Position numbers and translations under genes: made by a program. Positions 1 to 64,000 of a stretch of 64,000 nucleotides of DNA are shown piece after piece (position 1 is the first letter of the stretch; each line of letters starts with the position of its first letter). A model generated the notes under the pieces. The model ran no database searches. It saw only the letters and a list, made by a program, of their open reading frames with translations, and was not told where the DNA came from. Source of the stretch: Aerosticca soli. GTDB taxonomy: Bacteria; Pseudomonadota; Gammaproteobacteria; Xanthomonadales; Rhodanobacteraceae. The DNA lies in the NCBI RefSeq assembly GCF_003967035.1, contig NZ_AP018560.1:1635001-1699000 (forward strand). Direction: 5' to 3'.

Positions 1-876
1 CGCCAGAACGTAACCGATCCACTCTTGCAGCATGGCAATTTCGTCGGCCTTGTCGCCGAACAGCTCGGCAAGGAATTGAAGCCAGCGCTTAGGGGCAGAC
101 GCATTCGGGTCATAGCGCCAGTCCGCACCGTTCGGCACGAACGTGTACAAGGTCGGCCTCGACTCCCCGGACACCATGTCCACGATCTCACCGCGACAGA
201 CCATGCAACCTTGCCCATCGACTTCGCGCCAACTGCCGTCCGGCTCGCGCGCGCAAGGCAAGACCAAGTCCGACGGGATCGTTTCGTTTTTCTCGATCTG
301 GAAATAGATGGTGTCGAGGTTTGGCTTCGACGTCACGAAGTCATGGATCTCACCTTCCGCATCGACCTGCCGGCAGAGCAGCAACCGCTTGTACAGGGCG
401 CTTTCCACATCCTTCTTCGCCACCAGTACCCAGCGCTGGTTCTTGTACTGGTACCAATCTTCCCGGTAGTAGACAAGAAGCCGAACGTCATCCTTGGTGA
501 AGTAGCGTTCCAGTACGACGGTCGCCGCGCCGAACGGATTGGTACGCAGCGACGGCAGCACCGGATTGCGCTCGTTATCCTCTGCGATACGCTGTTGTTG
601 ACCTTCCGTGAAGCGCCGCACTTCCTCCGCAATGCGCGGATCGTCAGTCGCCATCGTGGGCCGTTCTTTGTCCGCAGCGCCACCCGCATTTTTCTTCCGC
701 TTCGCGCGGTGCTCCTTGTCCAGCCGTTTGCGTTCCGCATCGGCACGTGCGCGGAGTTCGCTTTCACTCATCGCAGCATCTTCCTCGGCGAGCAGGCGCC
801 GCGCTTCCTCCGCAATGCGCGGATCGTCCGTGGGGCACGATGCCCCTTCGAGGTCGGGCTTGCGCTTCTTGGTCAC
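1..876 (-). CDS. Phage/plasmid primase, P4-type (3' end outside the window)
   Basis: A frame open across 292 codons to the window edge, so the C-terminal helicase part is missing. The visible part has a charged, low-complexity first ~90 residues, then a segment with VYYREDWYQYKNQRW and, at the edge, LQEWIGYVL. These resemble the region preceding the SF3 helicase in P4-alpha/D5-like primases and DUF5906-type phage polymerases. By family knowledge such proteins start replication of integrative elements or phages. I chose the GTG at 876 because it overlaps the stop of the upstream HTH gene by four bases (GTGA), which suggests translational coupling. The motif TDDPRIAEE occurs twice (coded near 615-650 and 800-840), a short internal duplication. 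Family assignment rests on motif resemblance; the Walker motifs are outside the window. Confidence 0.7.
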   Translation of the reverse strand, partial: MTKKRKPDLEGASCPTDDPRIAEEARRLLAEEDAAMSESELRARADAERKRLDKEHRAKRKKNAGGAADKERPTMATDDPRIAEEVRRFTEGQQQRIAEDNERNPVLPSLRTNPFGAATVVLERYFTKDDVRLLVYYREDWYQYKNQRWVLVAKKDVESALYKRLLLCRQVDAEGEIHDFVTSKPNLDTIYFQIEKNETIPSDLVLPCAREPDGSWREVDGQGCMVCRGEIVDMVSGESRPTLYTFVPNGADWRYDPNASAPKRWLQFLAELFGDKADEIAMLQEWIGYVLA

Positions 877-1085
877 GCACGGCTGCTCGACTTGACGCGG
901 AACTTCTCCAGCACGCGGTCGCAGGAATCGGCGTGGATGAGGGTGCGTTGACCGAGCTTGCTAACTTCGAGGTCGCCGGACTTGATGAGTTCGTAGATCG
1001 TGGAGCGGCCCACGCCGAGACGGCGCGCAGCGTCCAGCGGGGAGTACGCCAGCGGCGCGGGAGTCTTGTCGTCTTTCACGTTCAA
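873..1085 (-). CDS. Small helix-turn-helix DNA-binding protein, excisionase-like
   Basis: 70 residues. The core YSPLDAARRLGVGRSTIYELIKSGDLEVSKLGQRTLI is typical of MerR-like/AlpA/Xis helix-turn-helix proteins (PF12728 type): two helices with a tight turn followed by a small wing. Such proteins in integrated elements act as excisionases, directing integrase towards excision, or regulate element genes. It lies between the primase (four-base overlap) and the integrase block, all on the same strand, which supports an element-encoded role. Whether it binds DNA near the attachment site or at a promoter cannot be told from sequence. Confidence 0.8.
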   Translation of the reverse strand: MNVKDDKTPAPLAYSPLDAARRLGVGRSTIYELIKSGDLEVSKLGQRTLIHADSCDRVLEKFRVKSSSRA

Positions 1086-1210
1086 ATCCTCTTTCGAGAT
1101 TGGACGCGACGAAAGTGCTCGCGCCCGTACTCGTTTGGTCGAGTACGAGACGAAAGCTACGGATGAGGGGTTGGAAAGTCTTTCCGCGAAGTTGGTCTGT
1201 TTTCGCGGAT

Positions 1211-1735
1211 TTACTCGGATGCCGTTTTATCGTAGGCCCACTTCACTTGGCGATGGGCCTCGTAATACAGGTCTGAAGTTTGCGTTTTTCCTAGATTGAA
1301 TGACTTGCCAATTTTCTCGAACAAGGATTCATCTAATGCCTGTCCTTCTTTCTCAACGGCATGGCGAACAGCGAGCCAAACCTTGCTTCGCATTTCTCGA
1401 TGCTTGCGCAAGGAATGAAGATGCTTCCCCTTTTTGAATGGACGGCCAAATGCCTCATCCCAACTTCCTACGCGGCAGTTCAGAACCTTGTCGTAGGCGA
1501 GGATGTACGCCTTGCTCGCCCATGGCGGCAGCGGAAGGTCGTGGTTTGCGCAGATTCGCACAGCGGCAAGGAGTGCCGCCTTGTCGCCTTGTTCAAAGCG
1601 CTGGTGCTCGGACTCCAGTGCCAGTTCCGCATCAACCGTCCATACAGGAAGCGAAGGGTCAGTGACGTCCGCGCCGTCCTTCAAACGCTGAAGCGTCTCT
1701 TGCGCGGCATCCTCGATCTTCTTGCGAGTGCTCAT
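1211..1735 (-). CDS. Hypothetical mobile-element protein
   Basis: 174 residues, hydrophilic, with no signal peptide or membrane segment; I do not recognise the family. It has a conserved-looking middle (LPLPPWASKAYILAYDKV, then GSWDEAFGRPFKKGKHL) and a basic, helical C-terminal half. Its ATG overlaps the integrase stop by four bases (ATGA), so it is translationally coupled to the integrase and probably belongs to the same element. A DNA-binding or replication-accessory role is possible but not shown. Confidence 0.7.
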   Translation of the reverse strand: MSTRKKIEDAAQETLQRLKDGADVTDPSLPVWTVDAELALESEHQRFEQGDKAALLAAVRICANHDLPLPPWASKAYILAYDKVLNCRVGSWDEAFGRPFKKGKHLHSLRKHREMRSKVWLAVRHAVEKEGQALDESLFEKIGKSFNLGKTQTSDLYYEAHRQVKWAYDKTASE

Positions 1736-2952
1736 GCCTTCACCCCTTCACGAATCCCCGTCACGTTGCCGGCAGGAGCAGCCTTCGCGCAATACTTCGC
1801 CCAATCCGCCATGAGCCGGGCGCGCTTGTTGAGCAAGTCGGTTCGACGGTACACCGCCTCAACGCCTTGGACAGCGTGCGCCAGCGCGGCCTCGGCGACA
1901 TCGCGCGGATAGGCGGTCTGGTCAGCGGCCCAATCGCGGAAGGTGCTGCGGAAGCCGTGGGCGTCGAACCCGGGGCGAATGGTGCGCAGCGCCTTGAGCA
2001 TGGCGGCGGTCGTGATCGGCTGGCCTTTCTTCGTGCCGGGGAACACATAGACACTGACGCGTTGCAGCTTGCGCAGCAACGCGACGGCGGGTGGCGAGAG
2101 TGGCACGCGATGTTCCTTGCCTGCCTTCATGCGCTCGCCCGGAATCGTCCACGTCGCGCCTTCCAAGTCAAACTCAGCCCATTGCGCACCGGCCACTTCG
2201 CCGGGCCGGCAGGCCGTCAGGATTTGAAGCTCAAGCGCGCTCGCGCCGAGTCCCTTTTGCTGACGTAGTTCGGCCATGAATGCGCCGGCCTCGCTGTAGG
2301 GCAGCGCGGCGCGGTGTTCGACGTTCTTGAGCTTGGTCGGCTTCGGCAGCAACTTGTCGAGGTGGCCGCGCCAGCGCGCCGGATTCTCGCCAGTGCGGAA
2401 CTCGCGAGCCGTCGCCCAATTCAACACCGCTTCGATGCGCTGCCGGACGCGAGTGGCGGTTTCGGTCTTGGTCGTCCAGATCGGTTCCAGCGCCTTGATG
2501 ACGAGGGCAGTATCAATCTCGGCAACGGGGAGCGGGAGCAGCGAGGCGCAGTAGGTGTCGAGCGTGGATTGCCACTGGGCGGCGTGCTTGGCGTTGCGCC
2601 AACTCTCGCGGTGCGCGTCCATGTACTTCTCGCAGCACTGGCCGAAGGTGAGCCGCCGGGCGCGTTCGAGCTTCACAGCGGCGCGAGCCTGCCGCGCGGC
2701 ATCAATGGGGTCGATACCTTCGCGCACCTGCTGGCGATAGGTTGCCGCGCGGCGGCGGGCTTCCTCCAGCGTGACGTCCCAGACCGGGCCGAGTCCCTTG
2801 TCCCGGAGCTTGCCGGTCGTCCGGTCGCGCCAGCGGAACACCCAAGTCTTGCTCAGATCGGGCCGCACAAAAAGGTACAACCCTCCGCCATCGCCATAGC
2901 GTCCGGGTGCCTTCCGATTCTTCACTGACAAGGCTGTGAGCCGATTATTCAT
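1732..2952 (-). CDS. Tyrosine recombinase / integrase, DUF4102 type
   Basis: 406 residues. The N-terminal ~90 residues form the DUF4102 arm-binding domain (GDGGGLYLFVRP, KTWVFRWRD, LEEARRRA). A SAM-like core-binding domain follows, then the catalytic domain with the expected residues: Arg in TACRPGEV, Lys in KAGKEHRVPL, HxxR in HGFR, His in LAH and the nucleophile Tyr in VYRRTD. It therefore looks intact and active. It would catalyse integration or excision of the element whose primase and excisionase lie to its left. The ATG at 2952 is preceded on its own strand by a good GGAGG ribosome site. Paired repeats lie just upstream. Confidence 0.95.
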   Translation of the reverse strand: MNNRLTALSVKNRKAPGRYGDGGGLYLFVRPDLSKTWVFRWRDRTTGKLRDKGLGPVWDVTLEEARRRAATYRQQVREGIDPIDAARQARAAVKLERARRLTFGQCCEKYMDAHRESWRNAKHAAQWQSTLDTYCASLLPLPVAEIDTALVIKALEPIWTTKTETATRVRQRIEAVLNWATAREFRTGENPARWRGHLDKLLPKPTKLKNVEHRAALPYSEAGAFMAELRQQKGLGASALELQILTACRPGEVAGAQWAEFDLEGATWTIPGERMKAGKEHRVPLSPPAVALLRKLQRVSVYVFPGTKKGQPITTAAMLKALRTIRPGFDAHGFRSTFRDWAADQTAYPRDVAEAALAHAVQGVEAVYRRTDLLNKRARLMADWAKYCAKAAPAGNVTGIREGVKA

Positions 2953-2972
2953 ATGCCTCCGCCAAACCCGTA

Positions 2973-2993
2973 GTCCCTACTTTCGTCCCTACT
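2973..2993. repeat. Two direct repeats upstream of the integrase
   Basis: The nonamer GTCCCTACT occurs at 2973-2981 and again at 2985-2993, a 12-bp offset (about one helical turn), directly before the integrase ribosome site. The spacing suits paired protein-binding sites, such as integrase arm sites or an operator. No experimental or database support is available here. Confidence 0.4.
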
Positions 2994-3438
2994 TAGTATA
3001 GCCGCTGTAGGCGGATTCTAGCGAACGGACTCGGACGTGGTTAGACAGAAAAAGTCTTGCATCACAAAAGCTTGTAGGCATATTTTCGGAAGCGGACGAA
3101 TGGGGACGGATAAGCCTTTCCCGGACACTCTCTCCGCCATACCTCGTCAGTGCATTGGAAGGGCGCTCGATGGGTGAGCGTTCATCCGTGGGATCCAGCC
3201 GGCAAATGGGGACGGACCGGCTACGTTGAGAGCCCCGATGGAAGGTTCCGCGACGAGTGCTGGCTCCTCTCACGGGGTGCTGGTCATGGCCATGATTTCA
3301 AGCCAAAACGCGACGTCGAGCGATGGCTCCGCCTGCACTGCACTCGTGCGCGCGCTCCCGATCCGCGTCCAGGGGTCTTGTCAGCACGGGTTCTTTCGCA
3401 CGCGGGCACTCCGTGCGACACACTCGCAACCTTGAGCC
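2994..3438. other. Gene-free stretch between integrase and purF, with possible att remnant
   Basis: No convincing coding frame. It contains two copies of AATGGGGACGGA (near 3099-3110 and 3205-3216), a motif I associate with dispersed repeats in xanthomonad-like genomes. It also contains ACTCTCTCCGCCA ending at 3139, which matches what the 3' end of a bacterial tRNA-Ser (discriminator G plus CCA) looks like. No complete tRNA can be folded around it. It could be the attachment-site copy left when the element integrated into a tRNA-Ser outside the window. No U-tract terminator for purF was seen. Confidence 0.35.
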
Positions 3439-4947
3439 CTACGAAACCACCCCTGGCCCCAAGACCGGGGCCGGGTCACCGCGACGTGCGGCCTTGGCGT
3501 CGTCCGAGCGCAGCATTTCGATCTGGCGCAGGTAATGCGCGTCCAGGCCGGTGACGTAATCGCCGTTGAAGCAGGACGTGTCGAAGCGGTCGAGCGCCTC
3601 GTTGCCGTCGCGCACGGCCCAAATGAGATCGTCCAGATCCTGATAGATCAGCCAGTCCGCACCGAGCAGTCGCTCGACCTCCGCCTCGGTGCGGCCGGCG
3701 GCGATGAGTTCGGCGGCGGCCGGCATGTCGATGCCATAGACGTTGGGATAGCGCACCGGCGGCGCCGCGGAGGCGAAGAACACTTGACGGGCACCGGCAT
3801 CGCGGGCCATCTGGATGATCTGCCGCGAGGTGGTGCCGCGGACGATGGAATCGTCGACCAGCAGCACGGTCTTGCGGCGGAATTCCAGCTCGACCGCATT
3901 CAGCTTGCGGCGCACCGATTTCACCCGTTCCTCCTGACCCGGCATGATGAAGGTACGTCCGACATAGCGGTTCTTGACGAAGCCTTCGCGGAAAGGCACG
4001 CCGAGCACCTCGGCGAGCGCGCTGGCCGCGGTGCGCGCGGTGTCGGGAATCGGAATCACTGCGTCGATGCCATGCTGCGGGCGCAGCCTGCGGATCTTCT
4101 CGGCCAGTTTCTGGCCCATGCGCAGACGCGCCTTGTAGACCGAGACGTCCTCGATCATGGAGTCGGGCCGGGCGAGATAGACGTACTCGAAGATGCACGG
4201 CGCGTGGACCGCGCCGGCGGCGCAGATGCGCGTGTGCAGCTGGCCCTCTTCGGTGACCAGCACCGCTTCGCCGGGCGCCACGTCGCGCAACCGCTTGAAG
4301 CCGAGCACGTCGAGCGCGACCGACTCGGAGGCGATCGCATATTCGCGGCCCTGCGCGGTGAGGCGCTCGCCGAGCACCAGCGGACGGATACCGTGCGGGT
4401 CGCGAAAGGCGATGAGGCCGTGGCCACGGATCAGCGCCAGGCAGGCATAGCCGCCACGCGCGCGCGCGTGCACGCCCGCCACGGCCTTGAAGATCTCATC
4501 CGGACTCAAGTGCAGCCGGGCCTGGATCTCGAGCTCGTGGGCCAGCACGTTGAGCAGCACCTCGGAATCCGAATCGGTGTTGACGTGCCGGCGGTCGTCC
4601 TCGAACACCGCACGGCGCAGCTCGGCGGTGTTGATGAGGTTGCCGTTGTGCGCGAAGGCGATGCCGTAGGGGGAATTGACGTAGAACGGCTGCGCCTCGT
4701 CGACGTCGTCGGAACCCGCGGTCGGATAGCGGCAATGGCCGATGCCGATACGGCCGCGCAGCCGGCTCATCGCGTGCTGGGTGAAGACGTCGCGGACCAG
4801 CCCGTTGCCCTTGTGCACGCGCAGCTTGTCGCCTTCGATGGTGGCGATGCCGGCCGCGTCCTGGCCGCGATGCTGCAGCACGGTGAGGCCGTCGTAGAGT
4901 GCCGAGGCCACTTCGGTGACGCCGACGATGCCGATGATTCCGCACAT
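3439..4947 (-). CDS. purF: Amidophosphoribosyltransferase
   Basis: Catalyses the first step of purine synthesis: PRPP plus glutamine to 5-phosphoribosylamine. The protein begins MCGIIGIVG, giving the N-terminal Cys nucleophile of class II glutaminases after Met removal; for that reason I start at 4947 rather than four codons upstream. The glutaminase domain covers about residues 1-230 ([10 protein letters not shown]-like motif, AHNGNL). The phosphoribosyltransferase domain follows, with the PRPP loop [13 protein letters not shown] and the usual catalytic-loop region. 502 residues is the normal length. It is the last gene of a leftward SPOR protein-cvpA-purF group, an order widely conserved in gammaproteobacteria. 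Confidence 0.98.
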
Positions 4948-4975
4948 GATGGGGAGCAACTCTTTTGGCGAAAAA

Positions 4976-5536
4976 TCACAAGGGGAACGGCGCGCGTGCG
5001 CTCGCCGAGGTGGCCGGCGCGTCGAGCGCTGGCGGGCGGCCGTCGTCCGAAAAGGCCAGGCGGCGGCGTACGTGCTCGGGCAGATACTGTCCGAGCCATG
5101 CCGCGGTGTCCCTGAAATGGGGCAGCAAGGCCGACTGGCGCCACCACGGGTCGTGCGCGAAGGCGGTGAGTCCGACCAGGGCGATCGCCAGGATCACCAG
5201 CAGCACGCCGCGGGCGAGGCCGAACAGCATGCCGAGCAGGCGGTCCAGGCCGCCCAGACCCGTGCCGACCACGAGCCGCACGATGAGGAAACGCAGCAAC
5301 GCACCGACGATGAGGACCAGCACGAAGCAAACGACATAACCCACCGCCAGCCGCAGTGCGGACGATGCGATGCGCTGCCCGAACAGGGCGGCCAGCGATG
5401 GCCCGTAGAGCCAGGCCAGCCAGAGGGCGGCGATCCAGGTCGCCAGCGCCAGCACTTCCGACACCAGTCCCCGCCACAGCCCGATCAGGGCCGACAGGGC
5501 CAGCACGCCGAGGATGAGATAGTCGATCCCGTTCAT
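4976..5536 (-). CDS. cvpA: Colicin V production protein CvpA family
   Basis: 186 residues with four predicted membrane helices in the N-terminal 130 residues (for example [18 protein letters not shown] and [19 protein letters not shown]), then a polar tail. This is the CvpA/PF02674 pattern. The protein was first linked to colicin V production in E. coli and to envelope homeostasis; its exact biochemistry is not settled. It sits 28 bp upstream of purF and 22 bp downstream of the SPOR-domain gene, so co-transcription is likely. Confidence 0.92.
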
Positions 5537-5558
5537 CGGCTGGGGCCACGGCGGGATT

Positions 5559-6608
5559 TCAAGGCACGGTCACGACGTTGCCGGCGAGGCCGAGCTGGGT
5601 CTTGAGCTGATCGCGCAGCCGCTCGGCATCGGCGCGCTGGGTCTGCGGGCCCACGCGGACCCGCCACAGCCGCTTGCCGCCGACCTCGACGCTGTCCACG
5701 AAACCGTCGAAACCATGGGCACGCAGGCGGTCGCGCAAGGCATTGGCATCGCCCTGGCTGGCCATGGCCGCCACCTGCACCGCGAAGCCGCCGACGCGGC
5801 CCGGCGCAGCGGCGCTCCTGGCCGCGGCCGGCGCCGGACTCGCGGTGTCGGCGCGCTGGTCGCTGGCGCCGCTTTCCAGCCGCGCCGGCACGCCGCTGAT
5901 GCTCTGGGCGATCTTGAGCCGGGCGGCTTCGGCCGCCGCCCGGGTCTCGAAGGGGCCGGCGCTGACCTGGGTCAGCGACTTGCCGCCCTGCTGCAACGGA
6001 TGGCTGGCGACGGGATAGCCCAGTGCACGCACTTTCTGGATGAGGTTCTGCGCCCCGCTCGCCGAGGCGTAGGCGCCGAGATTGATGAGGTAATGCCCGC
6101 GCGTCGCGGTGCCGGCCGCCAGGTCGGTCTTGGGCGCGCTGGGCGCGTCGGCCTTGGGCGCCACGGCCGGGGCCGGCGTCCGCGGCTTGATCAGCGGCTC
6201 GCTTGGGGACGGCTTGGCCGGCACAGGTGGCTGAGCCGGGGCCGGCGTGGGCGTGCCCGCGGCGCTGCTGACGGTCGTGGGCTCGGGTGGCCGCCCCGCC
6301 TCCGGATCGGTCTCGACGTCGCGCGGCCGGTTGGAGCCGATGTTGACGGTGGCCAGCCGGTCCGAAGGGGCACCCGCCGCGGGCGGCGGCGTGGTGACGA
6401 CGGCCGCCCCCTGCCCCGGGCTCGCGGAAGTGGCCGGCGGTAGGGCCAGGTCCATGGTCCGGGTCTTGAGCTCGCGGTCCGGCGCCGGCGGCAGATCCAG
6501 GCTCGCGTTCTGTTCGCCGCCGGCCGGCGGGCTGCTGGAAAAGAACATCGGCACGAAGATGACCGCCAAGGCGATCAGGATGGCGGCACCCAGCAGACGA
6601 GTTTTCAA
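5559..6608 (-). CDS. dedD: SPOR-domain envelope protein, DedD-like
   Basis: 349 residues: a single N-terminal membrane helix (residues about 4-23, LLGAAILIALAVIFVPMFF), a long Pro/Ala-rich periplasmic linker, and two SPOR domains. One begins around residue 170 (YLINLGAYAS) and one around residue 270 (GGFAVQVAAMASQGDANAL). SPOR domains bind denuded septal peptidoglycan, and DedD proteins assist cell division. A second SPOR domain is more than the single one of E. coli DedD. Position directly before cvpA-purF matches the conserved gene order, though folC, often upstream, is absent here. Confidence 0.85.
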   Translation of the reverse strand: MKTRLLGAAILIALAVIFVPMFFSSSPPAGGEQNASLDLPPAPDRELKTRTMDLALPPATSASPGQGAAVVTTPPPAAGAPSDRLATVNIGSNRPRDVETDPEAGRPPEPTTVSSAAGTPTPAPAQPPVPAKPSPSEPLIKPRTPAPAVAPKADAPSAPKTDLAAGTATRGHYLINLGAYASASGAQNLIQKVRALGYPVASHPLQQGGKSLTQVSAGPFETRAAAEAARLKIAQSISGVPARLESGASDQRADTASPAPAAARSAAAPGRVGGFAVQVAAMASQGDANALRDRLRAHGFDGFVDSVEVGGKRLWRVRVGPQTQRADAERLRDQLKTQLGLAGNVVTVP

Positions 6609-6640
6609 AACGGGCTCCAGGACAAGCGGCAGCGCCGCCG

Positions 6641-6646
6641 ATTATA
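6641..6646 (-). promoter_or_regulatory. -10 element upstream of dedD-cvpA-purF
   Basis: A perfect TATAAT on the minus strand, 32 bp before the dedD start and outside lolA. The sequence 16-18 bp upstream is G+C-rich and gives no recognisable -35 box, so this is a partial promoter call. Confidence 0.45.
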
Positions 6647-6669
6647 CCCGCCCGCCCTTGGACGCAGGC

Positions 6670-7317
6670 TCAATGCGAGAGCGGCTGGGTGGTGATGACC
6701 GGCAGATCGCCGATCACGTCGACGCCCGGCGGCGGCGTGAAGGTGAACGTGTCCGGCGGCAGTGGAACGTTGCGCCGCCAGTCGCTGAAGCGGATGTCGG
6801 TGAGCGCGCCGAGCGCGTCGCGAAACTGCATCCGGGCCAGCCCTTGCGCATCGAAACCGAGGTCGGCGTATTCGAACTGCGGATCCCTGGCCGTCGAGGT
6901 CAGCCGCAGCCAGAGCAGACCGTCGCGCGCGCCCTCCTCGCTGACCTTGAACTCGCGGTCGATCTGCTTGAGGTCGGTAAGCACGGTGAGCGGGCTGTGC
7001 GCCTCCTCGCTGCTCTGCACGCGCACCGTCACCTGCTCGAGTTCCGGGTCGTAGAGCCAGACACGGCTGCCGTCGGCCACGATCAGCTGGCGATACGGCG
7101 TCTGCGTCTCCCAGCGGAACTGCCGCGGTGCCTCGAGCGCGAGCACGCCGGCGCTGGTCTTGGGCGGCTCGCCCTCGCCGCCGGTCAAGGTCTGGGTAAA
7201 GCGTCCGGTGAGCGAATGCAGCCCGCCGGCGAAGGCGTCCAGCCGCGAACGCGCGGTGTCGGCGGCATGAGCAAACGCGGTCGAGGCGATCAGCAGCAAA
7301 GCCAGCAGCCGTTTCAT
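6670..7317 (-). CDS. lolA: Outer-membrane lipoprotein carrier protein LolA
   Basis: Periplasmic chaperone that accepts lipoproteins from LolCDE and delivers them to the outer membrane. I start at 7317 because that gives a clean signal peptide (MKRLLALLLIASTAFAHA, cleavage after AHA) and a mature protein of about 197 residues, the usual size. An upstream in-frame ATG at 7350 overlaps the apbC stop and would spoil the signal peptide. The mature part has the LolA pattern LxxxxGRFTQT, PRQFRWETQTPYRQLIVADG and VWLYDPELEQV. It is in the same direction as, and close behind, apbC. Confidence 0.93.
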   Translation of the reverse strand: MKRLLALLLIASTAFAHAADTARSRLDAFAGGLHSLTGRFTQTLTGGEGEPPKTSAGVLALEAPRQFRWETQTPYRQLIVADGSRVWLYDPELEQVTVRVQSSEEAHSPLTVLTDLKQIDREFKVSEEGARDGLLWLRLTSTARDPQFEYADLGFDAQGLARMQFRDALGALTDIRFSDWRRNVPLPPDTFTFTPPPGVDVIGDLPVITTQPLSH

Positions 7318-7346
7318 ACGGGGTCGGTTCCGGTCGTGAAGCATGG

Positions 7347-8429
7347 TCATGGCGTGCCCTGCACCTTGAGCGGCCCCAGCGTCCGGTTGACCGGCGTGAG
7401 GGCGAGGTGGCCGGCGGTACGGCGGGCGATCTCCCGATAGCGGGCGGCCAGGTCCGAGGCCGGCATCGCCGCCACCGTCGGCGTGCCGCCGTCGGCCTGC
7501 TCGCGGATGCGGATGTCCAGCGGCAGCGAGCCGAGATAGGCAACGCCGTACTGCCCGGCCATGCGCGCGCCGCCGCCTTCGCCGAAGATGGGTTCCTCGT
7601 GGCCGCAGTGCGAGCAGACGTGCGTGGCCATGTTCTCGATGACACCGAGCACCGGCACGCCGACTTTCTCGAACATCTTGAGCGCGCGACGGGCATCGAG
7701 CAGGGCGATGTCCTGCGGCGTGGTGACGATCACCGCGCCGGCCACCGGCACCTTCTGCGCCAGCGTGAGCTGGATGTCGCCGGTGCCGGGCGGCAGGTCC
7801 ACGAGCAAGTAATCGAGCGCGTCCCAGCGGGTGTCGTTGAGCAGCTGCATCAGCGCCTGGGTGACCATCGGTCCGCGCCAGATCATCGGCGCGTCCTCAT
7901 CCACCAGCAGGCCGATCGACATCGCCTGCACGCCGTGCGCGCTCATCGGCACGATGCTCTTGCCGTCCGGCGATTGCGGCCGGCCGGCGATGCCGAGCAT
8001 GCGCGGCTGGCTGGGGCCGTAGATGTCGGCATCGAGCACGCCCGTGCGCGCGCCCTCGGCGGCGAGCGCGAGCGCGAGATTGGCCGCCACCGTGGACTTG
8101 CCGACGCCGCCCTTGCCGGAGGCGATCGCGAGGATGTTCTTGACGTTGGGCAGCGGCGTCAGCGTGCCCTGCACCTTGTGCGGCTGCACGCGCCAGGCGA
8201 CCGACACCGTCGCCGCGGCGATGGCCGGATCGGCCTCCAGCGCCGCGCGCGCCTGCGCGGCCAGCGCGTCGGCGACACCGGCGGCCGGATAGCCGAGCAG
8301 CAGATCGACCGAAACCCGCGCGCCATCCACGCCGATCGCGCGAATCGCACCGGCGAGCGGCGCGCCGGTGGCCGGATCGATCACCTCGCCGAGTAGCCGG
8401 CGTACCGCGGTTTCATGCGTCTGCGTCAT
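7347..8429 (-). CDS. apbC: Iron-sulfur cluster carrier protein ApbC/Mrp (P-loop ATPase)
   Basis: 360 residues. An N-terminal MIP18/DUF59-like domain (about residues 5-95) is followed by a Mrp/NBP35-type ATPase with a deviant Walker A (ASGKGGVGKSTVAANLA), the switch DADIYGPSQPRMLGI, and the paired cysteines of CSHCGHEE that bind a bridging Fe-S cluster. Family members bind and pass on 4Fe-4S clusters. A CATAAT hexamer on the minus strand near 8455-8460 may be its -10 element. Upstream the divergent DUF2147 gene begins 138 bp away. Confidence 0.95.
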   Translation of the reverse strand: MTQTHETAVRRLLGEVIDPATGAPLAGAIRAIGVDGARVSVDLLLGYPAAGVADALAAQARAALEADPAIAAATVSVAWRVQPHKVQGTLTPLPNVKNILAIASGKGGVGKSTVAANLALALAAEGARTGVLDADIYGPSQPRMLGIAGRPQSPDGKSIVPMSAHGVQAMSIGLLVDEDAPMIWRGPMVTQALMQLLNDTRWDALDYLLVDLPPGTGDIQLTLAQKVPVAGAVIVTTPQDIALLDARRALKMFEKVGVPVLGVIENMATHVCSHCGHEEPIFGEGGGARMAGQYGVAYLGSLPLDIRIREQADGGTPTVAAMPASDLAARYREIARRTAGHLALTPVNRTLGPLKVQGTP

Positions 8430-8567
8430 GCGTCACCTGCATTTGCGAACCTGTCATTATGCCAGCGACCCGCACCCGGGCACCGCGCATGGCGCAATGC
8501 AACTTGACCGCAAGGCAACACCGCGGCGAGGCTCGCAACACCATACGATCACGTACGGAGGGGTTCC

Positions 8568-9020
8568 ATGACACGCGCATCCATCCCGCTGCTCGCCGGC
8601 CTCGGCCTGCTGCTCTGCCTGCCGCTCGCCCACGCGGTCGACCGCAATACCCCGGTGGGCACCTGGACCACCATCGACGATGAGACCCATCGGCCCAAGT
8701 CGATCGTCCAGATCGAGGACGTCGACGGCGAGCTGCGCGGCAAGGTGTTGCAAGTGCTGGCCTCGGAACAGGGCCCGCATCCGGTGTGCAGCGCCTGCGA
8801 GGGGGAACGCAAGAACCAGCCGATCGAAGGCATGGTGATCCTGTGGGGAGTCAAGCGCGACGGCGATACCTGGAGCGGCGGCCAGATCCTCGACCCCAAG
8901 AGCGGCAAGGTCTACAAGGTCAAGCTCAAGCCCATCGAGGGTGGCGACAAGCTCGAGGTGCGCGGCTATATCGGCTTCTCGCTGCTCGGCCGCACCCAGG
9001 TGTGGGAACGGCGCGAGTAA
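8568..9020 (+). CDS. DUF2147 secreted protein
   Basis: 150 residues with a clear Sec signal peptide (residues 1-23, ending LAHA). The mature DUF2147 domain contains PVGTWTTIDDETHRPKSIVQI, a CSAC pair and GGQILDPKSGKVYKVKL, ending with the beta-strand WERR. The family is periplasmic and of unknown function; the fold is thought to be a small beta-barrel. The GGAGGGG site seven bases before ATG fixes the start. The two cysteines may form a disulfide or bind metal, which is inference. Confidence 0.88.
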   Translation: MTRASIPLLAGLGLLLCLPLAHAVDRNTPVGTWTTIDDETHRPKSIVQIEDVDGELRGKVLQVLASEQGPHPVCSACEGERKNQPIEGMVILWGVKRDGDTWSGGQILDPKSGKVYKVKLKPIEGGDKLEVRGYIGFSLLGRTQVWERRE

Positions 9021-9033
9021 GGCCAGGAATCAT

Positions 9034-9068
9034 ATGCCGCACGCGCTTACGCTAGACTCGTGCGGCAT
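9034..9068. promoter_or_regulatory. Perfect 10-bp inverted repeat upstream of corC
   Basis: ATGCCGCACG at 9034-9043 is mirrored exactly by CGTGCGGCAT at 9059-9068 around a 15-nt spacer that contains TTACGCTAGACT, a possible -10 region. It lies between the DUF2147 stop and the corC start. There is no following U-tract, so it is a poor intrinsic terminator; an operator overlapping the corC promoter, or an mRNA hairpin, fits better. Confidence 0.45.
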
Positions 9069-9093
9069 CTATGGCTCGATTTCTCCCCGACCG

Positions 9094-9942
9094 ATGAATG
9101 ACGACTCCGCCAGTCATGGCGGCCCGGCGCACCGATCCTGGTGGGACCGACTGGGCCATCTGTTCTCGGGCGAACCGCGCAACCGCGAAGAACTGATCGA
9201 GGAACTGCGCGCCGCCAACGCCAACGGTCTGCTCTCCAACGAAACCCTGGCCATGGTGGAGGGCGCGATCAAGGTCACCGAACTGCGCGTGGACGACGTG
9301 ATGGTGCCGCGTGCGCAGATCGTCATGCTGGCGGCCGATGCGCCCCTGCCGGAAATCCTCGCCACAGTGGTCGAGTCGGGCCATTCGCGTTTTCCCGTGC
9401 ACGGGGAGGACAAGGACGAGATTCTCGGCATCCTGCTCGCCAAGGACCTGCTGCGGGTCATCACCCGCGAGCTGCCGTTCGACATCCACACCATTTTGCG
9501 ACCCGCGGTCTTGATTCCCGAGTCGATGCGGCTCAACGTGCTGCTGGCCGAGTTCCGCCGCTCACGCAACCACATGGCGCTGGTGGTGGATGAATACGGC
9601 GGCGTGGCCGGGCTCATCACCATCGAGGACGTGCTCGAGCAGATCGTCGGCGAGATCGATGACGAGCACGACGACGAGGAGCCGGCGCTGATCCACGCCG
9701 GCGCCCAGGGCGAATGGACCGTCGATGCGCTGACGCCGATCGCCGAGTTCAATCAGGCCACCGGCGCGCACTTCTCCGACGAGGAGTTCGACACCGTCGG
9801 CGGCCTGGTCACCGCCGCCTTCGGTCATCTGCCCGAGGTGGGCGAGGAAATCGTGCTCGAGGGTTTCCTGTTCCAGGTCACCGAGGCCGACGATCGCCGC
9901 GTGCACCAATTCAAGGTGAGCCGCCACACCCGCCATGAATGA
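9094..9942 (+). CDS. corC: CorC/HlyC family CBS-domain protein
   Basis: 282 residues from the ATG at 9094; the frame is open further upstream but that part would cross the palindrome and has no protein character. A short N-terminal segment precedes two CBS domains (about residues 65-185; VMVPRAQIVMLAAD and FPVHGEDKDEILGILLAKDLL are characteristic), and a CorC/HlyC transporter-associated domain closes the protein (GEWTVDALTPIAEFNQATG, FDTVGGLV). It is linked in enterobacteria to Mg/Co efflux. Normally lnt follows it; here a DUF4105 gene overlaps its stop. Confidence 0.94.
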   Translation: MNDDSASHGGPAHRSWWDRLGHLFSGEPRNREELIEELRAANANGLLSNETLAMVEGAIKVTELRVDDVMVPRAQIVMLAADAPLPEILATVVESGHSRFPVHGEDKDEILGILLAKDLLRVITRELPFDIHTILRPAVLIPESMRLNVLLAEFRRSRNHMALVVDEYGGVAGLITIEDVLEQIVGEIDDEHDDEEPALIHAGAQGEWTVDALTPIAEFNQATGAHFSDEEFDTVGGLVTAAFGHLPEVGEEIVLEGFLFQVTEADDRRVHQFKVSRHTRHE

Positions 9943-11236
9943 CGCGGGCCGGCACCCGGCCGGGCGGGCCGGTGGCGGCGCCATGCACCGGCCGCGCCGC
10001 CGCCCTTTTCTGTCCTGCGTCGGCAGACTGGGGCTCGCCGGGTGTCTGTTGCTGTTCACCGGCCTGATCCGGGCGGGCATCGCCGATGCTCCCGGGACGG
10101 CGCTGGAGGTCTCGCTGATCACCTATGGGCCGGGCGAAACCTACTGGGAACGCTTCGGCCACGACGCCATCGAACTGCGCGACCGCATGAGCGGCGAGGC
10201 GGTGAACTTCAACTACGGCGTATTCGATTTCGACGAAAGCGGCTTTCTGCTCAACTTCGCCCGCGGCCGCATGACCTACCGCATGGACGCGGTGCCGAGC
10301 GACGAGGACATCGCCTACTATCGCGACGAAGGCCGCTCGGTGCTGCGCCAGCGGCTGGCCCTCGATGCGGCCCAGGCCGCGGGCCTGCGGGATTTCCTGC
10401 TGTGGAACCTGCGCCCGGAAAACGCCCGCTACGCCTATGACTACTTCACCGACAACTGCACCACGCGGGTGCGCGATGCGCTCGACCGTGCGCTCGGCGG
10501 CGCGCTGCATCGGGCGCTCGCGGCCCGTCCGGGCGGGCCGACTTACCGGCAGCAGACCGACCGCCTGATGCGCGCGCAGCCGGCGCTGATGCTGCTGCTC
10601 GATCTCGGGCTCGGTCCCTACGCCGATCGCCCGCTCGATGCCTGGCAGGCCAGCTTTCTGCCGCAGGTCCTGGCCGAACAGTTGCGCGCCATCGCCCTGC
10701 CCGGCCCGAGCGGCGCCCCGATGGCGCTGGTGCGCGCCGAGACGTCGCTGGCGGCGGGCCGCATCGCGGCGGCGGACGAACCGCCAGACCTGCGCCCACC
10801 CCTGGCGCTCGCCGGGCTGGCACTGGCCGCGCTGCTGCTCCTGGCGCGGCGCCGCTGGCCCACCGGTTTCGCCGTGCTGGCCACGTTGTACCTGCTCGCC
10901 GCGGGTATCGTCGGCGTGCTGCTGCTCGCGCTGTGGACGCTGACTGCGCATCGCGCCGCCTGGGCCAATGCCAATATCCTGCTGTTCAGCCCGCTGGCGC
11001 TGGCCTTGCTGGCCACGCCCTGGCGTGTGCGCCGCGGCCTTGCCCCGACCGGCCTGGCGCAGACGGCGCTGACCTTGCAGCTGGTCGCCGCGCTGATCGC
11101 CGTGCTGTTGCATCTGCTGCCCGGTCCGGGCCAGCAGAATCAGCCCTGGCTGCTGTTCGCGCTGCCGTGCTGGCTGGCGCTGGCCTGGCTCACCCGGCGT
11201 CCGGCTGCGGTCGCAGCCGGCGGCATCGGCGAGTAA
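9935..11236 (+). CDS. DUF4105 / Lnb-like membrane protein, putative lipoprotein N-acyltransferase
   Basis: 433 residues. A signal-anchor near residues 25-47 leads to a periplasmic DUF4105 (PF13387) domain with [25 protein letters not shown] and [17 protein letters not shown] His followed later by a Cys is the order of permuted NlpC/P60-LRAT-type acyltransferases. Four or five membrane helices fill the C-terminal third (about 285-425). I recall that members of this family were shown to replace Lnt as apolipoprotein N-acyltransferase (called Lnb); this is from memory. The start overlaps the corC stop; an internal ATG at 9983 is an alternative. The place next to corC is where lnt usually lies, which supports the inferred role. 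Confidence 0.8.
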
Positions 11237-11273
11237 ACTGGCCCGTTCGGCACCACTGCCCGATCGCCCCTTC

Positions 11274-12620
11274 ATGGCCCACAAGCTTTTCATCAAAACC
11301 CACGGCTGCCAGATGAACGAGTACGACTCGGCCAAGATGGCCGAGGTGCTCAAGGCCTCGCACGGCCTGGAGTTGACCGCCGACGAGAACGAGGCGGACG
11401 TCATCCTGATCAATACCTGCTCGATCCGCGAGAAGGCGCAGGAGAAGGTGTTCAGCCAGCTCGGCCGCTGGAAGGCGCACAAGGCCGGCGGCCGGCCGGT
11501 GGTGATCGGCGTCGGCGGCTGCGTGGCGAGCCAGGAGGGCGAGGCGATCCTGAAGCGCGCGCCGTTCGTGGACATCGTGTTCGGCCCGCAGACGCTGCAC
11601 CGCCTGCCGGAATTGATCGAGGCACGACACGCCACCGGCAAGGCGCAGGTGGACGTGTCCTTCCCCGAGATCGAGAAGTTCGATCGCCTGCCCGAGCCGC
11701 GCGCGGAAGGCCCGACCGCCTTCGTCTCGATCATGGAAGGCTGCTCGAAGTACTGCTCGTACTGCGTGGTGCCCTACACCCGCGGCACCGAGATCAGCCG
11801 TCCGTTCGACGACGTGCTGGTGGAAGTGGCCACGCTCGCCGACCAGGGCGTGCGCGAGGTCACCCTGCTCGGCCAGAACGTCAACGCCTATCGCGGCCCC
11901 ATGCACGATGGCGGCATCGCCGACCTGGCGGTGCTGATCCATGCCATCGCGCAGATCCCATCGATCGGCCGCATCCGCTTCACCACCTCGCATCCGCTGG
12001 AGTTCTCCGATTCGCTGATCGAGGCCTATGCCAGCGTGCCGAAGCTCGCCAACTTCCTGCATCTGCCGGTGCAGAGCGGCTCGGACCGCATCCTCGCGGC
12101 GATGAAGCGTGGCTACACCGCGCTCGAGTTCAAGCAGAAGATCCGCAAGCTGCGCGCGGTGCGTCCGGACATCTGCATCAGCTCTGATTTCATCGTCGGC
12201 TTTCCCGGCGAGAGCGAGGCGGATTTCGAGAAAACGATGCGGCTGATCGACGAGGTCGGCTTCGACCAGAGCTTTTCCTTCATCTTTTCCGCCCGCCCCG
12301 GCACCCCGGCGGCCAACCTGCCCGACGATACCCCGGCCGAGGTCAAGCACGCACGACTGGCGCGCCTGCAGGCGAAGCTCAACGACAACGCGCGCAGGAT
12401 CAACGAGGCCATGGTCGGCACCGTGCAGCGCGTGCTGGTGGAAGGCCCGAGCCGCAAGAACGCAGCCGAGCTCACCGGCCGCACCGAGAACATGCGCTAC
12501 GTGAACTTCCCCGGCCCGGCGGGGCTGGTCGGCCGCTTCGTCGACGTCGAGATCACCGCTGCGATGAGCAATTCGCTGCGTGGCCGGCTGCCGGTCGAGG
12601 CCCTCGCACTCGCCTCATGA
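11274..12620 (+). CDS. miaB: tRNA-2-methylthio-N6-dimethylallyladenosine synthase MiaB
   Basis: 448 residues, normal length. Radical-SAM methylthiotransferase that converts i6A37 to ms2i6A37 in tRNAs reading UNN codons. The N-terminal UPF0004 domain holds three cluster cysteines ([33 protein letters not shown]). The radical-SAM core has [15 protein letters not shown] (CxxxCxxC), and the C-terminal TRAM domain includes [11 protein letters not shown]. The following GNAT overlaps its stop by four bases. Confidence 0.98.
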
Positions 12621-13108
12621 GCGAACTTAACATTCGCGCGATCGACGCCAAGGATTTCGACTTGGCGTGGCCGGTCTTCCGCGAGGTGATTGCCGGCGGC
12701 GACACCTACAGTTTTCCGCCGGACATGGATTTCGCCGCCGCGCGCGCCGCCTGGACCACGCCGCCGGCACGCACCTATGTCGCCGAGCGCGACGGCACGG
12801 TGCTCGGCTGCTACGTGCTCAAGCCCAACCAGCCGGGGCTTGGCGACCACGTGGCCAACGCCGGTTACATGGTCGCCGCCGCCGCGCGCGGCCAGGGCAT
12901 CGCCTCGGCCATGTGTCTCCATTCGATGGACGAGGCGCGTCGCGCCGGTTTCACCGCGATGCAGTTCAACTTCGTCGTCGCCACCAACACCAAGGCGGTC
13001 GCGCTGTGGCAGCGCCACGGTTTTGCGATCGTCGGCCGCGTGCCCGGCGCCTTCCGCCACGCCGTGCATGGGCCGACCGACGTCTACGTCATGCACCGAT
13101 ACCTATGA
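12617..13108 (+). CDS. GNAT family N-acetyltransferase
   Basis: 163 residues forming one GNAT domain, with the acetyl-CoA loop region [23 protein letters not shown] and a C-terminal strand [11 protein letters not shown]. It is close to the YhhY/PhnO-like group often described as L-methionine sulfoximine/small-amine acetyltransferases, but the substrate cannot be read from sequence. It overlaps miaB (ATGA) and phoH by four bases each, so it is translationally linked inside an otherwise RNA-processing operon, an unusual insertion. Confidence 0.9.
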
Positions 13109-14121
13109 ACGCCACACCCACCCAACGCGATTTCGCTCTCGACCCGGAAGACAACGCCCGTCTCGCCAATCTGTGCGGACCGTTCGACGAACACCTGCGC
13201 CAGCTGGAACTGCGCCTGGGCGTGGAGATCGACCACCGCGGCAACCTGTTCCGGGTGATCGGCGACGAGGCCGCGGCCCACACCGGCGAGCAGGTGCTGC
13301 GTACGCTCTACGCCGCCACCGAACAGGAGGCGCTGACCGGCGCGCGGATCCACCTGCACCTGTCCGAGGCGGGCATCGACGCCGCGGTCGAGGAGGCCGC
13401 CGCCGGCACGCAGGACGTGGTGATCAAGGTCAAGCGCGGGGTGATCAAAGGCCGCGGCCCGAACCAGGCGCGCTACCTGCACGCCATCGCCACCCACGAC
13501 ATCAACTTCGGCGTCGGCCCGGCCGGCACCGGCAAGACCTACCTCGCGGTGGCGAGCGCGGTCGAGGCGCTGGAAGCCAACCGCGTGCAGCGCGTGCTGC
13601 TGGTGCGTCCGGCGGTGGAGGCCGGCGAAAAGCTCGGCTTCCTGCCCGGCGATCTCTCGCAGAAGGTCGACCCGTACCTGCGTCCGCTGTACGACGCGCT
13701 GTACGAGATGCTCGGCTTCGAGAAGGTCGCCAAGCTGATCGAGCGCAACGTGATCGAGATCGCCCCGCTCGCCTACATGCGCGGCCGCACGCTCAACGAT
13801 GCGTACGTCATCCTCGACGAGGCGCAGAACACCACCGTCGAGCAGATGAAGATGTTCCTGACCCGCATCGGCTTCGGCTCGGTGGCGGTGATCACCGGCG
13901 ACGTGAGCCAGGTCGACCTGCCGCGCCACGTGCGTTCGGGACTGCGCCATGCGATCGAGGTGCTGCGTGGCGTCGAAGGCATCAGTTTCACCTTCTTCAC
14001 CGCGCGCGACGTGGTGCGCCACCCGCTGGTGGCCAAGATCGTGCGCGCCTACGAGGCCTTCGAGCAGGCCGCGCCGGCAGCCGCCACACGTCCTGCCGAA
14101 TCCGCCCGGCATGCCGACTAG
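13105..14121 (+). CDS. ybeZ: PhoH-like ATPase (YbeZ)
   Basis: 338 residues starting at the ATG that overlaps the GNAT stop. The N-terminal ~120 residues are KH-like, followed by a PhoH P-loop domain with Walker A GPAGTGKTYLA, VRPAVEAGEKLGFLPGD and the Walker B/DEAQNTT motif. PhoH proteins are ATP-binding partners of YbeY in rRNA processing and quality control; helicase activity has been proposed for some members. The overlap with ybeY fits the known pairing. Confidence 0.95.
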   Translation: MNATPTQRDFALDPEDNARLANLCGPFDEHLRQLELRLGVEIDHRGNLFRVIGDEAAAHTGEQVLRTLYAATEQEALTGARIHLHLSEAGIDAAVEEAAAGTQDVVIKVKRGVIKGRGPNQARYLHAIATHDINFGVGPAGTGKTYLAVASAVEALEANRVQRVLLVRPAVEAGEKLGFLPGDLSQKVDPYLRPLYDALYEMLGFEKVAKLIERNVIEIAPLAYMRGRTLNDAYVILDEAQNTTVEQMKMFLTRIGFGSVAVITGDVSQVDLPRHVRSGLRHAIEVLRGVEGISFTFFTARDVVRHPLVAKIVRAYEAFEQAAPAAATRPAESARHAD

Positions 14122-14623
14122 CCACGGCGCAGCTAAAGCCGGCGCCCCGTCACCACGTGCGCCGCGGCTGCAGGTGCACTTGAGTTACGGCGTGCCGCGC
14201 CGCGGCCTGCCGGCGCCGGCGAGCTTCCGCCGCTGGGTGCAGGCGGCGCTGCACGGCGCCGGGCACCGCCGAGCCGCGGAGGTGGCGATTCGTCTCGTCG
14301 ATGCGGACGAAGGCCGCGCGCTCAATGCCCGTTTCCGCGGCAAGGACTATCCCACCAACGTGCTGTCGTTTCCCGCCGAGCCGCCACCGGGCCTGCGCCT
14401 CGCGCTGCTCGGCGACCTCGCGCTCTGCGCGCCGGTGGTGATGCGCGAGGCGCAGGCGCAAGGCAAGCGCCCGCGCGATCACTTCGCCCACCTCACCGTG
14501 CACGGCGTGCTGCATCTGCTGGGCCATGACCACGAGGAAGCCGCCGCCGCCCAAGTCATGGAAGCCCTGGAAAAACGCATCCTCTCAGGCCTCGGCATCG
14601 CCGACCCGTACGCGGACGACTGA
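14111..14623 (+). CDS. ybeY: Endoribonuclease YbeY
   Basis: 170 residues. The zinc site is complete (HGVLHLLGHDH, the H-x3-H-x5-H motif), preceded by the family signature NARFRGKDYPTNVLSFP and GDLALC. YbeY is needed for 16S rRNA 3'-end maturation and late ribosome quality control. I start at the ATG at 14111, which overlaps phoH by 11 bases; the first ~18 residues are Ala/Pro-rich and may be poorly conserved. Confidence 0.95.
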   Translation: MPTSHGAAKAGAPSPRAPRLQVHLSYGVPRRGLPAPASFRRWVQAALHGAGHRRAAEVAIRLVDADEGRALNARFRGKDYPTNVLSFPAEPPPGLRLALLGDLALCAPVVMREAQAQGKRPRDHFAHLTVHGVLHLLGHDHEEAAAAQVMEALEKRILSGLGIADPYADD

Positions 14624-14631
14624 GGCGTTTT

Positions 14632-15531
14632 TCAGCGCAGCGACCCGCGCGCGATCGGACGAGCCACGCGGGCCAGGGCCAGCAGCCGGGCGAAGCGTCC
14701 CCAGCCGAGCACGGCCACCAGCGCTTGGGTGCACAGGAACGCCAGCACGAAGCCGCCGACGCCGAGCGGCGGCACATGCAGGCGCAGCACGCCGAGCGCC
14801 AGCGCCACGATCACGGCAGGCACGGTCGGACCCAGATAGGTGCCGAGCGTGGCCAAGGGCCGCGCGCCGAGCTGCGCGGCGCCACGCAGCAGGGCACGGA
14901 TGGCCGAGCCGAGCAGCGGATCGGCGATGAAGGCCGCCCGCGCCGACTCCACCCATGCGTGAGCCAGCCACAGCACCAGGGCGCCGAGCGCGAAAGCGCC
15001 ACGATCCGCCCAGGCGGCCTGGCTTTCGCGCACCGCCCGCGCGGCCTGGGCATCAGCCATCGCCGCCAGCGCCGCGACGAGGGCGAGCGCAAGGCCATAC
15101 GGGAGCAAGGCGACCAGGGCCAGACGGAACATGCGGGCGTATTCGATCACGCCACACTGCAGCAGCTGATTGAGACTCAACGTGCGCTCGGCGCGCCCGG
15201 CCGCCACCATCATGCCGGCCAGCAACGGCGCGAGCAGCAAGGCGAGCAGTGTCGCGGCCAGACCGGCGCCGCGCAGCCAGGGCGCGCCTTCGCCAAGCCC
15301 GTGGACCAGATCGGCCAGGACCAGGCCATCCAGATGCCGCGCCCAATCATCGGCATGGACGGCGTGATCGAGCAGGCCGCGCAGCCCCTGCCAGAACGGC
15401 AACGCGACCACCAGGGTCGGCGCCAGCGACAGCACCGTCCACAGCAGCAGCAACCGCCACGACAGGGATGTCCGCCATACCCATCGCCACCCTGCCGCAG
15501 CACCCGCGCGCCGAGCCGTCGCGTGTCTCAT
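14632..15531 (-). CDS. Multi-pass membrane protein of unknown function
   Basis: 299 residues with about six hydrophobic segments (for example LLLLWTVLSLAPTLVVALPF, LAATLLALLLAPLLAGMMV and LALVALLPYGLALALVAALAA). I do not recognise a named family. Its ATG overlaps the stop of the upstream M1-like peptidase by four bases, so the two are translationally coupled. A partnership, such as a membrane component of a secretion or processing unit with the peptidase, is inference. It converges on ybeY with an eight-base gap and no clear terminator. Confidence 0.8.
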   Translation of the reverse strand: MRHATARRAGAAAGWRWVWRTSLSWRLLLLWTVLSLAPTLVVALPFWQGLRGLLDHAVHADDWARHLDGLVLADLVHGLGEGAPWLRGAGLAATLLALLLAPLLAGMMVAAGRAERTLSLNQLLQCGVIEYARMFRLALVALLPYGLALALVAALAAMADAQAARAVRESQAAWADRGAFALGALVLWLAHAWVESARAAFIADPLLGSAIRALLRGAAQLGARPLATLGTYLGPTVPAVIVALALGVLRLHVPPLGVGGFVLAFLCTQALVAVLGWGRFARLLALARVARPIARGSLR

Positions 15532-17744
15532 CACAGGGTCTCCAGCAGGGTATAGAAGGTTTGCAGCAGCGCGGCGGCGTCGGCGCTCCAGCGGCGCGAG
15601 GCGCTGCCGTCGGCGCGCACGGTACGGCTGTCGTTGAGCTTGTCGGCATCGAGATACGCCTTGCGCTCGGGGTCCAGCTCGGCCGACACCGCCTTGCTCG
15701 GTCCGGTGAAGCTGAAGCGCGCCCAGCGCCGCTCGTCGTCCCAGCGCACGTCCTGATGATGGCCGTCGCTGAAGTTCACGCGCAGAAGCTGCGGCGCCGG
15801 CGCGCCGGCGCGCATGACGGTCACCGTGCTGCGCCACGGGAACGGACCTTCGTCCGGCTTGGCGTTCGGATGCGCCTTCCGCCAGGCCTCGCGCTGTGCG
15901 GCGATGCGCTTGGCCAGCGATTGGCTATCCTCCGCAACGCCGCCCTTGCCGGCGACGGGCAGGACTTCCTCGACATCGATGCCGGCGAGGCGATCGTCGA
16001 TGTGCGCGGTGCCGTAGACGTACTGCTCGAACAGGCGGTCGACCTCGCGCGGCTGGCCGGAAACCTCCTCGAGCACGGCGCGCAGGTCGGCCACCGACGG
16101 ATGGCGGAACTTCCAGCGCGCGTAGTAGGCCTTGAAAGCCCGCTCCAGGCTTGCCTTGCCGAGGCGTTCCTCGAGGTCGTGCATCATCGTCGCGGTGCGC
16201 GAGTACACCGTGCCGTAACTGGAACTGGAGAGCCGGTTCCAGGCGTTCTGGCCGAGCGGATCGGCCGGCTGCGAAAGCTGTGCGCCGGCGCGCTCCATGG
16301 CAAAGCCTTCCAGTTCCGGCGCAAAACCGAGCGTTTTCAAGAGCGGTGTGGCGAGCACGATGCCCTGACGGCGTGCGCGCAACATGCGCTGGTCCCAGTA
16401 TTCGTTGAGGCCCTCGTCCAGCATCGGTTCCTCGAACTCGTTGGAGGCGAGGATGCCGTAGAAGTACCCGTGGCCGAACTCGTGGATGGTGACGAAGTCG
16501 GACATGTACTGGTTGAGCGTGCCCGGCTCGACCCGGGCGTAGCCCTCGGTGGTGAAGAAGGTCGGGTATTCCATGCCGCCGGCTTCCTCCGCGTTGTACG
16601 GCGGCACGACCACGGTGAGCGTGCGATACGGATACGGCCCCAGCGTGTCGGAGAAATACGTCAGCGCATCGGTGCTGGCCTTGAGCTGCGGCGCCGCGCT
16701 GCCGGCGTATTCGGGCGGATACAGCACGCGCACGGCGACCGGCGGGCTGCCCGGCCCCTGCCAATGGCCGTCCAGCGATCGATAACCCTTGGCCGCCACC
16801 CAGGCGAAATCGTGCACGTCGCCCTGCACGTAGCGATAGGTCGTCTTGCCGCCGGAAGATCGAGCTGTGCCCTGCAGTTCGCCGACCGCGCCCACGGTGT
16901 AGTCGCTGGGCACGGTCAGGCTGACGTCGAAACGGCCGAAGTCGGCGTAGAACTCGCTGTTGAAGTGGAACTCGTGCACGTTCCAGCGTGGCGCGGTGGC
17001 GCCGCGCTCGCCGGCCAGCTCCAGCACGCCGATCTTCGGAAACCATTGCGCGACCAGGTTGAAGTCACCCCACCAGCCGGTGCGCTCGACCACGCGCGGC
17101 AACTGGCTGAGGAAGTCGATGTCCAGCGTCAGCGTGCCGCCGGCCGGCACGGGTTGCGCAAGATCGACGCGCGCGACGGTCTGGTCGGACGCCGGGCCGC
17201 CGTCCGGATGCACGAAAGTCCACTTCAGCGCGCTGTCGCCCTGCTTCACCGAGGCGAGATCGATCCCGCCCCACTCGCCCTTCTTCAGCGAGGCCACGCC
17301 GCGCGAGCGGCCGTGCGCGGTGAGCACGCGGCGCTCGGTGAAGAAGGTGCTGCCTTCGTTGCGGAAGGCGTTGAGGTACAGGTGCAGATAGACGCTGCCG
17401 ACCGGACCCTCGCTGCGGTTGCGCCAGATGAGACGCTCCTTGCCGCTGACCGCATGCTTGCCGGCATCGAGCTCAGCACTGATGCGATAGTCGACCACGC
17501 GGTCGGACAGGGTGGGCTCACTGCCGGTGCGCGGGCCGCCCCAGGCCATCGGCGCGCTCGGCACCCGCACCGCGGCCGCATCGGCAGGCGCGAGCGGGAG
17601 CTCGGCGACGGGTGCCACGGCAGCGGCAGCGACCGGCGCCACGCTGGAAACGGTCTGCCGGGCCCACGCAACGCCCGCCGCCCCGGCACAGGCAAGCCAC
17701 AGCCCCACGACCGCCGACCGGCGGCAGATGACGACAGCACGCAT
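15531..17744 (-). CDS. Secreted M1-family metallopeptidase
   Basis: 737 residues. An N-terminal signal peptide or anchor (about residues 1-28) precedes a beta-rich M1 N-terminal domain. The gluzincin site follows: GGMEYP upstream of HEFGH (His421, Glu422, His425), with the downstream Glu in DEGLNEYW. This is the M1 aminopeptidase pattern with GGMEYP in place of GAMEN. A C-terminal region of low similarity ends the protein. Substrate is unknown; a periplasmic or surface aminopeptidase is expected. The ATG at 17744 has AGGGGA six bases upstream; another ATG at 17750 is possible. It is coupled to the membrane protein downstream. Confidence 0.88.
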   Translation of the reverse strand: MRAVVICRRSAVVGLWLACAGAAGVAWARQTVSSVAPVAAAAVAPVAELPLAPADAAAVRVPSAPMAWGGPRTGSEPTLSDRVVDYRISAELDAGKHAVSGKERLIWRNRSEGPVGSVYLHLYLNAFRNEGSTFFTERRVLTAHGRSRGVASLKKGEWGGIDLASVKQGDSALKWTFVHPDGGPASDQTVARVDLAQPVPAGGTLTLDIDFLSQLPRVVERTGWWGDFNLVAQWFPKIGVLELAGERGATAPRWNVHEFHFNSEFYADFGRFDVSLTVPSDYTVGAVGELQGTARSSGGKTTYRYVQGDVHDFAWVAAKGYRSLDGHWQGPGSPPVAVRVLYPPEYAGSAAPQLKASTDALTYFSDTLGPYPYRTLTVVVPPYNAEEAGGMEYPTFFTTEGYARVEPGTLNQYMSDFVTIHEFGHGYFYGILASNEFEEPMLDEGLNEYWDQRMLRARRQGIVLATPLLKTLGFAPELEGFAMERAGAQLSQPADPLGQNAWNRLSSSSYGTVYSRTATMMHDLEERLGKASLERAFKAYYARWKFRHPSVADLRAVLEEVSGQPREVDRLFEQYVYGTAHIDDRLAGIDVEEVLPVAGKGGVAEDSQSLAKRIAAQREAWRKAHPNAKPDEGPFPWRSTVTVMRAGAPAPQLLRVNFSDGHHQDVRWDDERRWARFSFTGPSKAVSAELDPERKAYLDADKLNDSRTVRADGSASRRWSADAAALLQTFYTLLETL

Positions 17745-17877
17745 GCGCATTCCCCTGTACCGCAAAGACCCGCGCGAGCATACGCCAGGTGCGGCTGGAC
17801 AAGGCAAGGCGCGGCAGGCAACTTTTCGGCCGGCCGATGGTCTGTGCTGAACACGGCCATCTTTTGCAGGTTTCACC

Positions 17878-18552
17878 ATGCGCATTCTCATCGTCGAGGA
17901 CGACCCCGCGATTGCCGCTGCCATCGGCGGCGCGCTCGAGCACAGCGGCCATGCGGTCGATCGCATCGACGACGGCAGCCTGGCCGACCACGCCCTCAAG
18001 GACGGCAACTATGACCTGGCGATACTGGACCTGGGCCTCCCGGGGCTGGACGGACGCGAGGTGCTGGCCCGGCTGCGCCGCCGCGGAACGGGCTTGCCGG
18101 TGCTGGTCATCACCGCCCGCGAAGGGCTCAACGAGCGCGTCGGGGTGCTCGACATCGGCGCCGATGACTATCTGGTCAAGCCGTTCGCGCTGGCCGAATT
18201 CGAGGCCCGCGTGCGGGCGTTGCTGCGCCGGGCCGCGAGCGGCGGCGTGCCGGAGATCCGCATCGGCCGCCTGCGCCTCAACCTGCCCGGCCGCATGGCC
18301 TGGATCGAGGATCGCCCGCTCGCATTGACGCCGCGCGAATTCGGCCTGATCGAGGCGCTGGCCAGCCGTCCCAACCGGGTCACCAGTCGCGCACAGCTGA
18401 CCGAGGCGCTGTGCAACTGGGACGAGGAGATGACGCCCAACGGGCTGGACATCGCCATGCACCGGCTACGCCGCAAGCTCGCCGGCAGCGGCGCACGGGT
18501 GCGCACCGTGCGCGGCCTCGGCTACCTGCTCGAAGAAGGCGAGGATGAGTAG
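17878..18552 (+). CDS. OmpR/PhoB-family response regulator (TctD/QseB-like)
   Basis: 224 residues. The receiver domain has the acidic pair EDD near residue 8, phospho-acceptor Asp51 in ILDLGLPG and Lys101 in YLVKPF. The C-terminal winged helix (about 130-222) is of the Trans_reg_C type (LTPREFGLIEAL, RTVRGLGYLL). It overlaps the sensor kinase by eight bases and must form a pair with it. Target genes are unknown; neither tricarboxylate transporter genes nor porins lie nearby. Confidence 0.96.
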   Translation: MRILIVEDDPAIAAAIGGALEHSGHAVDRIDDGSLADHALKDGNYDLAILDLGLPGLDGREVLARLRRRGTGLPVLVITAREGLNERVGVLDIGADDYLVKPFALAEFEARVRALLRRAASGGVPEIRIGRLRLNLPGRMAWIEDRPLALTPREFGLIEALASRPNRVTSRAQLTEALCNWDEEMTPNGLDIAMHRLRRKLAGSGARVRTVRGLGYLLEEGEDE

Positions 18553-19939
18553 TCCCGCCCCCCTGCAACCGCCCAGCCTGCGCCGGCGGCTGCTGCTGTT
18601 CCTGCTGGTACCGATGCTGGTCTTTCTGCTGCTGGATGCGGTGATCACCTACGCCGGCGCGCTCGCCTACTCCAACCGGGTGCACGACAAGGATCTGGCC
18701 GATGAAGTTTTGACTGTTGCACAGATGATCCGTCGTTACGGCATCCAGAGCGAACTGTCTCCAGAGGTACGTTTTCTGATCGAATACGACCCGGATGGCC
18801 ATAATCATTTCAGTATCGTGAGTCGTAAACGCGGGCTACTCGATGGCCATGGTCGCTTTTTCAATATTCGACCATCGATTGGGCAAGCACCGTCTTTATA
18901 CGACGTACAAACCCCACACCATCTATTGCGCGTGGCCGCCTACAGCATGCCCGCGCCCGACGATCCGGGCGACGTCATCACCATCAGCATCGGCGAAACC
19001 CTGCAAAGCCGGCATCGCAATGCGCGCGACATCCTGCTGTTGAGCATTCCCATGCAGTCGCTGCTCATCGTATGCGTGCTGCTGCTGGTCTGGTTCGGCG
19101 TCGATCATGGCCTCAAGGTACTGAACCCGCTGGTTGAAAGGCTGCGCCGGCGCGAACACGAACTCGAGCCGATCACCGCCGAGGATGTGCCGATCGAGAT
19201 CCTGCCGCTCACCCGCACCATCGACCTCTTGTTCGCACGCCTCAAGCGCGCCATGCAGGCCCAGGAGCGTTTCCTGGCCGATGCCGCCCATCAGCTGCGC
19301 ACGCCGCTGGCCGGTTTCAGGCTGCATGCCGAACGCGCCCTGGCCAATCCGGCTGACACCAAGGACGCCCTGCACCACATCCTGCGGCTCACCGAGCGCA
19401 CCACGCGCATCGCCAACCAGCTGCTGGCGATCTCGCGCGCGCAGAGTCGCCTGGCCAACGGCAGCGAACTGCCGCTGCTCGATCTGGCCGCGCAGGTGCC
19501 TGGCATGGTGGCGCTGCGCGTACCCGAGGCCCTACATGCGGGCCTTGACTTAGGTTACCAGGGGCCGGATAAGCCGCTGCACATCCAGGGCCATGCCGAC
19601 GCCCTGCAGGAACTCCTGGACAACCTGATCGACAACGCCATGCGCTATGCCGGCCCTGGGCGAAGCGCCACGGTGCGCCTGGGGCCATGCCCCGACGGCG
19701 GCGCGGAGCTGGTGGTGGAGGATGATGGCCCGGGCGTACCCGAAGCATTGATGCCCAGGCTCGGCGAGCGGTTTTTCAGGGTGCCCGGACACGAAGGCCC
19801 AGGCACGGGGCTTGGCCTTGCGATCGTGCAGCAGATCGCCCAGTTGCATGGCGCCCAGGTCACTTTCGGCCGCAGCGAGGCGGGTGGATTCAAGGTCACC
19901 GTCCGTTTCCCGCCCCCGGCTGCGGCCACCTCGCCTTGA
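18545..19939 (+). CDS. Sensor histidine kinase (TctE/QseC-like)
   Basis: 464 residues. Membrane helices near 14-40 and 162-185 bracket a periplasmic sensor domain of about 120 residues of the 2CSK_N type. The H-box (FLADAAHQLRTPL, His249) follows a short linker, and the HATPase has the N box in LLDNLIDNAMRYA, G1 DDGPGVP and G2 GTGLGLAI. Codons for residues about 52-125 are distinctly poorer in G+C (about half G+C at 18721-18900 by hand count) than the flanking kinase domains, suggesting the sensor domain was exchanged or evolves separately. The signal is unknown. Confidence 0.95.
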   Translation: MSSPAPLQPPSLRRRLLLFLLVPMLVFLLLDAVITYAGALAYSNRVHDKDLADEVLTVAQMIRRYGIQSELSPEVRFLIEYDPDGHNHFSIVSRKRGLLDGHGRFFNIRPSIGQAPSLYDVQTPHHLLRVAAYSMPAPDDPGDVITISIGETLQSRHRNARDILLLSIPMQSLLIVCVLLLVWFGVDHGLKVLNPLVERLRRREHELEPITAEDVPIEILPLTRTIDLLFARLKRAMQAQERFLADAAHQLRTPLAGFRLHAERALANPADTKDALHHILRLTERTTRIANQLLAISRAQSRLANGSELPLLDLAAQVPGMVALRVPEALHAGLDLGYQGPDKPLHIQGHADALQELLDNLIDNAMRYAGPGRSATVRLGPCPDGGAELVVEDDGPGVPEALMPRLGERFFRVPGHEGPGTGLGLAIVQQIAQLHGAQVTFGRSEAGGFKVTVRFPPPAAATSP

Positions 19940-20005
19940 AAGCCGTCTGAAAAAGTCGCCTGCGACATTGCCCCTCATGTATTTGATCAACGGATCGATT
20001 CCATC

Positions 20006-20842
20006 GTGATACGCAAAGCCGATTTCTGGTTGGAAGGCAGCGGCCCGCACGGCGTTCTGCTGATCCACGGCCTCACCGGCACGCCCAACGAAATGCGCAT
20101 CCTGGCCAAGGCACTCCACCGGCGCGGCTACACCGTGCACGGCGTGCAACTGGCCGGCCACGGCGGCGACATGGAAGACCTGATCGCCACCGGCTGGCGC
20201 GATTGGTACGCCAGCGTCGACGCAGCCGCCGAGCGCATGGCGTCGCGGGTCGACAAGCTGTTCGTCGGCGGGCTTTCCATGGGCGCGTTGCTTGCGCTCA
20301 AGCTCGCGTCCGAATGGCGGGAACGCATCGCCGGCGTGGGCGTCTACGGCGTCACTTTCCGCTACGACGGCTGGAGCATGCCGCGCACCAGCCGCCTCGC
20401 CTGTCTTCTGCCGATGTTCAAGCGGCTCGGTATCGGCCGCTCACGCGTATTCATGGAACAGCCGCCCTATGGCATCCGTGACGAACAGCTGCGCGGACGG
20501 ATCGTGGCCGCCATGCAGGGCGAGGACAGCACCGCCGCCGGCCTGCCGGGTAATCCGTGGCACGCATTGGCCGAGATGTACAAGCTCTCCACGCACGTGC
20601 GCCGTCGCCTGCATCGGGTGATCTCGCCTTGCCTGGTCGCGCACGCCCGCGAGGATGACGTCGCCAGCCTGCGCAATGCCGAACGGGTGCTGCGCGGCGT
20701 GCGCGCGCCGACCGATTTCCTGGTGCTGGACGACAGCTATCACATGATCACCATCGACCGGCAGCGGAGTCTGCTGGCCGAACGCTCGGCAGCGTTTTTC
20801 GATGCCATCAGCGGTGAAACACGCGCGCCGTTGGCCGCCTGA
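20006..20842 (+). CDS. Alpha/beta hydrolase, Est30-like carboxylesterase
   Basis: 278 residues with a GTG start. The catalytic set is visible: nucleophile Ser in GLSMG, Asp in AREDD and His in DSYHMITID; the oxyanion segment is HGLTGTPNEM. This matches the carboxylesterase/monoacylglycerol lipase group typified by Bacillus Est30. It is cytoplasmic, with no signal peptide. It lies nine bases before the small DMT pair and could be the first gene of that cluster or an unrelated neighbour; its G+C is like the bulk chromosome, unlike the genes after it. Confidence 0.88.
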   Translation: MIRKADFWLEGSGPHGVLLIHGLTGTPNEMRILAKALHRRGYTVHGVQLAGHGGDMEDLIATGWRDWYASVDAAAERMASRVDKLFVGGLSMGALLALKLASEWRERIAGVGVYGVTFRYDGWSMPRTSRLACLLPMFKRLGIGRSRVFMEQPPYGIRDEQLRGRIVAAMQGEDSTAAGLPGNPWHALAEMYKLSTHVRRRLHRVISPCLVAHAREDDVASLRNAERVLRGVRAPTDFLVLDDSYHMITIDRQRSLLAERSAAFFDAISGETRAPLAA

Positions 20843-20850
20843 AGGTCTCA

Positions 20851-21210
20851 ATGCAGCCGCTCGCGCTCGGACTATGGATGGCCAATGCCACCCTCGATAC
20901 TTGTGGTCAACTCGCCTTCAAGGCGGCCGCCAATACACCGGCCCAAAGTACCGGTATCGCGCACTGGCAATACATGCTGAAACGCCCATGGCTGTGGCTC
21001 GGCATCACTTGCTATATAGCTGAGTTCTTTGCCTGGATCGCTTTTCTGTCCTTACTACCGTTATCCGAGGGAGTACTGCTCGGCTCGATCAATATCGTAA
21101 TCGTCATGCTGGCTGGGCGTTTATTTTTCGGTGAACGACTCACACCCATGCGCGTGACCGGCATTTTATTGGTGAGCTTGGGCGTACTGCTCGTGGGCAG
21201 TTCGGCATGA
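20851..21210 (+). CDS. Small four-helix DMT-superfamily membrane protein (ArnE/SMR-like)
   Basis: 119 residues with four hydrophobic segments. It starts with the LDTCGQLAFKAA motif, comparable with the GQLxxK region of ArnE/ArnF and EmrE-like proteins, and ends VTGILLVSLGVLLVGSS. Half-size DMT proteins work as dimers, exporting small cations or polyamines or flipping lipid-linked sugars. It overlaps the next, homologous gene by four bases, suggesting a heterodimer such as ArnE-ArnF or MdtI-MdtJ. G+C is lower than in the flanking chromosome. The transported compound is unknown. Confidence 0.85.
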   Translation: MQPLALGLWMANATLDTCGQLAFKAAANTPAQSTGIAHWQYMLKRPWLWLGITCYIAEFFAWIAFLSLLPLSEGVLLGSINIVIVMLAGRLFFGERLTPMRVTGILLVSLGVLLVGSSA

Positions 21211-21593
21211 AACGTCATATACCAGGTTTTTTGTTACTGATGGCGTTCGATACCTTGGCGCAGTTCTCCTTCAAGCTGGCCGGCGATCACGCATTGCCAG
21301 CGACCTTGGATAGAGCCTGGCTCCAACGCGTACTCACGTCGCCATGGGTGGCTGGCGCGATCATTGGCTATCTGGGGGCCTTTACAACCTGGATGAATCT
21401 ACTCAAGCAGGCACCAATAGGTCCGGCATTTGCTGCCTCTCACCTGGAAGTGGTGAGCGTCGCCCTGCTATCGGTATGGTTTTTTCATGAACCACTGACC
21501 ATGCGAGTGGTTCTCGGCGCGGCCGCCATCGTTGCAGGCATCATCTGCCTGGCATTATCAGAGTCCGCACCCGACGTGGCGATCACCCCCTGA
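21207..21593 (+). CDS. Second small DMT-superfamily membrane protein (ArnF-like partner)
   Basis: 128 residues with four hydrophobic segments and the same N-terminal signature (AFDTLAQFSFKLA) as its neighbour, then PIGPAFAASHLEVVSVALLSVWFFHEPLT, the EamA-like end. Length and pairing match ArnF. Overlap with the first subunit and the immediate TGA-ATG junction with the DegT gene show a single operon. As a pair the two would form an inner-membrane exporter or flippase. Confidence 0.85.
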   Translation: MKRHIPGFLLLMAFDTLAQFSFKLAGDHALPATLDRAWLQRVLTSPWVAGAIIGYLGAFTTWMNLLKQAPIGPAFAASHLEVVSVALLSVWFFHEPLTMRVVLGAAAIVAGIICLALSESAPDVAITP

Positions 21594-22808
21594 ATGTTGT
21601 TACATCGGGAAATTCCGCCCACTGCTGGGCTGCCTCTTCATTGGCAGGATCTCTTATCATTTGACACAAGGCCATCGCTCGCCGATTACCTGGCCAAGCA
21701 ACTCGACATTCCAGATCCCTTATTGACCTGTTCGGGCACCGCTGCATTCATGGTGGCGTTGCGCGCGTTGCATCGCAAAGCCCCCTCGCGCCATGTGGTC
21801 GTCATCCCCGCCTACACCTGTCCGCTGGTACCCATTGCAGTGCGCCAGCTCGGCTTAAGCTTGCGTTTGTGTGACCTTCTACCGGGACATTTCGACCTCG
21901 ATCCAAAAGCCCTCGCCGCAGCCTGCCGAGAAGATACCCTGGCCATAGTACCGACGCATCTGGCGGGCCTTGTCGCCGATGTAACAACGGCGCTTTCCAT
22001 AGCCCGTAATGCTGGCGCCTTCGTGATTGAGGATGCTGCTCAAGCCCTCGGCGCAGAGCAAGACGGACGAAGCGTCGGCCTACAGGGTGATGCGGGCTTT
22101 TTTAGCCTAGCTGCAGGCAAGGGCCTGTCGACCTATGAAGGCGGCATCCTGATTGCGCGCGACAATGCAATACGCAAAGCCATGGCATACGAAGCAACTG
22201 AAATGCTGCCATGCAATTGGCGCATGGAACTACTGCGTTGCATGCAATTGCTTGGCCTAGCCATCTGTTACCGTCCATCGTTGCTCACTCTGGCCTACGG
22301 TTTGCCCCTTCGACGTTCATTACGCCGTGGCGATCCAATCGCCGCCATTGGCGATCATTTCCCCATGCAGGTGCCGCTGCATAGCGTCAGCCGCTGGCGA
22401 CAGGCAGTTGGGGCGCGCGCGGCTGCGCGTTGGCCGGATTTTCTTGCCCATCGCCGTCTTCTCGCCCAGCAACGTATCGAGCGACTACGGCGCATCCACG
22501 GACTGCAGGTCTTCGATGAGCGCCCAGGCAGCACGGCAAGTTGGCCCTACTTCTTACTGCTGATGCCGGATGAGGCCAAACGTGACGCAGCGCTCGGACA
22601 ATTATGGCAATCGGGCTTGGGCGTCAGTCGAATCTTTGTTCATGCATTACCTGATTACGACTATCTCGCTGACTGCATCCCACGCACAGCCACGCCAAGA
22701 GCACGGGATTTCGCCGCACGGACGCTAACCATTAGCAACAGCCCATGGTTGGAAGATGCCGATTTCGAGCACATCTGCGCCACGCTCGATCGTGTACTGC
22801 GCACCTGA
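21594..22808 (+). CDS. DegT/DnrJ/EryC1-type PLP-dependent aminotransferase homologue
   Basis: 404 residues, fold type I. Expected features are present: SGTAAFMVAL for the phosphate end, PAYTCPLVPIAV, IEDAAQALGAE (Asp binding the pyridine N) and the Schiff-base Lys in FSLAAGKGLSTYEG. Sugar aminotransferases of this group make amino sugars from keto-sugar nucleotides (ArnB, for example). No nucleotide-sugar dehydratase is nearby, and the C-terminal third is divergent, so the substrate may not be a sugar nucleotide. It begins directly after the DMT pair stop, giving tight co-expression. Confidence 0.85.
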   Translation: MLLHREIPPTAGLPLHWQDLLSFDTRPSLADYLAKQLDIPDPLLTCSGTAAFMVALRALHRKAPSRHVVVIPAYTCPLVPIAVRQLGLSLRLCDLLPGHFDLDPKALAAACREDTLAIVPTHLAGLVADVTTALSIARNAGAFVIEDAAQALGAEQDGRSVGLQGDAGFFSLAAGKGLSTYEGGILIARDNAIRKAMAYEATEMLPCNWRMELLRCMQLLGLAICYRPSLLTLAYGLPLRRSLRRGDPIAAIGDHFPMQVPLHSVSRWRQAVGARAAARWPDFLAHRRLLAQQRIERLRRIHGLQVFDERPGSTASWPYFLLLMPDEAKRDAALGQLWQSGLGVSRIFVHALPDYDYLADCIPRTATPRARDFAARTLTISNSPWLEDADFEHICATLDRVLRT

Positions 22809-22816
22809 CCCGTGTT

Positions 22817-23698
22817 TCAGGTCGAAGCATTCGTGTAAAGATCGGCCATCGCATCGAGTAGTTCGAGGTCGAGTTCGAACTGCCGCGCCTGCCAAGCTGA
22901 TAATGCGCATTCGTCGACTGGTGGCTGTGCATCGATCGCTGCCAGTATGCGCTTCCAGCGTCGCCGATAGCGGTATGAAGAGACTTCACCGGTGATATCG
23001 CTACCGATCAGGCCGGCATCCAAAGCGCCGATCAACGAACGCGCATGCTTGGGCTGAAGAACACCCTGATCCCAGTTGGTATGTGCCACATCTATTGAGA
23101 AAACATCCTTGTCGATGGAAAGATAGGCCGGCCGCGCAAAACGGCGTTGGTGATCGATGAAAGCATCGGTCAGGGTATCGGCGTCGGCAAAAGTCCGAAA
23201 AGCCGATGCCATTCCCAATCGATGCGCCCAACGCACGTCGACACCGATACACCAATAGGTCAAGCGCCCCTGGCATAATGGGGCAAGATAATTTTCCCAT
23301 GCATGACGCAAGCCGACGTCTTGCGAGCAAATACCGACCACGTGCACATGAGCAATCTGCGCCAAGGCTGTCACGGAGCGCACCCAGGATCCGCAATGCA
23401 CACCGAAAGGGAAGCGCATGTTATCAGGGTGATTATCCAGCACCACCACTTGAAACGGCTGGGTTGATGCCTTCCGCGCAATCAACGGCAAACTGAGATG
23501 ATGAAAATCACCGCTACCGAGAAACACGGTGCCATATTGCAGCGGAAGTACATCATCGAGTACCCGGGCAAATTTCCGCAACGTCGCTGCTGAGCAACAG
23601 AATCGCAAGGATTCCTGCCAGTGTTCCAAGGGCACCACCAGCCGGTGCGGCAATGGACCGACCGAATGATCGAGGTCGAGCACCACAGGCTGGTTCAT
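22817..23698 (-). CDS. Ureohydrolase (arginase/agmatinase)-fold enzyme
   Basis: 293 residues. I see the manganese-site motifs of the arginase superfamily: GSGDFHH (for GGDHS), LDNHPDN (for DAHxD) and SIDKDVFSID (for SxDxDxxD). All six usual ligands therefore seem present although the surroundings diverge strongly from arginase, agmatinase and formiminoglutamase. A hydrolase for a guanidino, formimino or amide bond is inferred. It is convergent with the DegT gene (eight-base gap), and its start overlaps the stop of the GNAT/FemAB-like gene, so the two are coupled. Confidence 0.75.
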   Translation of the reverse strand: MNQPVVLDLDHSVGPLPHRLVVPLEHWQESLRFCCSAATLRKFARVLDDVLPLQYGTVFLGSGDFHHLSLPLIARKASTQPFQVVVLDNHPDNMRFPFGVHCGSWVRSVTALAQIAHVHVVGICSQDVGLRHAWENYLAPLCQGRLTYWCIGVDVRWAHRLGMASAFRTFADADTLTDAFIDHQRRFARPAYLSIDKDVFSIDVAHTNWDQGVLQPKHARSLIGALDAGLIGSDITGEVSSYRYRRRWKRILAAIDAQPPVDECALSAWQARQFELDLELLDAMADLYTNAST

Positions 23699-24816
23699 GC
23701 CGGCTGGACAGCAACCGACTCGCCAGCGAAACTCGGCGCCAGACGACGCAACAGACCACGCAACAGCGAACTACGTACATGCACCAAGTGTCGTGTCATG
23801 GTGAAACTCGCACCGAGATCACGTTTGACTGTTGCGTCGGTCCACCCGGCCACATAATGACGCAAGCCCCGAGACAAGGCGTAATCTATATTGCGTATCC
23901 AGCTCACGAAATAAAGATTATTTTCGCGTGCCGCAGGATAGGCAAGTCCGATATATTTGTCGATCAGTTTGCCGCTGTATTCATAGCACAGATTCCAGCC
24001 TATCATCTCACCATGATGACGGTAGACGAAAACGATTCCACGATTATTGGCATCCTGCAGCAGCGCGCGAAAGAAATCCATGCTCAATAAATCGAAATGC
24101 ACCTGGCTCTGTGCATACACGTTGCGATAAAGCGCATAAAAATCCGCCAGAACCTCCGGCTTGTGGAAACGATCATCTCCGGTCGGTATGATGTCCACCT
24201 CGAGACGGTCTATCGCCCGCAACTTGCGGCGCAAATCCTTGCGGCGCGAAGCGGAAAGCCTGGCGAGATAAGCCTGGACATCATTGAAGTCCAGCGACAG
24301 GTAAGCCAATGCTTGGCCTTCCACGTCGATCCAGCCCTGCCTTTTACATGTGGCGACAAAGGTCTGCGCAAAAGCATTGTCGGAAGCATCCAGCAACGGT
24401 GAATCGCACGGTAAATCTTTGACGATCAACAACGGACATTCATTGCCATATGTCTGAAGCAATTCATCTACCAGCTTTATCGGGTCCGCCAAAAAAGGCA
24501 GTGGCGCGTATTCACTCACTGTGCTACCAATAAAACGGGTACGCCAGCGCAACAATCCCGACCAACGGCGATAAAACGGCCAGTGCATCACCTTTCGTCG
24601 CAATGCGTCATCCGCAGTAGTCAGCAAATCGAACGCCATAATAAAGCCAGGCATCCCCTGCACAGCGCGTTCTGCAAAAAAACCTTCAGGTGGATAGGCG
24701 ATAAAATGCTCGATCAGCGATGCAGGTTCTAATTGCCCCCTGTATGTGGCCTCAACGCGAGAAATTTCCGAAGGCAAGAAAGGTCCGACGCTCTCCGGAA
24801 AGCGCTTTGCAAGCAT
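23695..24816 (-). CDS. FemAB/GNAT-like acyltransferase or aminoacyl-transferase
   Basis: 373 residues. The C-terminal half has the Acetyltransf_6/FemAB-like pattern: SASRRKDLRRKLR, a long helix, YRNVYAQSQVHFD, VYRHHGEMIGWNLCYE, KYIGLAYPAARENNLYF and HYVAGWTDATVKRDLGA. Such enzymes transfer acyl or aminoacyl groups to small molecules or envelope components. I use the ATG at 24816; a TTG two codons upstream overlaps the aminotransferase stop. No signal peptide. G+C is around 40% over long stretches, far below the aminotransferase immediately upstream. Confidence 0.75.
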   Translation of the reverse strand: MLAKRFPESVGPFLPSEISRVEATYRGQLEPASLIEHFIAYPPEGFFAERAVQGMPGFIMAFDLLTTADDALRRKVMHWPFYRRWSGLLRWRTRFIGSTVSEYAPLPFLADPIKLVDELLQTYGNECPLLIVKDLPCDSPLLDASDNAFAQTFVATCKRQGWIDVEGQALAYLSLDFNDVQAYLARLSASRRKDLRRKLRAIDRLEVDIIPTGDDRFHKPEVLADFYALYRNVYAQSQVHFDLLSMDFFRALLQDANNRGIVFVYRHHGEMIGWNLCYEYSGKLIDKYIGLAYPAARENNLYFVSWIRNIDYALSRGLRHYVAGWTDATVKRDLGASFTMTRHLVHVRSSLLRGLLRRLAPSFAGESVAVQPA

Positions 24817-24818
24817 GA

Positions 24819-26222
24819 TCAACCCTGCTTGGCTCGGGTCAGCAGCTGGTCGAGCAACGCGATGGCGAGGTCGATTTCCTCGTGGGTGATGTCGAGCGAT
24901 GGCGCCAGCGTGATCACATTCTTGTACCAGCCACCGACGTCGAGCACGAGGCCGATCGGCTTGCCGTCATGACGCAAATCGCCGGCCAGGCCGATGTCGA
25001 CCATGCGGTCGAGCAGCGCCTTGTTCGGAGTGAAGCCGTCCTCGGTGCAGATCTCGGCGCGCAGCGCGAGCCCGAGGCCGTCGACGTCGCCGATCTCCTT
25101 GTGCCGGCGCTGCAGATCCTTGAGCCCGGCCAGAAAGTGCGCGCCCTTCTCCGGCACGGTCTGCTCGTAGTTCATCTCCTCGCCGAGCCGCATCACCTCC
25201 AGGCCCACGGCGGTGCCGAGCGGATTGGAGTTGAAGGTCGAATGGGTCGAGCCGGGCGGGAACACCTGCGGATTGATCAGTTCCTCGCGCGCCCACAGGC
25301 CCGAGAGCGGGTTGAGTCCGTTGGTCAGCGCCTTGCCGAACACCAGCACGTCCGGCGTCACGCCGAAATGCTCGATCGACCACAGCTTGCCGGTGCGCCA
25401 GAAACCCATCTGGATTTCATCGACCACCAGCAGGATGCCGTACTGGTCCATCACCTTCTTCAACTCGCGGAAGAAGTTCGGCGGCGGCACCACGTAGCCG
25501 CCGGTGCCCTGGATCGGCTCGACGTAGAACGCGGCGTATTCGGCCTGGCTCACCTTCGGATCCCACACGCCGTTGTATTCGGTCTCGAACAATCGCGCGA
25601 ACTGGCGCACGCAATGCTCGGAGTATTCCTCCGGCGTCATACCCTTGGGGCGGCGGAACGGATACGGGAACGGGATGAACATCGCGCGCTCGCCGAAGTG
25701 ACCGAAGCGGCGGCGATAGCGGTAACTCGAGGTGATCGACGAGGCACCCAGCGTGCGGCCGTGATAGCCGCCCTCGAAGGCGAACATCAGGCTCTTGCCG
25801 TTCTTGGCATTGCGCACCAGCTTGAGCGAATCCTCGATCGCCTGCGCGCCGCCGACGTTGAAGTGCACGCGACCCTTCAGGCCGAACTTGCGCTGCGCAT
25901 CGAGCGCGATGGTCTTGGCGAGCTGCACGCGGGTCGGATGCAGATACTGGCTGGCCACCTGCGGCAGGGTGTCGATCTGCCGCTTGAGCGCGGCATCCAG
26001 ACGCGGGTTGGCGTAGCCGAAGTTGCACGCCGAATACCACATCTGCAGGTCGAGGAAGGGCGTGCCGGCCGCGTCGAACATGTAGCTGCCTTCGCAGCGG
26101 CGGAAGATCTTCGGCGGCTCGACGTAGTGCACGGTGTCGCCGTAGGAGCTGTACAGCGCCTCGTCGGCGAGCAGCTGTTCGTCGGAAATCGCCTCGTCGG
26201 CGCGTTTGTCGAAAACGTTCAT
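24819..26222 (-). CDS. Class III PLP-dependent aminotransferase
   Basis: 467 residues. The class III fold-type I pattern is clear: phosphate-loop VGGAQAIEDSLKL, EGGYHGRTLGA, VEPIQGTGGYVVPP, the Asp of VVDEIQMGFWRTG, the Schiff-base Lys in VFGKALTNG and PPGSTHSTFNSNPL. These enzymes move an amino group from omega-amino acids, diamines or amino ketones. Annotators often call this group aspartate aminotransferase family, which says little about the substrate. The open frame continues upstream through the phosphatase gene region, but the ATG at 26222 begins the conserved protein. The next gene upstream is the MtnX-like phosphatase (59 bases). Confidence 0.9.
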   Translation of the reverse strand: MNVFDKRADEAISDEQLLADEALYSSYGDTVHYVEPPKIFRRCEGSYMFDAAGTPFLDLQMWYSACNFGYANPRLDAALKRQIDTLPQVASQYLHPTRVQLAKTIALDAQRKFGLKGRVHFNVGGAQAIEDSLKLVRNAKNGKSLMFAFEGGYHGRTLGASSITSSYRYRRRFGHFGERAMFIPFPYPFRRPKGMTPEEYSEHCVRQFARLFETEYNGVWDPKVSQAEYAAFYVEPIQGTGGYVVPPPNFFRELKKVMDQYGILLVVDEIQMGFWRTGKLWSIEHFGVTPDVLVFGKALTNGLNPLSGLWAREELINPQVFPPGSTHSTFNSNPLGTAVGLEVMRLGEEMNYEQTVPEKGAHFLAGLKDLQRRHKEIGDVDGLGLALRAEICTEDGFTPNKALLDRMVDIGLAGDLRHDGKPIGLVLDVGGWYKNVITLAPSLDITHEEIDLAIALLDQLLTRAKQG

Positions 26223-26281
26223 GGCAGGCAAAGAATCCCGTGGGGAGATAGGAAAAGAGCGGCCGCGTGGCAAAGGCCGCA

Positions 26282-26968
26282 TCACGGCACGACGGCGGTC
26301 GCGTCCTCGAGCGTCAGGCGGCCCTCGAGCAGCGCAGGCAGCAACGCCAGCGCATCCTCGAAGCCGGTGATCGGCCGGTACGGAATGCCGCTCGCGCGGC
26401 AATGCTCGATCAGGCGGTGCTTGGCGAACACGAAATCCACCCGCTCGGCGGCGCAGAAGTCCGAGGCGCCATCGCCGATCAGCAAGGTGCGCGCACCACC
26501 GGCACGGGCCTGCTCGACGCAGGCGCACTTGCAGGTGCCGCTGCGGCAACCGGCGGCCTGGAACGGCGAGCTCAACTGCCAGCGCTGGGGCGCCGTGGCC
26601 GGTCGCAGGTGATTGGCGGCGAGCGGCAGGTCGTCCAGGTCATAGCGCGCGAGGATGCGCTCGATGGCGTAATCCAAGCCGTCGCTGACGATGCGCAGCG
26701 GCAAGCCGAGTTCGCGTGCCTTGGCTGCGAAGGCCGGAAAGGCGTGGTCGATCCACAGGCCCGAGAGATGCCGGTCGAGTTCTTCCCGGCTCATGTCGAG
26801 CAGTGCGACCTGGCCGGTCATGCATTCGCGCGAGCCGATGCGGCCGGCGCGCCAGTCGCGTTCGAGTTCACGCCAGCCAGGCCGGCCATAGCGATCGAGC
26901 AGCGAGTCGATGACGTCCTCGACGGCGATGGTGCCGTCGAAATCACACAGGATGGTCCAGGAATTCAC
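26282..26968 (-). CDS. HAD-IB phosphatase, MtnX-like
   Basis: 228 residues. HAD motif I is CDFDGTIAVEDV (nucleophile Asp), motif II is around RIVSDGLDYAI, and motif III/IV is LLIGDGASDFCAA. A Cys-rich insertion, CRSGTCKCACVEQ, is typical of the MtnX/SerB-like IB group. MtnX acts in methionine salvage (enolase-phosphatase step), but no other mtn genes are here, and pairing with the class III aminotransferase suggests a different phosphorylated substrate whose dephosphorylated form is aminated, or the reverse. Confidence 0.85.
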   Translation of the reverse strand: MNSWTILCDFDGTIAVEDVIDSLLDRYGRPGWRELERDWRAGRIGSRECMTGQVALLDMSREELDRHLSGLWIDHAFPAFAAKARELGLPLRIVSDGLDYAIERILARYDLDDLPLAANHLRPATAPQRWQLSSPFQAAGCRSGTCKCACVEQARAGGARTLLIGDGASDFCAAERVDFVFAKHRLIEHCRASGIPYRPITGFEDALALLPALLEGRLTLEDATAVVP

Positions 26969-27086
26969 GCGAGGCCTACACTAAATCAGGTGATGAAACG
27001 CTAGAGCGGCGCACTTTCATCGGCCTTTCCGTCCCGCAGGCAGACCGGCTACGCTGATAAAAGGTTCAGCTTGATGATCATTCCAC

Positions 27087-27872
27087 ATGACCGATTTGAC
27101 GGATTTGCGGCGCCTCTTCGCGGGGCTCGTGCTTGCCGGCGTGCCGTTCGCGGCCACATGGGCTGCCGATGACGCGGCACCGAGTTACGCCCTTGGCGCC
27201 GGCATGGAACGCATGCCGGCCTGGATCGGCGCGGATCACCACCGCAACCAGGCGGTGCCTTATTTCGACATCGAGTTGCCGGGCTGGGGCGAGCTGTCCA
27301 GCACCGATGGCCTCATGCTCGACCTGATCCACGACACGCCATGGCACGGCGGGCTCTACGGCAACTATCAGTGGGGCCGCACCAGCCATGCGCTCGGGCC
27401 GCGCCTGAAAGGCATCGTCGATCCGCTCGGCCCGCGCATCCACGGCGGCGGCTATCTGGAATATCACTTCACCGAGCACACGAGCCTCGGCGGCCATGTG
27501 AGCCACGACACCCAGGGCGCCGGCGCCTATGCGGCGCTGTACGCCGATGTCGACCTACCCTCCATCGGCTACTGGCAACACTCGCTGGAAGCACAGTGGC
27601 AAGGCATGAACGGCGCCGCGATGCGTCGCTTCTTCGGCCTGCGCCCGGCACAGGCGGCCGCGCTCGGCGTGCGCGCCTGGCAACCCGGCGCGGGTGGCGA
27701 GCAAGTGTCGCTGGAATACGATGCCTTCATGCCCACCAGCCGCCACACCGGCTTCGCACTCGCGCTCGATTACGGCAGGCTGATCGGCCCGGCCGGCAAC
27801 AGCCCGTTGGTGCAGCGCTTTGGCGCCCGCACCCAGGTCACCACCTCGATCGCCTTTCTCTATCACTTCTGA
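27087..27872 (+). CDS. MipA/OmpV family outer-membrane protein
   Basis: 261 residues with a signal peptide (about 1-26, ending TWAA). The mature part shows the MipA/OmpV signature YALGAGMERMPAWIGADHHRNQAVPYFDIEL, alternating beta-strands, and an aromatic C-terminus (FLYHF) typical of outer-membrane barrels. MipA is a scaffold for lytic transglycosylase MltA in E. coli; other members are porin-like. Divergent from the phosphatase gene with a 118-bp gap where a weak promoter could fit (TACGCT near 27050). Confidence 0.87.
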   Translation: MTDLTDLRRLFAGLVLAGVPFAATWAADDAAPSYALGAGMERMPAWIGADHHRNQAVPYFDIELPGWGELSSTDGLMLDLIHDTPWHGGLYGNYQWGRTSHALGPRLKGIVDPLGPRIHGGGYLEYHFTEHTSLGGHVSHDTQGAGAYAALYADVDLPSIGYWQHSLEAQWQGMNGAAMRRFFGLRPAQAAALGVRAWQPGAGGEQVSLEYDAFMPTSRHTGFALALDYGRLIGPAGNSPLVQRFGARTQVTTSIAFLYHF

Positions 27873-28039
27873 GCATACGAAGGCCGAGGGCGACGGGCGT
27901 CGCCAGAACTCGAGCAAGCGCGGATGGAGTCAACGCCGCCTGCCTGGACGGGGGCTCCGACAAGAATCCAAGGGCGCAAGCCCTCGAGGGCGCATGGAGC
28001 GCGGCTCGGGCGACGTGTACCCGCGTCCCAGACAAGCCA

Positions 28040-28570
28040 CTAAAGATCCTTGGCCAGCACTTCGAAACGCAGATCGTCACGCAGGGGAATGCCGAAGCGC
28101 TCGTCCCCGTAGGGAAAGGGCTTGAGCACACCGGTGCGACGATAGCCGCGGCGGCTGTACCAGGCGATGAGCTCCTCGCGCTGCACGATCACGGTCATGC
28201 CGATCTGCCGGCAGCCCCAGTCCTCGCGCGCCCGGCGCTCGGCCTCGGCCAGGACGCGGCTGCCGACACCGTCGCCCTGCACGAGCGGATCGACGGCAAA
28301 CATGCCGAAATAGGCGCTGTCGTCGTGCTGCTCCAGCTGACAGCTGGCGATCAGACGCCCGTCGCGCTCGGCAAGGATGATGCAGGCCGATGGCCGGGCG
28401 ATGATCGAGGCCACCTCGTCCGCATCGGTGCGCTGGCCGTCCAGAAGGTCCGATTCGGTAGTCCAGCCACGGCGGCCGGAATCACCGCGATAGGCCGATT
28501 GCACCAGCGCGACGATCGCATCGATGTCGCCCGGGCCGGCGAGTCGAAAATGCAAGGGTCCGTTTGTCAT
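28040..28570 (-). CDS. GNAT family N-acetyltransferase
   Basis: 176 residues, one GNAT domain. The acetyl-CoA site is MFAVDPLVQGDGVGSRVLAEAE, and the C-terminal region is IAWYSRRGYRRTGVLKPFP. Substrate unknown. The start at 28570 is supported by the N-terminal PLHFRLAGPGDIDAIVALV. It ends in a 167-bp convergent gap after the MipA gene, with no obvious terminator, and lies 42 bp downstream of holB on the same strand. Confidence 0.9.
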   Translation of the reverse strand: MTNGPLHFRLAGPGDIDAIVALVQSAYRGDSGRRGWTTESDLLDGQRTDADEVASIIARPSACIILAERDGRLIASCQLEQHDDSAYFGMFAVDPLVQGDGVGSRVLAEAERRAREDWGCRQIGMTVIVQREELIAWYSRRGYRRTGVLKPFPYGDERFGIPLRDDLRFEVLAKDL

Positions 28571-28612
28571 CGCTTGATGATAACGGCGAATAAACGCGAA
28601 AGGCTGATGTCG

Positions 28613-29548
28613 TCAGTGCCAGCGGCCGAGCAGGTCGAACAGCACCAGATCGGCGCGCAGCGGACCGCGCAGCGCCTCGCGGGCACGGTTGGCCTCGTCG
28701 AACCACGCTTGCAGGGTTTCCGCATCGAGCCGGCTGGCCAGCGGCGGCGGGCTTCCGTCCGCCCGGGCGCGGGCTTCGTCGGCGGCCGCCTGGGCGGCGA
28801 ACCAGAGCCGCTGGGCCGGCTCGTCCTCCTGCCAGCGGCGTGCCACCGGCAGCGGCGTCGTCCTGCCGGCGGCGAGCGCGGCCAGATCGCCGCGCACGGC
28901 CTCGCGACGCTCGAGCGCCCCCTGCGTCGCCCAGGTCAAGGCCAGCCCTGGATTGCCACCGGCGGCGGCAAGCGCCTGCGCGGCCGCCTGCACGCCCTGG
29001 GCCTGCAGCCAGGCAAGCGCCTGCGCGGACGGCGGCAAGGAAAAATCGATCCGCTGGCAGCGGCTGCGGATGGTCGCCGGCAATCGCCACGGCGCATCGG
29101 CGACGAGCGCGATCAAGGTCTGCGGCGTGGGTTCTTCCAGTGTCTTGAGCAAGGCATTGGCGGCGGCCGCATTCATCGCGTCGGCCGGATCGAGCAGCGC
29201 CACCTGCCAGCCGCCGAACTGGCTGGCCATGGCCAGGCGCGCGCACAGCTCGCGGATCTGCTCGACCACGATTTCGCTGCGCTGCGTGCCGTCCTTGCGC
29301 AGGCCCTGGCTCACCGCGATCACGTCCGGATGGGTGCCGGCCGCGAGCAGGCGACAGCTGCGACAGACGCCGCACGGCTCGCCGTCTTCGCTTTGCTGGC
29401 ACAGCAGACCCTGCACGAAACGACGCAGGAAGTCGCGCTTGCCCAGGCCCGCCGGACCGCTCAAGAGCAGCGCATGCGGCAGGCTCTCGCGACGGCGGCG
29501 TTGCTGCAGCCGTTGCCAGGCCTCGACATGCCAGGGCGGCAGGTTCAT
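28613..29548 (-). CDS. holB: DNA polymerase III subunit delta-prime
   Basis: 311 residues from the ATG that overlaps the tmk stop by four bases. Delta-prime is the rigid stator of the clamp loader. Seen: degenerate P-loop GPAGLGKRDF, zinc cysteines (LCQ, then CGVCRSC), the sensor region NALLKTLEEPTPQTLIALV and the SRC motif TIRSRCQRI. In most gammaproteobacteria holB follows tmk, as here. The frame extends upstream through tmk, but that part is antisense-frame noise. Confidence 0.95.
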   Translation of the reverse strand: MNLPPWHVEAWQRLQQRRRRESLPHALLLSGPAGLGKRDFLRRFVQGLLCQQSEDGEPCGVCRSCRLLAAGTHPDVIAVSQGLRKDGTQRSEIVVEQIRELCARLAMASQFGGWQVALLDPADAMNAAAANALLKTLEEPTPQTLIALVADAPWRLPATIRSRCQRIDFSLPPSAQALAWLQAQGVQAAAQALAAAGGNPGLALTWATQGALERREAVRGDLAALAAGRTTPLPVARRWQEDEPAQRLWFAAQAAADEARARADGSPPPLASRLDAETLQAWFDEANRAREALRGPLRADLVLFDLLGRWH

Positions 29549-30183
29549 CGGCCGGCCTCGCGCAACAGCGGTTCGAGTGCCCGGGTCGCCGCCGCCAGCA
29601 CCTCCTCGGCCGGTCGACCGGCATCGAGCCGCCGGAAGCGCGCCGGTTCGGCCGCCGCGCGCGCCGCGTAGGCCGCCCGCACCCGCTCGAAGAAGGCATC
29701 GGCTTCGCCCTCGATGCGGTCGCTCGCGCCGCGTCCTGCGGCGCGCACCCTGCCGGCCGCGACCGGCAAGTCGAGCAACAGGGTGAGATCGGGCACCAGA
29801 CCGTTGCAGGTCCATGCCTCCAGCTGGGCGATGCGCTCGTATGGCTGCCCGCGACCGCCGCCCTGGTAGGCATAGCTGGCATCGACGAAGCGATCACACA
29901 GCACCCACTGGCCCGCCGCGAGCGCAGGCCCGATCGATTCGCGCACCAGCTGGGCGCGGGCGGCGAACATCAGCAGCAGCTCGCTTTCCGCGCACATGCC
30001 GCGCAGGGCCGGATCGAGCACGATCGCACGCACCGCCTCGCCGAGCGCGGTCCCGCCGGGTTCGCGCGCGAGCACCGGCGTGATGCCGTGGCGCAGGAGA
30101 TGTTCGCGCAGGCCGGCGATGAGGGTGCTCTTGCCCGCGCCCTCGCCGCCTTCCAGGGTAATGAAACGTCCGCGCACGGTCAT
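29545..30183 (-). CDS. tmk: Thymidylate kinase
   Basis: 212 residues. Makes dTDP from dTMP and ATP. P-loop GGEGAGKST, DR motif CDRFVDASYAYQGGGR and the LID region RAAGRGASDRIE are present. Start and stop overlap mltG and holB respectively by four bases, so mltG-tmk-holB is translationally coupled, the classic order. Confidence 0.97.
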   Translation of the reverse strand: MTVRGRFITLEGGEGAGKSTLIAGLREHLLRHGITPVLAREPGGTALGEAVRAIVLDPALRGMCAESELLLMFAARAQLVRESIGPALAAGQWVLCDRFVDASYAYQGGGRGQPYERIAQLEAWTCNGLVPDLTLLLDLPVAAGRVRAAGRGASDRIEGEADAFFERVRAAYAARAAAEPARFRRLDAGRPAEEVLAAATRALEPLLREAGR

Positions 30184-31214
30184 GGGCAATGCTTCAGCTG
30201 GTAACAGGCGACATGGCGATTGTGCTCGGCCAGGGTGGCGGAGAACACGTGGCTGCCGTCGCCGCGAGAGACGAAGTACAGCGCATCGCCCGGCGCCGGA
30301 TGCAGCGCCGCCACGATCGAGGCCTTGCCCGGCAGGGCGATCGGCGTCGGCGGCAGGCCGCCACGGGTGTAGGTGTTGTAGGGCGTGTCGGTGACGAGAT
30401 CGCTCTTGTGGATGTTGCCGGCATAGCTTGCGCCCATGCCGTAGATCACGCTGGGATCGGTCTGCAAGGGCATGTGTCGCTGCAGTCGGCGGATGAAGAC
30501 GCCGGCGATCTGCGCGCGCTCGTCGGCGCGGGCGGTCTCCTTCTCGACCAGCGAGGCGAGAATCAGCGCCTCGTAGGGCGTGGCCAGCGGCAAGCCAGGG
30601 TCGCGTCCCGGCCACAGTTGGTCGAGCGTCCGCTCCATCGCCGCATGGGCGCGCCGCAGCAGGGAAAGATCGCTGTCGCCCTTGAGGTAGGCATAGGTTT
30701 CCGGCAGGAAAAGTCCCTCCGGGGCCTGGCCGGGCGCGCCGATCGCCCGCATGATGCCGGCATCGTCCAGCGCCGTGCCGTCGTGCCGCAAGGCCTCGAC
30801 GCGATCGAGCGCGGCGCGCAGCTCGCGGAAGGTCCAGCCCTCGACGATGGTGAAGAAATGCTGGACCACGCGCCCGGCGGCCATGTCCTCCAGCAGCCGG
30901 CGCGGCGTGATGCCGGTGGGCAGCGCATATTCGCCGGCAAGCAGGCGTCCGCCCGCGTGCAGTTCGAGAGCGAGCAATCGCCAGTAGACCAGCGGTGCGC
31001 GAGTGGAACCGCGCCGCTGCAGCATGCCGACGATGCCGCGCAGGTTGCTGCCACGCGGCACCTCGATCGACTGGCCGGGACCGGTGGCGGCAAGCGGCGT
31101 GGCGGCGAAGCGGGTGAAGCCGTACCAGCCCCAGGCGAGGGCGACGGCCATCGCCAGCAAGACGAGCGTGATGATCGTGCGACGGACGCCGGCAGGCGGC
31201 AGGATCCGGCTCAT
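30180..31214 (-). CDS. mltG: Endolytic peptidoglycan transglycosylase MltG (YceG)
   Basis: 344 residues. One N-terminal membrane helix (about 13-32), a LysM-like segment, then the YceG domain with catalytic Glu in ILASLVEKETARADE, QTDPSVIYG and TRGGLPPTPIALPG. MltG cuts nascent glycan strands within the periplasm and so sets glycan chain length. The ATG at 31214 overlaps the pabC stop; gene order pabC-mltG-tmk-holB matches E. coli. Confidence 0.96.
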   Translation of the reverse strand: MSRILPPAGVRRTIITLVLLAMAVALAWGWYGFTRFAATPLAATGPGQSIEVPRGSNLRGIVGMLQRRGSTRAPLVYWRLLALELHAGGRLLAGEYALPTGITPRRLLEDMAAGRVVQHFFTIVEGWTFRELRAALDRVEALRHDGTALDDAGIMRAIGAPGQAPEGLFLPETYAYLKGDSDLSLLRRAHAAMERTLDQLWPGRDPGLPLATPYEALILASLVEKETARADERAQIAGVFIRRLQRHMPLQTDPSVIYGMGASYAGNIHKSDLVTDTPYNTYTRGGLPPTPIALPGKASIVAALHPAPGDALYFVSRGDGSHVFSATLAEHNRHVACYQLKHCP

Positions 31215-32038
31215 GCTTCCTCCGGCGGAAAGCCCAGGGCATGCCAATGGCGCTGCAGTTCGCGTGCGACCGGACCGGGGGCGAAGCACTGCTCGTCCCA
31301 GGCCCGCACCGGCACGATGCCGCGCACACCCGAGGTCAGGAAGATTTCGCTGGCGGTGGCGAGCTCGGCGACGGTCAGCGGCCGTTCGTCCACCGCGCGC
31401 GTCGCCAGGATCTCGGCGCGGGCCACACCGGCCACGCCGCAAAGGTCGAGCCGCGGCGTGACCAGCACGCCGTCGATCACGGCAAACAGATTGGCCATGG
31501 TGGCCGATACGACGTGGCCGCCGGCATCGAGCAGCAGACCCTCGCCGATCGACGGGTCGTCCCATTCGGCACGGGCCAGCACCTGTTCCAGACGGTTCAG
31601 GTGCTTGAGGCCGGCCAGCCGCGGCTGCGCGGCGAGACGCAAGGCGCACGTGCGCACGCGAATGCCCTCGCGCGCGGCCGGGACGGACGGCGCCGACGGC
31701 GCGAACGCGGCGACGATGCGGGTGGGCTGCACGACGGCCGGCGGCGCATAGCCGCGCGGGCCCTCGCCGCGGGTGAGCGTGATGCGCACCACGGCGGAAG
31801 GAAGGCCCGCGGCGACCTCGCGCGCCTCGCTCAGCAGGCGCGCCGGGTCGGGCGCGGGCAGTCCCAGCCGCGCGCAACCGGCAGTCAACCGTGCCATGTG
31901 ACGGCCCCACAAAGGCGCGCCATCACCGACGAAGCGCACCGTCTCGAACAGACCATCGCCATAGGCCAGCCCGCGATCAGTGGCGCCCACCATGGCGTCA
32001 CGGCAGCCATTCACCCGGATCCGCGGCGGCGTCGGCAT
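31211..32038 (-). CDS. pabC: Aminodeoxychorismate lyase
   Basis: 275 residues, fold type IV PLP enzyme releasing pyruvate from 4-amino-4-deoxychorismate to give p-aminobenzoate for folate. Features: DRGLAYGDGLFETVR, the Schiff-base Lys in GLKHLNRLEQVLAR, the Glu/Asn region SATMANLFAV and LTSGVRGIVPV. The ATG at 32038 starts one base after the pabB stop. It works directly on the product of PabB next door. Confidence 0.95.
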   Translation of the reverse strand: MPTPPRIRVNGCRDAMVGATDRGLAYGDGLFETVRFVGDGAPLWGRHMARLTAGCARLGLPAPDPARLLSEAREVAAGLPSAVVRITLTRGEGPRGYAPPAVVQPTRIVAAFAPSAPSVPAAREGIRVRTCALRLAAQPRLAGLKHLNRLEQVLARAEWDDPSIGEGLLLDAGGHVVSATMANLFAVIDGVLVTPRLDLCGVAGVARAEILATRAVDERPLTVAELATASEIFLTSGVRGIVPVRAWDEQCFAPGPVARELQRHWHALGFPPEEA

Positions 32039-32039
32039 G

Positions 32040-33389
32040 TCAGGCATCCGCTCCCAGCGCGCGCAGCAGGCCGCGCGCCTTGGCCCGGGTTTCCGCCAGC
32101 TCCGCCTCGGCGACCGAATCCACCACGATACCGGCACCGGCACGCAGGCTCACCGCCTCGCCGATCGCGGTGAAGGTACGGATCAGGATGTTGAGGTCCA
32201 TGTCGCCGTTCAAGTCGAGATAGCCCAGCGCACCGGTGTAGGCGCCGCGCGGCGCCCGCTCCAGGGCGGCGATGATCTCCATGCAGCGCACTTTCGGGCA
32301 GCCGGTGATGGTGCCGCCGGGAAACGTCGCCGCGATCGCCTGCCCCGGCGTGATGCCCTCACGCAGCCGGCCGCTCACGTTGGAGACGATGTGGTGCACG
32401 TGCGCGTAGCTCTCCACCGTCATGCATTCATCGACGCGTATCGTACCGGGCACGCACACCCGGCCCAGGTCGTTGCGCTCCAGGTCGATCAGCATCACGT
32501 GCTCGGCGCGTTCCTTCGGATGCGCCACGAGTTCGTCGATGCGCGCGGCCTCGTCCTCGCCCGGCAGGCGCGGACGGGTGCCGGCGATCGGGCGGGTCTG
32601 GGCCACGCCATCGCGCACCTCGACCAGCCGCTCTGGCGAGGAACTGACGATCGCCCAGCCCGGCTGCTGCAACAGCCCGGCGAACGGCGCCGGGTTGGCT
32701 CGACGCAGCGCGGCATAGAGCGCCGCCGGCGCGGGCGCCGCGGCATAGGTCGCGCGCCAACGCCGCGAGAGATTGACCTGGAACACGTCGCCGGCACGCA
32801 GATGGGCGTGGATGCGCGCCACGCCATCGAGAAAATCGGCCGAATCGTCTTCCGCGATTTCCATCGGCGCCGGTAGTGACATCGGCGCCGGCGTCGACGC
32901 GAGATCGGCGGCCAGCACGTCGAGCCGGTCGGCATGAGCGGCCTCGGCGACCAGCCAGGTGCAATCGCGCGCATGATCGACGATCGCCGCCACCGGACAG
33001 CGCAAGGCCAGCGCCAGCGGCAAGGCCGGCTCGTGCGGCAGCTGCAGCCGGGGTTCGAGACGTGCGGCCATCTCGTAGGCCAGGAACAGTACCCAGCCGC
33101 CGTGGAAAGGCAAGCCGTCGGCCGCAGTCGGCCGGCGTTCGCGGCGCCAGGCGGCATCGAGCGCAGCGAGAAAGTCGTCGCCGGGCACTGGCGTCCCGTC
33201 ATCGGACAGAACGCCATCGGCCGTCAAACACAGCCGCTGCTGCGGAAACCCGAACAGGAGGTCGTAGCGCGCCTGCGCGGTGCCCTGCGCCGCGCTCTGG
33301 AGCAGGGCGGGATAGCGCGCCGGCCGGGCCGCGGCCGCGGCGAGCAGATCGGGCCGTCCCGGTCGACGCCGACAGACGATGGCATCCAC
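32040..33389 (-). CDS. pabB: Aminodeoxychorismate synthase component I
   Basis: 449 residues from a GTG just after the fabF stop; another GTG at 33428 would overlap fabF by 38 bases, and neither has a strong ribosome site. Chorismate-binding enzyme: PIAGTRPRLPGEDE, DLERNDLGRV, GGTITGCPKVRCMEII and the C-terminal RAGAGIVVDSV. The PIAGT sequence in this position is characteristic of PabB, separating it from anthranilate synthase TrpE. The glutaminase PabA is not in the window. Confidence 0.93.
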   Translation of the reverse strand: MDAIVCRRRPGRPDLLAAAAARPARYPALLQSAAQGTAQARYDLLFGFPQQRLCLTADGVLSDDGTPVPGDDFLAALDAAWRRERRPTAADGLPFHGGWVLFLAYEMAARLEPRLQLPHEPALPLALALRCPVAAIVDHARDCTWLVAEAAHADRLDVLAADLASTPAPMSLPAPMEIAEDDSADFLDGVARIHAHLRAGDVFQVNLSRRWRATYAAAPAPAALYAALRRANPAPFAGLLQQPGWAIVSSSPERLVEVRDGVAQTRPIAGTRPRLPGEDEAARIDELVAHPKERAEHVMLIDLERNDLGRVCVPGTIRVDECMTVESYAHVHHIVSNVSGRLREGITPGQAIAATFPGGTITGCPKVRCMEIIAALERAPRGAYTGALGYLDLNGDMDLNILIRTFTAIGEAVSLRAGAGIVVDSVAEAELAETRAKARGLLRALGADA

Positions 33390-33390
33390 G

Positions 33391-34629
33391 TCAGAGGCGG
33401 CGGAACGCCAGCGTGCCGTTGGTGCCACCGAAGCCGAAGGAGTTGGAGATCGCGATCTCGATCCGCGCCTCGCGCGCCATGTTCGGCACGAAATCGAGAT
33501 CGCAGCCTTCGCCCGGCTCGTCCAGATTGATCGTCGGCGGCAGCACCTGGTCGCGCATGGCCAAGATGGTGAAGATCGCCTCCACCCCGCCGGCGGCGCC
33601 GAGCAGGTGTCCGGTGGTGGATTTGGTCGAGCTCATCGCCAGCTTGTAGGCATGCTCGCCGAACACTTTCTTGGCCGCCTGGACCTCGCCGAGGTCGCCG
33701 AGCGGCGTGGAGGTGCCGTGCGCGTTGATGTACTGCACCTGGGTCGGCGCGATGCCGGCATCGTCCAGCGCCGCCTGCATGCAGCGCGCGGCGCCCTCGC
33801 CGCCCTCGCTGGGCGCGGTGATGTGATAGGCGTCGCCGCTCATGCCGAAACCGATCAGCTCGGCATAGATGCGCGCCCCGCGCGCGCGGGCGTGCTCGTA
33901 CTCTTCCAGCACCAGCACGCCGGCGCCGTCGGAGAGCACGAAACCGTCGCGGTCCTTGTCCCACGGACGGCTGGCGCGGGTCGGCTCGTCGTTGCGGGTG
34001 GACATGGCCTTGGCCGAGCAGAAGCCGGCCATGGCCACGCCGGTGGTGGCGTATTCGGCGCCGCCGGCCAGCATCACGTCGGCATCGCCGTACTGGATCA
34101 TGCGCATGGCCAGGCCCAGGTTGTGGGTGGCCGTGGCGCAGGCGGTGACGCAGGCGATGTTCGGCCCCTTGATGCCGAACATGATCGACAGATGACCCGA
34201 CACCATGTTGATGATCGAGCTCGGCACAAAGAACGGCGACACGCGCCTGGGCCCTTTCTCGTGCATCTCGATGGTGGTGGCCTCGATAGTGCTCAGGCCG
34301 CCGATGCCCGCCCCCACGGCCACGCCGATACGCGCGGCGTTGTCAGGTCGCACTTCCAGCCCGGCATCGCGGATGGCCTGCACCCCCGCGGCGATGCCGT
34401 AGTGGATGAACGGGTCCATCTTCTTGACTTCCTTGGGCGCGATCCACTGCGTCGGATCGAAGTCGCGGACCTCGCCAGCGATGCGCGTCGCGTAGCCGGT
34501 GGTGTCGAAATGGGTCACCGGTCCGATGCCGCTGACGCCATCGAGGATGTTCTTCCACGCAGTGGAAAGGTCATTGCCGACCGGCGAAATGATGCCCATG
34601 CCGGTCACGACCACACGTCGTTTGCTCAT
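33391..34629 (-). CDS. fabF: 3-oxoacyl-ACP synthase II
   Basis: 412 residues. Elongating condensing enzyme of type II fatty-acid synthesis (KAS II). The Cys-His-His triad is present: nucleophile in [11 protein letters not shown], His in [11 protein letters not shown] and His in [11 protein letters not shown]; the Gly-rich end is [11 protein letters not shown]. The ATG at 34629 begins the canonical [11 protein letters not shown]. It is followed by pabB two bases on. Upstream lies acpP, separated by a 191-bp leader with a terminator-like hairpin. Confidence 0.98.
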
Positions 34630-34739
34630 GCTGCTGTCCTTCGAGAATGCTTGTGCGGCAATCGGACGGAAGCCACCTGCCGGCTCGCCGTCGCCTGCCG
34701 CGCCGCGTACCATACGGGATCGGACGTTACCGTACGCGT

Positions 34740-34769
34740 AAACGAAAACTGCGCCCTTGGACGGCGCAG
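34740..34769 (-). terminator. Intrinsic terminator/attenuator between acpP and fabF
   Basis: On the minus strand the arms GGCGCAG/CTGCGCC (complementary, at 34763-34769 and 34749-34755) flank a 7-nt loop and run into TTTTCGTTT. It follows the acpP stop by about 50 bases. Such a site would let abundant acpP message exceed read-through into fabF. A second, U-less hairpin (CCCGCCG/CGGCGGG) lies nearer the acpP stop. Confidence 0.6.
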
Positions 34770-34820
34770 CTTCCGAGAGGTGCCGTTGGGAAATCCCGCC
34801 GCGACACGGCGGGCCAGCGG

Positions 34821-35060
34821 TCATTCCTTGGCGTGGGCCTTGATGTAATCGACGGCCTGCTGCACGGTGGTGATCTTTTCGGCGTCCTCGTCCGGAATCT
34901 CGGTCTCGAATTCCTCTTCGAGGGCCATCACCAGCTCCACCGTGTCCAGCGAGTCGGCGCCCAGGTCGTCGACGAACGACGCATTCGGGGTGACTTCCTC
35001 TTCCTTCACGCCGAGCTGTTCGACGACGATCTTCTTGACGCGCTCTTCGATGGTGCTCAT
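34821..35060 (-). CDS. acpP: Acyl carrier protein
   Basis: 79 residues, acidic, the standard ACP size. The 4'-phosphopantetheine Ser lies in [18 protein letters not shown]. It carries growing acyl chains for FabD, FabG and FabF encoded around it. A strong GGGAGG site precedes the ATG. It has its own -10-like element and a following hairpin, fitting a separately and highly expressed gene. Confidence 0.98.
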
Positions 35061-35122
35061 GTTGCCAAACCTCCCAAGTCGATGACGTGCGCCGGTCTCA
35101 TGTCCGGCAAAAAAGTCGGCGG

Positions 35123-35128
35123 ATTGTA
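35123..35128 (-). promoter_or_regulatory. -10 element of acpP
   Basis: TACAAT on the minus strand, 63 bp before the acpP ATG and downstream of the fabG terminator. The matching -35 position reads TGGCAT, a weak match. Call rests on the hexamer and the context. Confidence 0.4.
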
Positions 35129-35239
35129 GTGGCTGACTTTAAGGGATGCCACGTTCCGCCGTGATGACGCCCAACCCCGGAAGGCCGGCGCGAAAGAGTT
35201 ATTGTCGCCGAAAACGCGCCGCCTGGCGACCCGCACTGC

Positions 35240-35264
35240 AAAAAAGCGGATGCACGTCCCGCTT
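35240..35264 (-). terminator. Intrinsic terminator after fabG
   Basis: On the minus strand AAGCGG (35259-35264) pairs with CCGCTT (35244-35249) across a 9-nt loop and continues directly into a run of T, 34 bases after the fabG stop. It separates fabD-fabG from acpP-fabF transcription. Confidence 0.6.
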
Positions 35265-35297
35265 CCTTCGCATCCAGCTCGCCCGGCGGCACCGGGC

Positions 35298-36041
35298 TCA
35301 GGGCATGTACATGCCGCCGTTGACGTGCAGGGTCTCGCCGGTGATGTAGGCGGCCGCCGGCGAGGCGAGAAAGGCCACCGCGCGGGCCACGTCAGCGGCC
35401 TCGCCCAGTCGGCCGAGCGCGATCTGGCCGAGCAGCGCCTCGCGCTGCGCCTCGCCGAGCGCCCGGGTCATGTCGGTGTCGATGAAGCCGGGCGCGACCA
35501 CGTTGACGGTGATGCCGCGCGAACCCACCTCGCGCGCCAGCGACTTGGAAAACGCGATGATGCCGGCCTTGGCCGCGGCGTAATTGGCCTGGCCCGGGTT
35601 GCCGGTGAGGCCGATCACCGAGGCGATCGAAACGATGCGGCCCTTCCTCGCCTTCATCATGCCGCGCAGCACCGCCTTGCTGGTGCGGTAGACCGAGGTG
35701 AGATTGGTGTCGATCACCGCCTGCCAGTCCTCGTCCTTCATGCGCAACAGCAGCTGGTCGCGGGTGATGCCGGCGTTGTTGACCAGGATCGACACCGACC
35801 CGAGCTCCCTGGCGACGGATTCCAGCAGCGCGTCGACGGCCGCGCCGTCGGTGACGTCGAGCACGCGCCCCTGGCCGCTATGGGTGGCGAGCCGGTGGGT
35901 GATCGCCGCGGCGCCGGCGTCGCTGGTGGCGGTACCGATCACCCGGGCGCCCTGCGCCGCCAGTTCATCGGCGATCGCCGCCCCGATGCCGCGACTGGCG
36001 CCGGTGACGAGCGCGATTTCGCCCGCGAGGGGTTGGTTCAT
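35298..36041 (-). CDS. fabG: 3-oxoacyl-ACP reductase
   Basis: 247 residues from the ATG starting MNQPLAGE; an in-frame ATG five codons earlier is less likely. NADPH-dependent short-chain dehydrogenase: TGASRGIGAAIA cofactor loop, NNAGIT, catalytic Ser in SIASVIG and YxxxK in YAAAKAGII, with the FabG end GETLHVNGGMYM. Reduces beta-ketoacyl-ACP in fatty-acid elongation. 33 bp downstream of fabD. Confidence 0.97.
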   Translation of the reverse strand: MNQPLAGEIALVTGASRGIGAAIADELAAQGARVIGTATSDAGAAAITHRLATHSGQGRVLDVTDGAAVDALLESVARELGSVSILVNNAGITRDQLLLRMKDEDWQAVIDTNLTSVYRTSKAVLRGMMKARKGRIVSIASVIGLTGNPGQANYAAAKAGIIAFSKSLAREVGSRGITVNVVAPGFIDTDMTRALGEAQREALLGQIALGRLGEAADVARAVAFLASPAAAYITGETLHVNGGMYMP

Positions 36042-36074
36042 CGCAATTGTCCTCATGACCGTAGGGAAAAGGTT

Positions 36075-37025
36075 TTACGCACGCCAGGCGGCGAGTGCCG
36101 CGTCCAGCTCGCCGGGCGTGCCGAGCGGGCGCACGTCGATGGTTTTGTCGATGCGCTTGACCAGGCCGGTCAAGACCTTGCCCGGGCCGCATTCGCCGAT
36201 GCGGGTGGCGCCGGCCTCGACCAACGCGCGCACGCAGGCGCTCCAGCGCACCGGCAGGTAGAGCTGACTGACCAGCGCCGCGCGGATCGCATCGGGATCG
36301 GCATGCACGGCGGCATCGACGTTCTGTACGACCGGAATGCGCGGCGCATGCCAGGCATAGGCCTGCATCGCCTCGGCCAGCCGGTTGGCGGCCTCGCGCA
36401 TCAACGGCGTGTGCGAAGGCACGCTGACCGGCAGCTTCACCGCCTTGCGCACGCCGCGTTCGGCAAGCAGCGCAAGCGCCTCATCGACCGCCTCGACATG
36501 GCCGCCGATCACCACCTGTCCCGGCGCGTTGTAATTGGCGGCGGCCACCACATGCACGCCGGAGGCCTCCGCGCAGACCGCCTCGACCAGCGCATCCTCG
36601 GCGCCGAGCACGGCGGCCATCGCACCGGAGCCCTCCGGCGCGGCGGCCTGCATCGCCTGGCCGCGGATGCGCACCAGATGCGCCGCATCGCGCAAGGCGA
36701 TGACTTCGGCCGCGACCAGCGCCGCGTACTCGCCCAGGCTGTGCCCGGCCAGCCGCGCGGGAACCGGACCGCCCCGCTTGAGCCACACGCGCCAGACCGC
36801 GATGTCGGCGGCGAGCAGCGCCGGCTGGGTGTATTCGGTGCGGTCGAGCAAGGCCTGCGGACCGCCCTGCGACAACGCCCACAGATCGACGTCGGCGCCC
36901 TCCGAGGCTTCGTCGAAGGTGGCCTTCACCTCGGGATGGAACTCGGACAGTTCAGCCAGCATGCCCAGGGATTGCGAGCCTTGGCCGGGAAACACGAAAG
37001 CGAGCTTGGAATCGGTGGAATTCAT
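36075..37025 (-). CDS. fabD: Malonyl-CoA:ACP transacylase
   Basis: 316 residues. Loads malonyl groups onto ACP. Active-site Ser in AGHSLGEYAALVA, His in the PSHTPLM segment, and the N-terminal FVFPGQGSQSLGM. The ATG at 37025 is the family start; the frame is open upstream without protein character. fabH and plsX, which usually precede fabD, are not here: the next gene is a divergent methyltransferase 189 bp away. Confidence 0.97.
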   Translation of the reverse strand: MNSTDSKLAFVFPGQGSQSLGMLAELSEFHPEVKATFDEASEGADVDLWALSQGGPQALLDRTEYTQPALLAADIAVWRVWLKRGGPVPARLAGHSLGEYAALVAAEVIALRDAAHLVRIRGQAMQAAAPEGSGAMAAVLGAEDALVEAVCAEASGVHVVAAANYNAPGQVVIGGHVEAVDEALALLAERGVRKAVKLPVSVPSHTPLMREAANRLAEAMQAYAWHAPRIPVVQNVDAAVHADPDAIRAALVSQLYLPVRWSACVRALVEAGATRIGECGPGKVLTGLVKRIDKTIDVRPLGTPGELDAALAAWRA

Positions 37026-37214
37026 GCGTGCAAGACAAACCGGGCGCCAAACCCGCGATGGTGCCAGCATCAGCGCCGGCACGCATCCTCCATGACGTTC
37101 AGGGAACACCCCCTCGAAAACATGCGCCGGATGCCCGCACAGAACCGCCCTGCGCAACGCGGGGCAAGTTTTGGTGGCATCCTCGGCCTCGGCCGCTCTT
37201 CAAGGACTGCCTTC

Positions 37215-37973
37215 ATGCGTATCGCCTTCATCATCGCGTGGTCCGTGCTCGCGCTGGCCAGCGTGGACGACATCCATTCGCAGACCCTGCCCGATTACGT
37301 CGCCAAGGCCATCGCCGACCCCGCCCGCCGTGCCGATCGCGTCGACGATGCCCGGCGCCATGTCGGCGAACTGATGATGTTCAGCCGGGTCAAGCCCGGT
37401 GACAAAGTGCTGGAGCTCATCCCCGGCAATGGTTACTTCACGCGGGTTTTCAGTGCCGTGGTCGGGCCGCGCGGCCACGTCTACGCGCTCTGGCCCAACG
37501 AGTACGCCCGCGTCGATGCGGCAGGGCTGGCCGCCTCGCGCGCGCTGGCGGCCGACCCCCACTATGCCAACGTCAGCGTGCTGACCCAGCCGGCGGCCTC
37601 GCTCAGCGTGCCCGAGCCCGTGGACGTGGTGTTCACCGCGCAGAACTATCACGATTATCCGGATGCCTTCATGGGCAAGGTCGACCTGCTCGCCTTCGAC
37701 CGTCAGGTCTACGCGGCCCTCAAGCCCGGCGGAGTGTTCGTCGTCATCGACCACGCGGCGGCCGCGGGCACCGGCCTGCGCGATACCGACACCCTGCACC
37801 GGATCGATCCGGCCGTGGTCAGGCAACAGGTGGAGGCGGCCGGTTTCGTCTTCGACGGTGCCAGCGACGTACTGCGCAACAGCGCCGACCCGCACGACAT
37901 CCCGGTGTTCGACCACTCGATCCGCGGCCATACGGACCAGTTCGCCTTCCGTTTCCGCAAGCCTGTGCACTAG
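37215..37973 (+). CDS. Class I SAM-dependent methyltransferase with N-terminal signal sequence
   Basis: 252 residues. Residues 1-22 look like a signal peptide (MRIAFIIAWSVLALASVDD, then HSQ). The rest has a methyltransferase-like Rossmann fold: VKPGDKVLELIPGNGYFTRVFSAVVGPRGHVYALWP (the SAM-binding region), VDVVFTAQNYHDY and LKPGGVFVVIDHAA. The DxGxGxG position reads ELIPGNGY, as in a subfamily of predicted periplasmic methyltransferases common in xanthomonads. Because SAM is cytoplasmic, either the leader is not cleaved or the protein has another ligand. Substrate unknown. Confidence 0.82.
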   Translation: MRIAFIIAWSVLALASVDDIHSQTLPDYVAKAIADPARRADRVDDARRHVGELMMFSRVKPGDKVLELIPGNGYFTRVFSAVVGPRGHVYALWPNEYARVDAAGLAASRALAADPHYANVSVLTQPAASLSVPEPVDVVFTAQNYHDYPDAFMGKVDLLAFDRQVYAALKPGGVFVVIDHAAAAGTGLRDTDTLHRIDPAVVRQQVEAAGFVFDGASDVLRNSADPHDIPVFDHSIRGHTDQFAFRFRKPVH

Positions 37974-38056
37974 ACACTCTCTTCAAGACACGAAGCCAAA
38001 GCGCGCGTCGTCGCATACCATACGGTCGACAGTTTGCTGGTCGCGAGGGAAAGCCC

Positions 38057-39115
38057 ATGACGGACATTGACGCGTTGCTCGAGCCCATCACCGAGAACTC
38101 GCCCTGCGGCGAGGACTTGTCCTTCTCCCTCGAGTTCGATGCCATTCTCGAGGCCCGTCGCAGCGATGATGCGAGCCTCGATCAGGGCGAGTGGGTCACC
38201 GACTTGAAAACTGCCGACTGGTTCGCGGTGTCGCGCCAGTGCGGACAGTTGCTGCGCACGCGCAGCAAGGATCTGCGTCTGGCGGTGTGGCTGGCGGAGG
38301 CCATGACCCGCATCGATGGCTTTGCGGGCCTGGCCGACGGCTATCGCCTGGTGGCAGGGCTGTGCGAACGTTACTGGGACCAGATTCATCCGATCCCCGA
38401 AGAAGACGATCCGAACCAGGAACTTCGGATCGGCAATCTCCGCTGGCTGTTGACGCAGTCCATCCAGTGGATGCGCGCCATCCCGCTCACCCAGGGGCCC
38501 CAGGGCCGCTACGACGCGGCGACGGTGGATGCGGCGATCCGCGGCCATGGCGGCGACGGCCAAGGGGATTATCCGGACCAGGGCCGGATCGATGCGGCGC
38601 GCAACGCCACACCCTTCGAGTTCTACCAGCAGCTCACGGAGCAAATCCCCCTGGCACAAGAAGCGCTGAGGCACCTCGAGTCCATCGTCGATGCAAAACT
38701 CGGCCAGGATGGCCCGAGTTTCGCCGCAACACGCGATGCGCTCGAGCACGTCAGCGGCATCGCGCTGCGCATGGCGGCCTCCTCCGGCGTGGCCATGCCG
38801 GTCGCTGCCAATCCACCACCGCTCCCTTCGTCCACTGGCGGCGCCGAGCCGCCGGTCGCTGCAGCGGCGACCCCACGGTCAAGCAACGGCGAAATCCAGT
38901 CGCGGCGCGAGGCCTTGCAGCAACTGCGTCAGGTGGCCGAGTTCTTCCGTCGCACCGAGCCGCACAGTCCCGTCGCCTATCTGGCGGACAAGGCGGCACG
39001 CTGGGGCAACATGCCCTTGCACGTCTGGCTGAAAACGGTGCTTAAGGACAATCCAGCCCTCGCCCAGCTTGAGGATCTACTCGACGTGCCGGACAGTCAG
39101 TCGGACCAGGGCTGA
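38057..39115 (+). CDS. tssA: Type VI secretion system protein TssA
   Basis: 352 residues. The N-terminal ImpA_N domain is clear (LLEPITENSPCGEDLSFS, WVTDLKTADWFAVSRQCGQLL, RLVAGLCERYWDQIHP). A Pro/Ala linker follows near 245-275, then a C-terminal helical part (REALQQLRQVAEFFRRTEPHSPVAYLADKAARWG, ending PLHVWLK). TssA primes and caps the contractile sheath at the baseplate. A good ribosome site (GAGGGAAA) precedes the ATG. No tssB, tssC or other core genes are in the window, so the gene is isolated or at the end of a cluster broken here. Confidence 0.9.
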   Translation: MTDIDALLEPITENSPCGEDLSFSLEFDAILEARRSDDASLDQGEWVTDLKTADWFAVSRQCGQLLRTRSKDLRLAVWLAEAMTRIDGFAGLADGYRLVAGLCERYWDQIHPIPEEDDPNQELRIGNLRWLLTQSIQWMRAIPLTQGPQGRYDAATVDAAIRGHGGDGQGDYPDQGRIDAARNATPFEFYQQLTEQIPLAQEALRHLESIVDAKLGQDGPSFAATRDALEHVSGIALRMAASSGVAMPVAANPPPLPSSTGGAEPPVAAAATPRSSNGEIQSRREALQQLRQVAEFFRRTEPHSPVAYLADKAARWGNMPLHVWLKTVLKDNPALAQLEDLLDVPDSQSDQG

Positions 39116-39197
39116 GGCAACCGGCCCGGACTGTTGATCGAATCGAAAGCGAGCGGGGCCGAACGCAGGGCTGCCATCAGTTCTTGAAGCTGACGGT

Positions 39198-39926
39198 TCA
39201 ATCGCCGGCCGCAGTCGGGCAGGCCGGCGTCTGGCCCTGGTATTTGGCACAGATGCGCTGACGGCAGCGCACCCCGGCCACCGTGTTCGCTGGCGGACAA
39301 GCCTGCATGCGTCGTTCGACGGGATCGGCGGAAATCTGCCGATCGGCCGCCTTGCGGATCGCGGCGCGTTCTGCAGGCGATGTTTCCTCGACGTGTTCGA
39401 GCAATGCTGCAAGCAGGGCCACGTCGGAATCGCCTGATCCACGGATCTTGCGCAGCACCGCATGCCGTGCATTCGGGGACGTTTTTTGCGCCGCCTGCTT
39501 CGCAGAGGGGGAAGCCTGTTCCGTACGCGATTCCATGGGATTGAAAATCGCGCTCAACGCCTGCGCATCGGCATTCGGCGGCGGCGCAGGCGTGCTTGCG
39601 GCAGCGGCGGCTTCATCGGTCGCAGGCATGATGGCCGCCGTGCCGTCGGGCTTGGCCCCGCCATCGGCTTCCGGCTCCTGCGGCGGCTCGGCGACCGCAA
39701 GCGTCGTGGGGGGCGCAGAGACAGCCCGCGTAGCGCTTTCGGGCCGATCGGAAGGCTGCCGCAACCAGGCTAACAGCGCAGCGGCGGACAGCAGGGCAAA
39801 CAGGCCGGCGAACGTGATCCAGCGCACGCGTGCGCGTGCCGGACGTGGCTTTTCAGCGCCCGCTTCCGCCAGAGTGCGCTGTTGCGCATTCGCGGTGCGT
39901 TGGGGCGGCGCGTCCGCATCGAGCAA
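39198..39926 (-). CDS. Predicted one-pass membrane protein near tssA
   Basis: 242 residues from a TTG start. One membrane helix (about 37-57, ITFAGLFALLSAAALLAWL), a long Pro/Ala-rich periplasmic stretch, then a compact C-terminal domain with four cysteines (ACPPANTVAGVRCRQRICAKYQGQTPACP). I do not recognise a named family; similar Cys-ended proteins occur beside T6SS genes in xanthomonads as far as I recall. Its 5' end abuts the VgrG-like fragment on the other strand and has no ATG, so it may be truncated at the N-terminus. Convergent with tssA. Confidence 0.65.
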   Translation of the reverse strand: MLDADAPPQRTANAQQRTLAEAGAEKPRPARARVRWITFAGLFALLSAAALLAWLRQPSDRPESATRAVSAPPTTLAVAEPPQEPEADGGAKPDGTAAIMPATDEAAAAASTPAPPPNADAQALSAIFNPMESRTEQASPSAKQAAQKTSPNARHAVLRKIRGSGDSDVALLAALLEHVEETSPAERAAIRKAADRQISADPVERRMQACPPANTVAGVRCRQRICAKYQGQTPACPTAAGD

Positions 39927-39930
39927 GCTC

Positions 39931-40023
39931 GGCGACCCGGATAATCAGCCTTTCGCCGGACAGGGCTACAAAATCTTTTTTGCTGACGGCACAGTCATCT
40001 CAGGCAAGCTGGATGCCCAGGCG
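39931..40023 (+). pseudogene. Fragment of a VgrG/T6SS effector-like C-terminus
   Basis: A short in-frame piece, DPDNQPFAGQGYKIFF followed by ADGTVISGKLDAQ, resembles the repeat-like carboxy-terminal segments (Y-x-I-x-x-x-D-G-x-x-x-x-G-x-x-D) of VgrG and PAAR-linked effectors. It has no start and quickly loses protein character, so it is a remnant. Its position beside tssA supports a former T6SS cargo gene. Identification is by motif resemblance only. Confidence 0.4.
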
Positions 40024-40143
40024 TCGCTGCCCTCGCCGGCGGCGAAGGGCGGGGCGGCGCGGCCGTTGTAGCCATCGATACGCTTGCGGACCCGCCCTGG
40101 GCTCCCTGGCAGGACATTGTCACCGCCGCCTCGATGCCGTTGA

Positions 40144-40566
40144 TGTGGGCGTAGATATAAAAACCAAATTTCAATAGACATTACAATATTACTACCAATA
40201 ATAGAGAGGGCAGAATATTTTCAGCAATCTGTCGTAATAATTGACGCCACGAGTGGCGTTGTTTATCCAATGCCAATAGATTTTTATTCTGGATACGCCA
40301 ATAAAAGCGAAGGAGCTGCTGATTTTGGAAAAATCAATTACAATCCAAACGAAGACAAAATATGTATTGAAGGATCAATATTTGTATATCGAAGCGAAAA
40401 GGATGGAATTTTTTGCTTTAATTTTGACGGGAATACTTTTCAGGACACCACACCACCTATATGGACATTGATTGATATCCGTCATGCCACTTACAATCTT
40501 GAATACGTTGCTTTTGCTGACATCAATATACTCGCACGAGTTACCGGGATTGAAGACGTGCGTTGA
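40144..40566 (+). pseudogene. 5'-truncated low-G+C ORF (possible periplasmic immunity-type protein)
   Basis: Open frame of 140 codons with an ATG only at 40270. Protein-like sequence already begins before it (ERAEYFQQSVVIIDATSGVVYP), which indicates that the true N-terminus has been lost; if the ATG is used the product is 98 residues. The VVIIDATSGVVYPMP / ICIEGSIFVYRSEKDG pattern recalls small periplasmic or lipoprotein families found near secretion cargo. G+C is only about a quarter to a third in places. No convincing ribosome site. Confidence 0.45.
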
Positions 40567-41434
40567 TCATGCATGCGAAATCCAATTGGACAATAATGGA
40601 TATCTAATAAATGAAATCGATGCAAAAATATTCAAGCATCCCACGGAACAGACCATGTTTAATTCGTACACCCTCTTCAAAAGCAAAAATAAATTTATCC
40701 TCGAATCAGAAAACACAACTTCGTCAAGGAATTGGTCTGTGATTGTATTCAATTACTCCAATAATAAAATATTTGCCGAACGCTACATTTCATTATCTAG
40801 AAACATATCTTCACCGAATGAAAATATAAACCCAAGCGTCATCCATTGGATTGGCAAAGATTGCAGAGGCAATCTGGCACTCGACGATTCAAAAGATCCA
40901 TTTGATGCCGCCCTCGCACTTTGTGGAGATGAGACCAAAGAAGACGAAGTGACCATACCTAAGACAAACTCCATAAAAAGTGCTTCCGCGAAGGGATTAG
41001 TGGTTACTATTCCTGTTTATGGTGGATCATCCAGTCAGGCAGCCATCTATTTCTTCCCTCAAAGCCAAGAACCCAACGCCGCATCTCTGCTTTGCATGTC
41101 TAATTGCGGGCTAGACGATTCGCAATTAACGCTCGGCGGTGTCATCGGCCACTCATTGTGGATTGATATGCAGCTACAAGAAAATGGAACAAATAAATAT
41201 GCTGGAACATATTTTTATACCAACAAAAAAATAAATATACCGGTCGAAGGTTATATGAAAAATAATTATTTTAAAATTAATGAGTTTGAGTCTGCTTTTG
41301 CTAAAACCTCAACAAGTGATAATCCATCGGCCACCTTTAATCTTATGCGCGAAGGCGATTCGTTTATAGGCAACTGGACATCCAGATCGAGCAAGAAAAC
41401 GTTTGACGTATTATTGGCACGACGAATATATTGA
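40484..41434 (+). CDS. Secreted protein of unknown function in an A+T-rich patch
   Basis: 316 residues from the ATG at 40484, which gives a signal peptide (MPLTILNTLLLLTSIYS, cleavage near SHE); an ATG four codons upstream is possible. Eight cysteines or fewer, among them CVDHAC and CMSNC, suggest disulfides. The C-terminal part (YAGTYFYTNKKINIPVEG, FNLMREGDSFIGNW, VLLAR) follows a G-x-Y-x-Y / I-x-x-x-G / G-x-W beta pattern seen in periplasmic inhibitor-like or immunity-like proteins. It overlaps the preceding ORF by 83 bases. G+C falls to about 20-40% per line against about 65-70% around it, so recent acquisition is likely. Function not assigned. Confidence 0.65.
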   Translation: MPLTILNTLLLLTSIYSHELPGLKTCVDHACEIQLDNNGYLINEIDAKIFKHPTEQTMFNSYTLFKSKNKFILESENTTSSRNWSVIVFNYSNNKIFAERYISLSRNISSPNENINPSVIHWIGKDCRGNLALDDSKDPFDAALALCGDETKEDEVTIPKTNSIKSASAKGLVVTIPVYGGSSSQAAIYFFPQSQEPNAASLLCMSNCGLDDSQLTLGGVIGHSLWIDMQLQENGTNKYAGTYFYTNKKINIPVEGYMKNNYFKINEFESAFAKTSTSDNPSATFNLMREGDSFIGNWTSRSSKKTFDVLLARRIY

Positions 41435-41566
41435 CTCATCGGCACCGCCCCGATCGCCGGCGGGCTCACCCACACCGCCAGCCGCGCCCGTCCCGAAGGC
41501 AAAAGACAAATAAAATACCATCTCGAGCGTTTGAGCGCGCGAAGGAATGATTTTACGCTCCATGGA

Positions 41567-42121
41567 TTAGCTCAGCAGTCGCTGAAGCCAGGCAACATAG
41601 CGGTCGACGAAGCCTTGCACGAACTTGCGCGTGTCTTCGTTGCCGATATTTCCCTCTGCATCGAGCAATCCTTCGCTGAACTTGATGAACACCTCCGGCT
41701 GGGTCAGCAGCGGAACATCGAGATAGGCGAGGACGTTGCGCAGATGCTGTTGCGCGAGCGCGCTGCCGGTGGCGCCGATCGAAGCACCAATCACTGCTCC
41801 AGGTTTGCCGGCGAAGGAGTTGGTGCCCCATGGCCGCGAGCCGATGTCGAGCGCGTTCTTGAGCACGCCGGGCATCGAGCGGTTGTATTCGGGCGTGACG
41901 AACAACAGCGCGTCGGCGGCTTCGATCTGCTGCTTGAGGCGTTTGCACGCAGCCGGATAATCGGCATCGAAGTCCTGGTTGTAGAGCGGCAGGTCATCGA
42001 TGCGCACGTGCTCGAACACCAGGTCGGCCGGCGCCAGCCGCTCGACCGCGCGCGCCAGCCTGCGATTGATCGATTCCTTGCGCAGACTGCCGACCAGCAC
42101 CGCCACCTTGTATCCGCGCAT
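41567..42121 (-). CDS. NADPH-dependent FMN reductase family protein
   Basis: 184 residues, flavodoxin-like fold. FMN loop VGSLRKESINRRLA, TPEYNRSMPGVLKNALD (the flavin-contacting PEYN motif) and GKPGAVIGASIGATGS are standard for ChrR/YieF/AzoR-like quinone and chromate reductases. Soluble, cytoplasmic. It is the last gene of a leftward metabolic group and lies 65 bp after the E1 gene. Confidence 0.92.
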   Translation of the reverse strand: MRGYKVAVLVGSLRKESINRRLARAVERLAPADLVFEHVRIDDLPLYNQDFDADYPAACKRLKQQIEAADALLFVTPEYNRSMPGVLKNALDIGSRPWGTNSFAGKPGAVIGASIGATGSALAQQHLRNVLAYLDVPLLTQPEVFIKFSEGLLDAEGNIGNEDTRKFVQGFVDRYVAWLQRLLS

Positions 42122-42186
42122 GGCTTGCCCTCATCGCGAAGAGACTAAAAACCCATCTTGTCGGGCCGGCAGCTAAATTTTTGTGA

Positions 42187-44469
42187 CTAAATGCAAGCGG
42201 ACCTTGCGGCCAGGCCGCGCGCCGCGGCGACGACGTCGGCTTCGCCGGGCAGCACCAGGAACGCCGCGCCGGCGAGCGGCGTGTAGGTATCGGCGCCGAC
42301 CACGCGCACCAGCGGCGTCGCGCCGCAGCCTGCCTCGACGATGGCGGTGATGATGCCCTCGCCGACACCCGCGCTCTTGCGGCCCTCGTCCAGCACCAGG
42401 ATGCGTTTGGCCGTCTTCGCCTGCGCGGCGATGAAGCCATCGTTGAGCGGCACCAGCCAGCGCAGATCGACGACACGCACCTTCCACTGCAGTTCGGCCT
42501 GGATGGTCCGCGCGGCGCGCAGCGCCATCGGCACGCCGTTGCCGAAGGTGAACACCACCAGATCGTCGGCCGTTTCGTCGTAGACGCGCCCCTCGCCGAG
42601 CGGCATCGCCTCGCAGGTCGGCGGATAGGCGAACTGCCATGCGCCGTCGCCGGCTTCGTACAGGTCCTTGGTCATGTACAGCGCGATGGGTTCGAGGAAG
42701 GCGCACACGCGACCGTCCACCTTGGCCAGCGCCATCAGTGTGCGCAGCATGGTCACCGCGTCATCGCCCCGGCTCGGGCAGCCGACGACGAGACCGGGAA
42801 TGTCGCGCAATGCCGCGATCGAGTTGTCGTTGTGGAAATGTCCGCCGAAACCGCGCTGATAGCCCAGACCGGCGATGCGCATCACCAGCGGGTTGCGGTA
42901 CTGGCCGTTGGAGAAGAACTGCAGCGAAGCCGCCTCGCCGCGGATCTGGTCGCAGGCGTTGTGGAAATACGCCAGGTACTGGATCTCCGGGATCGGCAGC
43001 AGGCCCATGTTGGCGTAACCCTGCGCCAGGCCCAGGATCATGGTCTCGTCCAGCAGCGTGTTGAATACGCGGTTGCCCTTGAAAGTCTTGTACAGGCCCT
43101 TGGTCACCGTATAGACGCCGCCCTTCTGCGCCACGTCCTCGCCGAACAGCAGCGCCTCGGGATACTTGGCCAGAAGATCGTGCAGCGCCTGGTTGATCTG
43201 GATGGCCAGATGTCTGGGCGGCTGATGCTCGGGCAGCTTGTCTTCACCACCGAAGACCTTGAGCCTGGCCTCACGGTAATCGTCGCGACCGGCCTCGGCC
43301 TGCACCGCCGCGGGCGTATACGGCGCAAGCGGCGCCATCACCTCATCCAGCGTGGTGAGTTTGGGGCGGCGATCGGCCTCCTCGGCGGCGGCGAAGCAGC
43401 GCTTGCGGATCGATTCATAAAGTTCGAGCAGGGACGCCTTGGTGTAAAGCCCGGACTGAAGCGCGATCGCCGCCGAACGCAGCAGAGGATCGCTCGCCTC
43501 CAGCGCCACCAGTTCCTCGATGCTGCGCCATTCGATCTCGAAGTCGGTACCGGCATGGCCCATGAGGCGGGTGGTGGCCAGGTGCAGAAAGGTCGGTCGA
43601 CGCGTGGCGCGGCAATGCTCGACCGCGCGCTGCACCTCCCCGTAGCCGACGGCGAGATCCAGCCCGTCGGCGTGGAAATAATCCAGATCGCGGCGATGGG
43701 CGAAATTGGCCGCGATCCAGCCCGCCGGTGTCTTCACCGAGATGCCGATGCCGTTGTCCTCGCACACGAACAGCACCGGTGCGGGCAGCTTCTGGTAGGC
43801 CGTCCAGGCCGCCGCATTGAAGGCCGTCTGCGCAGTGGCGTGGTTGGCCGAGGCGTCACCGAAAGAGCAGAGCACGATCGAGTCATCGGGTATCGGCAAG
43901 GTATGGCCGATGCGCTGGGCCTGTTCGATGGCAATCGCGGTGCCCAGCGCCTTGGGCAGGTGCGAGGCGATGGTGGAGGTCTGCGGCAATACCCACAGCG
44001 GCTTCGATCCCCACACCTTGTGACGGCCGCCGGAGGCCGGGTCTTCCTTGCTCGCGGCGAAGGACAGCGCCGAATCCATCACCGGGTCCATGCCGGGCAG
44101 CTTGCGGAAGCGCTCGGCCATGAACGCGCCCGAGCGGTAGTGCAGGAAGGCCGGATCGGTGTACCGCGTCAGCCGCGCCAGCATCGCATTGCCTTCGTGC
44201 CCGGAAGATCCGATGGTGTAGAACACCTTGTTCTGCACGCGCAGCACGCGCGCCATCAGGTCCAGATGCCGCGAGATCAGCTGCGATTCGAACAGCTCGC
44301 GGAAGCCGCGCGCATCGAGCGCGCTGCCGGGCAGCACAGGCTCGTCATCGCGCGGCGGCGCATGTGCCTCGCCCTGCCACGTCTCCACGAACTCGATGAA
44401 GTTGCGGTCGACGATCTCGGCGCGGTTGAAGCCCTTGTGGCGGGCGGGAATGGTCTGGGGAATGGACAT
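42187..44469 (-). CDS. 2-oxo acid dehydrogenase E1, fused alpha and beta subunits
   Basis: 760 residues. The first ~380 are an E1-alpha: SSGHEGNAMLARL, the thiamine diphosphate motif SFGDASANHATAQTAFN and CEDNGIGISV. The last ~350 are E1-beta: FGEDVAQKGGVYTVTKGL, PEIQYLAYFHNACDQI, RIAGLGYQRGFGGHFHNDN and VVDLRWLVPLND. Most bacteria have separate subunits; the fusion is a known variant. Branched-chain (2-oxoisovalerate) specificity is likely but unproven. E2 and E3 are not in the window. Confidence 0.9.
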   Translation of the reverse strand: MSIPQTIPARHKGFNRAEIVDRNFIEFVETWQGEAHAPPRDDEPVLPGSALDARGFRELFESQLISRHLDLMARVLRVQNKVFYTIGSSGHEGNAMLARLTRYTDPAFLHYRSGAFMAERFRKLPGMDPVMDSALSFAASKEDPASGGRHKVWGSKPLWVLPQTSTIASHLPKALGTAIAIEQAQRIGHTLPIPDDSIVLCSFGDASANHATAQTAFNAAAWTAYQKLPAPVLFVCEDNGIGISVKTPAGWIAANFAHRRDLDYFHADGLDLAVGYGEVQRAVEHCRATRRPTFLHLATTRLMGHAGTDFEIEWRSIEELVALEASDPLLRSAAIALQSGLYTKASLLELYESIRKRCFAAAEEADRRPKLTTLDEVMAPLAPYTPAAVQAEAGRDDYREARLKVFGGEDKLPEHQPPRHLAIQINQALHDLLAKYPEALLFGEDVAQKGGVYTVTKGLYKTFKGNRVFNTLLDETMILGLAQGYANMGLLPIPEIQYLAYFHNACDQIRGEAASLQFFSNGQYRNPLVMRIAGLGYQRGFGGHFHNDNSIAALRDIPGLVVGCPSRGDDAVTMLRTLMALAKVDGRVCAFLEPIALYMTKDLYEAGDGAWQFAYPPTCEAMPLGEGRVYDETADDLVVFTFGNGVPMALRAARTIQAELQWKVRVVDLRWLVPLNDGFIAAQAKTAKRILVLDEGRKSAGVGEGIITAIVEAGCGATPLVRVVGADTYTPLAGAAFLVLPGEADVVAAARGLAARSACI

Positions 44470-44484
44470 GGTGTACTCGCAAGT

Positions 44485-45672
44485 TCAGGCCGACATCGGC
44501 ACGAAGCCTGGCTGGGCGCGCACGCGCTCCAGCCAGGCGCCGATGCGCGGCCAGCGGGAAAGCTCGAAGCCGCCCTCGGCGGCGCAGTGCGTATAGGCGA
44601 ACAAGGCGATGTCGGCAACGCCGAACGCGCCGCCGCTGAAGAACGCCTCGGCGGCGAGATGCTGTTCCATCACGTCGAGCGCGCGGCCGCCGCGCTCAAT
44701 CAAAGCCGGCACTTCGGCTTGGCGGGCATGGTCGGCCGGAAGCCAGCGGCGGATGAAGCGGGCCACGGCGATGTACGGCTCGTGGCTGTACTGCTCGAAG
44801 AAAAGCCATTGCAGCGTGCGGGCACGCTGCCATGCATCCGCCGGCAGATAGGGCGTGCTCTCGGCGAGATAGCAGAGGATCGCGTTGGATTCGGCCAGGC
44901 GCCGGCCATCGGCAAGCACCAGCAAGGGCACCTTGCCGTTCGGGTTGAGCGCGAGGAATTCGGGCGTGCGGGTGGCGCCGGTCGTGCTGTCCGTGTCGAT
45001 CCAGCGGCAAGGGCGGTTCAGCATGCCGAGGAGCCACTGGACCTTGTAGCAATTGCCCGAAGCACGCAGGCCATACACGGTGGGCATGGCATCGCTGTTT
45101 TGGCGGATATAGCGTGTTGGCCAACACGCCGGAGGTTGACGGGCGGGCCACTCTTCGCGCGTCTGCGCCCAGCATTGGCTCGGCGCGTCCGCGTAGGGCG
45201 GCGGCAATCGGCACGGCCCGCGCAGATGCGAGCCGAGCCGGCGCGCCAGGGCTTGCGATGGCGCATTGTCGGGATGGATGGAATGGATCACCTCGTCCCA
45301 GCCCAACGTCGCGAAGGCCCAGTCGATCGCCGCCCTGCCCGCCTCGGTGGCGTAACCGCGCCCCCAGGCTTCGCGCATGAACACCCAGCCGATTTCATTG
45401 CCTGGCCAGCCCTCCGGCCGCCACGGGCCGAGCTGGCCGATCCACGCGCCGCTGCTTTTTTCCACCACCGAAAACATGCCGTAGCCCTGCACCATCCATG
45501 CGCCCGGCATTTGCAGGAACTTGCGCCAGGCAGCGGCACGCGGCAGACAGCCGCCGATGTAACGGGTGGCCTCGGCATCCTCATGCAGCGCGGCGTAGCG
45601 ATCGAAATCCTCGGCGCGAGGCAGGCGCAGCAGCAGGCGCTCGGTTTCGATCCGGATGTCGGCGATCGCCAT
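44485..45672 (-). CDS. GNAT (RimJ-like) acetyltransferase continuous with glutathione S-transferase
   Basis: 395 codons in one frame with no stop between two modules. Residues 1-180 form a RimJ/RimL-type GNAT (ETERLLLRLPRAEDFDRYA, GWVFMREAWGRGYATEAGRAAIDWA, TREEW). Residues 196-395 form a complete GST: MPTVYGLRASGNCYKVQWLL, NPNGKVPLLV, LAESNAILCYLAEST, and an alpha domain with GVADIALFAY. The GST has its own ATG at 45087 and may also be made alone; no strong ribosome site precedes it. Either a real fusion, a lost GNAT stop, or a sequencing error. The GNAT substrate and GST partner are unknown. Confidence 0.75.
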   Translation of the reverse strand: MAIADIRIETERLLLRLPRAEDFDRYAALHEDAEATRYIGGCLPRAAAWRKFLQMPGAWMVQGYGMFSVVEKSSGAWIGQLGPWRPEGWPGNEIGWVFMREAWGRGYATEAGRAAIDWAFATLGWDEVIHSIHPDNAPSQALARRLGSHLRGPCRLPPPYADAPSQCWAQTREEWPARQPPACWPTRYIRQNSDAMPTVYGLRASGNCYKVQWLLGMLNRPCRWIDTDSTTGATRTPEFLALNPNGKVPLLVLADGRRLAESNAILCYLAESTPYLPADAWQRARTLQWLFFEQYSHEPYIAVARFIRRWLPADHARQAEVPALIERGGRALDVMEQHLAAEAFFSGGAFGVADIALFAYTHCAAEGGFELSRWPRIGAWLERVRAQPGFVPMSA

Positions 45673-45731
45673 GGCAGAAAATCCCGTGTGTCTCGTATCG
45701 CCGGTGCCGTCGGTCCGCGCGTGCGGAAAGA

Positions 45732-46901
45732 TCAGAACGCGTTGATGCCGGTCAGCTCGCGCCCGACCACCAGCTGATGCACCGTCTCGGTGCCCTCGTA
45801 GGTGATCACTGATTCCAGGTTCAGCGCGTGGCGGATAGCGACGTGCTCGGTGGTGATGCCGGCGCCACCCAGGATGTCGCGACACTCGCGGGCGATGTCC
45901 AGCGCCATGCGTACGTTGTTCCACTTGGCCAGCGACACCTGCGTCGGCTGCATCGTGCCGGCATCCTTGAGCCGCCCCAGGCGCAGCGACAGCAGCTGTG
46001 CGGTGGTGATGCGGCGGGCCATGTCGGCCAGCTTGATCTGCACGGCCTGGTTGGAAGCAAGCGGACGGCCGAACAGCACGCGCTCGGCGGTGTAGTCCAG
46101 CACCTCCTTGAGGCAGGCCTGCGCGGCGCCGATCGGCCCCCAGGTGATGCCGTAGCGCGCCTGGGTGAGGCAGCCCAGCGGCCCCTTGAGTCCGCGCACC
46201 GTCGGCAGGCGCTGCGTTTCGGGCACGCGCACGTTGTCGAAAAACAGCGCGGAAGTCACCGAGGCGCGCAGGCTCATCTTCTTCTTGATTTCCTGCGCGG
46301 CGAAGCCCTTGCTGTCGGTGGGCACGATGAAGCCCTGGATGCCGTCCTCGGTCTGCGCCCACACAATGGCAATGTGCGCGAGGTTGCCGTTGGTGATCCA
46401 CATCTTGGCGCCGTTGATGACCCAGTCGCCGCCGTCTTTCCTGGCGTGGGTCTTCATGTTCGCCGGATCGGAACCGCCATGCGGCTCGGTGAGCCCAAAG
46501 CAGCCGATGATCTCGCCGGCGGCCATCTTCGGCAGGTAGTGCAGCTTCTGCTCTTCCGTGCCGTAGGCGTAGATCGGATACATGCACAGCGAGCTCTGCA
46601 CCGAGGCGAAGCTGCGCAGGCCCGAGTCGCCGCGTTCGAGTTCCTGACAGATCAGCCCGTAGCTCACGCCGTTCATGCCTGCGCAGCCGTACTTCTCCGG
46701 CATGGTGGCGCCGAGCAGGCCGAGCGCGGCGATCTCCGGGATGAGTTCCTGCGGGAACCGGCCCTGGTCGAAACAATCGCCGATGATCGGCAGCACGCGC
46801 TCGTCGACGAAACGGCCGACGGTGTCCTGCACCATGCGTTCTTCCTCGCTGAGCTGCGAGCGGACGTCGTAGAGGTCGAGCGGATCGAGACGGGCGGCCA
46901 T
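45732..46901 (-). CDS. gcdH: Acyl-CoA dehydrogenase, glutaryl-CoA dehydrogenase type
   Basis: 389 residues from the ATG at 46901; an upstream ATG adds seven residues. FAD enzyme with GCFGLTEPHGGSDP, MWITNGNLAHIAIVWA and the catalytic Glu in TYEGTETVHQLVVGRELTG. The sequence ARYGITWGPIGAAQACL and the Glu position are those of glutaryl-CoA dehydrogenase, which oxidises and decarboxylates glutaryl-CoA to crotonyl-CoA in lysine/tryptophan degradation. Same strand as the GNAT-GST and E1 genes. Confidence 0.93.
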   Translation of the reverse strand: MAARLDPLDLYDVRSQLSEEERMVQDTVGRFVDERVLPIIGDCFDQGRFPQELIPEIAALGLLGATMPEKYGCAGMNGVSYGLICQELERGDSGLRSFASVQSSLCMYPIYAYGTEEQKLHYLPKMAAGEIIGCFGLTEPHGGSDPANMKTHARKDGGDWVINGAKMWITNGNLAHIAIVWAQTEDGIQGFIVPTDSKGFAAQEIKKKMSLRASVTSALFFDNVRVPETQRLPTVRGLKGPLGCLTQARYGITWGPIGAAQACLKEVLDYTAERVLFGRPLASNQAVQIKLADMARRITTAQLLSLRLGRLKDAGTMQPTQVSLAKWNNVRMALDIARECRDILGGAGITTEHVAIRHALNLESVITYEGTETVHQLVVGRELTGINAF

Positions 46902-47061
46902 GGCTGATTTCCGTAGCGTCATGAAAATGTTGCATGCTAGCGGTTGCCCGCATGGCGGTCACGCCCCCCAGGGCGACGCAGGCGGCGTCCCACTCCCCCC
47001 AAAAACCGCCACCGCATCGCATGCGTCGGCGCCCGGCATCGATGGAAGGCTCATACGGCTC

Positions 47062-47937
47062 ATGTTGAAAGGTGTGCTTTTAGGGTTTGCGGCCTTTGCG
47101 GCCTATGCGATCAGCGACGCCTTCGTCAAATCCCTGCGCGGCGCGGTTCCCGCCTACGAGGCGGTCTTCATCGGCGCCCTACTCGGCCTGGCCGCCTTGC
47201 CCTTCATCCGCTCGCCGGGCGACCGCTGGCGCGATGCCTTCACCGCCAACCGTCCGGCGCTGTGGTGGATCCGCGCCGTGTCCGGGGCGATCTCCAACAT
47301 CGGCTCGGTCACCGCCTTCACCCTGCTGCCGATGGCCGAGGTGTTCTCGCTGATCTTCCTGATGCCGATCTTCGTCACCTTGCTGTCGGTGCTGTTTCTC
47401 AAGGAACACGTCGGCTGGCGGCGCTGGACCGCCGTGGTGGTGGGCTTCATCGGCGTGCTGGTGGTGCTGCGCCCGGGTTTTCGCGATCTGGGCCTGGGCC
47501 ATGCGGCGGCGATCGCCTGCGGTCTGGCCAGCGCCGCCTCGGTGGTCGCCCTGCGCCTGGCCGGCCCGCACGAGAAACGCCTCAGCCTGTACGGCGCGGG
47601 CATGACCGGGCCGCTTTTGATCGGCGGTGCGCTGATGCTGCCGCACTTCGTCTGGCCGAACGCCGGGGAATGGCTGCTGCTGGCCGGCTACGGCCTGCTC
47701 GCCGCCTTGGCCGGGGTGCTGCTCATGTACGCCACGCTGCTCGCCCCGGCGGCGCGCGTGGCCCCCACCCAGTACAGCCAGATGCTATGGGCGATCGGCT
47801 TCGGTTACTGGCTGTTCGGCGACCATCTGGACTGGCCGATGCTGATCGGCATCGTGCTGATCCTGGGGGCCGGGCTGTTCACCCTGGTACGCGAGGAAAA
47901 GGTCACGCCCTGGTGGCGGCGCACCAAGGTGATCTGA
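47062..47937 (+). CDS. EamA-domain DMT-superfamily transporter
   Basis: 291 residues, ten hydrophobic segments in two EamA halves (first begins GVLLGFAAFAAYAISDAFVKSL; second near residue 150). The signature MAEVFSLIFLMPIFVTLLSVLFLKE is typical of the drug/metabolite exporters. The start at 47062 skips a hydrophilic upstream open stretch. Divergent from gcdH. Substrate unknown. Confidence 0.9.
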   Translation: MLKGVLLGFAAFAAYAISDAFVKSLRGAVPAYEAVFIGALLGLAALPFIRSPGDRWRDAFTANRPALWWIRAVSGAISNIGSVTAFTLLPMAEVFSLIFLMPIFVTLLSVLFLKEHVGWRRWTAVVVGFIGVLVVLRPGFRDLGLGHAAAIACGLASAASVVALRLAGPHEKRLSLYGAGMTGPLLIGGALMLPHFVWPNAGEWLLLAGYGLLAALAGVLLMYATLLAPAARVAPTQYSQMLWAIGFGYWLFGDHLDWPMLIGIVLILGAGLFTLVREEKVTPWWRRTKVI

Positions 47938-47959
47938 CCTGCCGCCGGATGGCTTGCCG

Positions 47960-48886
47960 TCAGCGGTTGCCGACGCCGTGCGGCACGTGGCCGGTGGCGA
48001 CGTGGCGGCGCGCCGATTCGACGTTGGCGGGGGAATCGTCGAAAAAGATGTCGGCGCCGAAGGCGGCCAGGAACGGCCCCTTGTCGCGCCCGCCCAGGAA
48101 CAGTGCCTCGTCGATGCGCACGCCCCAGCGGCGCAGGGTCAGGATCACCCGCTTGTGCGCCGGCGCCGAGCGCGCGGTGACCAGCGCGGTGCGGATCGGC
48201 GAAGTCTCCGCGGGGAACGCCGCCTGCAGGCGATGCAACGCGCTCAGGAAGCCGCGGAACGGTCCGACCGACAGCGGCTCGTCGGCATGTTCGGTCTCGT
48301 TGCGGTGGAAGGCTTCCAGGCCCTCCTCGCGCGACACGCGTTCGCCCTCGTCACCGAAGATCACCGCGTCGCCGTCGAAGGCGATGCGCAACTGCTCACC
48401 CGCCCGCGGTGGCGCGCTCGACGGCAGGATGGTGGCGGCGGCGACACCGGCGGCGAGCGCGCGACCGACGTCCTCGGCGTTGGCGGACAGAAACAGATCG
48501 GCGCGAAACGGCGCGATGTAGTCCGAAGTCGGCGCGCCGGAGGTGAAGGCCGCGCGGCTGATGGCCAGGCCGTAATGCTGGATCGCGTTGAAGATGCGCA
48601 GGCCGGTATCGCCGGAGTTGCGCGAGAGCAGGATCACCTCCACCGGCGGCACGTCTCCGGCCAGCTTGTTGAGCGCAAGCAGCTTCTGCACCAACGGGAA
48701 TGCCACGCCGGGCTTCAGGATCTCGTTCTCGTGGGCGATCTGGTAGGCGCGGTAGGCATCCAGCCCCTCGCGTTCGAACAGGGCATGGCTTTCGGCCAGG
48801 TCGAACAAAGCGCGCGAGGAGATCGCCACCACCAGGCGGTTGTCGCCGGCGGCGGCGGGATCGTGGACGTCTGCGGCGGATTTCAC
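47960..48886 (-). CDS. 5'-nucleotidase (PF06189 type)
   Basis: 308 residues. The family pattern is clear: VVAISSRALFDLAESHALFE, VEVILLSRNSGDTGLRIFNAIQHYGL, FDGDAVIFGDE, RTALVTARSAPAHKRVILTLR and FFDDSPANVESAR. This is the HAD-like cytosolic 5'-nucleotidase group (related to eukaryotic NT5C1), acting on nucleoside monophosphates. Convergent with the EamA gene (22 bp gap) and 60 bp downstream of nadK. Confidence 0.9.
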   Translation of the reverse strand: MKSAADVHDPAAAGDNRLVVAISSRALFDLAESHALFEREGLDAYRAYQIAHENEILKPGVAFPLVQKLLALNKLAGDVPPVEVILLSRNSGDTGLRIFNAIQHYGLAISRAAFTSGAPTSDYIAPFRADLFLSANAEDVGRALAAGVAAATILPSSAPPRAGEQLRIAFDGDAVIFGDEGERVSREEGLEAFHRNETEHADEPLSVGPFRGFLSALHRLQAAFPAETSPIRTALVTARSAPAHKRVILTLRRWGVRIDEALFLGGRDKGPFLAAFGADIFFDDSPANVESARRHVATGHVPHGVGNR

Positions 48887-48946
48887 GGCGGCTTTTCGGC
48901 CCTTGCAACACCGACATGGAATCTAGCAAAAGCGCCCGCCGTGGGC

Positions 48947-49708
48947 TCAATCCTGCGCGAACTGCTCGTCCAGGATGCGCTGCTCGAGCTTGTGCTCGGG
49001 GTCGAACAGCAGGCGCACGCTCTGATCCTCGGCCTGCACCACGGTGACCTCGGCCACGTCACGCACCTCGATGTAATCCGCGGTGGCGCTGACCGGGCGC
49101 TTGTCCGGATCGAGCACCTTGATGTCCACCCGGGTGCGGTGCGGCAGGATCGCACCGCGCCAGCGCCGCGGCCGGAACGGGCTGATCGGCGTGAGCGCGA
49201 GCACGTTGGCATCCAGCGGCAGGATCGGCCCATGCGCAGACAGGTTGTAGGCGGTGGAGCCGGCCGGCGTGGCGACCAGGATGCCGTCGCAGACCAGGGT
49301 CGGCAGCTTCACCTCGCCGTTGAGGCGGACCTCCAGATGCGCGGCCTGGTTGCTCTGGCGCAGCAGCGAGACTTCGTTGAAGGCCAGGGCCTGATGCGTC
49401 TGGCCGCCGACGTCGATGGCCTGCATCTTGAGCGGATGCAGGATGGCCGCGTGGGCACGCAGGATGCGTTCGGGCAGGCCGTCCAGATGGAACTTGTTCA
49501 TCAGGAAGCCGACCCGCCCGAGCTTCATGCCGTAGACCGGCGCGGTCAACGCGCCATGCGCATGCAGGGTGCGCAGCATGAAGCCATCGCCGCCCAGCGC
49601 GACGATGACCTGCGCCTCCTCCGGCGGCACGTCGCCATAGCGCTCGATCAATCGCTGCCTGGCCTGCTGGGCGTGCGGGGTTTCGCTGGCGACGAAGGCA
49701 AGGCGCAT
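48947..49708 (-). CDS. nadK: NAD kinase
   Basis: 253 residues. Phosphorylates NAD to NADP. Catalytic Asp/GGDG motif in [15 protein letters not shown], the NE/D segment [11 protein letters not shown], and [22 protein letters not shown]. The N-terminus [16 protein letters not shown] places the start at 49708. On the short side for NadK (often 270-300), as in related proteobacteria. Confidence 0.96.
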
Positions 49709-49772
49709 GGACGGATCGCTGGCGGAACGGGGCCTACAGCCTACGGCATGGCTGGGCCGCTGTCCGCTGCGA

Positions 49773-51569
49773 TCAGCCCTTGTCGTGCTCGCCCGGCAGC
49801 AGACCTGCCACAAGATCGCGCAGGGTCTGCCGGATCACGCCGATTTCGTCTGGATCGCCTTTGGCCATGGCACTCATGTAGGCCTTGGCCTGCGCCCAGG
49901 AAATGTGCGGCGGCAGCGGTGGCACGTCCGGATCGGCGGCAAATTCGAGCAGCACCGGCCGACCCGCGGTGAAGGCCGCTTCCCAAGCCATGCCGATGTC
50001 TTCCGGACGGTCGACCTGCATGGCCTTGAAGCCGAGCATCTCCGCGTAGCGCGCATAAGGAAAGTCCTCTACGTCCTGCGCGGCGGAAAACTTGGGGTCG
50101 CCGGCCAGCGCGCGCTGTTCCCAGGTCACCTGGTTCAGGTCGCGGTTGTTGAGCACCATCACCACGAAGCAGGGATTGCTCCAGCGCTTCCAGTACTGCT
50201 TGACGGTGATCAGCTCGGCGTTGCCGTTCATCTGCATGGCACCATCGCCGACGATGGCGAGCACGGGGCGGTCCGGGTAGGCCATCTTCGCCGCGATTGC
50301 GTACGGCACCCCGCTGCCCATGGTGGCGAGCTTGCCCGAGAGCGAGGCGAGCATGCCCCGGCGCAGGCGCAGGTCGCGCGCGTACCAATTGGTGTGCGAA
50401 CCGCAATCGCCGCAGACGATGGCGCGATCCGGCAGGCGCGGCGAGAGTTCCCAGAAGATGCGCTGCGGGTTGATCGGGTTCGCCGGTTCCATCGCCTTGG
50501 CTTCCAGCGCCCGCCACCACTTGCGCACGTTGAGCTCGATGCGCTCGCGCCAGGAAGGGTTGTCCTTGCGCACCAGCAGCGGCAGCAGGCGCCGCAACAC
50601 CGCGGCGCTGTCGCCGATCAGGTTCACTTCGGTGGGATAACGCATGGATACGTTGCGTGGATCGATGTCGATCTGCACCGCGTGCGCCTGGCCGTCGGCC
50701 GGCAGGTATTCGGCATAGGGAAAGGTGGTGCCGACCATCAGCAGGGTGTCGCAATCGTCCATCATCTGCCAGCTCGGCTTGGTGCCGAGCAGACCGATCG
50801 AGCCGGTGACCCACGGAATGTCATCGGGCAGCGCCGCCTTGCCGAGCAGCGCCTTGGCCACGCCAGCACCGAGACGTTCGGCGACCTCGATCACCTCATC
50901 GGCGGCACCGAGCGCCCCGGCACCGATCAGCATCGCCACCTTTTCGCCGGCATTGAGCACCTCGGCCGCGCGGCGCAGTTCGTCGTCGCTCGGCACGGGA
51001 TGCGCGGCTGCATAGCCGATGCCCGAATAAAGACTGCCATGCTTGCGCGGCGGACTCGGCACCGCCGGCATTTCCTGCAAGTCGTTGGGCACGATCACGG
51101 CGGTGACGGTGCGCTCGGCCGCCGCGATACGCAGCGCGCGATCGAGCACGTGCCGAACCTGCGCCGGCGTGCTCACCATTTGCACGTAGGAGGCCACGTC
51201 CTTGAACAGGCTGACCAAATCCACTTCCTGCTGATAGTCGCTGCCCAGCGTGCTGCGTGCCTGCTGGCCGACGATGGCGAGCACCGGCACGTGATCGAGC
51301 TTGGCGTCATACAGGCCGTTGAGCAGATGGATCGCGCCGGGCCCGGAAGTGGCCATGCACACGCCGACCTCGCCGGTGAACTTGGCGTGCCCACCGGCCA
51401 TGAACGCGGCCATTTCCTCGTGCCGCACGCGCACGTAGTCGAATCGGTCGGCCACGCGACCCATCGCGCCCATCAGCCCGTTGATGCCATCGCCCGGATA
51501 GCCGAACACGCGCTTGATGCCCCATTCGCTGAGGCGTCTGAGAATGAAATCGCCGACAGTGTCGCTCAT
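49773..51569 (-). CDS. Thiamine diphosphate-dependent enzyme, PoxB/YdaP-like pyruvate oxidase family
   Basis: 598 residues with the three-domain PoxB/acetolactate synthase fold: N-terminal Pyr domain with catalytic Glu in [15 protein letters not shown], a middle domain (about 190-330), and the C-terminal PP domain with [18 protein letters not shown]. No membrane-binding tail like that of E. coli PoxB is obvious at the C-terminus ([10 protein letters not shown]). Often annotated only as thiamine pyrophosphate-requiring protein; pyruvate:quinone or pyruvate oxidase activity is the leading guess. Confidence 0.85.
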
Positions 51570-51699
51570 GCTGTGGACCTCGCTCGTCTCGTATCGCGAT
51601 GACTATGGCTGGGATGACTGCCATCGCTCGATGAGCGAAAAAAGATGCATGCCCGCAGGTTGCCTGCCGGTGAAAGAAACACCACGCCAGGACCGACAT

Positions 51700-51849
51700 T
51701 CATGGAAACGTCAGCGCCAGCCCCAAGGCGCCGGCCGCCGGCCGACCCTCGCGGGCCAGGTAATCGACCGGCGCCCACACCAGCAGCAGCGCAAGCCAGG
51801 CGAAGCCAGCCACCGCCACCACGCGCATAGCCGGCATGGGCGCCGCCAT
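51700..51849 (-). CDS. Very small membrane protein (putative)
   Basis: 49 codons: an initial MAAPMPAMRV, one membrane helix (VAVAGFAWLALLLVWAPVDYL) and a short polar tail. It begins 16 bp after the stop of the 70-residue gene on the same strand. Coding is supported only by the sensible membrane-protein pattern and spacing, so confidence is low. Confidence 0.35.
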   Translation of the reverse strand: MAAPMPAMRVVAVAGFAWLALLLVWAPVDYLAREGRPAAGALGLALTFP

Positions 51850-51865
51850 CACCACGGCGTGGTCG

Positions 51866-52078
51866 TCAGCGCTGGGCCTTGGCGGCGAGGATGCGCTCGA
51901 TACCCTGCCGCGCCTCGTCCAGCGAGCGGTAGGCGGTGGTCTCGTCCACTGCGATGTGCCGCTCGCCGACGTCGATGCCGACCACGTTGTAGCTGCCGTC
52001 GGCAAGCCGGTGCAATCGCGCCCGATAGGCGAGTCCGCCGGTCGTGGTGCCCTGCAGGTTTTCGGTCTGGATGGCCAT
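51866..52078 (-). CDS. Small conserved-looking hypothetical protein
   Basis: 70 residues: MAIQTENLQGTTTGG, then YRARLHRLADGSYNVVGID, VGERHIAVDETTAYRSLDEARQGIERILAAKAQR. A small alpha/beta pattern (three strands and a helix). No signal peptide or membrane segment. I know no function. The frame is open far upstream, but the ATG at 52078 has an acceptable purine-rich site (GAGCGGAGCGAAACGAG) before it. Confidence 0.6.
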   Translation of the reverse strand: MAIQTENLQGTTTGGLAYRARLHRLADGSYNVVGIDVGERHIAVDETTAYRSLDEARQGIERILAAKAQR

Positions 52079-52200
52079 CTCGTTTCGCTCCGCTCGAAAG
52101 ATCGGCGGCGCCGCGCCGCCGCGTCCACAGCTTCGCCGGCGCAGGGTCGGCGTGGTGTGAGCCCGTCGTCGAGACGAGGTCGCCACGACCTTGGGTCGCT

Positions 52201-53394
52201 TCAGGCCAGGGAAGGCGGATCCGCCGTGCCGGGCCGCAAGCCCTTGAGGATCACCAGCAGGGCCACGCCCACGGCCATGACGCCGGCGGCCAGGTAGAGG
52301 CCGGTCGCATAGCCGCCACCCAGGCGCTCGGCAAGCGCGCCGGTGAGTGCCGGGCCGATGATCTGCGCCAGGCCGTAGGCGGCGGTCATGCGGCCCATCA
52401 TCTTCGCCGGCCGGGTCGGATAGTGGCGACCAGCCAGGGTGAGCACCAGGCTGACCTGGCCGATGAAGGTGCCGCCGAAAAGGAGTGCGCCGAGGACCGA
52501 TGCGGCCAGGCCGCCGAGCAGCACCGGCAGCAGGATGCCGACGATCTGCAGGACCGCGGAGAGGATCAGCGCATCGATCGGACCGGTGCGGCGGGCGATC
52601 AGGTCCCAGTTGATGCACGCCGGCGCGGCGCCGATGCCGATCGCCAGGAATACCAGGTTCCCCTGCCCGGCCAGGCCCGGAAGCCGGTTGGTGATGGCGA
52701 CGATGAAAGTGGCGCTGACCACGTAACCGAAGCCGGCACAGAAATAGAAGGCCATGAGCATGCGTTCGAAGACGCGACCCGGCGGCCGGTCGACCAGTTT
52801 TTCGCCGGCGATGGTGTGCCCATCCGGCACCGGTGGCGGCAGCCAGCGCAGGGCGGGATACGCGAGCAGCGCGCCGCAGGCGGCCAGCGCGAACCATTGC
52901 CCGCGCCAATCCAGCCTGGTCTTCATCAGTTCCGCGGCCACGGCGCACACGGCGATGCCCAGACCGATGCCGGAAAAATGGATGCCGAGCTCGGCGCGGT
53001 GACGCTGGCGCAGCAGCCAATGGAGGATCAGGCCGGTGCCGAGCACCATGCCGGCCGCGCCGCACAGACCGGCGAGAAAACGCGACAACGCCCAGACCGC
53101 GAAGCGATCGCTCACGCCCATCAGGGCGGTGCTCAGCACGGCGAGCAGCATGCCGAACCGGTACAGGCGATCCTTGCGCCGCAGATCGTCGAGCCTGGAG
53201 GCCAGCAGCGCGCCGCACAGATAGCCGGCGTAATTGATCGCCGCCAGCCAGCCCGCCTGCGCCACGCCGAGGCCGGCCTGCTGCTGCATCAGCGGCAGCA
53301 GCGGCGTGTAGGCGAACCGCGCCACGCCAAGCACCAGCATCAGGCTGGCGATGCCGGCGCCAAGCACCCTCAGCCGTTCGCGCTGCGGACTCAT
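52201..53394 (-). CDS. YbfB/YjiJ-family MFS transporter
   Basis: 397 residues with twelve predicted helices. The N-terminus MLVLGVARFAYTPLLPLM and the G-rich LAAINYAGYLCGALLASRL are hallmarks of the YbfB/YjiJ group; the later half has GGTFIGQVSLVLTLAGRHYP and AAYGLAQIIGPALTGALAE. Substrate unknown. I chose the ATG at 53394; an in-frame ATG at 53436 would add 14 residues. Confidence 0.9.
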   Translation of the reverse strand: MSPQRERLRVLGAGIASLMLVLGVARFAYTPLLPLMQQQAGLGVAQAGWLAAINYAGYLCGALLASRLDDLRRKDRLYRFGMLLAVLSTALMGVSDRFAVWALSRFLAGLCGAAGMVLGTGLILHWLLRQRHRAELGIHFSGIGLGIAVCAVAAELMKTRLDWRGQWFALAACGALLAYPALRWLPPPVPDGHTIAGEKLVDRPPGRVFERMLMAFYFCAGFGYVVSATFIVAITNRLPGLAGQGNLVFLAIGIGAAPACINWDLIARRTGPIDALILSAVLQIVGILLPVLLGGLAASVLGALLFGGTFIGQVSLVLTLAGRHYPTRPAKMMGRMTAAYGLAQIIGPALTGALAERLGGGYATGLYLAAGVMAVGVALLVILKGLRPGTADPPSLA

Positions 53395-53651
53395 CGGCTC
53401 GACTCCCGCCACGCCGCGCTCGCCCGAAGGGCGCATTTCCGTCGCGAAGTGACCGCCGCAGTGTAGTGCGGACCGATCCTGCAAGAGCGCGACACGAGGC
53501 GCCTTGCGGTCGCGGCTGAGCGAACCTGCGCGCCTCCCCGGCGCCTCGACAAGGCGCCGGGCTGCCCTGCGCTTCGTCGGCGGCAGCGGCCGGATCGACG
53601 GCGTGGGACGCCGATCCGGCCCGGGCGCGGGCGCAGGGCGAGCGCGGCGGA

Positions 53652-56600
53652 TCAGCCTGCGGACACCTGCGCGAGCTGGGCCAGACGACGCACCGCCACC
53701 GAGGCGATCGGGTAATCCACGTGCTGGGTGAGGATCTCGGCGAGCATGCCGCGGGTGTACCTGAGCGTGGGATCGTCCCGCTGCAGCCAGGCCTGGACCG
53801 GCGATGTCTGCCCTTCACCGAGCGGCTGCGAAAGCACCTGCTGGGCCAGCGCGCGATGCTGGTGATTGAGCTCGTCCAGCAGCGAACCGCGTGCCTGCGC
53901 ATGCCAGCGCCCCTCTACCGGCAACGCCTCGATCTGCTCGCGCAGCCATTCCAGATCCAGCGCCTCGCCGAGCTCGTAGAACACCTGGGCGACGGCGGTC
54001 TCCGGCCTGCCGCTGCGTTCGGCCACCTCGACCATGTCGAGCGCGGGACGCAGCTGCGCCAGCGCGGCCAGACGCCGGGCGAGCGGCTCGGGCATGCCGC
54101 GCGAGCGCCATGCTTCTTCACTGGCCTGGAAACGCTCTTTGCCGGCGGCGGTCAGGGTGCCCGGCAGCAGGCGAGCGAGTTCGCGCACGCGATCCTGATA
54201 GCGGGCGACGTTGGCGGCGATGTCGAACCCCGCCGCCGGCCGGTTCAGCAGCCAGCGCGTCATGTGCCGCAGCAGCTTCCACAGCTGCAAGCTGGCCTCG
54301 ACCTGCACGCTTTCGGGCACCTTGCCGTCCAGCGCCTCGATCGCGGCCCAGGTGTCGCGTGCGTCGATAATCTCGCGGGCGGCGGTATAGGCCTTGGCCA
54401 CGGCGGCGGCGGTCTGGCCGGTATCCTCCTGCATGCGCAACATGAAGGTCGCGCCCATGCGGTTGACGGTGGAGTTGGTGACCGCGGTGACGATGATCTC
54501 GCGCTTCAGCCGATGGCGCTGCATGTGCGCGGCAAAACGCTCGTGCAGCGGTTGCGGGAAATAGCGCACCAGTTCCTGCGACAGATACGGGTCCTCCGGC
54601 ACGTCCGAATCGAGCAGGGTGCGCTTGAGGTCGATCTTGTCGTAGGCCAAGAGCACGGCGAGCTCCGGCCGGGTGAGGCCCTGGCCGCGCGCCTTGCGTT
54701 CGGCCAGCTCGGCGTCACTGGGCAGGCTCTCGACCTGCCGGTCGAGCAGGCCCTTGGCCTCCAGGGTGCGAATGAAGTGGCCGAGCGTGCCGATGCGCTT
54801 GGCGGCCTGGTATTCCATCAGCGTGAGGGCCTGGTTCTGCCGGTAGTTGTCCTGCAGCACCAAGTGGCCGACCTCGTCGGTCATGCTGGCCAGCAGGCGG
54901 TTGCGCGCCTCCATGTCGAGCTCGCCGCGCTGCACGGCATCGCCGAGCAGGATCTTGATGTTGACCTCGTGGTCGGAAGTGTCCACGCCGGCGGAGTTGT
55001 CGATGAAGTCGGTGTTGAGCAGCACGCCATGCTGGGCGGCCTCGACGCGGCCCTTCTGGGTGAGGCCGAGATTGCCGCCCTCGCCCACCACCTTGCAGCG
55101 CAGCTCGGCGCCGTTGATGCGCACCGCATTGTTGGCGCGGTCGCCGACCTCCGCGTGGGTTTCGCTCGCGGCCTTGACGTAGGTGCCAATGCCGCCGTTC
55201 CAGAGCAGATCCACCGGCGCACGCAGGATGGCCGAGATCAGCTCGGTCGGCGAAAGCTGGGTGACCGCCGCGTCCAGACCGAGCGCAGTGCGCATCGGCG
55301 CGGAGACCGGAATGGACTTGGCGCTGCGCGGCCACACGCCGCCGCCGGCGGAGATCAGCGTCTTGTCATAGTCGTCCCAGGACGAGCGCGGCAGTTTGAA
55401 CAGCCGCTCGCGCTCGGCGAAGGAGCGTGCCGGATCGGGATCGGGGTCGACGAACACGTGACGATGATCGAACGCCGCGATCAGCTTGATGTGGCGCGAC
55501 AGCAGCATGCCGTTGCCGAACACGTCGCCGGACATGTCGCCGATGCCAACGACGGTGAAATCCTCGTTCTGACAATCGCGGCCGAGCGCGCGGAAATGGC
55601 GCTTGACCGATTCCCACGCCCCGCGCGCGGTGATGCCCATCGCCTTGTGGTCGTAACCGTGGGAGCCGCCCGAGGCAAACGCATCGCCCAGCCAGAAGCC
55701 ATGTTCGAGCGCGATGGCGTTGGCAATGTCGGAAAACGTCGCAGTGCCCTTGTCGGCGGCGACCACCAGGTAAGGATCGTCCGCGTCGTGCCGGACCACG
55801 TCGCGCGGCGGCACCACCTTGCCCTCGACGATGTTGTCGGTGATGTCGAGCAGGCCGTTGATGAAGAGCCGGTAGCAGGCCACGCCCTCGGCCTGGATCG
55901 CGTCGCGGTCGCCGCCCGCCGGCGGACGCTTGACGTAGAAGCCGCCCTTGGAGCCGACCGGCACGATCACGGTGTTCTTCACCATCTGCGCCTTGACCAG
56001 GCCCAGCACCTCGGTGCGGAAATCCTCGCGCCGGTCGGACCAGCGCAGGCCGCCGCGCGCGACCGGGCCGAAACGCAGGTGGATGCCCTCCACGCGCGGC
56101 GCGTAGACGAAGATTTCCCGGTACGGCACCGGCTTGGGCAGTTCCGGCACCTGGTGCGAATCGAACTTGTAGCTGATGTACGGACGCGGCCTGCCGTCCG
56201 TGGTCTGGAAATAGCTGGTGCGCAGGGTGGCGTGCATCAAGGCCGAGAAACGACGCAGGATGCGGTCGTCATCGAGACTGCTGACCTCCTCGAGCAGGCG
56301 CTCGATGCCCTGGCCGATCTGTTCGACCTGGGCCGCGCGCGGTAGCGCGAAGGCGCCGACCAGGCTTTCGATCAACTCCGGCTGGGCCTGCTGCACGCGT
56401 TGGGGAATGAGCGCGCGCATCTCCGTGCCCAGCGCCGCCGCCGCAGCCTCGCGCTCGGCGGCGGAGAGGCTCTCGCGGCGGGGATCGAACTTAGCCAGGA
56501 ACAGCTCGACGAGCAGGCCGGCGATGGCCGGATAGCGGCCGAGCGCATCCTCCATGTAGGCCTGGGAGAAGGTCACTCCGGTCTGCAGCAGATACTTGCA

Positions 56601-58538
56601 ATAGCCACGCAGCATGGCGACCTGGCGCCAGTCGATGTGCGCGGCGAGCACCAGGTTGTTGAAGCCGTCGCTTTCGGCCTGCCCGCGCCACAGCGCCTCG
56701 AAGGCACGCTCGAAGCGCTCGGCCAGCTGCAGGACGTCGAAGGCCATCGCCGCCTTCGGGCTGAGTTCGAAATCGTGGATGGTGATCTCGCGCTCGTCGC
56801 CGGTCAGCGCATAGACGTGTTCGGCGAGCACCCGCACGCCCATGTTCTCCAGCATCGGCAGCGCCTCGGAGAGCGGAATCGGCGCACCGAAGTGGATCAC
56901 CTTGAAACGCAGGTCGCCCGCACTGCCGCGATAGAGCTTGACGTGCAGCGCGTCCGGGTCGCGCAGCGCGGCGAGCGCGGTGAGATCGGCGGCCGCGTCC
57001 TGCGGCGAGACCTCCTCCACGTAGCCGGCCGGCAGCCGCCGCCCATAGCGCTTGAAGAGCGCCAGTCCCTGGACCTGGCCGTGCATCCGCACCAGGCTGT
57101 CGCGCAGCCCGTCATGCCAGTTGCGCACGATGTCGACCACGCCGCGTTCCAGCGTGGCGACGTCGAAGGCGGGACGATCGCCGATGCGCGGCCGCACCAC
57201 CACGTAGAGCCGGGCCAGCACGCTCTCGTCGAGCCAGACCGCCGAGTCGACCTCCTCGCCGTGCAGGGCCTCGCTCAACAGCTTGACGATGCGCTCGCGC
57301 ACCGTGGTGCTGAAGCGCTCGCGCGGCACGTAGACGAGGCAGGCGAAGAAGCGGCCATAGCGATCCGCACGCACGAACAGGCGCGGCCGCGCACGCTGCT
57401 GCAACTCGAGGATGCCGAGCGCGATCTCGTAGAGTTCCTCGGCGCCGGCCTGCAGCAGCTCGTCGCGCGGCAGGGTTTCGAGGATGTGGCGCAACGACTT
57501 GCCCGAGTAGGAATCGCGCTCGAATCCGGAGCGGGTCAGCACCGCCTCCACCTTCTGCCGCACCAGCGGAATGTCTTGCGGTCGCGCCATGTAGGCGCTG
57601 GAGGTGAACAGCCCGAGGAAACGCTGTTCGGCGACCGGTCGTCCGTCGGCATCGAAATGCAGCACGCCGACGTAATCCATGTGGCCCGGGCGATGCACCC
57701 GCGAGCGCGCATTGGTCTTGGTGAGCAGGATCGGTTCGGCGGGACTGGCCATGGCCAGCTCGCCCAGACGCAGCGAACGCGGACCGAGCGAACGCTCCCC
57801 GCCCCGCAGGATGCCGAGCCCGGTGCCTTCCCTAGGCTGCAGCGAGCCGCCGTCCGCGGCCACCACGTACTCGCGGAAACCGAGGAAGGTGTAGTTGTCG
57901 TGGGCCAGCCAGCGCAGGAAGGCGCCCGCCTCCTCGGCGACGGCGGCCTCCAGCGGCGGGCGGCGGCGAGGCAGCTCGTCGGCGATGGCGAGCGCACGCT
58001 CGCGCATGGCCGCCCAGTCCGTCACCGCGGCGCGGACATCGGCCAAGGCATCCTCCAGCGCCCGGACGAGCGCGTGCACCTGCGCGGCATCGCCGATGGG
58101 ATCGATTTCCAGATACATCACCGACTCGGGCGCGCCCTCACCGATCGCCTCCAGCCGGCCCGCCGCATCGCGACGCACCTTGATCACCGGGTGGATCAGG
58201 AGCTGGATCTGCGTGTGCTCGGCAATCGTCATGCTCACCGTGTCGACCAGGAACGGCATGTCGTCGGTGACCACCTCGACCAGGCTTGCCGCCTCGCCCG
58301 CCTCGACGATACGCACGCTGGCGCGCCCGGACTCGCGTTGCTGCAGGAAGGCGAGGAGATCGGCGATGCGCCGCGCCCAGTCCGCCGGCTCGTGCAGCGC
58401 ACGGTCACTGCTGCCGACCTGGGCGAAGAACGCTGCCACGAAGCGTGGCACCGCAAGCTCCGCCGGCGCCGGCAGCGCATGCTGCCGTAATGCCTCGATC
58501 ACTTGTGCAGGAATCGCATCGCCGTTATTGACAGCCAT
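53652..58538 (-). CDS. gdhB: NAD-specific glutamate dehydrogenase, 180 kDa class
   Basis: 1628 residues, the size of the L-180 class. Oxidatively deaminates glutamate to 2-oxoglutarate. The N-terminal half is regulatory, with ACT-like segments (VEVVTDDMPFLVDTVSMTIAEH, HDNYTFLGFREYVV). The catalytic core around residues 780-1200 has GPVARGGLRWSDRREDFRTEVLGL, KNTVIVPVGSKGGFYVKRP and GIGDMSGDVFGNGMLLS. The ATG at 58538 is the family start; the open frame upstream is not protein-like. It stands alone between the MFS gene and the GGDEF-EAL gene. Confidence 0.97.
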   Translation of the reverse strand: MAVNNGDAIPAQVIEALRQHALPAPAELAVPRFVAAFFAQVGSSDRALHEPADWARRIADLLAFLQQRESGRASVRIVEAGEAASLVEVVTDDMPFLVDTVSMTIAEHTQIQLLIHPVIKVRRDAAGRLEAIGEGAPESVMYLEIDPIGDAAQVHALVRALEDALADVRAAVTDWAAMRERALAIADELPRRRPPLEAAVAEEAGAFLRWLAHDNYTFLGFREYVVAADGGSLQPREGTGLGILRGGERSLGPRSLRLGELAMASPAEPILLTKTNARSRVHRPGHMDYVGVLHFDADGRPVAEQRFLGLFTSSAYMARPQDIPLVRQKVEAVLTRSGFERDSYSGKSLRHILETLPRDELLQAGAEELYEIALGILELQQRARPRLFVRADRYGRFFACLVYVPRERFSTTVRERIVKLLSEALHGEEVDSAVWLDESVLARLYVVVRPRIGDRPAFDVATLERGVVDIVRNWHDGLRDSLVRMHGQVQGLALFKRYGRRLPAGYVEEVSPQDAAADLTALAALRDPDALHVKLYRGSAGDLRFKVIHFGAPIPLSEALPMLENMGVRVLAEHVYALTGDEREITIHDFELSPKAAMAFDVLQLAERFERAFEALWRGQAESDGFNNLVLAAHIDWRQVAMLRGYCKYLLQTGVTFSQAYMEDALGRYPAIAGLLVELFLAKFDPRRESLSAAEREAAAAALGTEMRALIPQRVQQAQPELIESLVGAFALPRAAQVEQIGQGIERLLEEVSSLDDDRILRRFSALMHATLRTSYFQTTDGRPRPYISYKFDSHQVPELPKPVPYREIFVYAPRVEGIHLRFGPVARGGLRWSDRREDFRTEVLGLVKAQMVKNTVIVPVGSKGGFYVKRPPAGGDRDAIQAEGVACYRLFINGLLDITDNIVEGKVVPPRDVVRHDADDPYLVVAADKGTATFSDIANAIALEHGFWLGDAFASGGSHGYDHKAMGITARGAWESVKRHFRALGRDCQNEDFTVVGIGDMSGDVFGNGMLLSRHIKLIAAFDHRHVFVDPDPDPARSFAERERLFKLPRSSWDDYDKTLISAGGGVWPRSAKSIPVSAPMRTALGLDAAVTQLSPTELISAILRAPVDLLWNGGIGTYVKAASETHAEVGDRANNAVRINGAELRCKVVGEGGNLGLTQKGRVEAAQHGVLLNTDFIDNSAGVDTSDHEVNIKILLGDAVQRGELDMEARNRLLASMTDEVGHLVLQDNYRQNQALTLMEYQAAKRIGTLGHFIRTLEAKGLLDRQVESLPSDAELAERKARGQGLTRPELAVLLAYDKIDLKRTLLDSDVPEDPYLSQELVRYFPQPLHERFAAHMQRHRLKREIIVTAVTNSTVNRMGATFMLRMQEDTGQTAAAVAKAYTAAREIIDARDTWAAIEALDGKVPESVQVEASLQLWKLLRHMTRWLLNRPAAGFDIAANVARYQDRVRELARLLPGTLTAAGKERFQASEEAWRSRGMPEPLARRLAALAQLRPALDMVEVAERSGRPETAVAQVFYELGEALDLEWLREQIEALPVEGRWHAQARGSLLDELNHQHRALAQQVLSQPLGEGQTSPVQAWLQRDDPTLRYTRGMLAEILTQHVDYPIASVAVRRLAQLAQVSAG

Positions 58539-58696
58539 TACGTGCAGGACCTCGCCGGATTCTGGGGAAAAACCAGTCCGCCACGCAGGCGGCAAGCGGC
58601 GAAGGATACTGCCGCGTTTCCCCATGAATCCAGCTGCGGCAGCAGTGGCCGCAAAGCCACGGGCAGCGAGTGCGCGCTGAAAACCCGCGCATCCGC

Positions 58697-61081
58697 TCAG
58701 CGTCCGGGCGACACCCGATGCAGCCTGAACGGTGCCTCGCCGGGGCGCCGCAGCCAGCGCTCGAACGCGTCCGGCGACACCGCCCGCGCATACAGATAAC
58801 CCTGGCCCTCGGCACAACCGGCGCGCAGCAGAAAAGCATGCTGGGCCTCGTGCTCGATGCCCTCGGCGATGGTGTAGAGCCCGAGCCTGGCGGCCAGCGC
58901 CAGGATCGCCTCGACGATGGCGGCATCGCTCGCACTGTCCGGCAACCCGGCCACGAAGCTCCGGTCCACCTTGACGCCGACGATGGCGGGCAGCTTCAAA
59001 TAGCTCAGCGACGAATAGCCGGTGCCGAAATCGTCGATGGCGACGCCGACGCCAAGCTCGTGCAGCGTGTGCAAGGTGCGCCGCACGTCCTCGCCCAGCC
59101 GCAATATCGCCCCTTCGGTGATTTCCAGCAGCAGACGGCCGGCCGGAACGCGATGAGCGGTCAGGTTCTCGCGCAGCCCGGCGAGGAACTGCGGATGGGC
59201 CAGACTGCGGGCCGACACGTTGACGGCCATGCGCAGCGCGGGCAGGCCGGCGTCGATCCATGCACGCAACTGCCGGCAGGCCCGCTCGAGCACCCAGGCA
59301 TCGATCTCACGGATCAACCCGGTCCGCTCGGCCTGTGGAATGAACTCCCCGGGCAGCACCTCGCCGCGCTCGGGGTGGCGCCAGCGCAGCAGCGCCTCGG
59401 CGGCCCCGATCCGGCCATGCCGCAGGTCGACGCTGGGCTGGTAGACCAGCTGGAACTCGTCCCGACGAAGGGCACGCCGAAGCTCCGTCGCCAGCACCCG
59501 CTGCCGACGCGCGGCCGCACCGGCCACCGGGGCGTGGAAACGCACGGCGTTGCGCTCCTCGCGCTTGGCCTGCGCCATGGCCGCCTCCGCGTGTGCCATC
59601 AAGGTGGCGATGTCGGCGCCATCGAGCGGATAGCCGGCGACGCCGATGCTCGCGCTCATCGACAGCTCGCCCGCCTCGATCCACAGCGGTTCGGCGACGG
59701 TCGCCAACAACCGCTGCGCCAGCGGCCGCACCTGCTCGAGTGCGTCCAGGCCCTCGATCAGCACCGCAAACTCATCGCCACCCACCCGCGCCGCCACACT
59801 GCCGGCCGATAAGGCCTGACGTAGCCGCGCGGCCAGCCGCGCCAGCACCTCGTCGCCCACCGCGCGGCCGTAGCCTTCGTTGATCGCCCTGAAGGCGTCG
59901 AGCCCGATGAACAGCACGGCCAGCATGCGCCGCCCGGCATCGGCGGCGACGATCGCCCCCGCGGCATGCCGCTCGAAGGTCGCCCGGCCGGCGAGTCCGG
60001 TCAGCGGATCATCGCCTTCCCGGACATCGGGCATGGACACCAGCTGTTGCGTCTCCCATGCGCTGAAGACGGCCAGCAAACGGCCGTCTTCCAGGCGCCG
60101 AATGGTCATGTGTTCCCGATAGCTACTGCCATCGGCGCGGCGGCTGGAAAGCTCCCCGCGCCATCGGCCCGAACGCTCGACCTGCGGCCACACGGCTGTG
60201 GACAAGGACCGCCCGTCCGGAAGCCGGCGGGTGTCCTGCAGGCTGCCGCCCAGCCGGCTGCCGGGGGCAAAGCCGGTCAGGCGGTCATGCGCGGCGTTGG
60301 TGGCCACGATGCGGCCTTCGGCATCGAGCAGCAGCACGCCTTCGGCAAATTCCGAAAAGGCATCCTCCAGACGGTGCGTGGCTGCCGATTCGATGCCGGC
60401 CTGCCGATCGATCAACCACAGCAGGCGATGCCCATGCGCTTCCTCCGCCACCGGGGCCGGGTCGGAAACGACATACACCGGGCGCACTCCACGGATACCG
60501 CGCAGCATGGCCGGGCCGTCACCCGCAGGCGGCTCGACGAAGAGCGTGTCCAGGGCCCGGCCGCGGAGTGACGCGCCATCAAGGCCCGTCCACAGGCTCA
60601 ACTGCACGCTGGCCTCGAGGATGCGGCCATCGGCGGCCACCGTCACGATGGCGATCGGCGCGTCGCTGTCCAGCCGCGCCGCATCCGGCATCATGGCCGA
60701 CGCCTTGCTCCGGTTTTTCACCATCAGCCACGCCAGCAGCAAGGCCACCAGAGCGAGCGCGGCCGGAAGCGTCCAGGCCAGCCCGTTGCCGCTCCAGGTG
60801 AGCGGATCGAGCCAGGCCCGCGCGGCCGGTGAGATGGGGGCGCACAAGCTGCCGGCGGCACGCGGCCAGGTGCACCTACGGGATGAGCGCCGATTTTTCA
60901 GCGCCTCCTGTCCGGGGCAGGAGGCGCCAGCAGGCATCAAGGGCGTCAGCCGTCGAGGCATGCAGCGCGGCGCAAGCGTGTATCGCATCGCAACGAGCCG
61001 AAAAATTCGCCGGGAGTTTTTCAGTATTTCCCCAGGGCCCGATGAGGCTCGCGCAGGCTGTCGGCCGATCTGCATGGACAT
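58697..61081 (-). CDS. PAS-GGDEF-EAL cyclic-di-GMP signalling protein
   Basis: Membrane-anchored: helix WTLPAALALVALLLAWLMV, then a PAS-like segment, an intact GGDEF (RVGGDEFAVLIEG) and an intact EAL (AAEALLRWRHPE, IDDFGTGYSSL, AEGIEHEAQHAFLLR). No RxxD inhibitory site precedes GGDEF. Could both make and degrade c-di-GMP. The start is uncertain: ATG 61081 has a good GAGGGG site, but residues 1-95 are Arg/Pro-rich and non-protein-like and cover a perfect inverted repeat; a TTG at 60847 just before the membrane helix would be a shorter alternative. Confidence 0.88.
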   Translation of the reverse strand: MSMQIGRQPARASSGPGEILKNSRRIFRLVAMRYTLAPRCMPRRLTPLMPAGASCPGQEALKNRRSSRRCTWPRAAGSLCAPISPAARAWLDPLTWSGNGLAWTLPAALALVALLLAWLMVKNRSKASAMMPDAARLDSDAPIAIVTVAADGRILEASVQLSLWTGLDGASLRGRALDTLFVEPPAGDGPAMLRGIRGVRPVYVVSDPAPVAEEAHGHRLLWLIDRQAGIESAATHRLEDAFSEFAEGVLLLDAEGRIVATNAAHDRLTGFAPGSRLGGSLQDTRRLPDGRSLSTAVWPQVERSGRWRGELSSRRADGSSYREHMTIRRLEDGRLLAVFSAWETQQLVSMPDVREGDDPLTGLAGRATFERHAAGAIVAADAGRRMLAVLFIGLDAFRAINEGYGRAVGDEVLARLAARLRQALSAGSVAARVGGDEFAVLIEGLDALEQVRPLAQRLLATVAEPLWIEAGELSMSASIGVAGYPLDGADIATLMAHAEAAMAQAKREERNAVRFHAPVAGAAARRQRVLATELRRALRRDEFQLVYQPSVDLRHGRIGAAEALLRWRHPERGEVLPGEFIPQAERTGLIREIDAWVLERACRQLRAWIDAGLPALRMAVNVSARSLAHPQFLAGLRENLTAHRVPAGRLLLEITEGAILRLGEDVRRTLHTLHELGVGVAIDDFGTGYSSLSYLKLPAIVGVKVDRSFVAGLPDSASDAAIVEAILALAARLGLYTIAEGIEHEAQHAFLLRAGCAEGQGYLYARAVSPDAFERWLRRPGEAPFRLHRVSPGR
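60901..60927. repeat. Perfect 10-bp inverted repeat near the GGDEF-EAL 5' end
   Basis: GCGCCTCCTG (60901-60910) and CAGGAGGCGC (60918-60927) around a 7-nt spacer. On the minus strand the RNA hairpin would be followed by UGAAAAAU, so it is not a standard terminator. It may be a leader-RNA hairpin or a REP-like element if translation starts downstream. Confidence 0.5.
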
Positions 61082-61248
61082 TGTTTTCCCCTCGGTGTCA
61101 CGCCACATCTGGCCGATCCATCGCTTCCATGCCTGGCCGATTCTGCGCGTGACGCCCCTCATGCGCCAGCCTGCCGGCGCGGCGCGCCTGCCGCGGTGTG
61201 CCACGGCTTGGCGAGTCGCTGGCTTGTTGCTAAGATGCGCGCCGCTGT

Positions 61249-61324
<76 letters not shown>

Positions 61325-61335
61325 CCGATCACGAA

Positions 61336-61368
61336 GAAAGCCGGGTCTCGCCACCCGGCTTTCTTTTT
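61336..61368 (+). terminator. Intrinsic terminator of the tRNA-Ala gene
   Basis: GAAAGCCGGGT (61336-61346) pairs exactly with ACCCGGCTTTC (61353-61363) around a 6-nt loop and is followed by five T. Eleven bp after the tRNA CCA end. Confidence 0.85.
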
Positions 61369-61585
61369 GCGCGCGGCTCGCGTATGCGGCTCCTTGAGTG
61401 CCCGGCCAAGGACGTCTGAATGACACGCTCCTGATGGCTCCCTGCCGGCCCGCGGCAGGTTTGGCTGCGTGCGTCGCCGTTTTTGCGCCAGCCACGGCGC
61501 ATGCATCGACGGGATGTCCCCTCTTCCCAACGGAAGGCTTCCATCGACTCGGCCGCTGCCGGCGCAGCCCATGGCGGCCATCGCT

Positions 61586-62395
61586 TCAAAGCCGGATCGG
61601 TGGTGGATAACGCCGTCCCGGCCGCAAGGGACGGAAGCAGGGCGCCTGGCGATAGAACGCCTCCCGGGCATTGTCAGCATGCCAGCCGGGAATGCCGGAT
61701 AACGGCAGCGGCCGCAAGTCTTGCGGATCCTGCAGAGCCCGGCCGGCCGCGATCGCCTGGGCACAGGCAGCTGCAGCCATCGCCGGTTCGGCTGTGGCAT
61801 CGAGCACCACCAAGGCCTTGCCGACCAGATGCAGCGCCGGTGTGAGCGCATGTTCGAGCAAAGCATGCCCGAACACTTCCACCTGCAGGCGCCCATCCTG
61901 CCAAGCCGCACGCTCGCGCCAGAAGAGACCTTGCCAGTCATGCGCATCCAGACGCGCGAGCAGCGCCGGATCACGCACGAGGAGGATCACCCCGGCCTCG
62001 TCGAAATGGGTCAGCGCGCACTGCGCGCGACTGCGCCGGCGCGGCCCCCAGCGCGCGATGTCGGCCATCTGGCGGGCGTTGAGTGCGCGCTTGAGCGCCG
62101 GATATCGCGCCCACACCAGCGCATTGAAGAGGTCGTGCCAGTTCGCCTCGCGGGTGGCCACCACGGCGCATTGGGCGATGCGTTGTTCGTAATGCAGGCC
62201 ATCCGCGAGCAGTGCGCGGGTCTGGGCCAGAAAACGCACGCCAGCGGCGCCGCACAGGCGGGCGTTAAGTTCGCTCACCGGCGGCCACTGCGGGCCGTCG
62301 AGCAGTTCGGCATGGCTTGCATGCCAGGGCGCGAGTGGCGGCCGTCCGAACACCTCGCGGTCGAGCCGTTCGCGTGCCGGCGCATGGTGGCGCAT
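61586..62395 (-). CDS. DUF3025 family protein
   Basis: 269 residues from the ATG at 62395. Family pattern: FNALVWARYPALKRALNARQ, THFDEAGVILL, LFWRER and VEVFGHALLEHAL with PALHLVGKALVV. DUF3025 proteins are cytoplasmic, of unknown function, and common in beta/gammaproteobacteria. Directly downstream of rimO on the same strand (10 bp), so probably co-transcribed. Confidence 0.88.
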   Translation of the reverse strand: MRHHAPARERLDREVFGRPPLAPWHASHAELLDGPQWPPVSELNARLCGAAGVRFLAQTRALLADGLHYEQRIAQCAVVATREANWHDLFNALVWARYPALKRALNARQMADIARWGPRRRSRAQCALTHFDEAGVILLVRDPALLARLDAHDWQGLFWRERAAWQDGRLQVEVFGHALLEHALTPALHLVGKALVVLDATAEPAMAAAACAQAIAAGRALQDPQDLRPLPLSGIPGWHADNAREAFYRQAPCFRPLRPGRRYPPPIRL

Positions 62396-62405
62396 GCGCT
62401 TGAAG

Positions 62406-63740
62406 TCAGGCCGTGCCGGAAGCCGGCGTGGCGAGGCGTGCATACAGGTCGTGCGCGTCGCTGTCCTCGACGAGGATCTCGACGAACTGACCGGGACGCA
62501 GCCCCTGCCCGCCGACGATGCGCACGACGCCGTCGATCTCCGGCGCATCGGCGCTCGAGCGCGCCAGCGCACCGTCGGCGTCCACCTCGTCCACCAGCAC
62601 GCGCAGCCTGTGGCCGACCTTGCGCGCGAGCCGGGCCGCGGAGACCTCCGCCTGCACCGACATGAAGCGTTCGAGCCGATCCTCCTTGAGCTCCTCGGGG
62701 ATCGCGCCGGGCAAGGCGTTGGCGCGCGCGCCCTCGACCGGCGAATAGGCGAAGGCACCGACGCGATCGAGCTCGGCCTCGCGCAGGAAATCGAGCAGGG
62801 CCTCGAATTCGGCCTCGGTCTCGCCGGGAAAACCGACGATGAAGGTGCTGCGCAGGGTCAGCTCCGGCACCGCCTTGCGCCAGGCGCGGATGCGCTCGAG
62901 CGTGCGTTCCACGTCACCCGGACGCTTCATCAGTTTCAGGATGCGCGGGCTGGCGTGCTGGAAGGGTATGTCGAGGTAGGGAAGGATGCCTCCCGAGGCC
63001 ATCAACGGCATCAGTTCGTCCACGTGCGGGTACGGATAGACGTAATGCAACCGTACCCACACGCCGAGCTCGGCGAGACCTTTGCACAACTCGGTCATCC
63101 GCGTGCGATAGACGCGATCGCGCCAGGGACGCTCGGCATAGTGGAGGTCGACGCCGTAGGCACTGGTGTCCTGGGAGATCACCAGGAGCTCCTTGACCCC
63201 GCTCTTGACCAGCCGCTCGGCCTCGGCGAGCACTTCGTCCACCGGACGCGACACCAACCGCCCGCGCAGCGAGGGAATGATGCAGAAGCTGCAGCGGTGA
63301 TTGCAGCCCTCGGCAATCTTCAAGTAGGCGTAATGCCTGGGCGTCAGCTTGACGCCGGTGTCGGGCAAAAGATCGAGAAAGCGGTCGCGCCGCGGTGGCA
63401 GCGCCTGGTGCACCGCGCGCATCACGCTCTCGTAGTCCTGCGGGCCGCCGATCGCGAGCACCTCGGGATAGGCCTCGCGGATCAGTCCGGCGCGCTTGCC
63501 CAGACAGCCGGTGACGATCACCTTGCCGTTCTCGTGCAGCGCCTCGCCGATCGCGTCCAGGGATTCCTGCACCGCCGCGTCGATGAATCCGCAGGTATTG
63601 ACTACCACCGCGTCGGCGGCCTGGTAACTCGGCACGATCTCGTATCCCTCCGCCTTGAGCTGGGTGAGGATGCGCTCCGAGTCGACCAGCGCCTTGGGGC
63701 AGCCCAGGCTGACGAAACCGATTTTCTGCGTGGCGGGCAC
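62406..63740 (-). CDS. rimO: Ribosomal protein S12 methylthiotransferase RimO
   Basis: 444 residues from the GTG at 63740. Radical-SAM methylthiotransferase acting on an Asp of ribosomal protein S12. UPF0004 cysteines in [21 protein letters not shown] and VTGCLGKR; radical-SAM CxxxCxxC in [17 protein letters not shown]-terminal TRAM domain. The GTG at 63740 is preferred over an earlier in-frame GTG at 63800 because a TATAAT -10 element lies between the two, so transcription would start after 63800. A paralogue of miaB elsewhere in the window. Confidence 0.96.
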
Positions 63741-63776
63741 CGTGGACGTCCTGCGCGGCGGGGTTGATAACCGTCC

Positions 63777-63782
63777 ATTATA
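63777..63782 (-). promoter_or_regulatory. -10 element of rimO
   Basis: A perfect TATAAT on the minus strand, 37 bp before the chosen rimO GTG. The -35 position is poor. It decides the start codon because the longer frame would have to include it. Confidence 0.5.
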
Positions 63783-63870
63783 GCTTTGCGTCCCTTGCAC
63801 GCCCGCCGGCTAGAATTTTCGAGGCATCGGCCCCGGGCCTTCGGGTCCGGACGTTCTTCGGAGACCATCG

Positions 63871-64000
63871 ATGGGCGAACAGATCAGCATTCCGACCACC
63901 GGCACGCAGTGCATCGGCGCCTATGTGGCGCGCGCCCCCGGCAAGCCCCAGGGAGGCGTCGTGGTGATCCAGGAGATCTTCGGCGTCACCGCGCACATCC
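63871..64000 (+). CDS. Dienelactone hydrolase family protein (5' part only)
   Basis: 43 codons to the window edge: MGEQISIPTTGTQCIGAYVARAPGKP, then VVVIQEIFGVTAHI. The strand-loop IQEIFGVT with a preceding small domain is the start of the alpha/beta-hydrolase dienelactone hydrolase family (PF01738); the Cys nucleophile, Asp and His lie beyond the edge. Divergent from rimO (130 bp). Confidence 0.85.
   Translation, partial: MGEQISIPTTGTQCIGAYVARAPGKPQGGVVVIQEIFGVTAHI

Follow-up and report, generated by a model that had tools for sequence, protein, structure and literature searches.

The gene at positions 9935–11236 of the window (the 64,000-nucleotide stretch of Aerosticca soli DNA analyzed here) very probably encodes this bacterium's lipoprotein N-acyltransferase, an enzyme of the Lnb kind that replaces the missing Lnt in the chromosomal slot after corC; the activity is proposed from sequence and from a predicted fold. 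The computed evidence consists of the gene, its domains, predicted fold, and invariant residues, the absence of Lnt, and the exchange of the slot across the order (NCBI Lysobacterales, including Xanthomonas and Rhodanobacteraceae). The relevant features of the window are:

6670–7350, reverse strand: LolA
9094–9942, forward strand: corC (CBS plus transporter-associated domain), 282 residues from the Met at 9094; Pfam CorC_HlyC, CBS, and NMB0537_N
9935–11236, forward strand: candidate Lnb-type lipoprotein N-acyltransferase gene, 433 residues; PF13387 plus PF25221, NF051878, AF2 model, and fold matches
9983–10066, forward strand: putative signal peptide or membrane anchor region (residues 17–44), from hydropathy and a modeled helix at 27–42
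10091–10762, forward strand: predicted periplasmic permuted NlpC/P60 domain (residues 53–276), from VIA-align
10160–10162, forward strand: codon of His76, the predicted catalytic His (RFGHDA), invariant in 124 of 124 homologues
10457–10459, forward strand: codon of Cys175, the predicted catalytic Cys (DNCTT), invariant in 124 of 124 homologues
10793–11197, forward strand: C-terminal membrane domain (residues 287–421), from PF25221 and the model helices
11274–12620, forward strand: miaB; Pfam UPF0004, Radical_SAM, and TRAM
12617–13108, forward strand: GNAT acetyltransferase gene between miaB and phoH; Pfam Acetyltransf_1
13105–14121, forward strand: phoH; Pfam PhoH
14108–14623, forward strand: ybeY-like ORF (approximate start), with homologues between phoH and corC in relatives

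The base composition of the Lnb-type ORF is of the coding type (G+C of 0.75, 0.53, and 0.88 at the three codon positions). Its ATG shares 8 bases with the end of corC, whose stop codon occupies 9940–9942; Met17, at 9983, is an equally possible start. The first-pass annotation had described a DUF4105 ORF overlapping corC, and both Lnb domains are indeed over their Pfam cut-offs: PF13387 (Lnb_N, DUF4105) with 73.7 bits against 22.2, and PF25221 (5TMH_Lnb; residues 295–392) with 34.7 bits against 25.2. These were the only domains identified by Pfam, and the combination of LNT_N and CN_hydrolase with Cys-Tyr-Glu (CYE), the Lnt motif known from the E. coli enzyme, was not found in the protein. The NCBIfam model NF051878, an Lnb equivalog, aligned co-linearly (protein residues 54–367 on model positions 26–338 of 394) with a score of 156 bits (E 1.3e-45). 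As this score is under the equivalog cut-off of 550 bits, the protein is filed in the wider Lnb-type family and not as a Bacteroides Lnb equivalog or close copy. All 34 members of alignment A2 match both NF051878 and Lnb_N, and 33 of them match PF25221 (E 0.001). Among the best 80 of 122 matches, the closest named Lnb is that of Fulvimonas soli (Rhodanobacteraceae, Lysobacterales), with 75% identity.

The AF2 model built from 34 relatives (mean pLDDT 89, pTM 0.84) contains a domain of mixed strands and helices, with long membrane helices after it. In VIA-align, the best-ranked rows, aligned over residues 53–276, were TseH (Z 12.1) and, with Z 10.9 and 10.8, two YiiX-type proteins; two viral 2A proteins (Z 8.5 and 8.3) came next, and the remainder lay at 6.2 or lower. 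Foldseek gave weaker results, with TseH at a probability of 1.00 and E 5.2e-3, no row below 0.001, and human CLN5 as the first row; a sequence search against solved structures returned chance-level matches only. On the basis of the model, the periplasmic domain is predicted to adopt a permuted NlpC/P60 fold, the family whose pattern had been recognized in the first-pass annotation. His76 precedes Cys175, giving the ordered pair of permuted NlpC/P60 enzymes, and these putative catalytic residues are the His and Cys singled out at that stage. Loss of the pair among close relatives, which had been named as evidence against the proposal, was seen in none of the 124 aligned homologues. The membrane half, too, has residues that are invariant in all 124: His339, Asn345, and Asn347.

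No Lnt was detected in the whole genome of A. soli (one contig, 2.87 Mb, completeness 99.97), where the search for a normal lnt proposed in the first-pass annotation gave no TIGR00546 match better than 24.8 bits (cut-off 132.9). The genome contains four CN_hydrolases in frames of 310–601 residues. Three of the loci are soluble-looking ORFs of 288–586 residues without an Lnt-like membrane half, and the fourth is a 310-residue frame. A hidden Lnt was rejected on these grounds, the TIGR00546 score being under the cut-off and the CN_hydrolases soluble-looking where read. An Lgt was found, scoring 258 bits (cut-off 118.9). The LolC/E family is represented by one gene over the cut-off (478.5 bits) with an adjoining LolD-like ORF, which is the LolF arrangement.

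To place the A. soli gene in its order, the same 299 genomes were searched for the window protein, PF13387, and TIGR00546. The window protein was matched in 288 genomes and PF13387 in 286. The 11 genomes without the Lnb-type protein comprise eight drafts (completeness 65–88%) and G006, G017, and G019, each of which has a CYE-bearing Lnt that scores ~300 bits and is encoded directly after corC. Among the order loci read, a corC-linked, CYE-bearing Lnt was found only in these three. TIGR00546 was over its cut-off in 34 genomes, and the 31 beyond G006, G017, and G019 all possess Lnb. Ten Lnt-like genes were read (nine from these 31 genomes and one under the cut-off from G295); none has CYE and none of the stretches contains a corC match, while the other 22 of the 31 genomes were judged by score and length only. 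The Lnt-like genes that were read look like paralogues. L178 and L179 (from G003 and G136) encode proteins of 837 and 821 residues in genomes that also have Lnb; the Lnt-like half carries CLDD for CYE, and the long C-terminal extension gave no Pfam match in the one protein scanned. Other members of the order have frames of comparable length. L180 and L181 (from G214 and G295), in the window's own family, encode Lnt-like proteins of 475–548 residues with CKD for CYE and are possibly paralogues with another substrate.

One of the three Lnt-bearing genomes, G019, is probably misassigned to the order. It forms a long branch outside the order, and its rpoB reading is split in two ORFs. Its RpoB is 59% identical to that of an order member, compared with 70–77% for the outgroups, except G344 (60%), which is odd too. 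Its corC product is 30% identical to the window's, and its PhoH is also far from those of the order. G019 was treated as misassigned, leaving f7, a single genus with two genomes, as the real Lnt-bearing exception (f7 and f9 are group codes for families of the order sample). The comparison of corC–DUF4105 adjacency with lnt presence that had been suggested for Xanthomonadales thus favors an exchange: Lnb is nearly universal, and among the loci read, CYE-bearing Lnt follows corC only in three genomes without Lnb, one of them apparently misassigned.

The location of the gene was examined in several sets of loci. The 80 named Lnb loci are the best 80 of 122 confirmed matches and cover Rhodanobacter, Dyella, Frateuria, Fulvimonas, Oleiagrimonas, Luteimonas, Lysobacter, Thermomonas, and others; because the search patterns came from the window protein, the set leans towards its relatives. 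Within this set, corC lies directly upstream of Lnb in 79 (the exception has miaB there), and phoH-ybeY-corC-Lnb lies on one strand in 71. Directly upstream corC was also found in 27 of 30 loci from the closest order members (the window's own included) and in all 14 loci read from further families, the latter chosen from rows with coordinates given. The class loci with Lnt have the order miaB-phoH-ybeY-corC-Lnt in 19 of 20 cases, selected mainly among the highest scorers and not at random; in the remaining one, only Lnt was found. The expectation that lnt follows corC therefore held in the class, with the addition that the neighborhood in the window is itself rearranged. The array at 9094–14623 reads corC-Lnb-miaB-GNAT-phoH-ybeY, as opposed to the miaB-phoH-ybeY-corC-Lnb usual in relatives. 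The corC-Lnb pair is kept despite the rearrangement, 37 bases separate the Lnb-type ORF from miaB, and the GNAT gene overlaps both miaB and phoH. The last ORF contains HGVLHLLGHDH, which we take to be the YbeY motif. Non-homologous displacement of Lnt at lnt's own locus, as put forward in the first-pass annotation, is the best explanation of the order, class, and slot surveys.

The wider class was represented by 274 genomes, which were searched for Lnt, PF13387, and PF25221. Lnt was over the cut-off in 247 of these. PF13387 was found in 65, of which 62 are outside the window's order, and 58 of the 62 (counted by eye) also have an Lnt match of E 1e-74 or better. The proposition that any DUF4105 protein is an Lnb was rejected on this count. 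The four genomes outside the order with PF13387 and without such an Lnt match are G344, G361, G364, and G460. PF25221, on the other hand, was over the cut-off in only three of the 274 genomes (the window's and the two other order members in this sample), none of which has Lnt over the cut-off; since the three are related and not independent, they represent one evolutionary event. The DUF4105 proteins other than Lnb that were read are of three types: ~590–650 residues with DUF7843 and, in part, DUF7842 and DUF7840; ~350–390 residues with helices before the domain; and ~760 residues with DUF7844. Where scanned, they have no five-helix domain. In the genomes surveyed, it is the five-helix Lnb architecture, and not the DUF4105 domain, that goes with the absence of Lnt. 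Two points thus extend the first-pass annotation: the exchange applies to the order generally, and a DUF4105 domain by itself is not predictive of Lnt loss.

Two further observations concern these other architectures. Proteins of ~350–390 residues with helices before the DUF4105 domain and an SNCTT motif are encoded at L009 and L021, in order members that also have Lnb, and at L276, outside the order. G344 (2.0 Mb, complete), whose Lnt match is no more than weak (E 8e-14), may be another lineage without Lnt; its DUF4105 proteins, L277 and L278, have ~590–630 residues, both with DUF7843 and one also with DUF7840.

The history of the exchange was approached with gene trees. The rpoB tree united the order (support 100) and nested the Lnt-bearing f7 beside f9 (SH-aLRT 93); a position of f7 as the deepest branch of the order was not rejected (AU p 0.163). 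The corC tree grouped f7 with the order (support 93). The Lnb tree (14 rows) was too weakly resolved to place the arrival of Lnb in time, and the Lnt tree did not resolve a donor for f7. The data accommodate either one replacement of Lnt by Lnb after f7 had split off or a replacement at the root followed by a switch back in f7. Because most of the class loci that were read have Lnt in this slot, it is likelier that the first step was Lnb taking the place of Lnt. A more specific and rather doubtful scenario is that of a toggling N-acyltransferase slot, in which Lnb replaced Lnt at the root under a tolerant LolF, f7 later returned to Lnt in the same position, and lipoproteins of the whole order, including Xanthomonas, would be triacylated by Lnb, contrary to the published inference of diacylation. 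As a guess, a tolerant LolF-type exporter could have let cells survive for a time without N-acylation, which would have facilitated the exchange; species with LolF are reported to tolerate lnt deletion in the available portions of PMC11784454 and PMC7240156.

That same tolerance bears on the function of the gene. With a single LolC/E gene, N-acylation may be dispensable, so the absence of Lnt alone proves nothing. N-acylation might have been lost, with the LolF-type exporter carrying diacylated lipoproteins and the corC-linked protein serving as a lipid hydrolase or as an acyltransferase for another substrate (phospholipid, lysophospholipid, or amine). The one LolC/E-family gene followed by a LolD-like ORF and the lnt deletions of LolF species (PMC11784454, PMC7240156) are consistent with such a loss, as are the fold relatives, among them a toxin and NlpC/P60-group proteins that act on lipids. 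For Xanthomonas campestris B100, the accessible text of PMC10368991 reports no Lnt gene, concludes that lipoproteins would be diacylated, and uses a diacyl anchor in its models of LolA and LolB. However, loss of N-acylation leaves unexplained both the replacement at lnt's slot in nearly the whole order and the co-linear match to Bacteroides Lnb, membrane domain included, and we consider it unlikely. It is much less probable still that another protein, either a divergent paralogue of Lnt or an enzyme with no relation to it encoded elsewhere in the genome, performs the reaction. Lnt-like paralogues without CYE do exist in some order members, but none was found in the A. soli genome (G000), whose CN_hydrolases lie in the 310–601-residue frames described above and look soluble where read. 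The chance that a DUF4105 gene merely adjoins corC is negligible: co-occurrence of other DUF4105 proteins with Lnt outside the order (58 of 62 genomes) means that the domain alone says little, but those proteins have no five-helix domain where scanned, and adjacency to corC in 79 of 80 named and 14 of 14 other loci, spanning many families, already contradicts chance.

For the favored assignment, an Lnb-type N-acyltransferase in place of Lnt, we infer catalysis, acyl donor, substrate, topology, and a triacylated product as follows. The protein would sit in the inner membrane through a C-terminal set of about five helices, with the permuted NlpC/P60 (LRAT/YiiX-like) domain in the periplasm, where His76 would activate Cys175. 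An acyl chain from a phospholipid would first be bound to Cys175 as a thioester; its acceptor would be the free amino group on the N-terminal cysteine of a lipoprotein already processed by Lgt and LspA. The resulting triacylated lipoprotein would be exported by the single LolC/E-type (LolF) protein with LolD. As the order seems nearly devoid of Lnt and has an Lnb-type protein at the same place, its lipoproteins are probably triacylated and not, as assumed, diacylated. An order that includes plant pathogens and common soil bacteria appears to be almost without orthodox Lnt. A resident Lnb, if true, would overturn the diacyl inference for X. campestris set out in the available part of PMC10368991. 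The case is further an example of an envelope enzyme whose chromosomal position has been taken over by an unrelated one.

The Lnb of Bacteroides was reportedly described in PNAS in 2024. It is reported as a lipoprotein N-acyltransferase in the accessible portions of PMC12994826, PMC13103446, and PMC11694511, and is also treated in those of PMC12345273 and PMC13251419. The window protein resembles it (NF051878; PF13387 plus PF25221) in having the same two domains in the same order, a co-linear alignment over residues 54–367, the ordered His and Cys, and no accompanying Lnt; it differs in belonging to a gammaproteobacterial branch, in scoring 156 against 550 bits, and in being encoded after, and overlapping, corC. 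With Lnt (TIGR00546; LNT_N plus CN_hydrolase), it shares the proposed reaction and the slot after corC, but Lnt is of the nitrilase type and the window protein is a predicted permuted NlpC/P60 enzyme, with another fold and chemistry and no sequence relation found. A search covering mostly nonsubscription papers, as far as their accessible text extends, found no publication assigning Lnb to this order. The general DUF4105/Lnt exchange is already known: the available part of PMC12994826 (PLoS Biol 2026) places DUF4105 among permuted NlpC/P60 proteins and describes its exchange with Lnt in three genomic contexts, the two replacing each other at one locus as they do here. In that text DUF4105 is worded as displaced by Lnt, whereas the class-wide pattern here suggests that Lnt is the older occupant of the slot, and the section on the exchange, in the part available, does not name the window's order. 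With YiiX, LRAT, and TseH, the periplasmic domain shares the predicted permuted NlpC/P60 fold (Z 10.8–12.1); those proteins have no Lnb membrane domain and act on other substrates. New here are the order-wide extent of the exchange, the five-helix architecture rule, and the conflict with the published inference of diacylation for Xanthomonas.

Follow-up and report, generated by a model that had tools for sequence, protein, structure and literature searches.

The five genes at 20851-24816 of the window (the whole 64,000-nucleotide stretch of Aerosticca soli DNA analysed) make up the central part of a conserved cluster comprising 8 to 10 genes, and not a self-contained island. A reading to which we give about even chances is that this is a two-component-linked biosynthetic and membrane-translocation cluster for a nitrogen-containing, probably amphipathic conjugate.

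The cluster spans 17878-26968, with a plus-strand unit (response regulator-kinase-ABH-DMT1-DMT2-DegT) converging on a minus-strand unit (HAD-AT3-FEM-ARG). The plus-strand unit likely begins with the response regulator (224 aa, 17878..18552), the ORF of which overlaps that of a sensor histidine kinase (464 aa, 18545..19939). Downstream are an alpha/beta hydrolase, ABH (278 aa, 20006..20842; PF12146, 70.7 bits), and two adjacent half-size EamA/DMT membrane proteins, DMT1 (119 aa, 20851..21210) and DMT2 (128 aa, 21207..21593), both over the PF00892 cutoff at 35 and 36.5 bits, respectively. The last gene of this unit encodes a DegT/DnrJ/EryC1-fold PLP enzyme, DegT (404 aa, 21594..22808; PF01041, 141.8 bits). 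On the minus strand lie a ureohydrolase-fold enzyme, ARG (293 aa, 22817..23698), which matches PF00491 (Arginase) at 22.5 bits, just over the cutoff of 22, and a FemAB-like tandem-GNAT transferase, FEM (373 aa, 23695..24816, ATG at 24816), which matches PF04339 (FemAB_like) and PF13480 (Acetyltransf_6). They are followed by a class III PLP aminotransferase, AT3 (467 aa, 24819..26222; full-length match to PF00202, 246.9 bits), and an MtnX-like HAD-IB phosphatase, HAD (228 aa, 26282..26968; TIGR01489, 86.2 against a cutoff of 81.55). The family calls of the initial annotation for its five ORFs, all of which are intact and correctly placed, were thus confirmed. Its description of two tightly coupled convergent units also holds: by ORF coordinates, DMT1/DMT2 and ARG/FEM each overlap by 4 bp, DMT2/DegT abut at 0 bp, and the convergent stops of DegT and ARG are 8 bp apart. 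Intergenic gaps within the cluster do not exceed 66 bp.

Which genes belong together is established from their distribution. In the Rhodanobacteraceae and Xanthomonadaceae, the cluster families are found together in more than 20 genera. Versions with another gene arrangement, often lacking DegT, exist in other Gammaproteobacteria and on plasmids of Agrobacterium, Roseomonas, Aureimonas and, as a partial set, Bartonella. Xanthomonas sacchari also has a rearranged cluster, in which acyl carrier protein (ACP), ketosynthase and exporter parts are annotated. Of the 98 full loci identified via ARG, all have FEM, 86 DMT, 84 ABH, 78 DegT, 70 AT3 and 68 HAD; FEM lies beside ARG in 89, and the kinase is near the cluster in 46. 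The two-component system is often attached in relatives, and response regulator homologues lie next to the cluster in loci of the Stenotrophomonas type and in many from Rhodanobacteraceae. Co-occurrence extends to whole genomes. ARG is encoded by 50 of 119 relatives, which also encode FEM (50/50), DegT (49/50) and AT3 (44/50); the corresponding counts in the 69 ARG-negative genomes are two, two and nine. AT3 co-occurs even where unlinked, as in relative G021, which has AT3 at 2.29 Mb and ARG at 4.82 Mb. These neighbourhood and genome counts bear out a co-inherited biosynthesis and membrane-translocation cassette, and the suggestion that the five genes might never occur together elsewhere fails.

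The limits first drawn around the unit did not stand. The boundaries 20851-24816 followed composition and at two points run through a larger functional unit, leaving outside AT3, HAD and ABH, which are its most widely shared members. HAD lies beside AT3 in most clusters, and in some alphaproteobacterial or related metagenome-assembled genomes AT3, HAD and ABH (and ACP/ketosynthase) occur without ARG or FEM. AT3-HAD-ABH thus looks like the core of the cluster; ARG and FEM, which such clusters do without, may be tailoring steps.

The families of the products are established, as are their intact catalytic residues. AT3 is unusually conserved, with 74-88% identity across families and classes; the value of about 75% between classes indicates that selection on it is strong. 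The Glu/Arg switch pair (E211/R398 of E. coli GabT), used by GABA-type enzymes for carboxylate substrates, is absent from AT3, in which the aligned positions are Thr; a non-amino-acid amine or ketone is therefore favoured. T240 is invariant in 76 orthologues, and the Thr of an NVIT motif is conserved. In Roseomonas and Aureimonas, AT3 is replaced by a glutamate-semialdehyde-aminomutase-like enzyme, which complicates the proposed amine-making step. Lys176 and Asp147 of DegT are invariant in an alignment of 25 orthologues. Ser91, Asp217-218 and His246 of ABH are conserved, being invariant in 86 homologues, and HAD retains the DxDGT motif and the residues invariant in the homologue alignment.

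The folds of ARG and FEM are established through predicted models. The ARG model (pLDDT 89) has an alpha/beta/alpha ureohydrolase fold and matches proclavaminate amidino hydrolase, arginase and agmatinase with Z scores of 18-19.6. The putative Mn ligands H66/67, D88, H90, D92, D196 and D198, assigned by motif alignment and not by metal geometry, are conserved, as are H101 and E238; the ligand set (His, DxHxD, DxD) is invariant in 34 plus nine more diverse homologues. ARG has the predicted fold and putative Mn ligands of proclavaminate amidino hydrolase, arginase, agmatinase and N-hydroxyarginine hydrolase, but is only 10-20% identical to them and has GSGDFHH in place of GGDHS.

Because a sequence search of the PDB with FEM gave nothing convincing, a structure model was used. 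The model (pLDDT 88) has a tandem-GNAT fold and matches FemX, FemA, MprF and Sbb17 at Z 16-17.7, with other GNATs at 12-14. By this comparison FEM is predicted to be closer to the aminoacyl-tRNA-dependent transferases (FemX, MprF and the streptothricin synthases) than to acetyl- or myristoyltransferases. The modelled fold does not fix the donor, as N-myristoyltransferases share it (Z about 12.7). The transferase assignment of the initial annotation therefore stands, while the acylation that it proposed is only one option. The likeness to FemX/FemA, MprF and Sba18/Sbb17 covers nearly the whole chain, but identity is 8-18%, and FEM is a separate soluble enzyme with a ureohydrolase and PLP enzymes as partners, and its use of tRNA is a prediction. 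MprF also couples transfer with flipping, which in this cluster may be the task of the DMT pair.

A pathway can be proposed in which the chemical steps, given here in their likely order, are inferred from fold or family. AT3 and HAD would convert a metabolite into a small amine, through a PLP-dependent transamination and a dephosphorylation, and FEM would attach an aminoacyl, or else a fatty acyl, group to this amine or to an amine-bearing lipid. ARG, co-translated with FEM, would strip an amidine or guanidine from the conjugate or its precursor, giving urea or ammonia. In the Xanthomonadales-type version, DegT would contribute another PLP-dependent reaction; ABH may trim or transfer an ester or thioester. 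The product would be flipped across the inner membrane by DMT1/DMT2 as an ArnE/F-like heterodimer, with final secretion by a MacB/HlyD/TolC-type exporter in those relatives that have one. Many relatives add an ACP, a FabF-like ketosynthase and such an exporter, and the presence of ACP and ketosynthase suggests a lipid moiety, at least in these versions. One search of this genome for a MacB-type exporter permease gave no match (E 1e-10).

A more specific form of this pathway, which we consider unlikely, centres on ornithine, an amino acid without a dedicated tRNA. FEM would place arginyl from arginyl-tRNA on the amine or amino-lipid made by AT3 and HAD, ARG would convert it to ornithine and urea, and the DMT pair would flip the ornithinylated lipid. 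If true, two enzymes conserved across the Proteobacteria would install ornithine on a lipid or small molecule in a tRNA-dependent way.

Alternatively, and possibly, if with rather lower probability than an even chance, the product is an N-acyl amine (lipoamide). AT3 and HAD would then make an amino alcohol, such as serinol from dihydroxyacetone phosphate (DHAP), FEM would N-acylate it from acyl-ACP, much as bacterial ceramide synthase does with its long-chain base, and ARG and DegT would only tailor the headgroup. The ACP and FabF-like ketosynthase within the cluster of many relatives are consistent with this, a route to serinol from DHAP via an aminotransferase domain has been described for RtxA (PMC3222319), and FEM shares its fold with N-myristoyltransferase, though as a weaker match. 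However, nothing ties AT3 to DHAP, and aminoacyl-tRNA-dependent transferases are structurally nearer to FEM. Moreover, a close cluster-type ketosynthase was not found in this genome (best matches 43% and 38%), and the Stenotrophomonas-type operon likewise lacks one. In Caulobacter ceramide synthesis (Spt, bCerS, CerR), a cytoplasmic transferase acylates the amine on the lipid (PMC11087976). The likeness is conceptual, lying in amine acylation and in the nearby ACP of some cluster relatives; a serine palmitoyltransferase-type alpha-oxoamine synthase was absent from the cluster's eight products by family profiles, and membership of a bacterial sphingolipid pathway was rejected on this ground.

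Base composition could suggest a horizontally acquired, lineage-specific island of five genes lying by chance within a region of normal G+C. The dip is real, at about 10-13 points with edges close to gene boundaries, but the initial estimate of 40-50% was too low: measured values are 55.0% (DMT1), 56.3% (DMT2), 58.3% (DegT), 55.4% (ARG) and 51.9% (FEM), or 52-58% per gene, against 67, 65 and 69% in ABH, AT3 and HAD and 64-71% in the surroundings. GC3 is 56-63% in the five genes and 84-90% in ABH, AT3 and HAD. The window's block is also the longest terminal branch of the block tree. Low G+C nevertheless does not mark the cassette: in about 100 relatives, the homologues have the composition of their own loci (mean differences -0.014 to +0.036), so that the dip is peculiar to this genome, and gene order is identical in the family. 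In the tree the window's block stays inside the Rhodanobacteraceae, beside the Frateuria/Dyella group, although this particular node is weakly supported (0.44). Its block/flank distance ratio does not stand out from those of other taxa. As the main explanation, an island is decidedly unlikely and was rejected on composition in relatives, tree placement and this ratio. Allelic replacement from a lower-G+C relative may be the source of the dip.

Lipid A modification of the Arn type, with an amino group added and flipped on undecaprenyl phosphate, is very unlikely. The pathway resembles the cluster in that a single operon encodes both a DegT-fold PLP enzyme and a pair of half-size DMT proteins, and ArnB and ArnE/F are distant relatives of DegT and the DMT pair. 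However, ArnF/ArnE, the best NCBIfam matches of DMT1, fall far short, the ArnE/F scores being 28-31 bits against cutoffs of 92 and 99, and DegT scores 68 against 631 for ArnB. ArnA, ArnC, ArnD and ArnT are absent from the eight products of 20006-26968, and profile searches of the cluster found no dehydratase, formyltransferase or glycosyltransferase. With no equivalog above cutoff and the other Arn genes missing, Arn membership was rejected, in agreement with the initial annotation.

A RiPP cluster, in which a peptide arginase and a GNAT acyltransferase would act on a ribosomally made precursor after the manner of selidamides, is extremely unlikely: arginase and fatty-acylated ornithine have a precedent there (PMC12703449; PMC10028609), as does a ureohydrolase such as OspR acting on a conjugate beside a GNAT-type transferase, but the gaps leave no room for a precursor gene, no conserved short ORF was seen near the cluster as a candidate, and ARG matches PF00491 only (E up to 1) and not PF12640, and still has residues corresponding to the catalytic His and Glu, which OspR lacks. 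RiPP membership was rejected for want of both a PF12640 match and a precursor gene.

The earlier statement that the genes match no known pathway agrees with the open-licence literature, in which no paper naming or describing the cluster was found (gene combination, Stenotrophomonas aminolipids, DUF482/COG3146). A lead from an S. maltophilia biofilm transcriptome (EamA transporter and GNAT) was dropped, having no link to the cluster. The cluster is kept by most of the family, by Stenotrophomonas and Xanthomonas and on alphaproteobacterial plasmids; together with its intact catalytic residues, a putative flippase of its own and, in many cases, a two-component system and an exporter, this points to a common, uncharacterized product. 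The ARG-FEM pair is a new enzyme couple that lends itself to direct testing. The carriers include many soil and water bacteria, and the product could explain some of their unassigned lipids or secreted amines.

The five ORFs grouped into a cassette by the initial annotation are intact at 20851–24816 and belong to two tightly packed gene sets, which converge with their ends 8 bp apart. On the + strand (17878–22808, gaps of 66 bp or less) lie a response regulator (RR), a sensor histidine kinase (HK), an alpha/beta hydrolase (ABH), two half-size DMT membrane proteins (DMT1 and DMT2) and a PLP enzyme (DegT). The – strand set (26968–22817) comprises an MtnX-like phosphatase (HAD), a PLP aminotransferase (AT3), a tandem-GNAT transferase (FEM) and a ureohydrolase-fold enzyme (ARG). 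Pfam/NCBIfam assignments are Hydrolase_4 (ABH), EamA (both DMT proteins), DegT/DnrJ/EryC1 (DegT), MtnX-like HAD-IB (HAD), Aminotran_3 (AT3) and FemAB_like with Acetyltransf_6 (FEM); the Arginase match of ARG, at 22.5 bits, is barely above the cutoff of 22.

Among 98 full-length loci selected through ARG, in which related species are over-represented, FEM was present in 98, DMT in 86, ABH in 84, DegT in 78, AT3 in 70, HAD in 68, a ketosynthase in 64, and exporter parts and a kinase in 46 each. Across 119 related genomes, ARG was found in 55 (strong matches in 50). Of ARG-bearing genomes, 50/50 encoded FEM, 49/50 DegT and 44/50 AT3; with kinship ignored, Fisher values for this co-occurrence ranged from 1e-31 to 5e-17. 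AT3 lies megabases from ARG in one related genome (G021), yet both are retained. A scan of named genomes reported 514 encoding stretches, and the ARG loci listed out of these (at least 80) were mostly from Rhodanobacter, Dyella, Frateuria, Luteibacter, Fulvimonas, Oleiagrimonas, Stenotrophomonas and Xanthomonas. A phylum-wide draw yielded ARG in 18 of 398 genomes (16 strong), from Rhodanobacteraceae, Xanthomonadales and further gamma- and other proteobacterial families. Divergent to HAD, at 27087–27872, is a putative MipA/OmpV-like gene, labelled by neighbour comparison; homologues occur near HAD in 24 of the 98 loci, with weak 25–28% matches in gammaproteobacterial cluster versions.

In Stenotrophomonas the genes share one strand (RR-HK-ABH-DMT1-DMT2-DegT-HAD-AT3-FEM-ARG). 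Rhodanobacter retains the convergent arrangement, and in many of its loci AT3 and FEM are separated by a FabF-like ketosynthase; in Dyella the ketosynthase likewise adjoins FEM, and AT3 is elsewhere in the genome. Annotated parts of a plasmid copy in Xanthomonas sacchari include ACP, ketosynthase, HlyD, ABC ATPase and TolC, HlyD and MacB/FtsX-type parts occur in one Rhodanobacter locus, and an Agrobacterium fabrum plasmid carries HAD-AT3-ARG-EamA-ABH-GNAT-EamA-TolC-ABC-ABC-adaptor. Similar sets in Roseomonas and Aureimonas have a glutamate-1-semialdehyde-aminomutase-like enzyme (L158, 7350–8693; L159, 7532–8869) at the expected place of AT3, a possible non-orthologous replacement. Plasmids of bat-derived Bartonella (L156, 7407–10879) encode AT3-GNAT-ARG, with ARG approximately 48% identical; an MBOAT acyltransferase gene adjoins this set, and another lies beside ARG in locus L021. 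Some genomes carry AT3-HAD-ABH, with or without ACP-ketosynthase, and without ARG or FEM nearby. In two alphaproteobacterial or related MAGs (L189, 813–6317; L190, 8194–12818), an ACP-sized ORF, ketosynthase, HAD, AT3 and ABH occur together, with neither ARG nor FEM nearby; this set is perhaps an ancestral core. The Aerosticca soli genome has no ketosynthase of the cluster subfamily (best match 43%) and gave no match in an exporter permease search, and thus carries a minimal cluster version.

Beyond the conclusion that these genes work together, we infer, as the most economical reading, a putative operon whose products build a conjugate for the envelope or for secretion and flip it. An amine would be formed by AT3, HAD and perhaps DegT, conjugated by FEM, trimmed by ARG and ABH, and flipped by DMT1/2, a pair remotely resembling ArnE/ArnF; richer versions would export through a tripartite pump, and the two-component system would exert control. 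AT3, a class III enzyme with 74–88% identity between Rhodanobacteraceae and other classes, has Thr at both positions of the GabT E211/R398 pair, and its T240 is invariant in 76 sequences. DegT retains the PLP lysine and aspartate, and ABH and HAD their catalytic residues. The predicted ARG structure (pLDDT 89) matches amidino hydrolases, arginases, agmatinases and formimidoylglutamase (Z 18–19.6). ARG shows no variation at H66/H67, D88, H90, D92, D196, D198 and H101, and the E238 position is occupied by either Glu or Asp; the peptide arginase OspR, in contrast, lacks counterparts of this His and Glu (PMC10028609).

The main alternative concerns the donor of FEM, aminoacyl-tRNA or acyl-ACP. The confident FEM model (pLDDT 88) supports a tandem-GNAT fold, and its best matches, the aminoacyl-tRNA-dependent transferases Sbb17/Sba18 (Z 17.4–17.7), MprF (17.2), FemA (17.1) and FemX (17.0), against Z 12–14 for N-myristoyltransferase and for other GNATs, both single and tandem, suggest an aminoacyl donor; the ACP and ketosynthase neighbours in relatives favour acyl-ACP. 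Were the donor arginyl-tRNA, an attractive hypothetical case, the FEM-ARG couple would install ornithine. Every component belongs to a known superfamily; the open literature searched yielded no description of the gene combination or its product, and within it both appear to be undescribed.

The G+C content of 40–50% initially ascribed to the five ORFs was too low: they measure 52–58% (GC3 56–63%), against 64–71% (GC3 77–90%) in adjoining genes. Homologues in other genomes match their own surroundings, so low G+C should not define the unit. The block tree keeps the window within Rhodanobacteraceae, its immediate placement being weakly supported. The low G+C is a local event in the Aerosticca soli lineage, via drift or allelic replacement. 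A second and stronger low-G+C stretch at 40001–42000 (42% and 52% per kb), containing an uncharacterised 320 aa ORF (40472–41434), may, unlike the cassette, be a true recent insertion.
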